DNA from: Amaranthus tricolor
Taxonomy: Eukaryota; Streptophyta; Magnoliopsida; Caryophyllales; Amaranthaceae
Direction: 5' to 3'
Length of the DNA stretch: 64,000 nt
Assembly: GCF_026212465.1 (NCBI RefSeq)
Contig: NC_080049.1
Span: 21,525,803-21,589,802, forward strand
Part shown: positions 1-64,000 of the stretch, one piece after another
Layout: every line of letters begins with the position of its first letter
Numbering within the stretch: the first letter of the stretch is position 1
Translations under genes and position numbers: made by a program
The notes under the pieces: model-generated
The model's input: only the letters and a program-made list of their open reading frames with translations
The model's database searches: none
Told to the model about the DNA's origin: nothing

Positions 1-415
1 TGTTGTAACTAGACTTAAGGGAAGTCTAAGGGAATAGAGAAGCTTCAAGAGAAGCGTGAGAAGAGAAAGAGAAGGAGAAAAAGAAGAGAAGAGAAGTAGG
101 CCTAGAGTAGAGAAGCTTCAAGTGAAGCATATTGTTTTATGTAATTGTATTTGATTGCCTAAAACATAGTGAGAATTTTAAAATCCCGGGGGGTCGTGGT
201 TTTTCCTTCTTATTAGGCCAAGAAGGTTTCCACGTAAAATCTTTGTCTCCTTTTATTATTTTTCTTTTCGTTTTGAGTTTAAGTTCTGTTCTTTTCTTGA
301 TACAATTCCGCAAAAATTAGAGGCAAAAATCTTAAACTTAATACACAACAATTCACCCCCCCCCCCCCCCCCCCCCTCTTGTTGAATTCGATCATCTATT
401 AGCATTCCTACAATT
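1..415 (+). mobile_element. Copia-type LTR remnant, cut by the window edge
   Basis: The stretch has the look of the 3' part of a plant Copia LTR and its leader: a CCACGTAAAATCTTTGTCTCC box near 230, then CAACAATTCACCCC, a long C run and a CTCTTGTTG segment. A position near 410 (CCTACAATTGACAAAT) resembles a decayed primer-binding region of the CAATTGGTATCAGAGC kind. Nothing coding follows, so this is a solo or truncated LTR. The family call rests on general resemblance only. Confidence 0.45.
356..376. repeat. Poly-C tract (21 C)
   Basis: Twenty-one consecutive C residues, probably slippage expansion of the short C run normally found in the leader of this type of Copia element. The exact length is uncertain because such runs are prone to sequencing error. 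Confidence 0.9.
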
Positions 416-419
416 GACA

Positions 420-2079
420 AATATAAAAAGATATACACCGATCATATAATCATTAGTTTAGTAAAACAAACACACTAAGTAAATACAGTAACAATGATCC
501 TTATTAAATTAAGCAATAGCAAGTAGAGTAATCTTGTAATAGGTTTATTAAAGTCACATTATATTGTAATAGTTTTAAAGCCCTAATAATTTCCTAAAAG
601 TAAATGAAAAAAATCAATACTTTTCACAATAAATTTTAAACACCAATTCAATCATTAATAAGTCAATAACACCAAATGAATCCAAACCTCAACTAGTAAT
701 CTAGATTTAAAAAATAGCTTTAAGGTAGCAAGAACCCTCATTAAAAAGATAAGAGTTCCAACTCCCATGCGTGTTATTTATAGAATAGTCATATTATGGT
801 CAAGAGTCTCAATTTAATCATTAGAAAGAAAAAAAGTAGATATTAACGTCTAAAGATATAGTTGATTAGGTGGGCAAAGGCCCAATTGAACATTTTTGTG
901 GAGTACTTTTAAAATAGTGTAGAATCGTGCGATTTTAGTTGCAATTTTATGAGTCTGACGATTATAATTGCGATTCTAGAATTTGAAGAACATATTTTCT
1001 TTGTTAAGCTGTATTTTAAATGCTACTCTATTAGCTTTTTATGCTTTTATATCATTAGTATAATATCGATAAGAATAAAGCTTGATAATAATTTAAACTT
1101 CGTCGGAGATTCAAGAGTCCAAATCGGAGCAAAGTTGGAGTATGCATAATCCGACTTCAAGTGGATGTGGACTGGAAAACATAATCTGAGTTTTATTCGG
1201 AGCAAAGTTGAAGGGTGGATAATTCAAATCGAGTCTGATATATTGGCATCCCTAAGGATGAGGTTGGAAAAAATGAAACAAAAAAATGAAGTTTTTTTAT
1301 TTGAGTTATGATTTTTCCCCTTGGAATTTACGGATTTTGTTATCAAGCATATATCACTCATTCATTATTAATTTCAGCAAGTCTCTCTATAAAATAGGTC
1401 CATACAACCAGTCAATTTAATGATGTTCTTTAAAAATTAATTAAGTAATTTAAAATGTAACTGAACATGACATGCTTGATACTATTTATTTATTTTTTTT
1501 AAATTAAACATTGGGTCATCCCGTATTAAGCCATCACGATAAAACGGTCTTAATAAAGAAGTTTTCTATTAATTTTAAGTCAATATTTTTATCCATAAAT
1601 AAGCTACTCATCATTTTTTACATAAATTAACGACAACGTAATGCTCAAATTCTCCCGTGAGACGATCTCATGTGTGAGACCGCATGTTATATTGGACTTA
1701 GTAGCCTATTTAGCAAAATAAAAGAATACAATTGCTTCTTTAATTCTTCCTCATCACACCAATCCTTCTTTCTTCTCAATCGTCTTCTTCGATCGTCTTC
1801 TTTGATCGTCTATGTGTATTTTTATTTGCTTGATTATACAAGATTGAATTACTATCGTAATATCAAGATCTTAATTTGTGGATGTGCATTGGTACTAAAG
1901 ACAATGACGATAATGAGTATGGTGATGAAGATGATGAAATGTCTCCAACTGATGTATCTACATTTGCCTCCATCTCCATGTAGCACTACGACTTTTAACC
2001 TATTTTCCATGACATCTGCAACTATATTATTTTAATTGAATACATTTCAATTATCTAAATGTAGTTGTTATATACTTAT
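420..2079. other. AT-rich spacer without a supported gene
   Basis: No reading frame here shows a recognisable domain. The longest frame (1670-2035) has low-complexity composition and no homology that I recognise. Around 1656-1684 there is a short hairpin-like GTGAGACGATCTCA / TGTGAGACC motif, and near 1541 an ACGATAAAACGGTCTTA motif. Both resemble ends of the small GAGACGGTCTC elements seen again at 37.7 and 50.5 kb. Confidence 0.5.
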
Positions 2080-3030
2080 TATATTTGACAATTTAAACTT
2101 TGAAATTGGCATTTTAAGGCTTGAAATTGACTATTTAAAGCTATAAGTTGATACTTTAAGGTTTGAAGTAGAAGATTAAAATTAAGTATTGGAGTAGGCA
2201 ATTTAAGCTTTATAATTGAAATTTTAAGTATTAAATTGACAATTTAAGGCTTGGTGTTGGCATTTTAAGTTTTAAAGTAGGCAATCTAATTCTTGGAATA
2301 GACATTTGAAGACTTAAAAAGGCTTTTAAAATGATGTCAAACTTAATCTTTTGTAAAATGAAGGTTAAGGCTTGAAAAGGTCATTTTAAGCCTTGAAATT
2401 GACATTTTATTCCTTAGAATAAACGTTAAAAACTTTAAAGTAGGATGTTAGACTTTATAAAAAAAAAGGAAGGTTAAGGCTTTGAGTGATGGTTTTAATT
2501 ATTAGAATAGACATTTTAAGCCTTGTAATAGAGATTTTTAAACTTTGAAGTAGGATATTAAACTTAATCATTTTGGAAAAGTATGTTAAGGCTTTTTAAT
2601 CCTTGTAATGGACATTTTAAGCTTTTGAATATATTTCCTCTATCCCTACGAGAATGCACCAAATACTTTTTGAGTGAAATTTAGCGGAGTGGGAAATTGG
2701 GTTAGAGAATAAGACAAAAAACAAGTGATGATATAAATGAGTGGTTAAGATGAAGATATATAATAAGTTTATGAATGAGATTAAAAGAAATAATGAGAAT
2801 ATTGCCAAAAAAGGTGAAGAATTAGTAGGACAAACTAATATGGAAAGTGGTGCAAATTAAGTGTGGCAGAGGGAGTACATTTTAAGACTTGGAATTGACA
2901 TTTGAATATTTATAGTATGATGTTGAACTTAATTAAGCCTTGAAATGTTCATTTTAATACTTAGAATGTACATTTTAATTATGGGATCAGCATTTTAAGC
3001 CTTGGAATAGACCTTGAAAGCTTTAAAGTA
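2080..3030. repeat. Degenerate minisatellite (TTGAAATTGACATTTTAAGG-like units)
   Basis: Roughly 28-32 bp units of the form CTTGAAATTGACATTTTAAG recur many times with substitutions and small indels (for example around 2100, 2220, 2390, 2510, 2600, 2890 and 2990). The array is interrupted by a Stowaway-like insertion. No coding potential is evident. Confidence 0.7.
2634..2875. mobile_element. Stowaway-like MITE inside the minisatellite
   Basis: The right end reads GGCAGAGGGAGTA and the left end TATTTCCTCTATCCC, i.e. imperfect inverted ends of the CTCCCTCYGTCCC type flanked by TA. The interior (GATGAAGATATATAATAAG, then AAAGTGGTGCAAATTAAGTG) matches the interior style of the Stowaway copies at 31958 and 46593. 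The left terminus is decayed. Confidence 0.55.
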
Positions 3031-3091
3031 TGATGTTAATAACATTAAAAATTGTTTGGCTGAAATTTTGAATTTGCCGCATACATACAAC

Positions 3092-3883
3092 CAGGAGTGT
3101 TCAATAATATCCGATTTGGAAAATCCGACCCGAATTATCCAGTATCTGATTTTCAAAATCGGATAATTTACCCGATTAACAAAATTCGGATAATCCACAC
3201 TGGGTACCCAAACCCAGGTATTCGGGTCAAATACAAATCCATTTTACGCAAAACCGGATACTTGGTATCCTTTTTATTAATTAATTTAATTTTTTTTTAT
3301 ATATATTTTTGGAAACCATAATGCTAATGCTATTCATTTACTCTATGCAGTGCGCCGTTTCATAATTCATTTCATCGCTTAGTTATTTCTAACTTCTTAG
3401 TATCTTCCTCAAAAATCTAAGTAAAACCCTTATTATTTCACTCCTTCATCAAGTCATCATCACTCATCAATTGCTTTTAGTTTTTGGTAGTTTGATCACC
3501 GGCTAACTTCTTAGTATCTTCTTCAAAATTTAAATCAATCGTCTTTAGTTTTTAATAGATTGATGTGTAAATTTATGATTGTATTTTAATTTCTATACTC
3601 TCCCTATTTTTTACCTCATAATTTGTTTTTTTATGACTAATTAAGTTAATTATTTCTAAAGAGTTAGTATTTGAATTCTATATAAATTTTTTTTAAAAGA
3701 AATAAGAGAAGAAAAGCATGTTTAAAGGAAATAAATAAAACTGTATATCCTTTTTTCAGCCCAGTTTAAACCAGATACCCGAATTACGGATATTCGATTT
3801 AACCTAGGTCGGAACCGGGTCACATTTTTAGGTATCCGAAAAATCGGGTATCCGGATTTCTGAATCCGGGTTGAACACCCCTA
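3092..3883. mobile_element. Non-autonomous hAT-like inverted-repeat element
   Basis: The ends are CAGGAGTGTTCAA and TTGAACACCCCTA. Both subterminal arms are rich in GGGT/ATCCGG motifs (AATCCGACCCGAATTATCC on the left, GGTATCCGGATTTCTGAATCC on the right). Flanking 8-mers CATACAAC (3084-3091) and CATATAAT (3884-3891) agree at 6 of 8 positions, with both differences C/T, which is consistent with an aged 8-bp hAT target duplication. No transposase frame is present. Confidence 0.6.
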
Positions 3884-3948
3884 CATATAATTGTCGCAAA
3901 GGAGATTTGCTCATAACATTCTTATCTACCTGATGCATACTAGACAAG

Positions 3949-4454
3949 TGTGAATATTTGAAATAAGTAGCTTATTTTAATTAAAAGTTTTAAAAATAAG
4001 TTTGGTCCTAAAATAAACGTCTTCGTGTTCGATCCTAAGGTCAGCGCTTATTCGCTGTTACTGAAAACGAACAAGAGAAGAACATGTTGAAAGTAAAAAA
4101 ATTTACCACAAATTTATTCGTTATTAGTAACAGAGTAACAATGAATAAAAGAAAGACAATATGATAACTTTTAAAAGGTAAAAAAACAATGAGTAGTTGG
4201 ATATTCATAACAACGAGCCTTAATGGCAACTTTTTTTTTCTTTTAAAAATTATGATATTGTCTTTCTTTTGTTCGTTGTTACTAACAACGAACAAAATTG
4301 TGGTAAATATTTTTTGACTTTTAACATATTCTTCTTTTGTTCGCTACTTTTTATTCGCTGTTAGTAATAGCGAACAAGCCTTAGGCTCAAACACAAAAAC
4401 TCTTATTTTGAAAATTATTTTAAGACAAAAACCTATTTATTTCAAATGTTCACA
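3949..4454. mobile_element. Fold-back MITE with near full-length inverted arms
   Basis: Ends are TGTGAATATTTGAAATAAGT and the reverse complement of ATTTATTTCAAATGTTCACA. The arms continue inward as an imperfect palindrome: CCTAAGG at 4034 and CCTTAGG at 4379, plus the CGAACAA/TTGTTCG pairs and TTTACCACAA/TTGTGGTAAA. The whole element could fold into one long hairpin. No clear target duplication was found. Confidence 0.7.
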
Positions 4455-4489
4455 TAATGTGATATGATAATGGCAAAATTTAACATTTA

Positions 4490-4866
4490 GGGGTCGTTTG
4501 GATTGAAAGTAAATATTTAAGGTAGTAAAAAAAGTCAAACTAATGTAACAAAGTTAATTAGAAATGCAAATGAAGTTATTGAAATAATTGTGATAGAAGT
4601 AGAATAGGAGTAAATTAAAATAAAAAAATAAAAAAAAATTTGATTTCACTCATTTAGATGCAAAGAATTCCTCCACCTCCCCCTAGGTTAATTTATACTC
4701 CAAAATAAGGAAACTTATTGCTATTTTCTCTATTTTTTATTACCTTCTAATTTATTCTTCCACCTCTCTAACAATCAATTTTTTTTAATCATCTACCTAA
4801 CTAACTTTAAATTCCTACTTTGACTTTTACTATCTCTTAAATATTTGCTCTCAATTCAAACGACCC
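4490..4866. mobile_element. Harbinger/Tourist-like MITE
   Basis: Terminal inverted repeats are GGGGTCGTTTGGATTGAAAG and its partner ending TCTCAATTCAAACGACCC. The element is bounded by TTA on the left (4487-4489) and TTA on the right (4867-4869), the 3-bp target site typical of PIF/Harbinger. The left end has one extra G. Confidence 0.75.
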
Positions 4867-4869
4867 TTA

Positions 4870-5518
4870 ACCTCAAAAGGCCCAATAATGTTTTTCATTG
4901 GTTAAATTCCAAACCCACCTAAAATCCAACCCAACAACATTCCAATTTCCAATCAAACCAAACAGTTGAAGATTAGGATTCAAGATGAAACTCTACCTAC
5001 CTAAAGTGGGCACATCAAATTCATGTAAGTGGCAACTCCACAACTTTGCCCTTCAATTCCACCATCATTCTCTTTATTTTAATCACAATTCATTCTAAAC
5101 ATCAAATATGAAAAAGACCTCAAACAATTCCACAATCATTCTCTTCTATTTTCATTACATAATCCCTCTTTAATTTTGCTCTTTCCACACATGAGAATTT
5201 TACTTAAATCTAGTAATAACCAATTATGAAAGCAAAGAAACAAGCCTTTTATGAACCCCACCCATTAAACATGGCACACCTTTTACCTTAATTATTTGAC
5301 TAAATTAAGTAACAATAAATTATTGAAGTCCTTTAAGTGTTAATTAACACATAACTCTAATAATAATAATCTTAACGCCTTACGATTAAGATTTTATTAT
5401 ATAAACTAAAAAAACCAACTCGTTTATTATAAGTAAATATACTTTTATATGAAAAAAAAGCAAATATGAAGTATTTTAAAAAACTTGAGGAGATATTATG
5501 TAGATTAAATTCAAAAAT
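4870..5518. other. AT-rich spacer, nothing recognised
   Basis: Low-complexity AT-rich DNA with no convincing frame, RNA motif or complete repeat. Confidence 0.5.
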
Positions 5519-5526
5519 GTTATATG

Positions 5527-6516
5527 TAGAGGTGTTCATTCGGGTAATCGGGTCGATTTCGGACGGGTGTCATTCGATTCGGTTGTATTTCAGATCGGTT
5601 ATATTTCGGATGCGTGTTGCGACAGGTAATACTCGGGTCGGGTCGGTTAGTTACGATTCGGTTGAAGATCGGTTATTCGAGCTATTGGGTTAGCATCAAT
5701 TCGGTGTCGGTTGAAGTTCATGTCGAGTTTCAATCGGTCTCGGGTTGTCATTGGTTAATAATTGGTTAGGTTTAACCGGATTCAGATCAGGTTCGGGTAT
5801 TTTTCAAGTAGAATTTGGCTACGAATTGCAAATTACTAATTACCATTGATCGAGTCAGTATCAGATTAAGTTGTTAGTCATTTTTTAATTGATGATTTAA
5901 GGTTCATTTATTTAAAGCAAAATAATGAAAATGCAAATCAATTAGTTATCATTATTACATTGTTACTTTTACTTGTTTGACCGGAAATTAAAATTATAAA
6001 GTTCTATCAATTTTCATATAATTTAATTAAAAGTAGTTAATAAACATTGACCATTGATTATTAACTCTAAATATATGAAACCATGTATTTATAAAATTTA
6101 TTTTATTAAAATATTTATGACTTTATTAGAATAACTAATAAGATGATTGAATATGAGTCAATCATACTTTTATGTAAAAAATTGGCTCAGGTTTATAACA
6201 GTTCTATCTAAACTTCGTTCAGATTAAGTCGGTTTTAGCCGGATCAAGTTCGGTTTTGAGCATGATTCGGGTCGGATATTACTGGTGTCGGTCACTATTA
6301 AGTTCGGGTAATCTCGGTTAATAGTTACGTGACGGTTAGAAAAATCGGTTACAGCTCGGGTTCAGTTTTCTCATTTTCGGTTGTCAACCGGTTCGGGTAT
6401 AGCTTCGGGTCGGCTGATATCGGTTCGATAAACCTAAAAAAGAAACACATTTTCGGATCGGTTTACTTTCGATTTCGGATCGGATTTTAGGGTCGGGTCA
6501 CTTTTGAACAGCTCTA
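5527..6516. mobile_element. Non-autonomous hAT element with perfect 8-bp target duplication
   Basis: The ends are TAGAGGTGTTCA and TGAACAGCTCTA, flanked by identical 8-mers GTTATATG at 5519-5526 and 6517-6524. The subterminal arms are packed with GGGTCGG / TCGGTT motifs, and the AT-rich centre carries no transposase. It belongs to the same loose class as 3092-3883 and the element starting at 62376. Confidence 0.85.
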
Positions 6517-6524
6517 GTTATATG

Positions 6525-7230
6525 ACATGTCTCATTGAGATATAATGTCCATATATTAAATAATTATATTGATGTTAACTTTAGTAGAAAATATTAATAT
6601 TTTATATGATATGTTTATTATGAATTTATGATATACATTGGATATGATGATGATGATTTCTTATGATATACATGCTATATAATTTCAATTCAACTAATAA
6701 TTATATTTCATGTGGAAAATCTCTGAAGATGTCATTTATAAATTTTCAATTTCTTTATTAAATTGTATGATTGTATAATAATCGTCTTTAAAGAAAAAAA
6801 AAGAAATTTGTAAATAACACTCTCAACTATTGCTCATTAACTCCTTTTGAAGTGAATTGCTTATTAACTTAAAATACCCCAAACTATTATTTAACCTTGT
6901 ATACCCTCAAGTATTAAGTTACTTAACCTTGTATAACTCCAAATATCGCTCATTAACTCAAAATAACTAAAACAACCGAATAAAAATAACATGTATAGTA
7001 TTTATAGTTAAATATTCTAATACTTTAAGGTATACAAACTTAATACTAATATATCTTAAAAAAAAACTTTATACTAATATTTGAGAGTAAAAAAGAAATA
7101 TTTTAACTAGTTAATAAAACCCCATAAAATACAAATAACCATGAAGGCACAAAACTTGTGCCCTGTGTCACACAGTCTCTCTTTCAATTTACGTCTCTTT
7201 CTAACTTTAATGGAGATTACGAAACCCTTT
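6525..7230. other. Spacer upstream of the transporter gene, with a possible old MITE
   Basis: Direct repeats such as GCTCATTAACTC and AACCTTGTATA occur between about 6820 and 6960. CTCTCAACTATTGC near 6820 and AATATTTGAGAGT near 7077 may be decayed inverted ends. No gene is seen. Confidence 0.35.
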
Positions 7231-7370
7231 AAAATCCCCATAAATAATTATCATAGAATCTCCATTTTTATCTCTTTTCTCTCAATTCAACCCAAAATTT
7301 GCTGCTTTTTTTAACTAACTATAAGTTACCGATTCTCAAATTTTGGTGAAGATTTTTCTCTGTGATCAAG
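7231..7370 (+). promoter_or_regulatory. Probable core promoter and non-coding first exon of the transporter gene
   Basis: A CATAAATAATTA box near 7230 could serve as TATA element. It is followed by a CT-rich leader that ends at a good donor, CAAG|GTAAGC (exon end 7370). The 5' UTR intron would then run to one of the acceptors at 8442, 8454 or 8480 (TTGTTTCAG|G). A small optional leader exon around 7562-7628 (GATGCAG ... AATACAG|GTAGA) is possible. The exact start of transcription is not visible. Confidence 0.45.
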
Positions 7371-8582
7371 GTAAGCTTTGCTATTTTGTAGTTTAAGTTC
7401 TTCATTTTCTTTTGAATTTTGTAAATATGTTTGGGTTTTTTTTTTCTCTTCTCTGTGTTTTTGTATTGTTCTGGGCAATGAATTTTTCTTTTTGGTCAAA
7501 TTAATCTTAAGTTTAAAACTATTTTAATTACAGCAATTTGAAAGTAATTTGTTTGATGCAGTAAAAAGGAATAAACTTTCTGGGTAATATGTGAAGTTCA
7601 GATGTATCTTCCTTTTGCACAGAATACAGGTAGAACTTAGAAATTTTCTTTTGTAATTTTTCAAAAAATAAAAATAAAAACAAATAATAAAGTGACAAAA
7701 TTGAGGCTGTTTTGTATTGTTTCCAGCATATGATTCGTGATCTAGAACATGTTGTTTTGTGGTTGTGCCATGTTATGGGTCAATTAAATATTATAATTAT
7801 AATCTGACAAAACATGGAAAGCAAAAGGATTGCTTCTTATGAAAATATTCTATATGACTCTATATATTTTTTATTATTTGGTAATAATTAATTGTAAGAG
7901 AAATGTAAGATCCAGTTGGTGATTTTTTTATTATGTAAAATTATTATTATTGCTATGAATCAACATGGGGTTAGAGTCCTTTTCCACTTTGGAGTAGACT
8001 TGTTCTTATTTATTGTTCTTTCCTATAAAGTTTTGATGAAAACTTGCTCATCAACAATTACTTGTATTAGTTCAAAGGTTGTATCTTTTTCACTAGTCAA
8101 ATTTTTGTCAATGCTATATCAAATATACAAATTTTATTGCTTTGATTATTGATTTCAATCAGTGAAGCATAATTTGCTAGTTAGTTCGCCTTTTGAACTC
8201 ACGGTTCCCTCAAAATGGTTCAAAAATAGCCTAAACCATTATTTGCTTTTTTCGATTTGTGATTCACAAGGTGATTAGCGAATCATGAGACACTGATTTC
8301 AATTTCTGTGAGTTTTGGTTATATTTTGATTATTCTAACATGGGAAATTTGTCTTGCAAAACATCTGGTTGTGATTTGTTGTGCATTTAAAGCTTATTTA
8401 GATCTTGCAAGATGATTTGTCTAATGCTGGAATGTTGTACAGGAGGACTTGCAGTGATCATCTAGCTTAGTTTGTTTCAGGAGGGCTGTTTATCTGGCGG
8501 TTTTTCGGTCAAGATAAACAGCTCTTAAGTGGGAATAGGAGGTAAGGTCGCACTAGCATCGACTTGATTCCGATTTCTAACA

Positions 8583-11500
8583 ATGACTTCTTCGAGTAAG
8601 GGTGATAAGAAAGCTACTCTAGATGCGGGAGCATGGTTGTTTAATATCGTCACTTCGGTGGGGATCATCATTGTTAACAAGGCCTTGATGGCTAGATATG
8701 GTTTTACTTTTGGTAAGGCTTCACTGTTTTCTTTTGTAATTTGATTTGCTATCATACTTTCTTTATAATTCATGTCTTCAACCTTCATGATCCTTAAACA
8801 GTTGATTTATATCCTGCTTTTGAATTCTATTGCTTATTAAGTTTGAATCTCTTTTAGAAGTGACGGGATCCTTAATGTACCTTATATAGTAACATAGATA
8901 TATTTTATTTAAAGGGAGGAAAATTCCAGTTTAATGCTCTAACATGTAACATTACTTTTTATGAAAATATTTCTTCTATTATAATATGTGCATTAAATGT
9001 GAATTTCTTTGATACGTGGATCCTGTCATAGTCTTATAGTTATAGAAGAAGTCTAGGAGATTCAATGTTTCTTGACTAATTTTAGCCACAATAAATCGAT
9101 AGATCTATGATACATTGATAATGAAATGTATAGAGAAGGAATTCTTTTCAAATTATATTTAAAATATTGTAAATGTATAATATTTTCTTGTCTCTGTTCT
9201 CTTAACATTAGAGGATAAGTCTTTGCTTAATTTAAGAATCGGAGGATTGTTTCATTTGGGGAATCCTTTTTTAAGGTGAGAATAAGAGTGTAGTTTATAA
9301 GGTATTGAGGTTATAGTCTGGAACCAAGTCCAAGCTCACTTAAAAGTCTAAAGTAGCTAATTTGGACTGCAGTTGACTAAAAAATGGGTTAAATTAGACT
9401 CAAATGATTGGAGTCTGAAGTCCGAAGTATCATTAGTTCAAACTACAATATATTTAAGTTCAATCAGAATTTATGGAAGCTAGGATTTTGAAAGTCATCA
9501 GTGTCAAAACATGATGTCAATGAAAATTTGCGTAATTGTATTTTTGATGTTTAGAGAGTAGACATGGTTTAGCCAAAAATATTTAGCAGACTATTTTTTG
9601 CATTGCTCTCTATTGGATTTAGAATCAAGGAGAATCATTTGGATTTAGTTCAGAAATTCAGATTAGATTTGGGCTAAAATGAATATTTTCATCAAGATTT
9701 GTAATGCGAAAAGCTCAATGTAGTCCTTCCAGTTTACAACCTTAAGTCGTGGAAGAGCAGAGGACACTGTTCTTGATTGGAGCATGTTAGTTATTATGTT
9801 GTACATGAGTAGGATCCAAATACGTTATTTCATGGGGAGAAGCACGCACCCTGTTTGCAATTTTTGTTTGGAGGGTGGTGCTGTTCGAGTGGTGGGGCAA
9901 CAATATTGTTGAAGTTGGTGCTGATTTTTGTGATCAAGGTCATCTTACTGTATATAGCTGGGCCATTTTATCATTTTATGATAACTATGATATCTAAAAT
10001 GCTTCTCACTTGAATGTTACTCCCTTAAAAATTGGTCATCCCTAAACTCGCTAGTATTTGAGTCATCATTTGCGCCATGCAAAAAGAGAATGGGGGGGCA
10101 TTAGCATCACAGCATCGTGTAGCCGTGTTAATTGAGCATATAGCCTCAACAAGTCTTTACTCATGACTAATATGAGCACCATAAGGCATAGAGTTGGCTG
10201 TTGAGAATATAGCATCATAAAGTTAGCCTTACACCCATGGCCCAGTCAATTGAGCATATAGCAGCATAAAGTTGGCCTTACACCAGTGGAGCTAACTTGA
10301 ACAGGTCCCTCAGTTAATTTTTCATGACTAGTATGAGCACCAAAGAATTGGTTGTTGATTCAGTGATCAAGGCGTACATCAAAGTAGAGTTCAATAGAAG
10401 CTTTATATTGTTTGCATAAAGCTGATATGAGGTATGCCAAGCTTCAATTAAGCTATTTGGTTACAATGTACATTATCTCTGTAGTCTGTTGCATTGGCAA
10501 TGATCCACTTGTCGATTGGGCTTTCATTGCCAAAGTGGGTTTTAGGAAATAATTATGTGTCAGTCAAAGACGTCCTTTTTTCTTTATACTCCTATATGCT
10601 TATCACAGCAGGAACTTAAAATATAATCTACGGAGCAATCCTGAATTACTTATTCATGGAAAGGTGGCATTTTGTAAAAGGTGTGTTGGGTTTTTCAGTA
10701 ACCTCAGAAAGACACCAAATATTGATGGTTTTGACTTTGAATTGAACTTTTTTTGGATACTTCATGATGCAGACAATGAGAAAATGGTTGAGATGAGCGA
10801 TTAAGATTGAGTTAGAAAGTTCTCTGGAATATCAGCCTATTTATCCTTCAGAACATTTTCTATTACAATGAGTTTGTAACAATCTAATATTATGTTTGCA
10901 GAAACCTTTTTTGTCAAGTCAAGCACCCCCATTGTTGATCAAATTAGAGAGGTATTGGAACTTGTGGGGACATCTGAACATGAGCTTGGGGCTGTAAAAT
11001 AGGATGAGGGAGTAAGTAGAAACTCCGAGGAACTTGTAGTGAGACTAAAGGGGAGAAAGGAAGCTCAAATAAGCTGGAAAATAGGTCAGAAGGGTATCAA
11101 GGGGGTAGTGTTAAGGGAGACAGGGAGTATAGGAAGGAGATGGAAATAGGAAATAGTGGTATTAGGTCCTTCTATAATACAGTTCGTTTTTCAGTGGCTT
11201 ATTGTACTCATTGTCTGTTGTTGACCCTTATGGGGCGTTTAATTATTGGTATTAAATTAAAAAAATTATTGGTATTAAATTGTGGTGATACAAAAGAGTT
11301 TTTGTTTATATTTTCACCGATTGTGATTTATGCCATTCCCTTGATAATGAAGCTATCATTCTAAAACATGTGTTTTTCTTCATTGTTTTTTATGCCACCT
11401 AATATCACATTTGCAAGCGATAATGGATATGATTTAATTTTGTGAGGGAAAAAAAAGTGGAGTAGAACAACTGAACAAACATGACCATCAACTTTTTAAA

Positions 11501-14500
11501 AGTAGTTATTCTAGCTAAATTCAGCTTAAATTTTCATTACCATTTCAATCCCACCATATAATACAAACGATTCGTAAAAGTTATTTGCCCCATAAACCTT
11601 GTCAAGTAGTTATTTGCCACCATATGTTTCTTTCGACGACATTGTGTACTCATGGAGATTGTGTGATGTTGATTTGGCATGTTCATTGTATGTTCTCATG
11701 AATTGTGACATAGCCAAGGCATTTATGTATAGTGTAGGCTGTTATTACTGTATTGCTGTATTGCTAGTGTTCCACTTCCCTTCTTGAAATTTCAATGTTG
11801 CTTAAGTTACTGCTCTTTCTTCATGTGTAGCTCTTGAGTTCATTAGACTAACACTATGTTTGAATAAAAATTTTGGAGAGAAAAGAAAGGGAGGGAAGGG
11901 GAAGGGATGGAAGGGAAAGCAAGAGAAGAGAAATGAAAGTGAAGTAGCTTTTGTTTGTATAGGAGGGAATGGAAGGGAGATGAGAGTTCTCCCTTCAAAT
12001 CTTTCTAACTTTGGAGAAATTGAAACCTTAACAAAAAGTATCCATCAAATCCTTCCAATTCCCTCTCCTCCAAATTCCTTCCTTCCCATTTCGCTATCCA
12101 AACAAGGGATTTTTCTTCCCTCCAAATCCCTCTTTTTCCTTTCCCTCCGTTTCCTTCCATCAAAACACACCCTAAATCTGTTGCAAATTACATTTTGTAA
12201 TTGTGGTTCTGTGATATGTTTCTTTCTTATTATATGTTCAATTTTTGGTTTTCTCTTTGATGTACTGCAGCTACGACTTTGACCGGTCTCCATTTCTTAA
12301 CCACCACTTTGATGACATCTACGTTTCGTTGGCTGGGTTATATTCAGCCATCACAGCTTCCATTTTCAGACATTCTGATGTTTGTTATTTTTGCAAACTT
12401 TTCCATTGTCGGAATGAATGTGAGCCTGATGTGGAATTCTGTGGGGTTTTATCAGGTCCGTTAAGATTTTTAATAAAAAGATTCGATCATATGTTGTCTT
12501 AAGTTTGGCACTTCATAGTAATGAATTTGCCTCATTTGTCTTTCAGATTGCAAAGTTGAGTATGATTCCGGTATCTTGTTTCCTTGAAGTTGTTCTAGAC
12601 AAAGTGCGATACTCTCGTGATACCAAGCTTAGCATTGTGTTAGTCCTGTTAGGGGTCGGAGTTTGCACTGTTACAGATGTAAGTGTCAATGCCAAGGGCT
12701 TCATTTCTGCTTTTGTGGCTGTTTGGAGTACTTCTCTGCAACAATATGTAAGTTCTAAAACCTTAAGCTTGATTCTTGTTCTCTTTGCATATCTCGATGT
12801 TTTGAAGAGCAATTGAATTAATATTCTCTAGTTGACTTCAGTTGAAATTCATACGAATCAGGCTTGTTCAGCAGCACCACTTCAAAGTTAGTTTTGTACT
12901 ATGAGTTTCCTTTTTTTAATAAATGGATACTATAAACTAGTAATACTTTTTTTTTAAAGGAACATAATAATTCATTGATAAAAATGTCATACGACATCAT
13001 TATAATCAAATAAAATTCAATATAGAAAAGTTACGATCATTATAAAGAAAATCTAACACTGAAGTCTTCTCTCTTATCACATCTCTGTTTGATACAACCT
13101 CCTCCAAGGGGTCTTTTGATCTGGTGTGGCTTTAAAATAGAAATAAGTTTAATACTATTGGCTGTATTAGCACAATTGACACTTGCGATGACGTATATAC
13201 CTTTTTACCATTGAATTGATAACAAGACTCCAAACTCTCACCATGAGAGACTTTAAAACTCAATATATGGGTAGATCGAATCCAATATATGAATAGAATA
13301 AATCTATAATATACAAAGAATAAATTTTATTTGTAACTAAAAACGAAAAAAGCAAAAATAAAGAGATTTGAGGCTTACCATTAACCATAAGGTTGATAAA
13401 GCCCCAAAGTTAACAATGGAGGCTAGGTTTTTTTTAAGAGCTTAGTAATACTTAGGACTTAGGAGTACTACTTTCCTGTCTAGTTAAGTTAAAAGACTGA
13501 GATCCTACCCACTTGAAATTAATTTATGTTCTCTTAAAAAAAACTCGGAGATTTTGAAGAGGCTGTACGGTTTTTGTGCTGTGCTAAAATATGCTGGTTA
13601 TCGAATTTCGTGATGTAATTACATGTTTTTGAAATTCCGTCTTTAATTAGTTAAGTGAATGAATGAGATTGTGCCTGTACTTTTAATTAATAATGTACGA
13701 TAATCAGGCAGTCTGAAGTATCACATCGACCAGGGATGTCCGGGTGTACGCATATGCGTATGATCTCTGCCATACTTCTCTTAAGCTTGCAAATTCTCTT
13801 TTCTTCGTTTACAAAGGAGCTATATATAATTGTCACTTTTATCAACCTCATTCGCGCTATTTGGCATGCGGCATGCCTCTCGCGCTATATATAGTTGTTG
13901 ATTTGATTTCATTTCGTAATGCACATTTTATGTGCTTGATTCCAGTTCATGTGTGTTTCATCTTCAGTTCTCTAGTTATCTTCTAAATGAACTACTGCTA
14001 CTGCTGTATTGGGATTCATGCCTTTTCCTTATTATGCAGTATGTACATCATCTACAACGCAAGTATTCTATTGGTTCGTTCAACCTATTGGGTCGTACCG
14101 CTCCAGTGCAGGCTGCTTCACTGCTTATTGTTGGGCCTTTTCTCGATTATTGTTTGACTGGCCAAAGAGTTGATGCTTACGCCTACACTTCAATCTCTGT
14201 CGTAAGTATTCACAAAACTGCCGTTCCAACATTGTTTTCTATTAGACAATTCATTGTACTTGTTTTCTAACAAGTTATTGAAACCTATGCTTTTTGTTAA
14301 CATTTATTTTGCATAACTTGTGAATTACAACCTTGAAGTTTAACATTTTTGCAAATTACAGTTTTAATGTTTGTTTTTTTCGACCATTAAAGTATTAAAG
14401 TCTACAACATTCAGGTTAAATATAGAACTCCGACCATTTTAATGGTCGAAATTTTAGGTTAAATGTTCGGGATTCTGAGATTTGGCCTGAATACTGTAGA

Positions 14501-15007
14501 CTTTGATACTTTGGTGGCTGTAATTCGCAAAAAATAAGCATTAAGTCTGTAATTCGCAAAAATCCTGAACTCTAAGGCTGTAATTCACAAATTATTCTTT
14601 ATTTTTTTAAGTGTGTAATTTTTGCTTTGTTCTATTTTAACTTGGTTAATCAACGTCCGTTTCTGCAGTTCTTTATACTACTCTCCTGTATAATTGCGAT
14701 AGGCACCAATCTCAGCCAGTTCATCTGCATCGGTAGATTCTCAGCTGTAACCTTCCAGGTTCTTGGTCACATGAAGACTATTTTCGTGTTGATCATGGGA
14801 TTCGCTTTCTTCGGGAAAGAGGGTCTCAACTGGCATGTCGTTTTGGGTATGATTATTGCTATTCTTGGAATGATGTGGTATGGAAATGCGTCATCAAAAC
14901 CCGGAGGAAAAGAGCGCTGGTCGCCTCCAGTCTCTGATGTTGAGTCACAAGACGATCTCGACAAGTTGCTTGGGGCTGAATCCAATATGTCAAATGGAAA
15001 AGCATAG
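8583..15007 (+). CDS. URGT: UDP-rhamnose/UDP-galactose transporter (URGT-type Golgi nucleotide-sugar transporter), five coding exons
   Basis: Coding exons are 8583-8712, 12271-12455, 12547-12747, 14040-14201 and 14669-15007. All junctions are GT..AG and the phases join cleanly, giving 1017 nt (338 aa plus stop). The protein belongs to the plant drug/metabolite transporter superfamily branch that exchanges UDP-rhamnose and UDP-galactose for UMP across Golgi membranes, supplying pectin and other wall polysaccharides. Seen directly: a short soluble N-terminus (SSSKGDKK), about ten hydrophobic helices, and family-typical stretches [13 protein letters not shown] (41-52), [16 protein letters not shown] (99-114), [17 protein letters not shown] (141-157), [13 protein letters not shown] (177-189) and FQVLGHMKT (255-263). 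The tail is polar (301-338), as in family members with a cytosolic C-terminus. The ATG at 8583 is the first in frame after the leader acceptor. Assignment to an individual URGT paralogue and to a substrate is inferred from resemblance. The first coding intron (3.56 kb) holds several mobile-element insertions. Confidence 0.93.
10085..10340. repeat. Short tandem duplication inside transporter intron
   Basis: Units of about 55-60 bp containing GCATAAAGTTGGCCTTACACC (10265 region) and its variant ATCATAAAGTTAGCCTTACA (10215 region) follow each other. GAGCATATAGC and CATGACTAATATGAGCACC / CATGACTAGTATGAGCACC are also duplicated nearby. The function is unknown; it looks like local duplication within an intron. 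Confidence 0.55.
11229..11597. mobile_element. Possible MITE in transporter intron
   Basis: TTATGGGGCGTTTAATTATT at the left and TTATTTGCCCCATAAA at the right can pair as imperfect inverted ends (TTATGGGGCRWWTAA). The interior is AT-rich. The boundaries are approximate and no clear target duplication was verified. Confidence 0.35.
11852..12172. mobile_element. Harbinger-like MITE in transporter intron
   Basis: The left end CACTATGTTTGAATAAAAAT and right end ATCAAAACACACCC are flanked by TAA on both sides (11849-11851 and 12173-12175). The arms are purine-rich GGAAGGGAGGG on the left and CCCTCC/TTCCTTCC on the right, so the element is largely self-complementary. It ends about 100 bp upstream of the exon beginning at 12271. 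Confidence 0.6.
12949..13442 (-). mobile_element. Antisense poly(A) retroposon (LINE-like 3' end) with 11-bp target duplication
   Basis: TAGTAATACTT occurs directly before (12938-12948) and after (13443-13453) this segment. The segment begins on the plus strand with a T run, i.e. a poly(A) tail on the minus strand. Just inside, GATAAAAATGTCATACGAC in the plus sense resembles 3' ends of plant L1-type elements as I know them. It is a 5'-truncated insertion in the intron between transporter exons 12547-12747 and 14040-14201, lying opposite to the gene. Confidence 0.65.
14316..14594. mobile_element. MITE related to the long-TIR element at 45 kb, in last transporter intron
   Basis: The ends TTGTGAATTACAACCTTGAA and GGCTGTAATTCACAA are inverted. 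The motif GCGAATTACAG/CTGTAATTCGC repeats inside the ends, and a central CGACCATT...AATGGTCG palindrome is visible (14381-14450). The terminal sequence is the same as that of the 45033-46468 element, so this is a short member of the same family. No certain target duplication was found. Confidence 0.65.
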
Positions 15008-15296
15008 AGATCTTTACTTGTGGCGTGCTAAAGAAAATGGATGATGAGGAACATTAGTCTTTCAGAATTTTTTCTTCCATTTTCTACATTTTAATGGATA
15101 TAGTTCTTAATTTATTTTTTCTTACCTACATATAGATTGAAGATCAAATATATAGTTCGAATACATCCATTGTTTTTCATCGTTAGCAAGTGAAGATTTA
15201 CTCCATTGTTATTCGTTATTTATTTTTGAAGTGTAGTTGAATATATTTAAATTTGGTATAGGACTAAAAGTTTGTAATTTTTTTTGTTTCAGATTA

Positions 15297-15303
15297 TAAT
15301 AAA
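15297..15303 (+). terminator. Possible polyadenylation signal of the transporter gene
   Basis: An ATAATAAATG motif lies about 290 bp after the stop codon in a T-rich context. Plant poly(A) signals are loose, so this is only a candidate. Confidence 0.35.
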
Positions 15304-15989
15304 TGTTGGCTTATGAAATTATGTGCACTTTTTATTTAATGTAAAGTTATTGATTATGTTAGACTTGATTAGATGGTGTTTAAATGGAAGTCATGTAATT
15401 AAATGACTTCTAAGTAGATGTTTGTTCGTATTAAATAGTGGTAATGAAGATGATTTGTAGTGTATATCTATATGAAATGTACATGTTATTTTTCTTGGTG
15501 ATGAAACTTTGATCATAAAAACATTTTTATGTTCACAATTTTTCATTATCATCTAATATTACATTGCCAAATTGTAATATATTAAGTTTAATTTTTTTGA
15601 GGTGGTGTTGTCATTTTGAAAGACAAATGAGGACTATACAAAACCAAGTGAAGAATCTCGCCTAACCAAAGGTAGCATGATTCGAGGCACTGGTATGAGC
15701 AACGAGATTGGTAATTTTTTAGATGAGTATATATGGATGCAAAGCCTATTGAATTTCCTACCTTTCAACATGAATGGAGACTTGGGGAATATAGAACAAT
15801 TGGCTCAAAATCGATGAGACCTCCCAAAGATAGGTGCCTTCCAATCACACTTGTATTTCTTGTATTATGTTTTAGAAGTTCATTTCTTTTTAAAAAAGCA
15901 TCTTGATATTTTGTGCCAAAATCCTTCTAAAAGGACATAGGATATTGATGCTATTGTGAAAGAAGACATTTATTGAAAGGTTTCATGAT

Positions 15990-16240
15990 CAAGTAGTATG
16001 TGAACAACTTGAGGATGTGTCACGAAACTCTTAAGTGGTTAGATTTTGATCATCGTGAAGATGTCAACAAATATATAGGTTATGATGTGAATGAGTGTAT
16101 ATTTTGGACCAAGGGTGAAGATAAATTTCATCTTTTTTGGCAAGATATCAATATTTCTATTTTAGCTTCATCTACATTTTACATGAGTGTTAAGGATCGA
16201 TAGCAAGTTGATGCAAAATTGTTAAACTTCGAATAAGTGC
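15990..16240 (+). pseudogene. CACTA-type (En/Spm) ORF relic
   Basis: One frame reads HREDVNKYIGYDVNECIFWT and further ISILASSTFYMSVKDR, then a stop, then QVDAKLLNFE. This order (KYNGYDVNGYIFxTK ... NSGVSILASSTFYMSAKDR QPVDAKL) is what I know from the domain of unknown function that follows the transposase in plant CACTA elements. Upstream (about 15650-15990) related but frame-broken sequence is likely. Stops and the lack of the rest of the element show it is dead. Confidence 0.6.
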
Positions 16241-17739
16241 ATAAAATATGAGAGCTTGACTACTCTAGTTGTATGGCTGGTCTTTTTAATTGAAAGTGAG
16301 TAAATAGAAATCAGCGATGCGTAAAAAATAATGCAGCATTTAGTTGGGACTGTGAATGGTTTCAATCTCACATTCTTGTCTAACTTGGGAAATTATTCAA
16401 CAGAAGAACACAAATTTCATCGGAAATTCCTTGAAGAGAAAATCATTCTCAAGCAAAGATGACACCGTACAATGGTGAGTTCTTTAGAGCTATTGATTTC
16501 AAGTTCAAAGATATTCATAAACACAATCTATCTTATTTCTTTCTCCTACCAAGAAGCTTTATGTGTTTGTTTTATACATTTTTAAGTGCAGTTCAAGGGA
16601 TATTGAGCACATTTAGGTGAACTAACCATAAAATTACTTTCAAGATCAAGGGTTCCTTTTAGTTCTATCAATTGTATACAAGTTGGAGAAACAAATAAAA
16701 AGTGACTTGCATCAGCTACACATCTTTAAAGACCTAACCAGGAATAGAGGTAGCTGAAAGCGTCTTATTTATGTCTTAGATTACTGATTCTTTCCCACTT
16801 ATTTGTTGTTATTGTTCCTTACCTTTTATATAACGCTCTTTTACCTATCTGTTTTTTTATCTCTCTACCTCCTTTTTTATTTTTAGTTATTTATATTTCT
16901 TTTATTTAATTTTTTTTAAATTATTGTTAGGGTGAAGCTTGTGTTGTAAGTTGCACCCTTGCGGGTAGTTGCAAGATTCACTCTCTCTGAGGATCTTTTT
17001 TAAGCCGAGAAATTCTTTGACCGCATCTTCCTTAATGTATATGGGTTGTCATCTTTCAATTCTCTCCCCAAACTCTGATCATAATTTCTATGAGTGGGAT
17101 ACACGGATATGAAAATGATGAATTATCTACAAATGGTATTGAGTTTGTCATGGTATCGTGTATATTCCTATTTTTGGATTGTTAATCCAATATAAGGTCC
17201 CACAATTGACAAATTTTGCATTATTTGTAGGGTATAATTTTATCCCCATTGAAAAGAACTTGTAAACAACCAAAAAATGTAAAAGAATATTTTTGGTAAA
17301 CCCAAAATTAAAATTAGAAAATAATTGGTACAAAACCCTTATTTTAAAACAAAATTGAGCCATCTTGCAACAAATAAAAGGAACCCAAAATAGTTTTTTG
17401 AATGTAGACAGAAAATTTGAAGTTTCACGTAGCGAGTATATGTATTAAAAAACAAGAACATGTTGAGGCCACTTGCAATTAAGAATTAAATAATTCCTGT
17501 TGATCCCAAAGTGTGTCCCAAACTTGTCGACCATCTTCCCTAACAAACTTGGCTTAAATCTGCAACTTATTTATTCTTAAGTTAAAGGGGCACGTACGCA
17601 GTATTTATAGATTGTAATATGTATTATTCATTATTAATTCAACTAAACCAACGACTTTTTCGAGTAATGCTATATTAATAAAGTGTTAAGCTTTATATAT
17701 AATAAATTAATGCAATATCAATATTGTTTTACGTATTAC

Positions 17740-17782
<43 letters not shown>

Positions 17783-18100
17783 TATACTATATATTTTTTA
17801 ATGTTATTAAGTGACCTTTATTTAGGATAAAATTATATAGGTTAAATGCATGTAATTTTATCGTCAGTAATGATAAGACTAACAATGAAGGTGTTTATAA
17901 TTAATGTTTAGTATATTATGTGCAACTTTATATAAATAAAAAACATATAATTTAATAAGATATTTACTTTAATCTATTATTATGTAAAAGCATAAGAACT
18001 ATAAATTGTATCCACTTTATTCTGGTAAACTAGTTGTACTTTTATTTTGGTAATTTTAAATCGTCATTTTTATCAAGTGGAATTAACAAAAATTTTATGA
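16241..18100. other. AT-rich spacer with an AAT microsatellite
   Basis: No gene is supported. The tail of the CACTA relic may reach a little into this stretch. From about 17740 to 17781 there is an AAT microsatellite. Confidence 0.5.
17740..17781. repeat. (AAT)14 microsatellite
   Basis: About fourteen uninterrupted AAT units. Confidence 0.95.
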
Positions 18101-18108
18101 GGTCTCCG

Positions 18109-18597
18109 TAGCCATGGTAAGCTGATTCGAACTCTTCATTCGATCCAACTTGAATCTAAGTCGAAATGAGTGGGTTTGAGTTGAGATTTTTGCTCCAATT
18201 AATTAAATAGGTAGATTTGACCTAATCTGATAATTAACTGAGTTAGGTAAAGATCAAGATATAAACGAGAAATAATGTATAATCCTTTTAATTATATGAA
18301 TTATTTTCGAGTCAAATCAATTAGTATAATCTGAACTTAAGCAACTCATAAACTAAAATTTTAAAATTGAGACATGAAAAATAAGATAAAATAATTTTAT
18401 AAACCCTGAAATAGAAACTAAAAACTTTCAACTAGCTAAGAGGGTTGAAATCAAGATGACCTATTTTGTTACGGATCAAGCCATGGTTGCGATTTTCAAC
18501 CCAATTAACTAAAACAGAGTAAGTTCGAATCAAGAGGATTCTGATCCATTTATATATGACTAAAACACGAAATTGACCCAACCTTATCTGTTTGACA
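18109..18597. mobile_element. Non-autonomous hAT-like element, relative of the U5-carrying element at 63 kb
   Basis: Both arms align by eye with 63091-63860. On the left, TAGCCATGG..AAGCTGAT, then GAGTGGGTTTGAGTTGAG and CCAATTAATTAAATAGGT. On the right, TGATCCATTTATATATGA and TTGACCCAACCTTATCTGTT. Flanking 8-mers GGTCTCCG (18101-18108) and GGTCTCCA (18598-18605) match at 7 of 8 positions, as expected for an old hAT duplication. The centre contains no snRNA-like sequence. Confidence 0.65.
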
Positions 18598-18605
18598 GGT
18601 CTCCA

Positions 18606-21600
18606 CTCCTGTATATACTCCTCAATCCTCATATTCTAAACTTTTAAAATTGTTTTTTTTTTTCATTTCAGTAAAATTATTATATTTTATTTAAAAAACT
18701 CTCACATTAATGTAAGTGATGTAGAATTTCGATTTCCATCTAATTCCTCCTTTCATTAGCCTACCTTATAATAAAAAAAAAATTTCAAGTATTTTAAAAC
18801 GTGTATTTTAACCTAATAATCGAAGTTTGCCATTTAGAGAAAAAAAAACTCTATTATAAGAAATTTGTCTCACTTTTTGTATGACACTGTCTCATTAAAT
18901 TTGTTGTATTTGTATTTATGATTATAATTCACTTTTATACACATTTAATTTGATTTTTCATCTCTTCTATAAAAATTTTTTACTTTTCCATAAAATATAA
19001 CTATTTATTTTTTTTTTCCGATTTTTCCACTAATTGCCAATCTGAAAATTTTCATAGTATTGATGGAGTATTTATGCAACCACTCAAGAAAGTCCACAAC
19101 TCTTTTTAATTATCTTCTTCTCTCTTATAATTATGTATTTATGTAACTGCACGTGTGATGTATTTTTTCAATAGTCTCATTTCATTTCAGTACATTTCTT
19201 TCTTCCTTTTTTTACAATCATCCACTTTGTGTTACTTAGGAATTGTTTTGGTAGCTCTCACTCCTCATATTCGAATCCAAAATATTTAATATGTATGGGT
19301 GGAATCAAGTATGGTCATGGTCCAAAATATTGTTGGATTTGTCCCAAATCCGCTCTTGTGTTTAGGTTTTTGGATCAATTTTTAACCTGATAAATTCGGG
19401 TCAAAAAAATAATTATCTGAGTTTGGGTCTGAAATCTTCAAACCCAAGCTCGACACTCCTAATCTAAACCTTCGAACTCATTTAATACCCAGATCCGTTT
19501 GACCCATCCTAGATAGATCCTTCAGACTCAACTTATTATATAACCCAAAATTATTTTTTGTGACACTCTTAATTTTTGTAATAATAAAATATTAAGACAT
19601 AAATATTATTAAATAGCAGCGAATGGTAAATATGGGGTGTGCACCACACTCTGAAAATGTAACGCCTCAAAAAAAACAAACATTTAAAATTAATATAGTT
19701 TAAGGAAAAATAAATATTCTAAAACTAATTTATTAAAATGCACTCATGACGTATGATTTATATCGCCCACACTTATTCATTAGACTTTAAAATAATATGT
19801 CAAACTATTTATACTTGAAAAAATTTGACTTTAAATTAATATTTTATCATTTGAAATCCATAATTGCATTACATAAGTATTTATATATTGTGTAAATCAA
19901 AAGATACTCTTATAATATAAATATAAAATACTTGTATTGTCATAATAAGTATTTATATATTAAATATAATGGTTATATGGGTAAGTGTAACCCCTAATTA
20001 TTATGTGAGTTATTTACAATTTTAAGAGAATATTTATCCTCTTTGTAAACCTCTAATTAAGGGAATTGAAGGGTCTTAAAATCCCATTTTCAATGCTATA
20101 TAAAGACATATATGAAGAGTAAAAATGTGAAAATTAAACTTGTGAATTAAAATTTTTTCCTTTACTGCTGATCTCTTTAGTTGTAAAGCAAAATTTTCTT
20201 TTCTATTGTTGGCTTATACTGCATTGGGATTAATCTTAGAGTAAAAGATAATGGGGCTAAATACAAGAGTTGTATACACATAAAATTAGTTTAAGAATTG
20301 TTCTTAAACGACGTACTAGTATACGGAGTCTTACAGACATTGTTGGTGGATTACACAAGAAGAACTTCATTTACGGTTTTTGTCTCGTGGTTATATTTTG
20401 CTAGTGAATTCACGCTACTTAGGTATAATTTCTCATTCCGATGTTTATTTGTTTCATGTCATCTCAAAAATTCGGTCATAGAGAGATTTTTGTTTTCCAC
20501 ACGTTAAAAGTTAGCAGTAATCCTAAAAAAAACCAAGTAAATCAAGTTCAAAATACCAAGATAAATATTAGTGGCACCTATACATATAACATACATATTA
20601 ACAACCAAAGAAATTATTCGTTCATAAAGTTTACATTGCAATGGTAATCATCATAATCAATAAGCTATGCCATTATAACCAAAATAGAACATTTACAACA
20701 TTATTACAAACAAAATCGAAAGCTTCATATAAATATTAACAGTGGAGTTTTAATTGGAAAATAGTAAAACGTAACAACTCACGTTTTAATTTTGGGTCGT
20801 AGTTTGAATGTGTTTTGTTAGTGTAATTAGATGATTTGCAACATTAGCTGGATGTGTAATTATAATGTTTGGTGATTAGATGCTTCGCAACATTAGCTAG
20901 ATGTTGGTAACGTTCGTTCTTTTTGTTGTTATCCTCGAGAGTCGTGTCTAGCGGTCAGCTATAATTTACTCCCATCTATTCACTCTTATAGTTTTATTTG
21001 ACTTTTGACGTTATTTATCAATCACTCTTAACTTGTATTTTATTTTTAATCTATAAGTTATAATATAGTTAAGTGAGATTTTGTTTAATTTGTAGTGCAA
21101 AGATCATTAATATCAACTTTTTACATTTTTTATTAGGAAAAATTACCTAGAAATAATCAAATCTTTTATTGTTTTCTATAATAATTCCAACTTTTGATTA
21201 ACCATGACCAATCTTAATTTTAAGGTTTCTTATCCAAGAACATTGTTGGCCAAATGATGACTAATTTTTGCAATTAAATTGCTACAAAAAAAAATTAAAT
21301 AAATAGTCAAAAATATTTAAAAGTAAAAGTTAAAATGAAAAAATAAAACTTACTTGATTTTTTTTAAAATTTTTTTTATAATTTTTCAATTTTTTATAAT
21401 GTAATTTTGTATTTACTTTTTTCATTTATTTGATGCAAATTGACTTGTTTTATAGGTAAGAGGTTACCTTGTGTATTCTGATCAAATACCCTTTATAGCT
21501 AGGATTATTCATGTTTAATCAAAAATAGAGATTATTGCAGAAAAATCATTAAAAGATTGTATTATTTTGGATAATTTTTACTTTTAATTATGCATAATTA

Positions 21601-24600
21601 TAGATAGAATTATTGCATTGACTAATTTTTGGACGTTTAGAGTATATAAAGACCTAGATTATATATACTACATAGTAAGTACAGTAGTGTGACAATATGC
21701 AATAAATAAGCAAGTTCAAAATATGCCTAATAGAAAAAAACACAAATTGAAAACAGCGAGAAAGCAGCGACTTGCCGCCAATAAGCAACGAGTATCGCTT
21801 GTTTAAAGTTGAGTCTCATTTTGAGACTGAACCTAAACCCGAGTCGGCGTTTGGGTGAAAGTCAAGTCGACTTTCTGGCGAAAACTCTTCGCCAGGCTGT
21901 GCCCTCTATCTCGTTTTTGCGGTTTTGTTAGTTTATTTCTTTAATATTGTTTGAATTCAATCATCACTAATGATTGGTAATCTACGTATAGAGGTTAAAT
22001 CTTATGGAACATCATATTGTTTCATTGATAAACTTTGGATGAAACAAACACTTGTTTCAGAAGCTTAGTTTGGATGAAACAAACTTATTTCATAAGTAGG
22101 CATTAATTGATACTTTCTTATATGAATGGAGGGAGTATGGAAAGGGCATTCCACCCAATTTTTAGAGACAAAATTTCTGAATTCTCTTAGAACATTCATC
22201 TTGTTCTTGTTTCTTCTTTACATGAGATTGTCTTTGATGGAGTAATTAATTCATTGTAATCAAAGATCATAATCCATCTACAATACTTTGTCTTACTCTT
22301 GCAATATCTTTTGTACTAGGATATTGTCGTATATGTTGTATCTCATTGTGAATTTTATGATCATCCCAAGCACTCTTATGGGAGAAATATCATAAAAGAA
22401 AGTATACTCACGCCTCCTATAAATATCAGGTTTTTGAGCCACTCTAATTCACTGTCGCAAACTTATCTTTATGGTGTCCTTTTGGTGATTGGAAAAGTTC
22501 TATAGCCAACTTCATGGGAGTACAAATAGTGTAGTATTTATACTTGTAACACATTTGTAATAACATTATTTTGCAATACTAATGTGTGCCCAGTCAAATG
22601 GGACTATTAGAGTGAATATGAGGGAGTATTATGTTGGCTGCTAAAATTCCGAGCATCATAGTTTGTAGTGTTGACACCTCTTATTTGCAGTTTCAGTTGC
22701 TGTCGAGTTGCAGTTTTCAGGTCTGAAATAGCTATTGTTTGCTTTGTTTGGGTATGTGCCCTTAAATTGTTACTTACAGTTATTGCTTTGAATGGATGTG
22801 TGGCATGTGACTTACTGTTTTTGATCAAGATAGTTGCACTGCACTCAGAATAATTAGTTTTAGCCAGCTACCAAGAATTATATATTCATGTTTTGATAGC
22901 AATATAGGGCCTTTATGTTGTTTCCTCGTGCTATTAGAGGCCTTTTGTTGAGGCGCAGTGTTTCCTTCGGTTTTTGAGTGGTTGGGATTGCTACCTTGCT
23001 TCATAGCCTGCTTGTATGTTCTTCTTTTTGTTATGGCCTTTACTACGGTCCTTTGATTGTTGTTTGTAAATGCAATTATGTTTCTTTGATTTAGTTCTTA
23101 ACTTATTGTGTTTGCTTGATCTATCAGTTGAAGTCCAGAAGCAAAAAGAGTTGAGTACTAAGTTTTCATTTCGTGCTGCTTTTAAAAGTTTAGTATCGTG
23201 TTACTTTTTTATTTATTCTAAAGCTGATTGTGTTGCATATAATAAATTAGGGCAAATTTAATATTGTTGGGGATGAAATGTCTCACCTATGTCTAATGTG
23301 AAAATACTCTTGGTCAAAGGGTTAAAGGTCAACGTCAACATTTAAGTCAACATTCCAATTCAGGTCAAAGTCGCAAGTCCAACTTACTATACAAGTTATC
23401 AACCAGCTGAGTGATTTAGAATTAAATTCTCCCCAAAGTTGAAAGATTTAAATATTAATCTAAAGTTAAGATTTGTAGAAACTAAATCACACAAAATTGA
23501 GTTTTTAAATGTAATTTTCTCTAAAATTAAAAGAACTCGATGTTCATGAAATATCAAACTACTTTGTCAATTTCAATTTACTGCATTCTCCATTCCATCA
23601 AGATTTCAATCTTTTATGAAAATGATTCCTACCACTTTTATGAATTTCTATCCTTACATTTTAGGTATGGAGAATCACCTAACGCACGAGTAGAAAGAAA
23701 ATTTTAATTTTCTTATAAGTTGTGAGTATATATAATCTCTACTTTAGGATGAAATGATTAATTTACAACTCTATCAATCCTAGATTCTTTAAAGAACGAC
23801 TAAAATACTCAATATGTTCCTATGAATTTACTACTTCTTATGTTCTTTTTTATTTAATATGCACTTTAGTAAATTCTAAGCCTTAATATCTCTAAGTACG
23901 CATCAGAAAAAATTTATAAAAGTTATATATTAAAAAACTTTTCCTATGAACGGGATAAATTGGGTATGATGATGATGATATATTAAAAGACTTTATATCA
24001 AAACAAATCTAACAAGATCTCACATGAATATATTTTATCTTTAATATACACTTTAAAAATTTAATTTAAATTTCTCTCTTAAAATGGACAAACGTAAAAT
24101 GGACAAAAAAAAAGAAGTACAAAACATTTTAAAAACCTTCCATTTTGATTTGCAATATATAATAATTTTAAAGGCACAATAAAATACCTTTAATAATTGT
24201 GTAAGTTTTTTTTACATTGATCTTAAGGAATAAAAAAGTACAAAAAAGTTCAAACCTTTTTAAAAAAATTAGTTAGGATTAAATGAGAAATAAACTATTT
24301 TCTCTATTTCATTAATATTTTCAATTATTTAACTAATTTATATGAGTTTTTAAAGTCAAATAATATTATTTTAATGAGACAGATTCACCAAGGGACTAAT
24401 AATTTTTATTGAAATGTTGTAATTAGTCTTCAAATTAGATATGATCCTATTCTCCATCATTGATAGCTTTTAGTTAGGAATTTATAAGAGAGAGAAAGAT
24501 GGTGACATATGTGTTGCAAAGTAATGGATCCATACTTACACACACGTACACAAAGTCACAAAGTTGAAAGAAAGGAAAACCATCCCCACCCTTGAATCTT

Positions 24601-24620
24601 CATATGAAGTACTTGATAGA
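18606..24620. other. Long AT-rich intergenic region with repeat scraps
   Basis: No convincing gene. Scraps noted: a GGGTCAAA/AACCCGA-rich inverted patch at about 19290-19550 resembling hAT-like arms; a cluster of three small hairpins at 21812-21895; and GGAGGGAGTATGG (about 22129) and GAGGGAGTATTA (about 22620), which look like Stowaway ends without clear partners. The frames at 22607-23261 are not recognisable proteins. Confidence 0.45.
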
Positions 24621-24624
24621 CAAG

Positions 24625-24652
24625 ACAAACAAACAAACAAACAAACAAACAA
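24625..24652. repeat. (ACAA)n microsatellite upstream of BRI1
   Basis: Seven or so ACAA units, about 320 bp upstream of the probable BRI1 TATA box. Confidence 0.9.
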
Positions 24653-24871
24653 CCCCCAAATTATTATTTATTTATAAATACTAATAAGGGTAATTCAATC
24701 TAAACCCTAAATTAATCGACCTTCTTAGTTCTTCCCTCCACTTACCTTACCCTATTTCCACATCTTGAATATTGAATATGAGTATTTTATTTCATTTTTT
24801 AACAGTTGAGATAGAGAGAGAAAGACTGGTAGAGAACTTCAAGAACATACTCTATTTTAGAGGGAGTGTAT

Positions 24872-24890
24872 CACATGGCAATGGCATGTG
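24872..24890 (+). promoter_or_regulatory. Inverted pair of E-boxes in the BRI1 promoter
   Basis: CACATG and CATGTG face each other across seven bases, forming a 19-bp inverted repeat about 60-75 bp upstream of the TATA box. CANNTG E-boxes, CATGTG among them, are known targets of BES1-type and other bHLH factors. Brassinosteroid feedback control of this gene is an inference. Confidence 0.45.
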
Positions 24891-24948
24891 AGTACCAGCT
24901 GTTTCCTCCCCTCCTCCCTAAGTCTTCCTTCTTAATTCCCCCTCTTAA

Positions 24949-24954
24949 TATATA
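24949..24954 (+). promoter_or_regulatory. TATA box of BRI1
   Basis: TATATA in TTAATATATACTC is followed about 30 bp later by a CT-rich leader (CTTCTCTTCTTCC), typical of plant 5' UTRs. The start of transcription is expected near 24980. Confidence 0.6.
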
Positions 24955-25053
24955 CTCTTCTCTTCTTCCTTACTCCAATCTTTTACCACTTTCTTCTTTC
25001 TCTATCTTCCTCTGTTTTTTCCTTCATTAATCAAGCTTTGAGCTTTCTCATTA

Positions 25054-25083
25054 ATGGCCGACTATGAAACCCTAACCCACTGA
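25054..25083 (+). promoter_or_regulatory. Nine-codon upstream ORF in the BRI1 leader
   Basis: An ATG at 25054 opens MADYETLTH followed by TGA at 25081, all inside the expected 5' UTR and ending 31 bp before the first main ATG. It could reduce translation of the receptor if transcription starts upstream as predicted from the TATA box. Confidence 0.5.
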
Positions 25084-25114
25084 AACCCACTTGTAAAACT
25101 GTAAATTTAGCTTA

Positions 25115-28100
25115 ATGAAACTTTACCCACATAAAATGAAGCAACTTTGCGCTATATTGTTGCTCTTTTCTTTTTACCCTTATCTATTTTCCCCTGTTTT
25201 TTCTGCTTCTCCTCCTCCTAATGGAAAAACTAGAGATGCCCAGAAGTTGTTGAGCTTTAAATCTTCTCTTTTTAACCGAAATATCCTCCAAAACTGGGAA
25301 GAAAATGCTGACCCATGTCATTTTACTGGTGTTTTCTGTAATAACTCCAGAGTTTCTTCTTTGGATCTTAACTCTTTCTCTCTTTCAACTGATTTTTCTT
25401 CTGTTTCTACTCATCTTTTCTCTATTGAACTCTTGACTTCTCTTTCTTTATCTTCTTCAAATATTACTGGTTCTCTTAAACCTTTTCCTCTTTGTTCTTC
25501 CTCACTCTCAGAAATTGACCTCTCTCAAAATTCCATTTCTGGGTCTTTCCTTGATTTGTCAAAGTTTTCTTCTTGTTCTTCACTATCAAGTTTGAATCTT
25601 TCCTTCAATTTATTGGATTCTTCTAAGGATTTGAAAGGGGCTCATTTTGGACTTTCTCTCAAAACTTTGGATGTTTCTTTAAATCATTTATCTGGGCAAC
25701 AAGTTCTTCCATGGGTGTTCTCTCAAGGTTGTGAGAAGTTAACCCACTTAGCTTTAAAGGGGAATAAGTTACAAGGAACATTTTCTCTTAATGGGTGTTC
25801 TAATTTGGAGTATTTGGATCTTTCTTCCAATAATATATCAAGTTCCATACCAAATTTTGGGGAAAATTGTCCTAACTTGAAGTACCTTGATTTATCTTCA
25901 AATAAATTTAATGGAAGAATTGATGATAATGTACTTGTTGGGTGTAACAGTTTGAGCTTCTTGAATGTCTCTGAAAATGAGTTAAATGGAGGATTTCCTT
26001 CATTGCCATCTTCAAGTATGCAATATCTTAACTTGGGTAGCAACAAGTTTCAAGGTATGATTCCAAAGAGTTTTGCTGATGATTTCTGCTCAACTTTGGT
26101 AAATTTGGATCTTTCCTTCAACAATATTTCTGGTATGATCCCAAACGGCTTTGAATCTTGCTCCTTATTGGAGATTTTTGATGTTTCTAACAACAATTTT
26201 TCTGGGGATTTGCCTGTTGACATATTTTTGAAAATGGGAAACTTGAAGGAACTGCACTTAGCCTTTAATAACTTCAAAGGTTCTTTACCTGATTCATTCT
26301 CTATGCTTAGTAGTCTAGAATCATTAGACTTAAGCTCCAATCTGATTTCTGGAAAAATCCCATCTGGGATTTGTCAAAACCCTGATGGAAAGCCTAGCAA
26401 ATTGAAAGAACTTGACCTACAAAACAATCAATTAACTGGTCCAATACCATCCAGTTTAAGTAATTGTTCTCATCTAATTTCTCTTGATCTTAGCTTTAAT
26501 TACTTAAGTGGCACAATCCCAACTAGTTTGGGTACTCTCACTAAGCTCAAAGACTTGATCATGTGGATGAACAAACTTGAGGGAGAAATCCCAGCGGAGC
26601 TTATGTATACTAGAGCACTTGAAAATTTGATTTTAGACTACAATGAGCTAACTGGTTCAATCCCTCCTGGTCTGATGAACTGCACAAATTTGAACTGGAT
26701 TTCGTTGTCGAGCAACAAATTGAGCGGAAAAATACCATCTTGGATTGGTAAGTTGAGTAATCTTGCCATTCTTAAGCTCTCAAACAACTCGTTTTATGGC
26801 GAAATCCCACCCGAGTTGGGTGATTGTAAGAGCTTGTTATGGTTGGATTTGAATAGCAATATGTTCAATGGGAGTATTCCGAAGGAGTTGGCGAATCAGT
26901 CGGGTAAAATGGCTGTGGGTCTTGTTGTTGGGAAGAAATTTGTGTACTTGAGAAATTTTGGAGGTAAGGGTTGCCAAGGAACTGGGAATCTCCTTGAATA
27001 TGCTGGGATTAGGCCAGATGCTGTTAATAGACTCCCTACTGTTTGCAAATTTCAGCAAATCTATCAAGGTCATACTCAGCCCATTTTTAACTATAATGGG
27101 TCTATGATCTTTCTTGATTTGTCCTATAATCATCTTCAGGGTGGTATCCCTAAGGAGCTTGGCACAATGTACTATCTTTCCATTTTGAATTTGGGTCATA
27201 ATAATCTTTCGGGTCCAATTCCGGATGAACTTTCAGGGATGAAAAACATTGGTGTTATGGATCTATCTCATAATCATCTGTCGGGTTTAATCCCATCGTC
27301 TTTGGGTAGTCTTTCATTGTTGACAGATATGGATTTGTCGAGCAACAGTCTCTCTGGAATGATTCCTGAATCAGCACAGTTTGAGACATTCCCGGCTTCT
27401 AGATTCTCGAATAACCCTGGCCTATGTGGTTATCCTCTTCCTCGGTGTGACAAAAACGATGGGGCGAATTCGACTCAACATCACAAGCATGGGAAACAGG
27501 CTTCCCTTGCAGGGAGTGTGGCAATGGGATTGTTGTTCTCTTTGTTTTGCATATTCGGGTTGATCATTGTCGGCCTTGAGGTGAAGAAACGACGGAAGAA
27601 GAAGGAAGCCTTGCAGGATATTTATATGGACGAAAACTCTCAATCGGGAAACAATACAGCTTCTGCTTGGAAATACACGAGTAATCGCGAGGCGTTGAGT
27701 ATAAACCTTGCAGCATTCGAAAAGCCTCTCCGAAAACTTACATTTGCTGATCTTCTAGAAGCCACAAACGGTTTCCACGATGACAGTATGATCGGAAAAG
27801 GTGGATTTGGTGATGTCTACAAAGCTCAACTCAAAGATGGGAGCGTGGTTGCTATCAAGAAGTTGATACATATAAGCGGGCAAGGAGATCGAGAGTTCAC
27901 AGCCGAAATGGAAACCATCGGAAAGATCAAGCACCGTAACCTTGTACCTCTTTTGGGATACTGCAAGGTCGGGGAAGAGCGTTTGTTGGTCTACGAATAC
28001 ATGAAATATGGATCCCTCGACGATGTCCTACATAATCATAAGAAAGGTGGGATCGAGCTAAATTGGGCGGCCAGGAGAAAGATCGCCATCGGAGCAGCTC

Positions 28101-28741
28101 GAGGCTTAGCTTTCCTACATCATAATTGCATTCCTCACATAATTCATCGCGATATGAAATCGAGTAATGTTCTACTAGACGAAAATGTAGAAGCGAGGGT
28201 GTCTGATTTCGGGATGGCTAGACTAGTGAGTGCAATGGATACTCATTTGAGTGTGAGCACTCTAGCAGGTACCCCAGGATACGTTCCACCCGAGTACTAC
28301 CAAAGTTTTAGATGCTCGACCAAAGGGGATGTATATAGCTACGGTGTTGTATTACTCGAGCTGCTCACAGGGAAACCGCCGACAGATTCAGCAGATTTTG
28401 GTGACAATAATCTAGTAGGTTGGGTGAAAATGCACGCGAAATTGAAAATAAGCGACGTATTTGATCCCGAGTTAATAAAGGAAGATCCAAACTTAGAAAT
28501 CGAGCTCTTACAGCATCTGAAAGTCGCGTGTGCGTGCTTGGATGATCGACCATGGAAACGCCCGACAATGATACAAGTCATGGCTATGTTTAAGGAAATA
28601 CAGGCAGGTTCGGGGCTTGATTCGGCGTCTACCATTACAGAAGATGATGGAAGTTTTAGTACAATGGGAGCAAGTTTTAGTACAGTAGATGTACTAGATA
28701 TGAGCATAAAAGAAGTCCCTGAAGGGAATTACAAGCAATAA
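25115..28741 (+). CDS. BRI1: Brassinosteroid receptor kinase BRI1, single exon
   Basis: A 1208-aa LRR receptor-like kinase that binds brassinosteroid at the plasma membrane and, with a SERK co-receptor such as BAK1, starts the BSK/BIN2/BZR1 cascade. Seen directly: a hydrophobic signal region (about 8-30); an N-terminal Cys pair (C68, C75); about 25 LRRs; the hormone-binding island domain (about 595-662, with [16 protein letters not shown]) between LRRs; a C-terminal Cys pair (C771, C778); one membrane helix (about 798-820) followed by KKRRKKK; and a kinase domain (about 888-1163). The kinase has GKGGFGDV (894-901), K915, HRD 1011-1013, DFG 1031-1033, activation-loop STLAGTPGY (1048-1056) and PPE 1058-1060. 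All catalytic residues are present. The length is close to Arabidopsis (1196) and tomato (about 1207) proteins, and the gene is intron-less as usual. The first ATG has a poor context (TTA before it); Met8 at 25136 has A at -3 and starts right before the signal helix, so it may be the real start. Confidence 0.97.
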
Positions 28742-31700
28742 CAGAAGAAAATGGATTTTCCTGATACCAACATTCATAAAAATGTAGTATCTTGTAACAA
28801 ATTAATGTATGTATGATCAAAAAAACTTTTTTTTTTTTTATAAGATTTTTATACATAGATGGTTTTGTAGTGTGTATATATTGTACTAAATTAGTAGCCT
28901 ATTCCAGTTTTTTTTAATTAGTTTTCTTTGCTTCTAACATGGGCAAATGAACATCTAAGCAAGTAGTAAAGTAATTTTCCAGCCTATTCCTTTTTATTGT
29001 TCCATTTTTTAATTTTTGTATGTTTGTCGATGTAAATATTCAATCAAAAATATTTAAAATTGTGTTTAATTAAAAATTATTAAATCTCAATGGTAATAAA
29101 TTTACGTTAAGACAATTCAAAGAAGATTTTATTTGAATATAATTTAACTTGTACTTCTAGTATATAAAGAACAATATGTAAACTAAAAATAATCGATAAA
29201 TAGTAACTAGTAAGTAATCAAATGGAACAATAAAAGTAAATTTAGCTTTATATTTGCTCCATTTTAAATTAGTTGTAATATTAGAAAAATGACATATTTA
29301 TTAATTACTCTTAATTTGTGATTAGTTTTTAATTTATAAGTTAAAATAAAGTCAAATTAGATCTTATTTGATTCGTCTCATTGCAAAAATTATTAATATT
29401 AAATTTTATTAATTTTTTATTATGCATAATTAAAGATGTTAGTGATTAAATTAGAGTATTAGAATTTGTAAAAATGCATAACGTTTGAAATAAATTGAAA
29501 TTAGGAAGTGCTTGATAGTGACCAAGTGGAGGAGGCTGTTTTTGTCATTTTCATAATAAGCACTTGATTTGTTTTCTAGCCCTATATTTTGTTTAGTAAT
29601 TAGTAGTATCTGTTCCCAATACCTTTTTCAAGTGTCATAAGTCATAACTTCATGTCTCTCTATTTTTATATACTCCCATTTACTCATTTTTGTGAAAGAA
29701 AGTTGCTACTTTTTCACACTCCTATTATTGTCATATTAATGGAGATTTTTCGGATAAAAAAATCTTGATGAAAATTTAATAAAAAATAAATTTATAGATG
29801 AAATTCAAAAGAGTATAGGCGCATTAGACACAACAATTTAATTAGTTGTTAGTACCGCAATGAGGCTAAAATGCTACATTAAAATATATTATTGCTAATA
29901 AAATAGTCGTTTAAATAACAATTAACAGTGTAAGTAGTTGTTTATAACAATTATGTTTCACATAATTACCACTATTATCAGACAATGTTAATTTAGACGG
30001 CTAATTAGACAACTAAATATCTAACTACAATAATTGTACATTTACAACTATTTAAAGGTACAAATATCAACAATCATCTTACACCAAACACACCCTATGA
30101 GATCACTAGTAAAAATAAAATATAATAAAATTAAAAGCATAGATACAATATTATCACAAATGATAAGCAAATTCTTAAGTTGCAATCCCATAATCTCATA
30201 CCAATTCCATTTTCTTAAGGAAGTTGCTAATCAAACAACTAGTAAACATATAATCAAACGCAATTATTAGGAAATTTCACATCTCCCTTCTAAAATTGGT
30301 TGTAACCACTCAAACACTTTCATATTTTAATAAGCCATAGGAGTATTTGGCAATGCTCTGGCTATTTGTTTGCTTGGTTGACTTGTATGATCAATTAAAA
30401 GTGTTGGCTGTTTTTTTAATCTAGTTATATAATTTAATTTTTTTAGAAAAATATTTAGTAAAATTATAAATTTGCTATTAACTGTTTACTATAAAGAAAA
30501 TGAGCTAACAAGCTAAAAATCGATGGAACAATCTAATCAAAACTGTCTTTTTTGGTTAAAAAGTCAATTTATCAATTATTATTTTTTTTTTACTTTTTGA
30601 CTTATCAAAAGTCCAAAAACCTAAAGCTAACCATAAAATCATTTACCAAACATCCCGTAAAAATTGATTATATTTTTAAATCATGCTAATATTTTCACAA
30701 TTTCTTAATTAGTATTCCAAGTATCTTCTTAAAGTGTCATGACTATTTTTATCTACCATTTTTTTAATAAATCCTCCCATTCATTGAGTGTATTATTATT
30801 ATAGGAGTAAAAGTTGATTCCCTTATTCGCCACTCCCATAAATTTCTCCTTTTTTATATAGTTCAAATTATTTATTCATTCATTTTGAATATATAAAAAA
30901 TTATATATTTTTTCTTTTCAATTTGCAGCACTTTTTACATTAATTTGTCCTATTTATTTTGTATTCTTTGTGATAATCTATTTCTCTTTCTTTTATCTTA
31001 TTCATAAATTTATTTTAACTATTTATTTTTAATTATCCACTAAACTCATTCATTTATTTTTTAACTACTAGATTTCATAAAAAAAAAAAAAATTAGGTGC
31101 ATTTTCAAATAACTTGTGGTGGAGTGGTGTTAAAATAATAGAGGTATGAGAGAGCTATGAAAGTAGAGGTATCTCAGTCATCAGATATGCAGACAAGTAA
31201 AACAAGAAAGTTTGTGTTTCAGCCCTCACATGAAATCAATCAATCAATCACAAATGCCTTTCCATGTAGTAGTCCTACTCCTTGTAAGTACTCCTCCCCC
31301 TTCAATTTCTGACACTTGCTCTTATATCTTTCTTTGACCCATTGTTATCTCTTCATTCTTGAGCCTTTGACACTTTTTTTTTCACTTTTATTTAATGCCC
31401 AAATTATACTCTTTCTCTATTAGTTTACGCATGTAAATAATGTACTATTTCTCCTGTTTTAAAATACTTGCTACATAATAAATTTTGATATTATTTATTG
31501 TTTAAGTTTATTTTTTTACAATGCGGCTAATGTGTAAGAAAAAATATAGTCATATGGGATCTTGTTTGAATTGTCTAATCGCATACTTTCATAATATTAA
31601 GTTCTTATAATTTTTAGATGTGTATAATTTAATATATAAGTAATCAAAATAACATATTGAATTGCGTAAAAGTCAAATATAACAAGTATAGTGAAACGGA

Positions 31701-31955
31701 GAAAGTATATCTATATCTTTGCGTTTACATCTTAAAATTTTTTATGTATTTAATTTTTATGGTGCATACTCATGGAATAAAGAGAGTAATATCACCTTTT
31801 TTCAATTAGATTTGCATATATAAATAATTATTTTGTATTTAAGATTTTCTCACATTTGACTAAAAAAACACACACAAAACAGGACCAAAAGCGACAATCT
31901 TTTGAGAAATCGGATATTATTAATTTAAAAGTCGACGAAAAAGTGTAAGAAGAGT
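28742..31955. other. AT-rich intergenic region downstream of BRI1
   Basis: No gene recognised. Around 30338-30656 a segment begins GGAGTATTTGGCAATGCTC and ends TTTACCAAACATCCCG, which may be a decayed MITE with TTTGG/CCAAA ends. The BRI1 3' UTR probably occupies the first 100-200 bp. Confidence 0.45.
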
Positions 31956-31957
31956 AT

Positions 31958-32194
31958 ACTCTCTCTTTTCTGTATAGTTTGCATCAAAGAGAAAGTTGTT
32001 GCTTTTTAAGAAAAAGATGGATAATGGTAATAAATAAATAGAAAATAAATTGTGTGGATGAAATTAAAAAAAAGTTAAAATGTATGAATAAGATTAAAAG
32101 AAAGTGGTTGGCCATAGTTTAAAGATAGAAATAATGCGAATTAAGTGTGACGAACCAAAATGGAAAATGCTGCAAATAAAATGGGACGGAGGGA
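31958..32194. mobile_element. Stowaway-like MITE
   Basis: The left end TA-CTCTCTCTTTTCTGTATAG and right end GGGACGGAGGGAG-TA give CTCYCTC-type inverted ends with TA flanks. The interior (GTGTGGATGAAATTAAAA, AATTAAGTGTGACG) matches the Stowaway copy at 46593-46823, so the two belong to one family. Confidence 0.75.
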
Positions 32195-32196
32195 GT

Positions 32197-32458
32197 ATAA
32201 CATATCCTATATTTTCAACCATGAGCTTAAGTTCTTGGTTGAGTTGGTTCCTTTCATGGTATTAGAAGCCAACGTGACAAGAGGTCACGGGTTCGAATCT
32301 CAACTACCCCTCATTTAAAGTGGAATATTCAACGCCTATGCGCATCCACATTTCTAGCTTAATGGGCTCTCATGTGAGGAGGCATGCTAGTGTATGTAAC
32401 ATATTCCGAAGTCTCAACCATCAGCTTAAGCTTTTGGTTGAGTTGTTTCCTTGACAGT
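32197..32458 (+). mobile_element. TRIM (miniature LTR retrotransposon), copy 1
   Basis: Two direct terminal repeats of about 70 bp contain AACATATYCC then AGCTTAAGYTYTTGGTTGAG (about 32199-32258 and 32388-32458). They enclose a tRNA-Met type primer-binding site TGGTATTAGAAGCC just after the first repeat and a purine-rich GTGAGGAGGCATG before the second. There is no coding capacity. The 5' terminal repeat abuts the Stowaway end and is missing its first bases. The GGTTCGAATCTC inside resembles a Pol III B-box. Confidence 0.65.
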
Positions 32459-32469
32459 AAGACACACCA

Positions 32470-33566
<1,097 letters not shown>

Positions 33567-33603
33567 GGTTGTTTTTATTGTAGACGTTATATATATATAT
33601 ATT

Positions 33604-36600
33604 CTCAAAAAAAACTTTCCTCATTTTCGAAGAGATTTATAAAAAAAAATATATCTTTTTTTCAGCTAATAAATATTTATTAAATAATTGAAAAGCCAAA
33701 ATAAAAATAAAATTAGGCAAAGTCCAGGAAATGAAATCAATCCTACCAATAACATTAGACAGGAGATGTAGTAAACCTTCTAGAAAGATTTTTCTAAGGC
33801 GCATCCTTATTTAACAATGAAAAAGTGAAGAATTCTTGATGAAACCATAGATAAGAATATGCTTACAAATAAAATCTGAGGTTGTTGTCAATTTTACCTA
33901 ACAAATTGTGACCTTAATAGACATACATCATCATCATGATAATTTGATGAATAGGAATTAAGATAAACAAATAATGTTAATTAAGTGGTTAAATCAATAA
34001 AATAAATTAAAAAGTAGAATCTGTAGATTTAGTTTTTTTCCCTCTTGCATTTATTAATTGATTTATTCTTAAAATAGGATTATAAATAGTTAATTATGCA
34101 TGGGTATATACACATTTCACGCTATCGACATTCGAAAGAGCCGTGCGGGCATGAGCGGGGGGGATTCACAGGCTCAAAGCGTAAACTAAAGGAAGACGTC
34201 ATTATCACTATTCGTTGATTAAGTAGCAAAAAGTCATGCTCCTTTGTTTCATGGCTTTTCCCTACTAAAGAAAATACTTATAAAAATATATAAATTACTA
34301 AAAAATAAAAGATATGTGTGGATAAATATTAAAAAAATTTTAAATAGAGTAAAATACATGGGACGGATTGACTAAAAAGGAAAATGGTGTAAACCTTTAG
34401 GATACGAAGGAAATACTCAATATACTTTCATTGTTTTTAGACATGCTCAAACTAAACCCGATCGATATTTACCCCACATTGTATAGCCAAATTTAAATTT
34501 GGCCGCCCGACTTTGAAATGAATTTACAATGCTATAAAAACTAATGTGGACCTAGCTAGACTCAATTCAAATCGGACTCAAAACACCTGATCTGAAACTA
34601 ATCTGTGCATTTACTGGACCAAACAAACAATTTTATCTGTTCCTATGAAATTAATATCATTTCTTAAGGTGTAAAAATTACTATACATAGTTGAGAATAA
34701 GAGAAAATACAAGTGAATAGAAAAAATCATGAGTAATTGAACTAGATAATTAGAGAAAATAAGTATCTAAATAAGATCAAAAGAATGAAAGTGAACCAAA
34801 AGAAAGTGCAAATTAAATAAGAAGGACAAACTAAAATAAAAAAATGCATTTTCATTAGAGAATAATTAGAACTCCTTTGTTTATTAGGGTTTTTGTTTTT
34901 GAAATATATTATATTATAATAATAAACCTGTTTATTTTGGAATAGTTAGAAGTGCATGCAATACATAGGAGTCCATAAAGAAATAAATTCCGAAATAAGG
35001 AGAGGAATTATAAAAAATAGTCAAATTAAAATTATTAACACATATATATACAAAATTATTTTATAAGTTCAAGACAGAATCACACAAATAATAATAAATT
35101 TAATAATTAATTTTCACTAAATAAAAAAGAACAAAGCTAACAATTACTTTAAATTTGTTTCATGTATAATTATCAGGCCGTAGTTAGTGTGTTTAGATAT
35201 AAATAACATGAGCTAGCAATTGTTTGATTAAAAGAATACGAGCTAAATTTGACTTTAAAAAACGTAATATTTACAGTCCTTTTGGTAGGTGATAATAAAC
35301 GGTGGTAATAAGAATGATAAACAAGTGTAATTTTGGTTGAAAAATCTCTTGGTTTCCTTGATGGCCATGCTTGTCCACTCATTTTTTTCATAAAATTCAT
35401 TTAAATGCATTACCATTAGGAGAGGTGGTATTAGATGGTAAAGAAAATTTGTAAACAAAAAACCTTTTTTGTGATCAAAGTTTCATTACCATTGGAATGA
35501 TATAGAACTTTTAATTAAATTTTTCACTATAAATCATTTCCATTACCGCCATTTAGTACCACTAACAAAACAGACCATTATGATAAATAATTCTTTTAGA
35601 ATATATATTCTCTCGAGCTTAATTTAGGGTTATGAAAAGCACATTATGACATTAATTAATATACATTAATGCTCATATAGTATTTTTTAAAGTTAATAAA
35701 CCCTTCTCAACTCTCAAGGGCTTTGTTAGGTAAAATAACCTAAAATGTAATTTCATTGATAAGAATAATTTGACTTAGCATTAATTACATTAGATTCTTG
35801 TGAAACACCATCTCTCGGTGAAACGAACTTAAATAAGCTTAAAAGTCTATATTTTGGTAATATGTATGAGATGAGCTATTTAATCTATATATAAAGCATA
35901 TATTTCTCGGTAAAATTGTCTCATACTTTAGGAAAGTAAATATTTTTAGTATAATATCAGCATAATTAGTGTGATTGTAATATTTTGTAATTATTCTTGT
36001 TTCCCTAATTAGTTTCCTAATCATGTATTTATAGGGGCTTTTTGTAATCATTTTACTTAATATAAAAATTGTATTCCAATCCTAAACAATGTTTTTAACC
36101 CTTTATTTTGGCATTATTATTATTTTCACATACTAACAATTTGTAATTAATGAGTAAAGTCCCCAACAAAACTATTAGAGATCAAATGACCCTATTATAA
36201 ACATGTCTATTACTAAATTCGGCTTCTCACGACTCTATTAGTCATCCTTAAAAGTCATAACTTAACAAATTTTTCAACTGCTAAATCCAGATAAGAGAAA
36301 GACTTATTTTTTGAAAAATAATTTTTATTTAATTTTGTAGGAGAGTTGGTATGATATTTCTACTAATATTTTTGCCAACTAAAATTAATAAATTAATATT
36401 TTTACCAACCATAGGAAGCAAGTTTGTCCACCTCTATACGCTGTATAGCATTTTGGCAATTAATGATCTGGATTTCAATATCCAATATTTTATATAATTC
36501 TTTTGTCTTATTTCAATAACAAATCTCCACATTGTTTCTTCGAAACTATTTTGATAATTAATATGTTTAGGTAGCATTTTGTGGTATTCGAACTGTCATA

Positions 36601-38535
36601 CTCTTAGCTACCCAAATTTATACGGCCTAGCTTTTACTGTACTCACACATGTATGGTAAAAGCCTTTTGTTATTATTATTGTTTTTTGATTGGCTAAAAA
36701 AAAATTTGATAAATAACTTTTTAATCAATTAAAAAAAAATTAATTTTTAAGTCAAAATGAAAACAATAACTTAATTGCTTAATTTTCATTGGCTTGGTGA
36801 CCCAATTTTTATCTAGTAAGTAGTCATTTGCAATACCTAGTTTTATCGAACATCTCCTTATACATTTGGGTTATTTAACTAGTTTAAAATCACATAATAA
36901 CTAATACTTATAGCCGGTCAAACAAGCCAACAAAAAAACACACAACCAACATCATTTGCCAAACACTCTCAAAGGGATTGCAGGATAATAGCTTTGGGAT
37001 TGTCTTTTCTCTTTGACTTGGTAGTTGGTCAAAATACAAAACAAAGGTTTGGCAATTGGCTTTTCAACCAGCTAAAACGTTGGTTTGAAACTACAAATAA
37101 AGCTAGCTTTTTATTATGGTTTTTGGCTTCTTGATCTACTTTCTCTTATTACAATAAACATTTAATTTTACCAAATATTTCCTAAATAGTAGAGTAGAGA
37201 CTTATTAGTCCTCTCAGTTTTCATGAATATTCATTTTGATTTGTCTCTTTTATTTTGCTTCATTTGTAGACGCCACACCTTTAATCTCATTCACTCATTT
37301 AATTTCACTTTTAATATAATTTCTTTTTCATTCCTTTCACCTTTATGCTATTGTTATCGAATTTTCATCGCATACAAGATGAATTACTTTTTTTTTTTGC
37401 TTTTTAATACATATTTAATAGCCTACTCTTCAATAAAAAAAACACTCCTTTTGTTTAATAACACATTTATTATACTAAATGGCAAAATTTTATAAATCTT
37501 CATACTCTCCTTAAAATTCACTATTTTTTCATTGATAAAATTTTTAAAGGATATAGGACGTATATATATATTTTGAATATATTCAACTAGAATCACTAAT
37601 TATAATGGGTCTATGATTTAAAGTAAGTGTTTTCTTTATTGTTTTTCCTCCACAATCTTTGCAATAGTGTATTGAAACAACAACTGTTGTATGAGATCGT
37701 CTCATCGTGAGACGAGCCTATACAAACAATTCATTCGTAAAAAAACATTAAAAAAAAATGACATTTGAATTTTGCAAGGCAACAGTTTTTTAAAGAGCTT
37801 AGACTGATCTAATTGAGGTTGACTCATGGTAAAACGGTCTCAATAAAAAAATAGTGTATTGAAATTGATTTTAAGGGTCTATTTTGGGTCTAAATTGGAT
37901 CCAAATATGTTCAAATTGGATTTAAAGTGGGTCATGGATAGAATGTTCGGTGGGTATATGGGTTGTTACTGGATCTTAAAAATACAAGACGTATTTCTGA
38001 TTATTTTTTTATTAAATCTATATGATCCTAACACATTGGTTATCGAAATATGAAATTCAAACTTAGACAATATTACTTCATCTTTTCTGCGTGCAACATT
38101 TTTATGTGTATTACTCAAATTTCAATCCAGCACTTTAATTTTGGTGTTACGATAATCAAAGACAATATAATTAGGCTGGTGTTTTTGAATTTTGAAACTT
38201 AAGATGTTGCCTATTCCTAACTCTTCTTATGGTGTTAGGATTATGTCATAGTCCTTGTAATGTATGAAATTTAGTTTCATAATAAAAGTTCAAAAAAGAA
38301 ATACAAATTTAAAAACAATAACAATAAAATTGTTATTCAAGTCAATCTAATGTTAGTTAATTAGGCAGGTGATTTAGGTCTTGTTCTATCATCCATGTAA
38401 TAACTTGTGTAAATGGGGAAAATCACAATTATTATAAGAAAAAAAAAATATTATTAATAATTTAACTTTTCATTCACCTGATGTGAATAATCCAACCATT
38501 AGATTATTTTTTAATAATTTAATTTTTATATTACA
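33604..38535. other. AT-rich intergenic region with MITE-like pieces
   Basis: No gene is supported. Pieces seen: about 35270-35577, beginning CAGTCCTTTTGGTAGGTGAT and ending ACTAACAAAACAGACC, a possible decayed Tourist-like MITE; and about 37683-37850, with TATGAGATCGTCTCATCGTG at the left and GGTAAAACGGTCTCA at the right, a GAGACGGTCTC-type MITE. Around 36900-37190 repeated CCAAAC/GTTTGG and GCTAGC motifs hint at another old element. Confidence 0.45.
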
Positions 38536-38539
38536 GAGA

Positions 38540-39760
38540 TGCCTTGTAAAAGCATGTAGGTTGCCAACAAATATTTGAGAACACATAAGAGATCTTAGTG
38601 CTTCTAGTATGCAACCTGCTTTTATAATAACTTCGGCCAGAAAAAATTATCTAGGGATTTATGCTCGTATGAATCAAATATATAAACTAAAAAAATCAAT
38701 TAGACGCAAAGAGATGGATGTTAGGTCTCCTATACAATACTGTCTACATTTGGCTACAGAGCACAACAACGTGGCTTGGACTTATATGGATAGTAATGGT
38801 CAGTTGACTTAGTTATTAATTACAAATTCTACAACCATTCAATTCATTCTTACCTGGACTATTTATGTTGTATTGATTGATATTATGTATAAAACAAACA
38901 AAAAGAAGCTGTTGCTACGTGAGATTGTTGGTATGAACTCAATAAATCAGAATTTCTTGGTTGTATTTTGACTAATGAGGGATGAAGCACCATTTTATAT
39001 ACCTGGTTTTTGGAAAGGTTCATAGATATACTTGGGGGTGTTTAAACCCCTAATGCAATCGTGACAAACCAAGATGCAAGGTTATCCGTAGCTACCCGGC
39101 TGGTGATGTTTTTTTAGGTATTATTCATTTTTTTAATGATTTGTTATTTTATTTGATATTTATTGAACGTGTGCATTGCATTCTTAAATGTAGATGTACG
39201 ACATTTACTTTGTGCATGGCACATTAGAAATAATTTCTAAAATATGGTCGATAAATAATGCGGTGGCAAAAATATCAGTAGGACAATTATTTAGGCAGGC
39301 CCAATGAAACCCTTTCGTTAATTGCTCCATAGTTAAGCAATTTCAAAATTTTTGGCAATTGATTGTTTCTACATGGGATACGAGCAATAAAAGGGTTGTC
39401 CACTATAAATCTAGAGCACTAATAGAGTTGGGAACCAACATTCGTCATTCAGAAACTAGCTTGGTAGCTTTAGTAGCTCCTTTGATAATTTATTTAAGAG
39501 GGCGCACGCGCAGATGACCAAACAGTATTCATGGATAAGACATGCATTGCAGAAATCTATGAATTTCATTCCACGACATTACGGTTCCACTTGATGCGAC
39601 CATTGTTAAAAAACGTATCCCTTCATGCAATGAAGTTACTTCTTGTTGAGCATAACCATATGCTATATATGAAAGATTTTATGTTTGAAAAATGCGGTTG
39701 TGAACTTCAGTGCACTCATAAATCCATGTCTGCAACAGTGTTAGACATCCCCCAATAGTC
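38540..39760 (+). pseudogene. MULE transposase relic (FAR1/otubain-associated type)
   Basis: Successive frames read ARKNYLGIYARMNQIYKLKK with SIRRKEMDVRSPIQYCLH (about 38609-38760), then MYKTNKKKLLLREIVGMNSI (about 38886), LCAWHIRN (about 39208), and finally HAMKLLLVEHNHM with EKCGCELQCTHKSM (39627-39730). That order corresponds to the Mutator-like transposase core (YKTNRYKLPLLEIVGV, CAWHI) followed by the CGCxLRTTHGLPCAHE zinc-finger region. Many stops and frameshifts make it a pseudogene. The acidic catalytic residues cannot be followed reliably. Confidence 0.65.
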
Positions 39761-39929
39761 TTATAACCTGACCTATAAGTCGTACCCAACCAACGATATA
39801 TGTATGCCACAGTTTTTGCCCCTAAGAGACCTCATCTTGATCCTCATTCATAGCAAGTATTAAGTGAGGTTTCATTCCAACCAATAGTGTCGACCTCACT
39901 ATTGCCATATAATAGACTTTGGGCTACAG

Positions 39930-40640
39930 TTGTAAGGATTGAGTACTGTTGCACAGGCTCAGAAGGTCACTATTGTTGATGTCCCCAATAATGAGTATCC
40001 TCATACTGTAGAGCTTGCTCATCGACTTCTCAAATATCCCTCCATGTCTCCTCGACACGTTAAATCGACAATGAACCATCAATACCGATGCCAAGTAAAC
40101 ATAACCGTCATGCAACATAATCGTTACCTCTCCTCATTAGACATGACTCTCCTTTACACATGCTTTGTTTGATGCTGAATGGACTAGTGATAAGGACAAT
40201 TTTCGAAGTACTACTAACTAAATTTTTTATTTTGGTGCTAACCCTATTTTTTGAAGTTCGAAGAGTCATAATATTTTAGCACAATCTTCTACTAAGGCTG
40301 AATTTTAAGTCGTGGCCATATCCAGTATCGAAATAGAATGGATTACTTCTCTAATGCATGAACTAGTATACTCTTTCATTGCTACTACAAAGATATTTTG
40401 GGATAATATGAGTGCAATATATTATTCTGCCAATCCGATCTTCCATTCCCGAATAAAACATCTAGCTATATATTTTCATTATGTCCGTGAAAAGGTTCAA
40501 ACTGGTTCTCTTAATATTATCCACATCTCTAGAGAAGATCAAGTTGTTTATGTACTTACTAAACCCTTCTTCGATCATATTTCCTTTATTTACCAGTACT
40601 ATATTATTGTAAATTATTTCCTAATACGGATGAGGTAGTA
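39930..40640 (+). pseudogene. Copia reverse transcriptase/RNase H relic
   Basis: The best part (40300-40570) reads EWITSLMHELVYSF, FWDNMSAIYYSANPIFHSR, IKHLAIYFHYVREKVQTGSL and HISREDQVVYVLTKPF, the conserved C-terminal RNase H block of Ty1/Copia polyproteins (WCDNxSAxYLxxNPVFHxRTKH, DFHFVREKV, DQxADxFTKP). Just upstream, frame-broken pieces (ANPIF, SSKSHNILAQSSTKAEF) also fit. Stops separate the pieces. It lies directly behind the MULE relic in the same orientation, probably by nested insertion. Confidence 0.75.
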
Positions 40641-41121
40641 TTTTCTGTATTCCCTTAAATTTAGCTTAGAAAGTTATATTTGTTTCGTTTTTGTATTTTT
40701 TTGTAATTGTGCTATCACGATACTAATCTTGCATACCACAGTATGTATAGTCTCTAAATAAAATAATTATCTATTCCTCAATTCCTTATAGCTTCTTCGA
40801 TCAACTTCATTACAAAAATGTAGTTGAATTGTTCATCTTAGTGGAATGTAAGAAGTAGGGAAGAAGAATAAGATAAGTGGGTTAGGTGGTAAAAGGAATT
40901 AAAGTCCTCTACTGAAGTATATTTAAAAATGATCAAATGAAGTTTAAAATGTTAACTGATATAATAGATTAATAAATATTGGACATTTAGAGTATAATGT
41001 TTATTTAAACCCATGTTACTATGAAAATAGTAGGCCAAAGCACTATGAAAATAGAGGGGCAAAATAAGTAAAACTTAAGTTCAAGGAGAGAAACAAAAGC
41101 GTTCATAGGTCAAAAAGGAAG

Positions 41122-41245
41122 TGACGACTCATTGCTTTTTAGCATAGACTCCTCGCATGTATTTAAAGTGATGTTTTTGGCAGAAACTAACGCCAACTCA
41201 CGACTTGGAAAAGCCAACTCATTGCCGAAGCAATGAGTCGTCGCT
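41122..41245. repeat. Inverted repeat with ACGACTCATTGC arms
   Basis: GACGACTCATTGCT at the left and GCAATGAGTCGTCGC at the right are inverted across about 95 bp. The unit sits in otherwise AT-rich DNA. It may be a remnant of a mobile element or LTR. Confidence 0.5.
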
Positions 41246-42501
41246 TTCTTCTAAAAAGTGTGGTTTGGGTAGCTTTTCTTTCTTTAATTGGTGGTTAGGG
41301 TTTAAAAAAACCCTAATTCATGTCATTTCATGACATAGAAAAGTGGCATTACTTATGGAAAAGTGGTCTAATACATAGGATAGTGGGATTTATGCTTAAA
41401 CTCTTATATAAGAAGATCAAAGGATTAGGGTTTCATACATCATTATGTTATATTTTCTGATTTTGTGTTTCCTTTTGCCATAGCTTCTCCCCATATTTTG
41501 TACAAGGTTTTTGAGTGAAAGAATCTTGCAAAAACTCTTTCACTTAAGTTTCTAAGAGTACTTTAATTTATCTCTTGTTATTAACACTATCTAGATATAT
41601 AGAGCTTATATTTAGATTATGCTAATCGTTATATCAAGTTTCTAAGACAATATTGTCTAAAAGATCTTTGTTTTAGAGTCGATTTAATCGCAAGTTTATC
41701 ATGTTTTTATTAAGTTTATTTTCTTAGAATTTTATAATAAGTTGTTTAAAACATATAATCTTTTTTTTCGTGCCCGTAGTATTTTTAAGGTTTCCTAATA
41801 ATACAAAAACTAACAACACCACATTTCGCGAAATGAGCTGATATTAGGGATTATTTATGGGTAGAACACTCATGTTTGGTAATTAATCCGCTCGCAAAAT
41901 GGTGACTAAAGCATGTTCCTTGCCCATGACCATTTTAATGTAATATTGGATGGATTTTGTTAATATGAATTATTTGACAAAGAAAATATATTTTCTAGAT
42001 ACGTTTTGTCAAAATAAAAAGTTTATTTTTATACTTTCTTAAAAATAATCACCTTTAGCATGTAGTTTCTGAAAAAAATTCCTTTTAATGAAAATAAAAT
42101 TTGTTTATTAGTATCAAATAAAAATTAACAAAAATTAATTTAAAACTAATTTTAATGTTTTAATTAAACTTGACAATTGTTTTCTAAAGTCGTTATGATC
42201 CATTACCTATGTACCTTATCCTTATTTTCCATATACTCTTGAAAAACATTCTCCCAATAAGATAACCTTAAACAACAAAATTTATATTCTAATAATTTAT
42301 AATAATTAAACTATTTAATTCATATATAAAATATATTTCACTATAAAATCATATTAAGCAACTTATACAATTTACTAATACACAAAAAGAAAAATTATGT
42401 GATATGAAAAATAAAAATCTACTAAGAAAAAGTAAAAATAATAATCTCGTTTATTTTTTAATAAGTCTACTATAACTCATTCTTTAATTCCTCCTTTATT
42501 A

Positions 42502-42611
42502 AAGCTTAATCGGAATTAAGCTGGTTTAAAGGCTCAAAATACGCTATCCTCCCGGAACTAGGATCGATGTGATGATTTTGAGCCTTAAAACCAGGGTCCA
42601 ATTAAGCTTTC
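42502..42611. repeat. Compact 110-bp hairpin
   Basis: AAGCTTAAT...CTGGTTTAAAGGCTCAAAAT at the left pairs with ATTTTGAGCCTTAAAACCAG...ATTAAGCTT at the right, leaving a loop that contains CCTCCCGGAACTAGGATCG. It could be a very small MITE or a transcribed hairpin; nothing in the sequence decides. Confidence 0.6.
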
Positions 42612-45032
42612 AAGAAGGATCAACTAAAAAAAAAAAAGTTATTCAAAAAGATAATAATAGAAATTGAAGAAGTGTAAAAAAAAAATTCAAAAACTTAAAT
42701 TTTTGTTGGGAAATGAACAACATTTTCACAGTAATCAGGTTTTGTGGGGCTATTTGCGCACTCCCAAATCTTATGCATAAAATTATATATACACGTTTGC
42801 ATTCCATAATTTGATGCATTGAATAATTTGACTTTTCTTTCTTTTATTAGTTAGAGTTTGTGATAAAAATTACTCCTTATGTTTTCACTTTTCTTCTTTC
42901 CATTAAATTTATATATAGTTTTCATTGTAAATTTTGAGGTTTAATATCTCTAAATACGTATTATGAAAAATAATAAAAAATATATAGTAAAAAGTTATAC
43001 ATTAAGAGGAATCTAACGAGATTTTACATGAATATATTTTATCATATATCTATGTCTTAAAAATTTTAATCAAATTTCTCTCTTCAAAATAGAATATTTT
43101 AAATGGGAAAAATATTAGAAAACAAAAGGAGTAACAAATTTAAGTAAACAATGTGGATATCAATCAAAGTAAGTGATAAAAATATTATCCAAAAGTTCAA
43201 TATTTCAAAAAAAAAGCTTGAAATAAAATAAAAATGAACGTAAACTCATACATACAAAGAAAGTATACTCTTGGTGTTCAGGGTTTGTTTGTTTTAAAAG
43301 AAATTCATGAGCCGTTATAAATTTATAATTTTTTGAAATTTATCTTTCTTTTTAATATTTTAGAAATTTACTTAAGGTCTTTGACTAATTTTCAACATCA
43401 GAGTTTTCAAACAACCAAGGAGTGAGTATGGTAAGTGAATTCCTTTAATTCTAACAAACGCCTTTTGGACATTTAATAATGAGAAAAATATATATATTAA
43501 AAGTTAACTATAAAATTTTATAACAAAAGATAAAAATTTATAATATATTTTTACACGTGATTTGGGATAAATTTCAAAATTTTAGTAGATTACAAAACTG
43601 ATGTCTATATAATTCAAAATTTAAAATATGTTTTGATTTACTATTTGCAATTGATATATATCCCATAAAAAAACACCATAGGAATATTCATCAATAGTAT
43701 CCACCCGGCAAAAAATAAAAAAAGGTTCCCATGAACAAAAATTTAGAATTATACAAAGCAAAATTATATAAGACCTTTATATATTTGATATTTTACTTCT
43801 GAATCAAATTAGTACATTACATTATATTATCCCTATGTCTTTAATTGGCTCCAACATAGCGTCGGCTTTAAGGGGTTAGACATACGCAACCTTACCCTTA
43901 TCGTGTTTACACTAACACAAAAGTCTTTTCAGATTAACCGGTAATAGCAAACATCACATGCAACTTCATATAAATAAAAAGTGCACATGATTTAATGAGT
44001 CATTTTAATATAGTCCATTATAATCGAAAACCAAAGAATCATAAATCCTTGGCTTGGACAAACTATAATAAATTGTAAGGAAAAAAATTCAAAATAAATA
44101 CAAATACAAAATACAAAAAAAAATTAATGTATAGCACCCGGAAAATTAAATGACGAAGGGTGTACAGTTGCTTTAAATAAGAGAAAAATAAAAAACAATA
44201 AAACCTGGTATTTTGATTACAAATAAAAAATTTAAGTACAATTAAAGTTCTCATGAAAATTGGAAGAGCCAAGGCTGTCAGTCAAATTATATTCCTATTA
44301 AGGTGTAGGGTTGTTTAGGTAAAAAAAGTATTTTGTGATTGACAAACCTTTTTAATAGTAGTAGTATTTTTAAGGATACTTGGATGCTAGAGAAAAACCT
44401 GTGCCAAGCACCGATATATTGTAAAAAGATTATTATATAAAATTTAAATAAATTATAATAATTATGAAAAAACATGTTATTTGTTAATGGTTAAAATGAT
44501 AATGACAAAATGCAATTGACAATAATTTAAAATGATTATTTGTATTTTAAATTTATTTTTTTAAAAAAACCAAAATTCTATTTGGTTTTATTATTATTAT
44601 AATATTACTTCCATTAAGTATGAGGAAAAAATTTTAGCTAATAATATTAAAATTCATCCTCTATATTTTATTTAGTTATTTACTCTCAATTTCTATTAGA
44701 GATTATCTCACTTATTTTGCACACTTTAAAGTTTTGATAACGTTCCCACCAAATTTTATTTAATATCAACTATAAATTTAATTTATCTTTTGATCTAATC
44801 CTCTTTATTTATCTTACTTATTGATTTGAGCTATATTGTAAATCAATTGAGATGAAGAGATCATAATTTTATAAGATATGGACATATGGTGGTTTGGGAT
44901 AGAACAACTTCATATGTTCTTTAAAATTGTCATGATCCTCATATTTTTCTATTAACTTTTTATCTTAGTAGTTTTTTTTTAAGAGCTATGGCTCCATTCT
45001 TTTTTCATTAAATTTATTATTTTATAAAATAT

Positions 45033-46468
45033 GAATTAATTGTGAATTACTGCTTTAATGTTTCATACTTTTGCAAATTATAGCCTTGAATTTTTTTTTG
45101 CGATTTACAACTTCCAAAGTAGTCTTTTGACCAGTATTCAAGCCAAGTGACCGGTTCTGTATAATTTTAACCGTTAACCACACTTTTTGCTTTGACTTTC
45201 ACTTTTTTTGGTTTTAATTTTCTTTTTTTGTGAGTTTTAATTTTTTTTTTTTTCTCATTACTTCCTTCTTCCCCTAACATTGATAAAACTCCATTAATAA
45301 AACTCCATCAAGCTTAAATCCAAAACCCCTCCTCCTTCTGCTCCTCAATCCCAACCACCTTCCTCTCTCCTTCTTCTCCTTCATCCATAAAATGTTCAAG
45401 CCTACAATTTCGCAACTTTCAGGTTTATTAGATATCTTGATCAACTGGGTTATAATTTTGGGGTTAGTTTGTTTCTTGATGTAAATGGACACTTGTAGGG
45501 GGTTAGTTTGAATCTCGGTAATTCCAAAGACAGTGGTGCCTTGTCTGATTTTGATAATAATTGGAACAATACTGATCCATTTCCTGAGTGTCGATTCAAT
45601 CACCTTCCTCTCTCCTCTTTCCTTCTTCTTCCATTAATCTTTTAATTTCTTTCAGAAAGTTCAGTTCTTACTCTTTTCAATTATAAAAGGTATTATATTG
45701 CTATTGAGTGTCCATTAACTTGATCATTTTGGGTTTCTTCATAATCTGCCACAAAAGCCAAAAATGTTGCAGCCAAAGATTCAATTTTTAATTTTGGGTT
45801 TGAAATTAAATAGTCTGCAACAAAACTCAAAAATGAAAAATCTTTCGTTTGAAATTAGCAAATACCCAAGAGATCTCTTACAAATATTAATGGGTAATGA
45901 CCCAAAATTCGGAGCAGAAGAGGAAGACGATGATGAGGGTTTAAATCTAGGACTTGGGTATCATTAGGAGGTAAATTTGGGGTTTAAGTCTAAAAATAAA
46001 GGATCGTTGATTGTCATCTTCAATAGCTAGGACTATGCCCTGATTTAGGGAGGAAGATAGTAATTCATTAAGAAGGAAAGGAAAGAGATGCAGACAATGA
46101 GAATGAAAAGAGATGCAGACATTAAGAATGAAAGAAGAAATTAAATGGCATCGTTCTGAAAAGCAGAGAAATTTCTAATCTTAGATTTCAGCTTGATGGA
46201 GTTTCATTAATGGAGTTTTATCAATGTTAGGGGAAGAAGGAAGTGATGAGAAAAAAATAAATTAAGCTCACAAAAAAAAAAATTAAAACAAAAAAAAATG
46301 AAAGTCAAAAATAAAAAGTGTGGTCAACGGTTAAAATTGTACGGAACCCGTCACTTAGCTTGAATACTGGTCAAAAGGCTGCTTTGGAGGCTATAATTCC
46401 CCAAAAAAACATTAAGGCTGTAATTCGTAAAAGCAGTAAACATTGAGACTGTAATTCACAATTAATTC
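45033..46468. mobile_element. Long-TIR (Mutator-like) non-autonomous element with 8-bp target duplication
   Basis: Terminal inverted repeats of about 300 bp start GAATTAATTGTGAATTAC on both sides. Both continue through TTTTGACCAGTATTCAAGC, TAACCGTT and CTAACATTGATAAAACTCC. Identical flanks TAAAATAT lie at 45025-45032 and 46469-46476. Within each arm a CGAATTACAGCCTTAA-like unit repeats. The unique centre (about 45335-46165) has no transposase. It includes a 67-codon frame at 45764-45967 with an acidic stretch and the ending GLNLGLGYH. Long TIRs fit Mutator-like elements, although those usually give 9-bp duplications; hAT (8 bp) is the alternative. Confidence 0.8.
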
Positions 46469-46592
46469 TAAAATATATATCCAACATTTTAGACTCCAAT
46501 TTTCTTAATCCCATAAACATTAATTATGGAAATAACTTTAAGAAATAAAGAGAGTAGCTTATCTAAATTAAAAAGGATTGATTTGTAAATTA

Positions 46593-46823
46593 CTTATCTG
46601 TTCAATTTAATTTTGCATCAAAGAAAAATAGAGAATAATTTTTTAAGAAAGTGGTAATAAAAAAATAGAGAGAATTAATTGTCTGGATGAAATTAAAAGT
46701 ACATTAAAAAATATGGATGAGACTAAAATAAAGTGGTGGGTCATCGTCAAAAAATAAAAATGATTCAAATTAAGTGAGACGTATCAAAATGAAAAATACT
46801 TCAAATTCAATTGGACAATGGAG
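46593..46823. mobile_element. Stowaway-like MITE
   Basis: The ends CTTATCTGTTCAATTTAATT and AATTGGACAATGGAG are flanked by TA. The interior (CTGGATGAAATTAAAAGT, CAAATTAAGTGAGACG) is homologous to the copy at 31958-32194. It lies just downstream of the truncated Copia end. Confidence 0.65.
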
Positions 46824-46853
46824 TAAAAAAAAGTACTATGACATTTGAATATT

Positions 46854-48026
46854 TCATTTATGTACAAACCATCCATTAAATGTAACAATATCATCAAGCT
46901 TACTAGTGGAGATCAAATTCAACCTAATTTCAGGAACATGCCTAACATCCTTGAGTAGAAGCTTAGCACCACTATCAGTTACCAAGCAAATATCTCCAAC
47001 ACCAACAACTTGAGTCAAGCCATCATTACCCATCTTCAATACCCCAAAATCTCCAGGTGTATAAGTGGTAAAGAACTCTTTCTTTGATGTCACATGTCGT
47101 GAGGCTCCACTATCAACTACCCAACTAGTTTCGCAACTAGCTAAATTAACAACATCTCCATCATAAACAATGACAAGATCACTGGTAGTTGCGGTTGCTG
47201 CTTGATCATCCTTATCATCATCTTTCTTATCATGATAATTCACATGTTTGCCTTTGCCTCCCTTGTTATCTCTTTTCCACTTGTAGCAAAATTTTTGAAT
47301 GTGACCCATTTTATCACAATAGTTGCATTTTATGTTCTTGAATTTTCCACGGGACTTGCTCCTACTAGAACCTCTATCATTTGAAGCTCTACTATTATTT
47401 CTCCCCCTATTTTCTGCAACATAAGCTTTCTCGGGTTGTGAAGATGACACACCATGAGACTTCTTTCGCATTTCTTCATTCAAGATGCCAACTTTAACGA
47501 AGTCTAAAGTAACCTTCCCGGAAGGAGCTCCATTACAAAGTGTCATTCTAAAAGTATCCCAAGAATCAGGAAGAGTACTAAGTAACAAAAGTCCCTGAAC
47601 TTCATCATCAAACTTGATTTCCATGGCCGACAATTGTTGAGTAATACCATGAAAATCACTCAAGTGATCAGAAAGAGCCTTGTTCTCATTATACTTTAAG
47701 TTCATCAATTGCTTGATCAAGAACAACTTATTATTTCCAGACTTGCTAGCATAAAGCGACTCAAGTTTTTGCCACAAGGTTCTAGCATTAACTTCTTCAT
47801 TAATGTGATTCAAAACATTATCATCAACCCATTGACGAATAAACCCACAAACTTGCTCATGCTCAAATTCCCATTGTTCTTCACTTTTGCCATCCGGTTT
47901 TTGAGTGGTAAAAACAGGTAGATGCCAACTTTTAACATACAACAAGTCTTTCATCTTCCGTTTCCACAAATGATAATTAGTCCCATTTAAACTAATCATC
48001 CTACTAGTGTTGAGATTACCATCCAT
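46854..48026 (-). CDS. Copia gag-protease frame of a truncated retrotransposon
   Basis: An open frame of 390 aa. The N-terminal half is a Ty1/Copia Gag ([17 protein letters not shown] near residue 14, [19 protein letters not shown] near 107). A CCHC zinc knuckle [14 protein letters not shown] (about 235-248) follows, then the retroviral-type aspartic protease start [12 protein letters not shown] (about 303-314). The start of the pre-integrase region follows, and the frame ends at [16 protein letters not shown], so integrase, reverse transcriptase and RNase H are all missing. It would give a nucleocapsid and perhaps a partial protease. Its ATG lies only 38 bp from the LTR end and 20 bp from the primer-binding site. 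The uninterrupted frame suggests a fairly young insertion that lost its 3' part. No second LTR is seen. Confidence 0.85.
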
Positions 48027-48046
48027 TTAGAGAATTAACAATTAAT

Positions 48047-48061
48047 CCGGCTATGATACCA
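48047..48061 (-). other. Primer-binding site of the truncated Copia
   Basis: On the minus strand TGGTATCATAGCCGG follows the LTR end after AC. It differs from the usual initiator-tRNA-Met complement TGGTATCAGAGC by one base. Confidence 0.8.
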
Positions 48062-48063
48062 GT

Positions 48064-48839
48064 TGATAAGGTAAGAACACCTCCAAGAGCTACCAATTAC
48101 ACAAATTGATAACACACAAATAGCGGAAATTGCCCGGACAAATTAATTCACTAAAACACCAATCCAACACACTCAAATATCACCAATAAACCACAATGAC
48201 ATCAACAAGTAAACAAGACAATAGCAAGTAATAATCAAGAGCAAAGACACAAGATTTTTACGTGGAAAACCTCTTCGGTGTGAAGAGTAAAAAACCACGG
48301 GACTTTAGGAGTCCACCCAAACTTCTCTTATTATGATGAAAAGGAGGTTACACAAACCAATCCAAAGTTCTCCAAAGGGTCCTCAAAACTATCCAAGAAC
48401 AAACAACCATAATAATCAACAATAGAGAAACAAAGAGGAAGGAAATCACCAAAACATCAGCTTCTGACCAGAAGCTATAATCCACGAACCAAAGCTCAAA
48501 ACGATGATCCAACCGTCCAAAATGAAGCCCTATGTGTCCCCAACAAGCTGGTAAAATTATAGGACCATCCAACGGTTGAAACTTCGGAAATGACAATTTC
48601 GTGGAGGCTGCCAGGGATTATACGGGATTGTCTTCTCACCTTTGTGTTTCTCACACCTTTTCACTGTTTCAAAAGAATGATATATATATCTTATGATAGA
48701 AGACCAAAGTATATAAAAAAGCCCTAAGCTTCTCAAGGAAGCTAAACACTTGACCCCACATGGGTTAGAAAATAAGAGGACATTTGGGCTTAACATAAAA
48801 TGGGTTTCTCCACATAGGAAGGGACCCAAAAACCCAACA
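48064..48839 (-). mobile_element. 5' LTR of the truncated Copia element
   Basis: The LTR runs from TGTTGGGTTTTTGGGTCCC (start 48839 on the minus strand) to ...CCTTATCA (end 48064), followed by the primer-binding site, so it has the TG...CA termini. It contains the common TTTTTACGTGGAAAACC-type segment (about 48256-48275, read in either strand). Length 776 bp. The partner LTR and most of the internal region are missing. Confidence 0.75.
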
Positions 48840-48929
48840 CTTATGACTATCCTTCTTCTCCAATTTAAATTCACTATTAAATTCACAATTAAGTATATTT
48901 TTGCAAATTCCATTAATTAACTGGCTTGA

Positions 48930-49745
48930 GTTTGTTTTGACATTTTGTAGTTGACATATTAGCATGCTTAAGTTGGCATTTTAAATATTTTAAGTTGATA
49001 TTTTAACATGCAAAGTTGGTAATTTAACTAGTTTAAGTTGGTGTGTTTTATTTTTTGAATGTTATAGTTGTCATTTGGAACAATGACGTTGACATTTTTA
49101 TGCACTATTGTTGGCCTTTTAACAACCTTCTTTTTATTTCTTTTTCCTTCTTTTCCTCGTTTTGAAAGGCTACAATGACATTTAATCATTTGATTCTTAT
49201 AAACAAAACAACATACATTAACCTCCTTCTCTTCAACTTGTTGACATACCTCAAACACTTACTTGACATACAACAAACATCTATTTGATATGCCTCAACC
49301 ACCTATTTGACAAACCTCAAAAAATTACTTGACATACCCCAAAACTCTACTTAACTTACCCAAACACATAATTAATATACCTCAAACATGTAGTTGGGCA
49401 AGCTACAAATATCAACTTGGTATGATCCATATAAATACTTGAAATATCTCAAATTCCTATCTGGCATATCTCAAAAACCGACTTAGTATACCCAAAATAC
49501 CTACATAGTATCCTAAATACCTACTTTGTATACCTTAACTAGACAACCCCTAATACGTACTTGGTATATCTCAAACCCCTATTTGATATACCTGATCAAA
49601 CTGTTACTTGACAACCTTAAATATATACTGGTATATCTTAAATACCTACTTGATATATCCTATATACCTACTTGATGTATCTCAAATACCCACTTTATAT
49701 ACACCGAAATACCTACTTTATCTCAAATATGTCCTGAATCTCTTT
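48930..49745. repeat. Degenerate tandem repeats (TACTTGATATACCTCAAAT-like units)
   Basis: From about 49255 to 49740, units of 25-30 bp of the form CTACTTGATATACCTCAAAT recur with many substitutions. A shorter set with AAGTTGGCATTTTAA (48930-49060) is similar in style to the minisatellite at 2080-3030. No gene is seen. Confidence 0.6.
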
Positions 49746-50000
49746 TTCTCCAAAGCCATGAGCATCTCAGATCAAAATTGCGAGACCATTGTTAAATTAG
49801 GCTGGACTTATTGTGAATGCCAACATATTAACGGGGGAACACAAGTGCACACACTTCATAAGCCAAGGAGATATATACCATCCCAAAACCATATGGCAAT
49901 GAGAAGAAGGTCTCTAATAGCTTATAAAGCGTACACACCATTTTCAATTTATCGATGTGAGATAACTCATCCCAACAACCATTTAGCCCAAAATTAGATC
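49745..50000. repeat. Fragment of a dispersed repeat (GGCAATGAGAAG ... CGATGTGAGATAACTC)
   Basis: The order CCCAAAACCATATGGCAATG, then CTTATAAAGCGTACACACC, then TCGATGTGAGATAACTCATC is a combination that I associate with a frequent dispersed plant repeat. The frame 49608-49997 across it is not a known protein. Confidence 0.35.
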
Positions 50001-50526
50001 AGCAAAGGAGCAAAACTGGTTACATTATGAGCCAAGTCGTGACACAAATTCATACGAGTTCAACATAAAAATACATATATGATTTACTCATGTACCCAAT
50101 TGCATCAAGATTAAATTGCACATATAGCCCCATGATCGTTTTTGACGCAACATCGTTTTAAAGTGCATATATTTAAAAAAAATATTTATCATGAATCGAA
50201 AAAACATTCAAGTTATTGTATATGTAGTTTTTGGATTGATTTTGAGATGTAAATCCATCAAATTCTAGCACTGAATCCTTCACTGATTAGAAAATGGATA
50301 TTTAGATAGATAAAGAAGAAAATCATAATGTTTAAAAGACAATTAATTAGCATTTTTAATTAATTAATTTTTGTGGGCTAAGCCTTTTGAGAGACATCTC
50401 TTAAAAAGACGATTTTTCAAAAGAGTTACAGAATTAACTATTGCCTACAAGCCAGATTGGGCCTGGTTTTATGTCTGGACTAATTTCTTCCAATATGTTT
50501 GTCCCTTGTAATATTACGCAAATTTT

Positions 50527-50722
50527 CATATGAGATAGTCTCACGGCGAGACCATTTTAATTGGGTTGGCTCAATATACATTTATTTTTAAAGTGATAGA
50601 CTTTTATAGTCTTAAAGTTATCACTTATAGCTTAAAGTGATCACTTATAATTTCAAAAAGATCAATTAGAGAAATGGACTTACTTATATGGACTCGTCTC
50701 ATGGTGAGACGGTCTCATATAA
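50527..50722. mobile_element. Short MITE with GAGACGGTCTC-type ends
   Basis: ATATGAGATAGTCTCACGGC at the left and GTCTCATGGTGAGACGGTCT followed by CATATAAT at the right form inverted ends. The interior has repeated TTAAAGTGATCACTTATA palindromic units. Ends of the same kind occur near 1660 and 37690. Confidence 0.6.
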
Positions 50723-51145
50723 TACGGGCTGTTAATATTAAGCTTTGCCTAAATTTTGAAAGAACCTAGTAAATTAAGAAAAGAAGAGGATTATCTATTT
50801 AGGTGAAGCCCACGGGCTTTTTGACCGAACCTCATATTTACAACCATTTTTTCTTGTAAGAACTTGTTTGGGCGGGTTTAATCAATAAAACTTTTGGGCT
50901 GAAATTCAGTTCGTAGATTACTTTTGAATCTTGATTACCTATAATTTAATCAAAAGTTTTTATTTGGCATGATTTTACGTAAATTATATTGAGCCGAGTT
51001 AATGTATACTTATAATTTTAATGTGATCACTTATAACCATATAAATAAAAATATCTACATCGAACAATTATGAATTAAACATACATTGAACATAACATTT
51101 TTAATTAAAAAAATTACATCAAAATAAGCCCAATACAAACACTAA

Positions 51146-51594
51146 GGTGGTGTTTGGTATAAAAAGTGGAAATGTAATGGAAATGGAATGTGTTACGAGG
51201 AGTAAGGTATTGTTAAGTGTTATTGTTAATTTTTGTTTGGTACAAAAAGATGTAAGGGAATAAAAATAAAAAAGAAGGTAAATGCTGAAATGCATCATCC
51301 CTATCATTGTCTCAATACCATATTTTCCTGAACCTCCACCATTCCTAAACTACATAAGCCACTGCAATCCTTCACCATAAATCAATTCAATTAGCTTTTT
51401 TTTTTTTTCATTTTTTTCCTAAAATTTCCTCTTATTAACGTTATCGGTGGTAGAGGGTTGGTAACAAAAGTAAAGGTAATGGTTACCTCTATTTAACGGA
51501 TATCATTACCTTTTTGAGTAAACAAACACAATGTAATGGATTATGTTTTTTGAATCCATTTCCTACCCTAATTTTTGACATACCAAACACCCCC
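51146..51594. mobile_element. Tourist-like (PIF/Harbinger) MITE
   Basis: The inverted ends GGTGGTGTTTGGTAT and ATACCAAACACCCCC are flanked by TAA on both sides (51143-51145 and 51595-51597). The subterminal arms carry GTAATGGAAATGG and CCATTTCC. Confidence 0.8.
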
Positions 51595-51639
51595 TAATAT
51601 ACAATCAAAGTTAATCTTAATGCACCATTAGCCATAACT

Positions 51640-52110
51640 AGTATTTGTTGAGATGGTCTAGGTCACAAATTATGTGTCTTTATCTAATTTTATTTCCAGT
51701 CAACTCTTCAAATAAGTGCAACTCGTCCATGTTGTTTTTTATGTGTTCCTCCTACGTTTTCTTAGGCTTACCACGACTTCTCTTATCATCGGTCATGATG
51801 ATTTTAGCCTTTTCATAAGTGTGCTAATGGTCTTTATTTGCACATGCCCAAACCATTTTAATTTATATTCATGCAACTTTGTAGAAATGGATACGACTCT
51901 TTGTTTGTCTCAAAAGTTGGTTCCAAATCTTATCCAACCTAGTGGTTCCACACATCCACCTTAATATTCATTTCCCTATTTCTTCCATCTTACGCTCCTA
52001 TATCCTCTTAACTGGTCAACACTCCGTCCCTACAACTTGACAGGTCGAACTGTAACTCGATAAAAGTTACCTTTTAATCTAATCGAAAAACTTCTATCAA
52101 ATACCACAAA
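51640..52110 (-). pseudogene. LINE (L1-type) reverse transcriptase C-terminal relic
   Basis: Read on the minus strand from about 52085, the frame-broken translation gives FYRVTVRPV, EC*PVKR, RWMCGTTRLDKI, then SRGKPKKT. This is the common C-terminus of plant non-LTR reverse transcriptases (YRTxVRPxxLYGAECWPVKR, RWMCGxTRxDKIRN, RGRPKKTW). Several stops show that it is dead. The 5' part is missing. Confidence 0.75.
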
Positions 52111-53540
52111 ATAGGGTTATATTTTACTCCATCTCATGCATAGATGGAATATTTTGGCTTAGATGTACAAACTTGTTCTAGAAGAAAAAAAAAGTTTAAA
52201 ATATCCTGGTTCATAAATCTCTATGGTTAAATATTTTTAGTATTATAACCTATTTTAAAATTTAGATGACAAAAATGAGCTAAAATCATTATCCCCACCA
52301 TGATTTACTTTGGATTGCATGTTTGAAAATCTGATCACAATCTAACATTCTATTTATTATCTTGTTTCTTTTCCTCAATAATGCAAAATAGCTAATTGTC
52401 TACCCTGATTTTCTAGGATTTATAATCCCCAACAACAATAATGATTTTCTTTATAATAAACATAAATATATTTTTCATTATAAATATATCTTCAGATAAA
52501 ATATTTAATGACATATATCTATCACAATGACTAATTAAATAATTTTGTTTGTTTATAAAAAGTGAATAGTAATTAGTAATAATTAAATTGTACTACATGC
52601 ATTTATACCGAAAATTAAGTTAGTATTTACTAATATAAAATAAATGATCAGTTAGATATATGCAAAAATTATTGAAACTATGATTGAAGTAAGACATATT
52701 AGAATATCTCACTTAGGTTTGTGTGTTTTTGTGTATTCATTGCATTTCAGGTTTAACTTGTCAAATTGAGCACAAATTGAGCAAATTTAGCATATACGCT
52801 GCTCGCTAACCTTAGGGGCTCATGTTAGTGAAGCTTTGAAGAGCCTAGTCAAAAAAAAAAAAAAAAAAAAAAAAAAAATTCAAAATGGTACTTATTCGAG
52901 CCAAGTTTAGGCCCAAAGAACCCCTATCAAATTTAGCCAATAAATTTAACTTTTATTTACACTTATTTCATTAGAAAAATTCATGCATTGTTTGTTAATT
53001 AAGTCATTTCATGTGTTTTTGAAGTTGCTAACAAGTGTCTTTCCTAATATAAGTTTGTTTATCTCATCATGGAGAACAATTGTAAACAATGAAATAATGA
53101 TTTTGTTCTTTAATATGAAAAAATTTATAATTGTCCAAATAGTTTTCTTTTATATAAGATGAAAAGAAAAATTTAGATGAATGTGAGAAGTGTCGAACTT
53201 TACGTTTAAAGGATAAGAATATAACATTACAAAATAAAAACATTTTTATTTTAAATCTAAGTATAATTTTAAATCTAAGTGTAGACTAAAAACATTATGT
53301 GGCTTTGTGTTGATTTGAAGGAGCATAAGTAGTTCAATGCAAAAACCAAAAATTGTCACATTTTAATACAATATTTACTTTCTATTACCTTAAATTTGCT
53401 TTATTATGATTTTTTAAGGAACTATGTGCGAGAGAGTTAACGGTAGAGAAACTCGATAAATTTGAAAATAATGTAGCGAGTAGTGATGATCATATTGTGT
53501 CAATATTTCTTCTAAGCTTCTTTTTCTTTTATAGTTCATC
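52111..53540. other. AT-rich spacer with a 28-bp A run
   Basis: No gene. The A tract at 52851-52878, preceded by GAAGCTTTGAAGAGCCTAGTC, could be the tail of a retroposed sequence, but no matching flanking duplication was identified. Confidence 0.4.
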
Positions 53541-53949
53541 TATTCCCTTCGTTTCTTAATAAAGTTTTCATTTCTTGTTCCCATAAAAAATCTTTCTACT
53601 TATATCATAAATTTTAGATAAAAATAACCTTTTTTTTATCCCCCATATTAATATTTTAATAATGTTTATGGTTTATACATATCTTCCACTAACTTCATTT
53701 AATATTTTTATATTTCTTATGAACCCCACATGTGTTCCACTAACTTTACAAAAATATTTTTTTATTAGTTTTGGTCCCTATATCTTTTCCACTAACTTTT
53801 TTAAATAATTTTTTAATTTTATGGTATCCACTTTCCGCCCAACAAATTTATTATTCAATAAAATAATATATTCACTATCTAAACGATTCCATTTTTCTTA
53901 ATTTTCGTGAATATTTTTTATGGAAACTTTATTAAGAAATAAAGGGAGC
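53541..53949. mobile_element. Stowaway-type MITE with TTCCCTTYGTTTCTTAATAA ends
   Basis: TTCCCTTCGTTTCTTAATAA at the left and TTATTAAGAAATAAAGGGAG at the right are inverted and nearly identical for about 30 bp. The arms continue with AAAGTTTTCAT / ATGGAAACTTT and CCCATAAAAAAT / ATTTTTTATGG. Confidence 0.7.
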
Positions 53950-54153
53950 AATTATTATACATATATATAAAGAAGCAAAGCTTTGAGCGAGAGCCAATCT
54001 TAATATAGATGGATGTATCCCATTGAAAGTTTAGCATCTATGGTCATAATTGTATTTGTCACATAGCAATCAACATATATTGATATTAACTCCACAAGAA
54101 AAGCAATGGAGTCTCGTAACAAATTCAAGAGTACTTGCTAAAAAAAAAAATAA

Positions 54154-54465
54154 TAATTATCAACGGTACCTTTAAGTTTTTGCATTTTATCAATGATACT
54201 TTTAAGTTTTTTCGATTATTAATTGTACCCTCGTGTCATTGAACGTTTTACAACTGTAGCATTTTTAAATTTTTTCCGTCCAAAACATAAAAAAAATAAA
54301 AGAAAAAGAAAAAAAGTAATGGTTTTGGACGATTTTGGATGGAAAAAATTAGAAAAGATTACGGTTGTAAAGCGTTCAATAACACGAGGATTCCATTAAT
54401 AATTGAAAAAACATAGGGGTACCATTGATAAAGTGCAAAAACTTAGAGGTACCGTTGATAATTAA
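54154..54465. mobile_element. Inverted-repeat MITE near the WRKY 3' end
   Basis: The ends AATTATCAACGGTACCTTTA and AGAGGTACCGTTGATAATT are inverted. The arms stay complementary through TTTTTGCA, TATCAATG, the AATTGTACCCTCGTG/CACGAGGATTCCATTAAT pair and ACGTTTTACAAC/GTTGTAAAGCGT, meeting at CCGTCCAAAAC/GTTTTGGAC. The element is one large hairpin. It ends about 340 bp past the WRKY stop codon. Confidence 0.75.
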
Positions 54466-54804
54466 AAAAAAATAAAAAAAAAGCATTTTGTTGTACTAGT
54501 AACGTCACTAACTGAAGAAACTACGGTACTAATAATCAAATTATACAAGTGTTTAATTACTAACCAATCCCATAATAGACAAGGCCACATACAATAACAT
54601 GCAAAACAGAGCAAAACCTACGTATACTTGTAAAGTAATTGTAATATACTTTTATACACAAATTATAACATGTTTGATAGTTTATACTCCGTACATGATT
54701 TGGCATGCTATATAAAAACTAGCACCAGCATAATATGAGTAAGCAATAAAGCAAATATTAGTTTACTAAATTACAAAGGTTAATCATGATTAATTACTAT
54801 TTAA

Positions 54805-57800
54805 TCACCAAAAGAAATTATTAAGCTGAGGTTGTCCACCATGTGAATCATCGTCATTAGAGGGAGTATGAATGTGTCTTCCTTCATAAGTTGTGATTAC
54901 CATTCTTGGATCTTCAGCTAGTCTTTCCACTCTTTTCTTTACCCTGCAATTGTCCTGTGTGCATCTGTAATAACTCCTGCATTTCCAAACACTGTTTAAG
55001 TATCACTAATCATCACATTATTCAGAGGAGTCTAGGTTCGAGCCTTCCATGACACCATTAAAAACTCTATTCAATTGTTTCAAATGGTATAATATACTTA
55101 ATTTGTTCACTATACTTACTACATTCGACTTTTTATGCAATTTAATGTGTTATTTTGAACTTTTGTATATTAAATTATGCAAATTTAAAAATTATAAAAA
55201 GTTGATATTATGAAAGTATGTGATTAATGGATTCAAACAAAATCCCACTTGACAATACATTTTCTTACTTATTAACCGTAATATATAAAATAAGCTTGAA
55301 CAATGGATAGTACCCGTAGTCGTAATGTAGCAACTATTTCAAAACAGAGGAAGTATAAGACAAAAGATTGTTTGTCCTTGATTCAACACACATATAGAAA
55401 ACAGTATTTATTCCATTCTATTCGTTCTAGCCATTAATTAACCATCTTCAAAATTTATCAGCCTACATGACATATGAAATAATTTTGTACTCCCTTTGTT
55501 CTAGCCCAAAGTACAATTAAGGAGAAAATCAAGAAAAATGAGTATATGTGATTAAAAAAATATATTGTGTAGAAAGGTGAAAAATATGTAGATCAGATAA
55601 AAATATAAATTAAATTAAATAAAATCGAAACAAATTTTATAAAACAAACTAAAAACTAAAGCTAAATCTTCGAAAAAGAAGGAGTAACAAATAACACCTT
55701 CTTAAAGGAAAAGTTAAAAAATATGTTACTATAAAAGATTTAAAAATTCTGGCAACTATAACAAATTTAATTATTAAAACATATTATATGACCCAATACA
55801 AAAAAGTTCCAACTTAATTAAAAAAAATAGTATTTGGTCAAGTTTTTTACAACAATTTCTGCAACAAAAAAGCTAAATTTTAGCCAAATACTGTATTTCT
55901 GAGAAGTTGAAACAATTTTTTAAAAAAATTAAAAATAACTTCTACAAGGGTCAAAAAGAGAAACTACAAATTGTAACTTCTTCTCCCAACTTCTCAAAGA
56001 GTTTTATATTTTTCTCATTTTATGTTAAAAAAATTCCTATATTTCCTCCAATTAACTAAGAAAACTTTTTCATTACTTTTTTTTTCTTTCCACATATCTT
56101 CCTCCAAAATTTAAAATTTTCTACTTCATTGCATAATTATTAATTTGTTATCACAACCAACATCCCAATTATTTTAAGTAATTCTACGCTTATTGAATAT
56201 TATGCGATCAAATTACATTAAAATTTCATATATGTTTTATCTTTAAATTTATTAACACATTTAAATATGTTTTTCTATATAGGTAAATTGTCAAATTTGG
56301 AATTTATTTTTATTTTTATTTTCAATTACGTTAGTGTATTTGAATTTTTTTTTCTAACATCATAGTGATTATTCTTTTTTAGAGTATACTATATATTTTT
56401 GGGTGTTTTTCTTAAAATCGATGCTTTGTGACTTAATTCGACCATTTTTTAATGTATGCTATATGTTTTTTCATCATATAACAACACTAACTTCAAACAA
56501 ACATAGAAAGAAAAAAAAAAGCCAAACATACAAATTGCTTTTGTTTCCCAGAAAACTCTTTTAAAAATAAGAGGCCAAACACATCTGTTTCTAAAAAGTA
56601 TTTCTAGAGAATTTACTTTTAGAAAACAAAAATTGATTTCCAATAGTTACGCCAAACATACCCTTAGCTAATAACATGCAAATTATCTTCTATCTGATCT
56701 GAAATGTGATTGGAAGGAAATTGAAACCACTAATTGTTCAATATTACTAAAAAAGACATTACTACAAAAGGATATAATATAGCTCCTAATAACATATGTA
56801 ATTACAAAATCTAATACCTATAAAAAATCTACTCCATCTTTATAATTTTACAAGTAACATATATTGATATTTTCTATCATCACAAATCACAATAAAGAAA
56901 ATAGTGAATTATTTCCTCTTTTCTATTAATTTTAAAAAATTTTAGAAGTTAAATATATATGTATCTATAAAAAGATGTGTAGTACCTTGAAAAAGAGTAT
57001 GTAATACAATATCATCATGATTCTTTTCAAATCTTTAAAAGAATATGAATTTGATCATAATATAACGTTTACTTTTTTCATTTTGGTGGACTAAAATGTA
57101 GTATGATTAGCTAAGGTCCACCCCTTATCACTTTTACCCTTATGCAAAAGGTCCCCCAACAACTATTTTTTTTGGCTTAATGAGGAGGAATGATTATTGA
57201 ATTGTTTCTCTACATATATTTTTTGGGATCTATCAACAAATAATAATTATATTTACGATCATTTATGTCTTTCTAAATCCATAATAATTAAATCCTTTTC
57301 CCCTTCTTAGATATTGTCTCAATTTATCTAGCTTAGGATCATATATTAATATGATTAATCTAAGATATTGTCTCAATTTATCTAGGACATATAATATGAT
57401 TAGTCTTTTATTAGCTATTTAATATTATGATTCCTTGTTTTTAGCCCTTCAAACCAAGCAAAGCTAAATTAAGATTATTACCATTTTTCCTATTAAAGAC
57501 ACAACAATAATTAATGAGATGTAAAAAGAGAGATCATTTATTGGGCATGCATGCATGTTTGTGAGCTACATACACTAACGGCCCGTTTGGTTGATGGTAA
57601 TGAAGTAATGAGAATGAAATGTTGTAATGGCAATAGTAATGAAGGAATGGATATGAGAATTGGTAATGAAAATTCTTTTGTTTTGTGTGCATGACTAAAG
57701 AATGTTAATGGAAGATAATATTCATTGATTGCATTTGGTTGTTAGTAATAAAAAATGGTAATGACTCTTAGTTTCATTATTGTATATTTGTATCTAAAAG

Positions 57801-59816
57801 CATTATTGTATCTAAATTATTCCCTCTAATGATTCTTTTTTTAATAATAATATTTTTTTGGATAATTACATACATTACCTTTTTTTTCTTCATTATTTTT
57901 TTTCTTCAGCTCGAAACAACATTACCTTATTTTATTACCACAGTAATACTTCATTACCATTACCGCCTAATTCCATGTTGTTTGATGGTAATGAAAATGA
58001 CCCTTTTTGGTAATTTCATTACCTTATTTTATTACCATCCATTACCATTGAAGGCATCCAAACAACCAAAATTTTCATTACTTAATTTTATTAGCATTAC
58101 CGCCCTCTAATACCATGTACCAAACGGGCCGTAAGTAGACAACGTGTAGTAATTATGAGATGATTGCTCATTAGTTATACAAAAATTTGTTTGTTAAGTG
58201 TTCCACAAAGAAGAAGGATAAAATAAATACTTTCTTAAGACAAAGGTAGGAGGGGCTATGTGAAAGCTAGAAGAATGGAATGAATTGAGGATGTAAGAGC
58301 AAAATTATGATATAATATACTCATTTGTTATAATACTTAATTTGTTTGTTTAGTGTTCCATATTGGTTATTTGTTCAAACTCAAATGAAGAAGGTTAAAC
58401 TAAATACTTCCTCTACTCCTTTCAGTTTGCATTATAAAATTCAAATATGTGAGAATTTTTTAACTCTTATGACGCAAATTCCAAAAGACAGACAGAGTCG
58501 GAAATGGTTTTGTGAAAGCTAGAAGAATGGAATTAAATAAGGTTGTAAGAACAAAATTAATTAAAATTTAGATAGTATAATTGATCTATACCTAGGATGA
58601 AGGGTGTTCTTCACCACTTTTTGGCCATACTTCCTCCATTTATAACCATCATCTAATACATCCACATCACTCATGGTTTTGAAGCAAAATCTTGGTTCTC
58701 TAACTTTCCTTCTTGCTTTCATCTTCTTCATCTTCAAGGTAGAAACCCCTGGAACAGAATTTCCTCCACCACAACTTCTCTTGCTTCCTCCTAATTGAAA
58801 CTGTTTGCCTTCTCCCCACGACCTATGAATCAAAGTTTTCATAAATCAATAGCTAGATTTATCATACTCCCTTTGCATGTCCTAAAGATATATATGTTTT
58901 GTTTGATTAAAATATTAGACTCAAATAAATAAAAAGGTAAAATATTTTTTTCTTTACAGTGTAGGCTTAGAAAAAAGAGTGTTAGAGTATACTACTAACA
59001 TATTTTGGGGCCTCAACTATTAGCTTAAACTTTTGGTTGAACTAATTTCTTGATATGGTATCAGAATCCGGCATGACAAGAGATGGTCACAAATTCAAAT
59101 TTCAATCATCCATCATTAGAAATAGAATATTTAGCATTAGGTACGAGGAGGGCCTGTGTTGCATCTATATTTCTAACTCAAAGGGCTAGAAGGCGTGTTA
59201 GAGTAAATAACATATCTTGAGGTCTCAACTATCAGTTTAAACTTTTAGTTGAATTGATTACTTAACAAAAGAAAGGGCTAAGTGATAATATAACTCAGAT
59301 GATGATAAGATGGATTATTCAAATACATATCTTTGAGATATAATACAAAATTTAATTGAGATAAGATTCAATTTTATTTAGAAAAAAAGTAATATATATA
59401 TATGTTTGAGACAAATGGAGTATTAAAAAGAAGAGTTGTTGCACATAGATATGTAAACATCTAATCAACAATACTTACCATAAGTTATAATTTGGAGTTG
59501 GTTTTTGGATGGAAAAAAGAGGGGGCAAGTTGGTAAAAGATGAAGATGAGTAATCTTGTTCTATAGACTTGGGATTTGTAGAAGAAAGGAGGGCTTGAGT
59601 AAGAGTAGAAGTTACATGATCTAATGCAAATGAAGAAGGTAAAGTATTAAAGGGTTTTAGATCATTATATTGGTGTTGTTGATCATGATTATGATTATGA
59701 TTAAATAGAGGAGCATAATTAACTAAATTTGTGGAGTTTAGATAAAAGCCCATCATTTGAGAGCTTGACATTCCTCCAAGTTGATGATGATCCTCCATTA
59801 AACCTTGGTTTAACAT
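54805..59816 (-). CDS. WRKY13: WRKY13-like group IIc transcription factor, three exons
   Basis: Coding exons on the minus strand are 59816-59479, 58822-58592 and 54976-54805. The joins are GT..AG with phases 2 and 2, giving 246 aa. The product is a nuclear W-box (TTGAC) binding factor. Arabidopsis WRKY13 acts in stem sclerenchyma/lignin development and flowering time. Seen directly: a His/Asn/Gln-rich stretch (about 38-51); the basic run [18 protein letters not shown] (143-160) characteristic of the WRKY12/13 subgroup; WRKYGQK (175-181); a C-X4-C-X23-H-X-H zinc finger (C195, C200, H224, H226); and the C-terminal ending NNFFW, as in WRKY13. The second intron lies in the HPR codon, the conserved position in WRKY domains. 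The frame is open for 11 codons upstream of 59816, but without an ATG, so Met at 59816 (or 59798) is the start. A TRIM sits in intron 1 and a Tourist-like MITE in the 3.6-kb intron 2. Confidence 0.93.
57579..58131. mobile_element. Tourist-like (PIF/Harbinger) MITE in WRKY intron 2
   Basis: The perfect inverted ends CGGCCCGTTTGG and CCAAACGGGCCG are flanked by TAA at 57576-57578 and 58132-58134. The interior is full of GGTAATGA / TCATTACC motifs that allow folding. The element is intronic and about 460 bp from the central WRKY exon. Confidence 0.88.
58980..59267 (+). mobile_element. TRIM (miniature LTR retrotransposon), copy 2, in WRKY intron 1
   Basis: Direct terminal repeats of about 72-76 bp at 58980-59055 and 59196-59267 both start TGTTAGAGTA and contain CTCAACTAT..GTTTAAACTTTT. 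The first is followed at once by TGGTATCAGAATCC (primer-binding site, 59056-59069), and a purine-rich ACGAGGAGGGC lies before the second. Total 288 bp, no coding sequence. AAAGA occurs next to both ends, with one base of slack at the left, a possible 5-bp target duplication. Confidence 0.75.
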
Positions 59817-59916
59817 AACTTGAGATCCCCAAACTAATTTCTCTCTCAAAACCTCTTGTTTTGTGAGGAAGAAGATGGTAGAATAAAATGGGAATAAAGG
59901 AGCTTAGATAGTTAGG

Positions 59917-59924
59917 TTTATATC
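59917..59924 (-). promoter_or_regulatory. Probable TATA box of the WRKY13 gene
   Basis: On the minus strand GATATAAACC lies about 100 bp upstream of the start codon at 59816, leaving a leader of roughly 70 nt (TTCTTCCTCACAAAACAAG). Confidence 0.5.
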
Positions 59925-59929
59925 CTATG

Positions 59930-62375
59930 AATTGACATTGTAAATAGTATAGTTAGGGACCCCCACCAAAATTTGATTCAGGGGCTTTTAAGAAAAGAAT
60001 TTATGCCATTTGTTTAACCTATGGTTAACACATTATAAATTTTCTTAAACACTAAATAATAATTCGCTTAGTTAATTCAATAAAGCGAAAAAATACAATC
60101 AATCATCAATATTTATTGCCCATTAATTGCGTATGTCTTCTCTTAATGGGTACACACGGTTCAGTTAGTTCTGGTTTAATAATACTAAAATTAGATCATA
60201 TCAAAAAATTGTCTCGAACTTTTTTAGACCAGATTGGACAATTTTATCTACAATGGTGTAGTCTGGTTTGGTCTATAATTTTTTGGTTTAAAATTTTTTC
60301 TAAATTTATATATATTTTTATGTAAATATTTCGCACTTACAATCACCAAATACAATAATTTGTTATTAGTTGATTATATTAACATCATTCAAGTATATAT
60401 TACCATAAAAAACTACATCTCAAAATATCTAGGTATGATCTAAAAAATAAAAAACAATTATTTTCGATCATAATACGGTTTTCAGTATGGTATGATCTAA
60501 AAAAAAAAAAACTAGAACCATATCGAAAATCATATTACAAAATCAAACCAGGCCATTTAAACTGTAAATTAAACCAAATACTATATAACTATGGTTTGAT
60601 TCACATTTTAGACTAATTTTTGTTTAAGCTTATGTCTCTTGGTGCAGCAAATTGAGAGGAACAAAAATTTAATGAATTGGATAAAAAAAAAATATAAATA
60701 TGGCCATGAAAGAAAAAAATGGTTTTGCAGATTTGATAGGTTACCATCATATAAAAGAGCAGTTATCTAGCTTAGCTAGTTGCCACTTTCACCTTTTTAG
60801 TGTTTTTAAATATTTTTTAGTTGATTTTTTTTTTATTTTAATATCTTTATTAAGAACAGCAAAAGTAAAAATATAGTGGGAGCGTTGAAAATTTTAACAG
60901 ATGATACAGTGCCCTACTTGAGAGTTGAGACTTATTCGAGTTGACGAATACAAATGACGAATAGTTGAATAATTAAAATTAACATATAATATAAAATTAA
61001 TGAAGTATGGAATTAACTAGCATTATGTCAATACTTCCTATTCCCTAGTCCCTACTTGAGTAAGATTTTCTTAATGCACTTTCACTATTCATTTTCCTTT
61101 TTATTAAACCAATATAATATGCTTTATTCTTTTAAAATTAAAGGATAGACTGAGAAAATAAGAAGGCTAGATGAAATTCGATTTTAAAATTTAATCGAAG
61201 AGATATAATATTTACTACAATTGAAAAATAATTTGTTTTAGTAAACGTACTTAAAGTAAATATTTCCTTTATCTAACTCATCACCTAAAGTTATAATGTT
61301 TGGTTAAAAATAATTTTGGGAAACCTTTATCTACAAGAGTTTGATACACCTAATATTTATAAAGTTTGATAAAAATTTGGGAAATTCCACATGGTAAGCA
61401 CCAAGTATAGCGAAAAACGAGTGGTAGCAATTTTTAAATTTTTTTTTCACAAAATAGCACTCAACTCTTTGAAAAGTCACTACGGTAGCATTATGACGCC
61501 AAAAATGTTATGTTTCCATTAAGTGGTGAAATGACACAAATACCCTTGTTTAATTTCAATAAAAGGCAGCATCTCCTTCCTCTTCCTTTCAATGTCTTCT
61601 TGCTCTTCCATTAATGTTCTTCTTCCAACATAACCATAAACTATGTCCTCAACTTCCATACACTCAAGAATTTCTTCAAGACCTCCATAAATCTTCTTGC
61701 TCTTCCATTAATGTTCAGCTGTTCATACACTCAAGATGATAACAATGTGTCATCTTAGGGTGTTGTGCAATCATTGATAAGTTAGTTAAAATGGCACTTG
61801 ATATGCACTTGTAGTTTTTCATATCAACTAATTCAATCATACTAAAGAGTAACACATAAGTTTAATAATCAAAAGTCATACACAAAAAGTATGAACATGG
61901 AACATAATAAGCAATTGTTATTTTAATTGATTAATTAAGTTGGCTTGAGCAAGCTTGCATAAAAGTTCAAGTCTCCACTTTTAAGTTAAGCTTCAATTCC
62001 CAACTCACAAGTAGCAAAAGGGAATAAGGAACCAATTGGTTCCATTCGAGTTTTTATCGACTATAGTAATCAATTTTAAACAATCCATATCGCAAATCAA
62101 TATCAAGACACATGAATATTAAACCACTTATGTAACATTTACTTCACGCTCAAGGGTCGTACCTATTAAATTGAAGATCCATCATCCATCTGTTAATAAA
62201 TTTGGTGAGTTTTGATCAAAAAATTGTGGGCACTATTTCTCACAATTTTTAGAGAATATTCAAGACACATATACCCAAGATAGGTAATTTTGAGCATACT
62301 ACACTATCCGATCATCCATTCTGCAACAATTCAGTCCTATAAAATTATTAGTGTATTATCTAGACAAGGTACATC
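59930..62375. other. WRKY upstream region, then AT-rich spacer with element scraps
   Basis: No further gene. Scraps: an inverted patch of GGTTTGGTC/AACCAAAC and TATGGTATGATC motifs at about 60150-60610, and the sequence GGGAAATTCCACATGGTAAG at about 61379, which looks like one end of a widespread plant MITE whose other end was not found. Confidence 0.45.
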
Positions 62376-62876
62376 TAGAGCTGTTCAAAACAAACCCGAC
62401 CCGGAATCGAAAATTATCCGACCCGAAAAAATGTAAGTTTTTTAGGTTTACCGAACCGCAATTACCCGAACCGATACTTCACTCGAACCGTTTGATAACC
62501 GAAAAGGGCAAAACCGAACTCGAACTGCAACCGAATTTTATAACCGACATATAAACCTTAACCGATGTTACCCGAACTGAACAGTGATCGACCCGAGTCA
62601 AATCCGACCCGAATTATGCACGTAACCGAATGTAACCTGACTAAAACCGATTAAGATCGAACTGCTTTTAACCCGAACTGATACAAACCCGATCGATTAT
62701 TAATCGAACTGTTTTTAACCCGAACTGATACAAACCCCAAACCGATTATAAATCGAACTGTTATAAATCCGAATCAAATTTTCACCTAATTTTAGCAAAT
62801 TAAGTCCAATTTCAGTTTTCTAATAATACGGAAAAAGGAAGAACACAAGTTCTATACAGAAGAGATTGCATACAGA

Positions 62877-63066
<190 letters not shown>

Positions 63067-63387
63067 ATTGAAATAAATTGATCTGCCTACTAGGGCTGGC
63101 AAAAGCTGACCTGCCCTACTAACCTGATATGAAACCGACTCGAAATTAGCGGGTTTGGGTTTAGATTTTTGACCCAATTAATTAAATGGGTCAACCCGAC
63201 CTGATCTGTTTATTAAATGGGTTAGGTTCAGGTTGAATATTTAAACCCGAAAAAACCTGTTTAACCCATTTATTAAATTTAAGACGGATCAACATTTGCC
63301 AAATACTTCGTAAAACTAAGATAATACCAATTACCATGTATTGAGGGATTTGTCAGCTGAAGATGACTTTCAATAAGAAAGGAAGTT

Positions 63388-63398
63388 GTCCCACATCG
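63388..63398 (+). promoter_or_regulatory. Upstream sequence element (USE), distal copy
   Basis: GTCCCACATCG is an exact match to the plant snRNA upstream element RTCCCACATCG. It lies in a 59-bp tandem duplication (unit GGGATTTGTCAGCTGAAGAT ... GTCCCACATCGGCTA), so the second copy follows exactly 59 bp downstream. Confidence 0.8.
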
Positions 63399-63446
63399 GC
63401 TAAGGGATTTGTCAGCTGAAGATGAATTTCAATAACAAAGGAAGTT

Positions 63447-63457
63447 GTCCCACATCG
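63447..63457 (+). promoter_or_regulatory. Upstream sequence element (USE), proximal copy
   Basis: A second exact GTCCCACATCG. Thirty-one bases separate it from the TATA-like box at 63489. That is close to the spacing known for RNA polymerase II snRNA genes in plants; polymerase III genes such as U6 have about ten bases less. Confidence 0.85.
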
Positions 63458-63488
63458 GCTATGAAAGATACTAATAAAAGAAAAATCC

Positions 63489-63495
63489 TTTAAAT
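63489..63495 (+). promoter_or_regulatory. TATA-like box of the U5-like gene
   Basis: TTTAAAT lies 31 bp after the proximal USE and about 30 bp before the expected RNA 5' end. It is not a consensus TATAAA, which may lower activity. Confidence 0.55.
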
Positions 63496-63517
63496 CACTT
63501 CCAAATATCTCATACTA

Positions 63518-63640
63518 ACTTACGCAGCCACGCCGTGAGCACAAAGCGAACTATTCTTTCGCCTTTTACTAAAGAATACCGTGTGCTCGCTGCATTAAGT
63601 GGCATACGTTTATTTTTGGAGGAGGCCTTTAATTAAGGTT
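63518..63640 (+). ncRNA. U5 spliceosomal snRNA-like gene (variant)
   Basis: U5 RNA holds the exons together in the spliceosome through its loop I. Here the 11-nt loop CGCCTTTTACT (63560-63570) is exact and is closed by a perfect 8-bp stem TATTCTTT / AAAGAATA. The inner-loop residues CGAA on the 5' side and CCGT on the 3' side are also U5-like. An outer stem GAGCACA (63537-63543) / TGTGCTC (63582-63588) and GCAGC / GCTGC extend it. An Sm site ATTTTTGG (63612-63619) and a 3' stem-loop GGCCTT / AAGGTT (63624-63640) follow in the right order. Stem sequences differ from the usual plant U5, but pairing is kept. The ends are estimated from promoter spacing and the 3' stem. Expression is not proven; it could be a pseudogene with an intact fold. 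Confidence 0.8.
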
Positions 63641-64000
63641 AAATGGGTCAAATGACCTGAAATATATGAATTTAATGACCTAAAAAAAAAGTAGGTTAAA
63701 TGGGTCATTAGCAGGTTGATCCGATCTGCTACAGATCAGGTTGGGGTTTTAATTTTTGACCCATTAATTAAATGGGTCAGGTTCAGGTTAAGGGTTTATT
63801 GACCATTTATATATGATCCGAACCTGAAAATGACCCAACCCGACCTGTTTGACAACCCTATCTGCAATATCTGATAAAACAATCGGTAATTATTTTTTGT
63901 AAGTAAATGAGCATACATCAATTAAAAACCTGACTATTAACTTATTTCGATATTGACCCGATCAATAGTTATCCGTAACCGATAACTACTCGAAAAATAA

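Follow-up and report, generated by a model that had tools for sequence, protein, structure and literature searches.

A U5 snRNA gene of Amaranthus tricolor, truncated at its 3′ end, has very probably been captured by a Pack-hAT transposon and then amplified mainly by a second hAT-type element. The cargo is new, while the mechanism is of a known kind. The copy described here lies in a 64,000-nt stretch of genomic DNA, hereafter the window (Table 1). In a single genome, the capture of an snRNA gene by a transposon can be followed through one breakpoint, a likely donor, U5-less elements that have the arm in common and an empty site to the later amplification. U5 gene copies have in this way become dispersed over the genome, and most of them are probably silent.

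The U5 sequence and its carrier element

The first-pass annotation had made its U5 reading depend on a significant match to the Rfam U5 model, and such a match is found. Positions 63526-63642 of the plus strand score 89.6 bits (E = 3.2e-14, gathering score 40), and this is the sole Rfam match above cut-off in the window. The U5 fold includes loop I and the Sm site, as in a functional U5. Of the gene parts that had been listed, two USE motifs, a TATA-like box, loop I and the Sm site are present in this order, and only the 3′ stem-loop did not stand (see below). All 14 Arabidopsis U5 genes carry USE and TATA (PMC545797). The second USE and the TATA-like box of the element keep the spacing of the host U5 genes: TTTAAAT occurs at the position matching the TATA-like box in both host U5 genes identified here, and the distance from the second USE to loop I equals theirs. 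The two USE motifs lie in two 59-bp blocks that form a head-to-tail duplication (97% identical).

The U5 sequence is held by a 770-bp hAT-type element, as had been proposed, and the limits given for it proved exact, since the same two ends recur at independent loci. Its fixed ends form terminal inverted repeats of the hAT kind (TAGGGCTGGCAA against TAGGGGTGTCAA, the reversed right end of most copies, identical at 10 of 12 positions), and its left arm is common to U5-less hAT elements. When the 770 bp were searched against the genome, all 40 scored matches (the best 40 of 1058 candidates) were full length or nearly so, with 96-100% identity; the arms and U5 do occur together in many copies. Seven stand-alone copies are found among the fetched loci (L004, L017, L030, L040, L043, L051 and L071), five of them with perfect and mutually different 8-bp duplications: ATATTTAT, GTATTGCC, TTTTAAAG, AAGTATCG and GTTTTCCC. 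No clean target duplication was found in L043, and no ends were located in L071.

Table 1. Positions in the window of the U5-carrying element, its parts and related elements
Feature	Position	Strand	Basis
Outer non-autonomous hAT-type element, TAGAGCTGTTCA...GAACACCTCTA, ~1.9 kb, carrying the U5 element as insert	62376..64000, to ~64273 (273 bases past the window)	+	Ends and 8-bp duplication at this locus (L001)
Outer element, left 8-bp target duplication GGTACATC (right copy past the window)	62368..62375	.	GGTACATC on both sides
Inner U5-carrying hAT-type element, TAGGGCTGGCAA...TTGACAACCCTA, 770 bp	63091..63860	+	Same ends in stand-alone copies, whose 8-bp duplications differ
Inner element, left target duplication, TCTGCCTAC here, which has one inserted base relative to the empty site (TCTGCTAT)	63082..63090	.	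Alignment with empty sites
Inner element, right target duplication, TCTGCAAT here and TCTGCTAT in most nested copies read	63861..63868	.	Alignment with empty sites
Left arm	63091..63278	+	188 of 189 positions of its consensus agree with U5-less hAT elements L111-L115
Segment captured from the host, with the region upstream of U5, the promoter and the U5 body, ending shortly after the Sm site	63279..63625	+	Identity to C17:7391200 ~95% in copy L004
59-bp block with USE, first copy	63344..63402	+	Self-comparison; the likely donor (L015) has a single block
USE 1, GTCCCACATCG	63388..63398	+	Motif reading; USE consensus from PMC545797
59-bp block with USE, second copy	63403..63461	+	USE here at host spacing
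USE 2, GTCCCACATCG	63447..63457	+	Motif reading
TATA-like box, TTTAAATC	63489..63496	+	~30 bases upstream of the U5 start
U5 RNA body up to and including the Sm site	63526..63619	+	Rfam model and sequence reading
Loop I, GCCTTTTAC	63561-63569	+	Sequence reading
Sm site, ATTTTTGG	63612-63619	+	Sequence reading
Right arm	63626..63860	+	Takes the place of the donor's 3′ stem-loop and 3′ box, directly after the Sm site
U5-less relative of the outer element, perfect 8-bp duplication CATATAAC	5527..6516	-	Same window
Sequence distantly related to the inner arms (71-75%), without U5, flanked by AGGTCTCC repeats	18108..18596	+	Similarity to the arms, same window

Pack-TYPE hAT elements are known to make 8-nt duplications and to acquire host DNA, and have been characterised as shufflers of coding DNA (PMC8903248). 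The U5 element resembles them in being non-autonomous (no ORF of at least 180 aa, and thus no transposase of its own, lies within the 770 bp), in its hAT-type ends and 8-nt target duplications, and in carrying host DNA that also exists at a donor locus. It differs in its cargo, which is a Pol II snRNA gene with promoter rather than coding DNA; the main text of PMC8903248 has no instance of 'ncRNA' or 'RNA gene' and a single one of 'non-coding'. Among the open-access papers listed, taken by title and start of abstract, none describes a DNA transposon that carries an snRNA.

snRNA-headed SINEs and snRNA retropseudogenes move through RNA, and the Cassandra TRIM is a non-autonomous plant LTR retroelement with a 5S rRNA sequence (Pol III). 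Like Cassandra, the U5 element is a non-autonomous plant element carrying an RNA gene and its promoter, but it is a DNA transposon and its cargo is the Pol II gene U5. With the snRNA-headed SINEs and with snRNA retropseudogenes, the subject of PMC4476161, it has in common that an snRNA sequence is multiplied by mobile elements. Unlike both, it moves as DNA and takes the promoter and upstream region along.

Copy number, nesting and the empty site

We searched a genome of 519.85 Mb in 45 contigs (C1 = 45.4 Mb). The U5 model gave 47 scored matches, of which 44 were read as element-borne, one was inferred to be so from an adjoining left-arm match, and two are arm-less genes. As only the best candidates were scored, further host U5 genes may exist. 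Altogether we read 88 U5 copies on elements, and 8-bp duplications flank many of the loci; the suggestion that transposition could multiply U5 is thereby borne out. First-look candidates for different parts of the element number from 534 to 1492. Rfam-based U5 counts in such a genome can be dominated by transposon copies, as 45 of the 47 scored matches are here.

Of the best 40 copies of the U5 element, 35 are nested in an outer element, this locus included, and five stand alone. The outer element has identical 8-bp duplications at 37 of the 50 distinct loci for which both ends were located, and at 44 of the 50 if one mismatch is allowed; like the inner element, it thus shows the target site duplication of the hAT superfamily. 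This count starts from 57 rows with both ends and leaves out seven that are repeat loci or segmental duplicates (L022-L025, L027, L028 and L037), while L066 and L075, whose ends were wrongly paired by the script, are scored as failures. When the right portion of the outer element served as query, 40 matches were scored (the best 40 of 1492 candidates). Twenty-two of them are new loci, and in 19 of the 20 that were read the U5 sequence adjoins, in one of the 19 in truncated form.

Outer elements without the insert are also present. A query was made by joining the sequences on either side of the insertion point; its 40 scored matches (the best 40 of 518 candidates) all cross the join, and each of the ten empty sites read has a single TCTGC[TC]AT, that is TCTGCTAT or TCTGCCAT. 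Nested copies have TCTGC(C)TAT to the left of the U5 element and TCTGCTAT to the right. The target site is therefore single in empty outer elements and duplicated in nested ones, which argues that the U5 element inserted into the outer element and that the composite was then multiplied.

A long (AT)n run (62877-63061) lies inside the outer element and adjoins the insertion point, and AT runs of differing length occupy the same spot in the ten empty sites read. AT repeats are unusually abundant in the genome of Amaranthus tricolor, assembled as 17 chromosomes and 520 Mb (PMC9847342). Five composites on C3 (636565, 684079, 3137612, 3185110 and 3232617; L021-L025) have one duplication in common, CTCCTACA, and are spaced by ~47.5 kb within two groups; they are probably segmental duplications. 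Locus L066 contains two U5 elements (1709-1825 and 3921-4037) in the same orientation, 2.2 kb apart.

Likely donor, breakpoints and the missing 3′ end

An arm-less U5 gene at C17:7391200 (minus strand, L015) is identical to the stand-alone copy L004 at 210 of 221 and 125 of 132 positions. The match spans the upstream region, the promoter and the U5 body, starting with TATTAATTTAAGACGG and ending with GGAGGGAG. This gene has a single upstream USE in a single 59-bp block, a 3′ stem-loop and a 3′ box, and a U1 gene lies ~0.9 kb away. It is likely the donor of the captured segment, or a close paralogue of the donor. The other host U5 gene (L009) sits between two U1 genes. Element-type U5 differs from these two host genes in reading GTGCTCG in place of their GTGTTCG. 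A U1 match is also found ~500 bp from the U5 element of the stand-alone locus L004 (843-1001, minus strand, 95.8 bits). The U1 genes next to the host U5 genes score higher, and no USE is visible by eye at this match; perhaps it is a pseudogene, possibly close to the U5 element by chance.

With the left arm as query, 11 of the 40 scored candidates (the best 40 of 802) match exactly up to position 189. Five of these loci were read (L111-L115): they differ from the element consensus at one of 189 positions, beyond which they continue into a different interior that lacks U5, which places the left breakpoint at window position 63278/63279. TATTAA(A)T is common to arm and donor at this point. The right breakpoint was placed from the donor side alone.

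The U5-less family with this left arm includes a locus on C6 (18480458-18486547, L116) where two left arms in facing orientation are separated by 6.1 kb. Within the 2 kb read between them, a Dimer_Tnp_hAT domain scores 64.9 bits (cut-off 21.4) on the strand opposite to the starting left arm, and may belong to the facing copy. The same 2 kb hold a 351-aa ORF on the other strand from the hAT domain, with a weak zf-BED match (17.8 bits, below the cut-off of 20.6). One protein of this locus had no match among solved structures. The ORFs of this locus point to putative hAT-type parents.

The gene had been annotated as looking complete, which does not hold: the 3′ stem-loop and the 3′ box, which 3′ processing of snRNAs requires, were lost in the capture. 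Comparison with the donor and folding show that no host-type stem-loop follows the Sm site; a short hairpin remains in its place. The 3′ box, CA(N)3-10AGTNNAA, is necessary for plant snRNA genes (PMC5079582). Within 120 nt of the Sm site it is found in none of 88 element copies, whereas both host genes have it. The scan comprised 90 rows, i.e. the two host genes and the 88 element copies, of which one (L090) is truncated before the box region and two are in L066; ten repeat loci (L022-L025, L027-L029, L037, L079 and L080) were left out. With these 3′ parts lost, any transcript of the element would be expected to read through into the right arm rather than become a normal U5 snRNA. In predicted folds of such a fused RNA, part of the Sm site is paired whichever of the three end points is used, although the pairing is weaker for the longest. 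In both host U5 RNAs the Sm site is predicted to be free at the stem-loop end and partly paired at the other two end points.

We propose the following history. A non-autonomous Pack-TYPE hAT element very probably captured ~290 bp of a host snRNA locus, comprising the promoter and the U5 body to just after the Sm site; the mechanism may have been repair with microhomology at the left junction or re-mobilisation of neighbouring insertions. The 59-bp USE block then doubled inside the element. The U5 element jumped alone, with hAT transposase presumably supplied in trans. One copy landed in a second non-autonomous hAT-type element, and the composite then multiplied. Most copies are expected to be methylated and silent, and the U5 they carry is probably silent or defective as U5.

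Decay of the copies and competing explanations

Among the best 40 copies, mean distances from the consensus are 0.0149 in the left arm, 0.0166 in the right arm, 0.0121 in the U5 core and 0.0151 in the outer right part. Plant DNA mutates at ~0.7-1.3e-8 per site and year, a rate that would date the burst to about 1-2 million years ago. A tree of 65 copies (58 nested and 7 stand-alone) is star-like, with the stand-alone copies scattered over it, and is silent on which form is older. In U5 as in the arms, the rate of change counted per copy is several times higher at C/G than at A/T sites. Such near-neutral decay, fastest at C/G, would fit methylated silent DNA, a reading that is suggestive only, since C>T or G>A changes make up 19 of 31 events in U5 but 79 of 163 in the arms.

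Could the element have been kept as a mobile snRNA-type promoter, with a doubled USE block and no 3′ box, sending read-through transcripts into flanking DNA? Consistent with this idea, each element has two blocks at 65 of the 68 element loci with enough upstream sequence, the second USE is intact in 30 of 40 copies, and the 3′ box is missing. Nonetheless we consider it unlikely. The block is single at three loci (L013, L067 and L074), one sublineage includes five copies that spread although part of their first USE is gone, and no clear sign of constraint is seen in the captured upstream region: 81 mutation events against 88.9 expected by site type, or 124 changes against 129.1 when counted per copy.

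That some or many copies work as mobile U5 genes, yielding variant U5 RNAs that enter spliceosomes, appears distinctly improbable. Besides the host spacing of USE and TATA-like box, it draws on the intactness of loop I in 36 of 40 copies and of the Sm site in 34 (25 copies keep both together with the second USE) and on the 13 of these 40 whose U5 body equals the consensus. Such figures favour intact copies, because copies were chosen by score: the model search picks by U5 score and the 770-bp query by whole-element score, and the copies read all score highly. Site-type rates taken from the arms and the outer right part of the 40 copies predict 38.7 mutation events in the U5 body, where 31 are observed, and no clear constraint follows from this. 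Counted per copy there are 42 changes against 57.7 expected, five of them at A/T sites, a deficit that could reflect weak constraint on U5. Overall the figures lean to mild constraint, without a clear sign of selection for U5 function. Variant U5 sequences, which the first-pass annotation had anticipated, do spread with the element: seven copies (L035, L038, L050, L066, L068, L075 and L077) form a sublineage with two U5 changes in common, and it is five of these that lack part of the first USE. What stands against functional variants is the missing 3′ box and proper 3′ stem-loop, together with the partial pairing predicted for the Sm site in the fused RNA at every end point tried, whereas the host RNAs leave it free at the stem-loop end.

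Retroposed U5 pseudogenes lying by chance between repeats would also be dispersed through the genome, but we reject this highly improbable reading, as the copies extend upstream of the RNA start, have both arms and fixed ends, and are flanked by 8-bp duplications. An assembly error joining arms and U5, conceivable next to long AT repeats, has a negligible probability and is rejected because identical junctions recur at scores of loci with differing flanks and duplications.

For the captured, 3′-truncated gene that we favour, one further consequence may be considered. There is a slim chance, judged from sequence, that the transposon, in dispersing many copies of a gene for a spliceosomal RNA, has spread promoters without a 3′ box that drive read-through RNAs, or siRNAs matching U5, with effects on flanking genes or on the U5 genes of the host itself. 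The element offers a natural experiment on the 3′-end requirements of a U5 gene and on whether dispersed snRNA promoters are silenced.

Elsewhere in the window, a 1208-aa ORF (25115-28741, plus strand) encodes a BRI1-like receptor kinase with a brassinosteroid receptor island domain, and a 390-aa ORF (46854-48026, minus strand) with copia-type gag domains belongs to an LTR retrotransposon.
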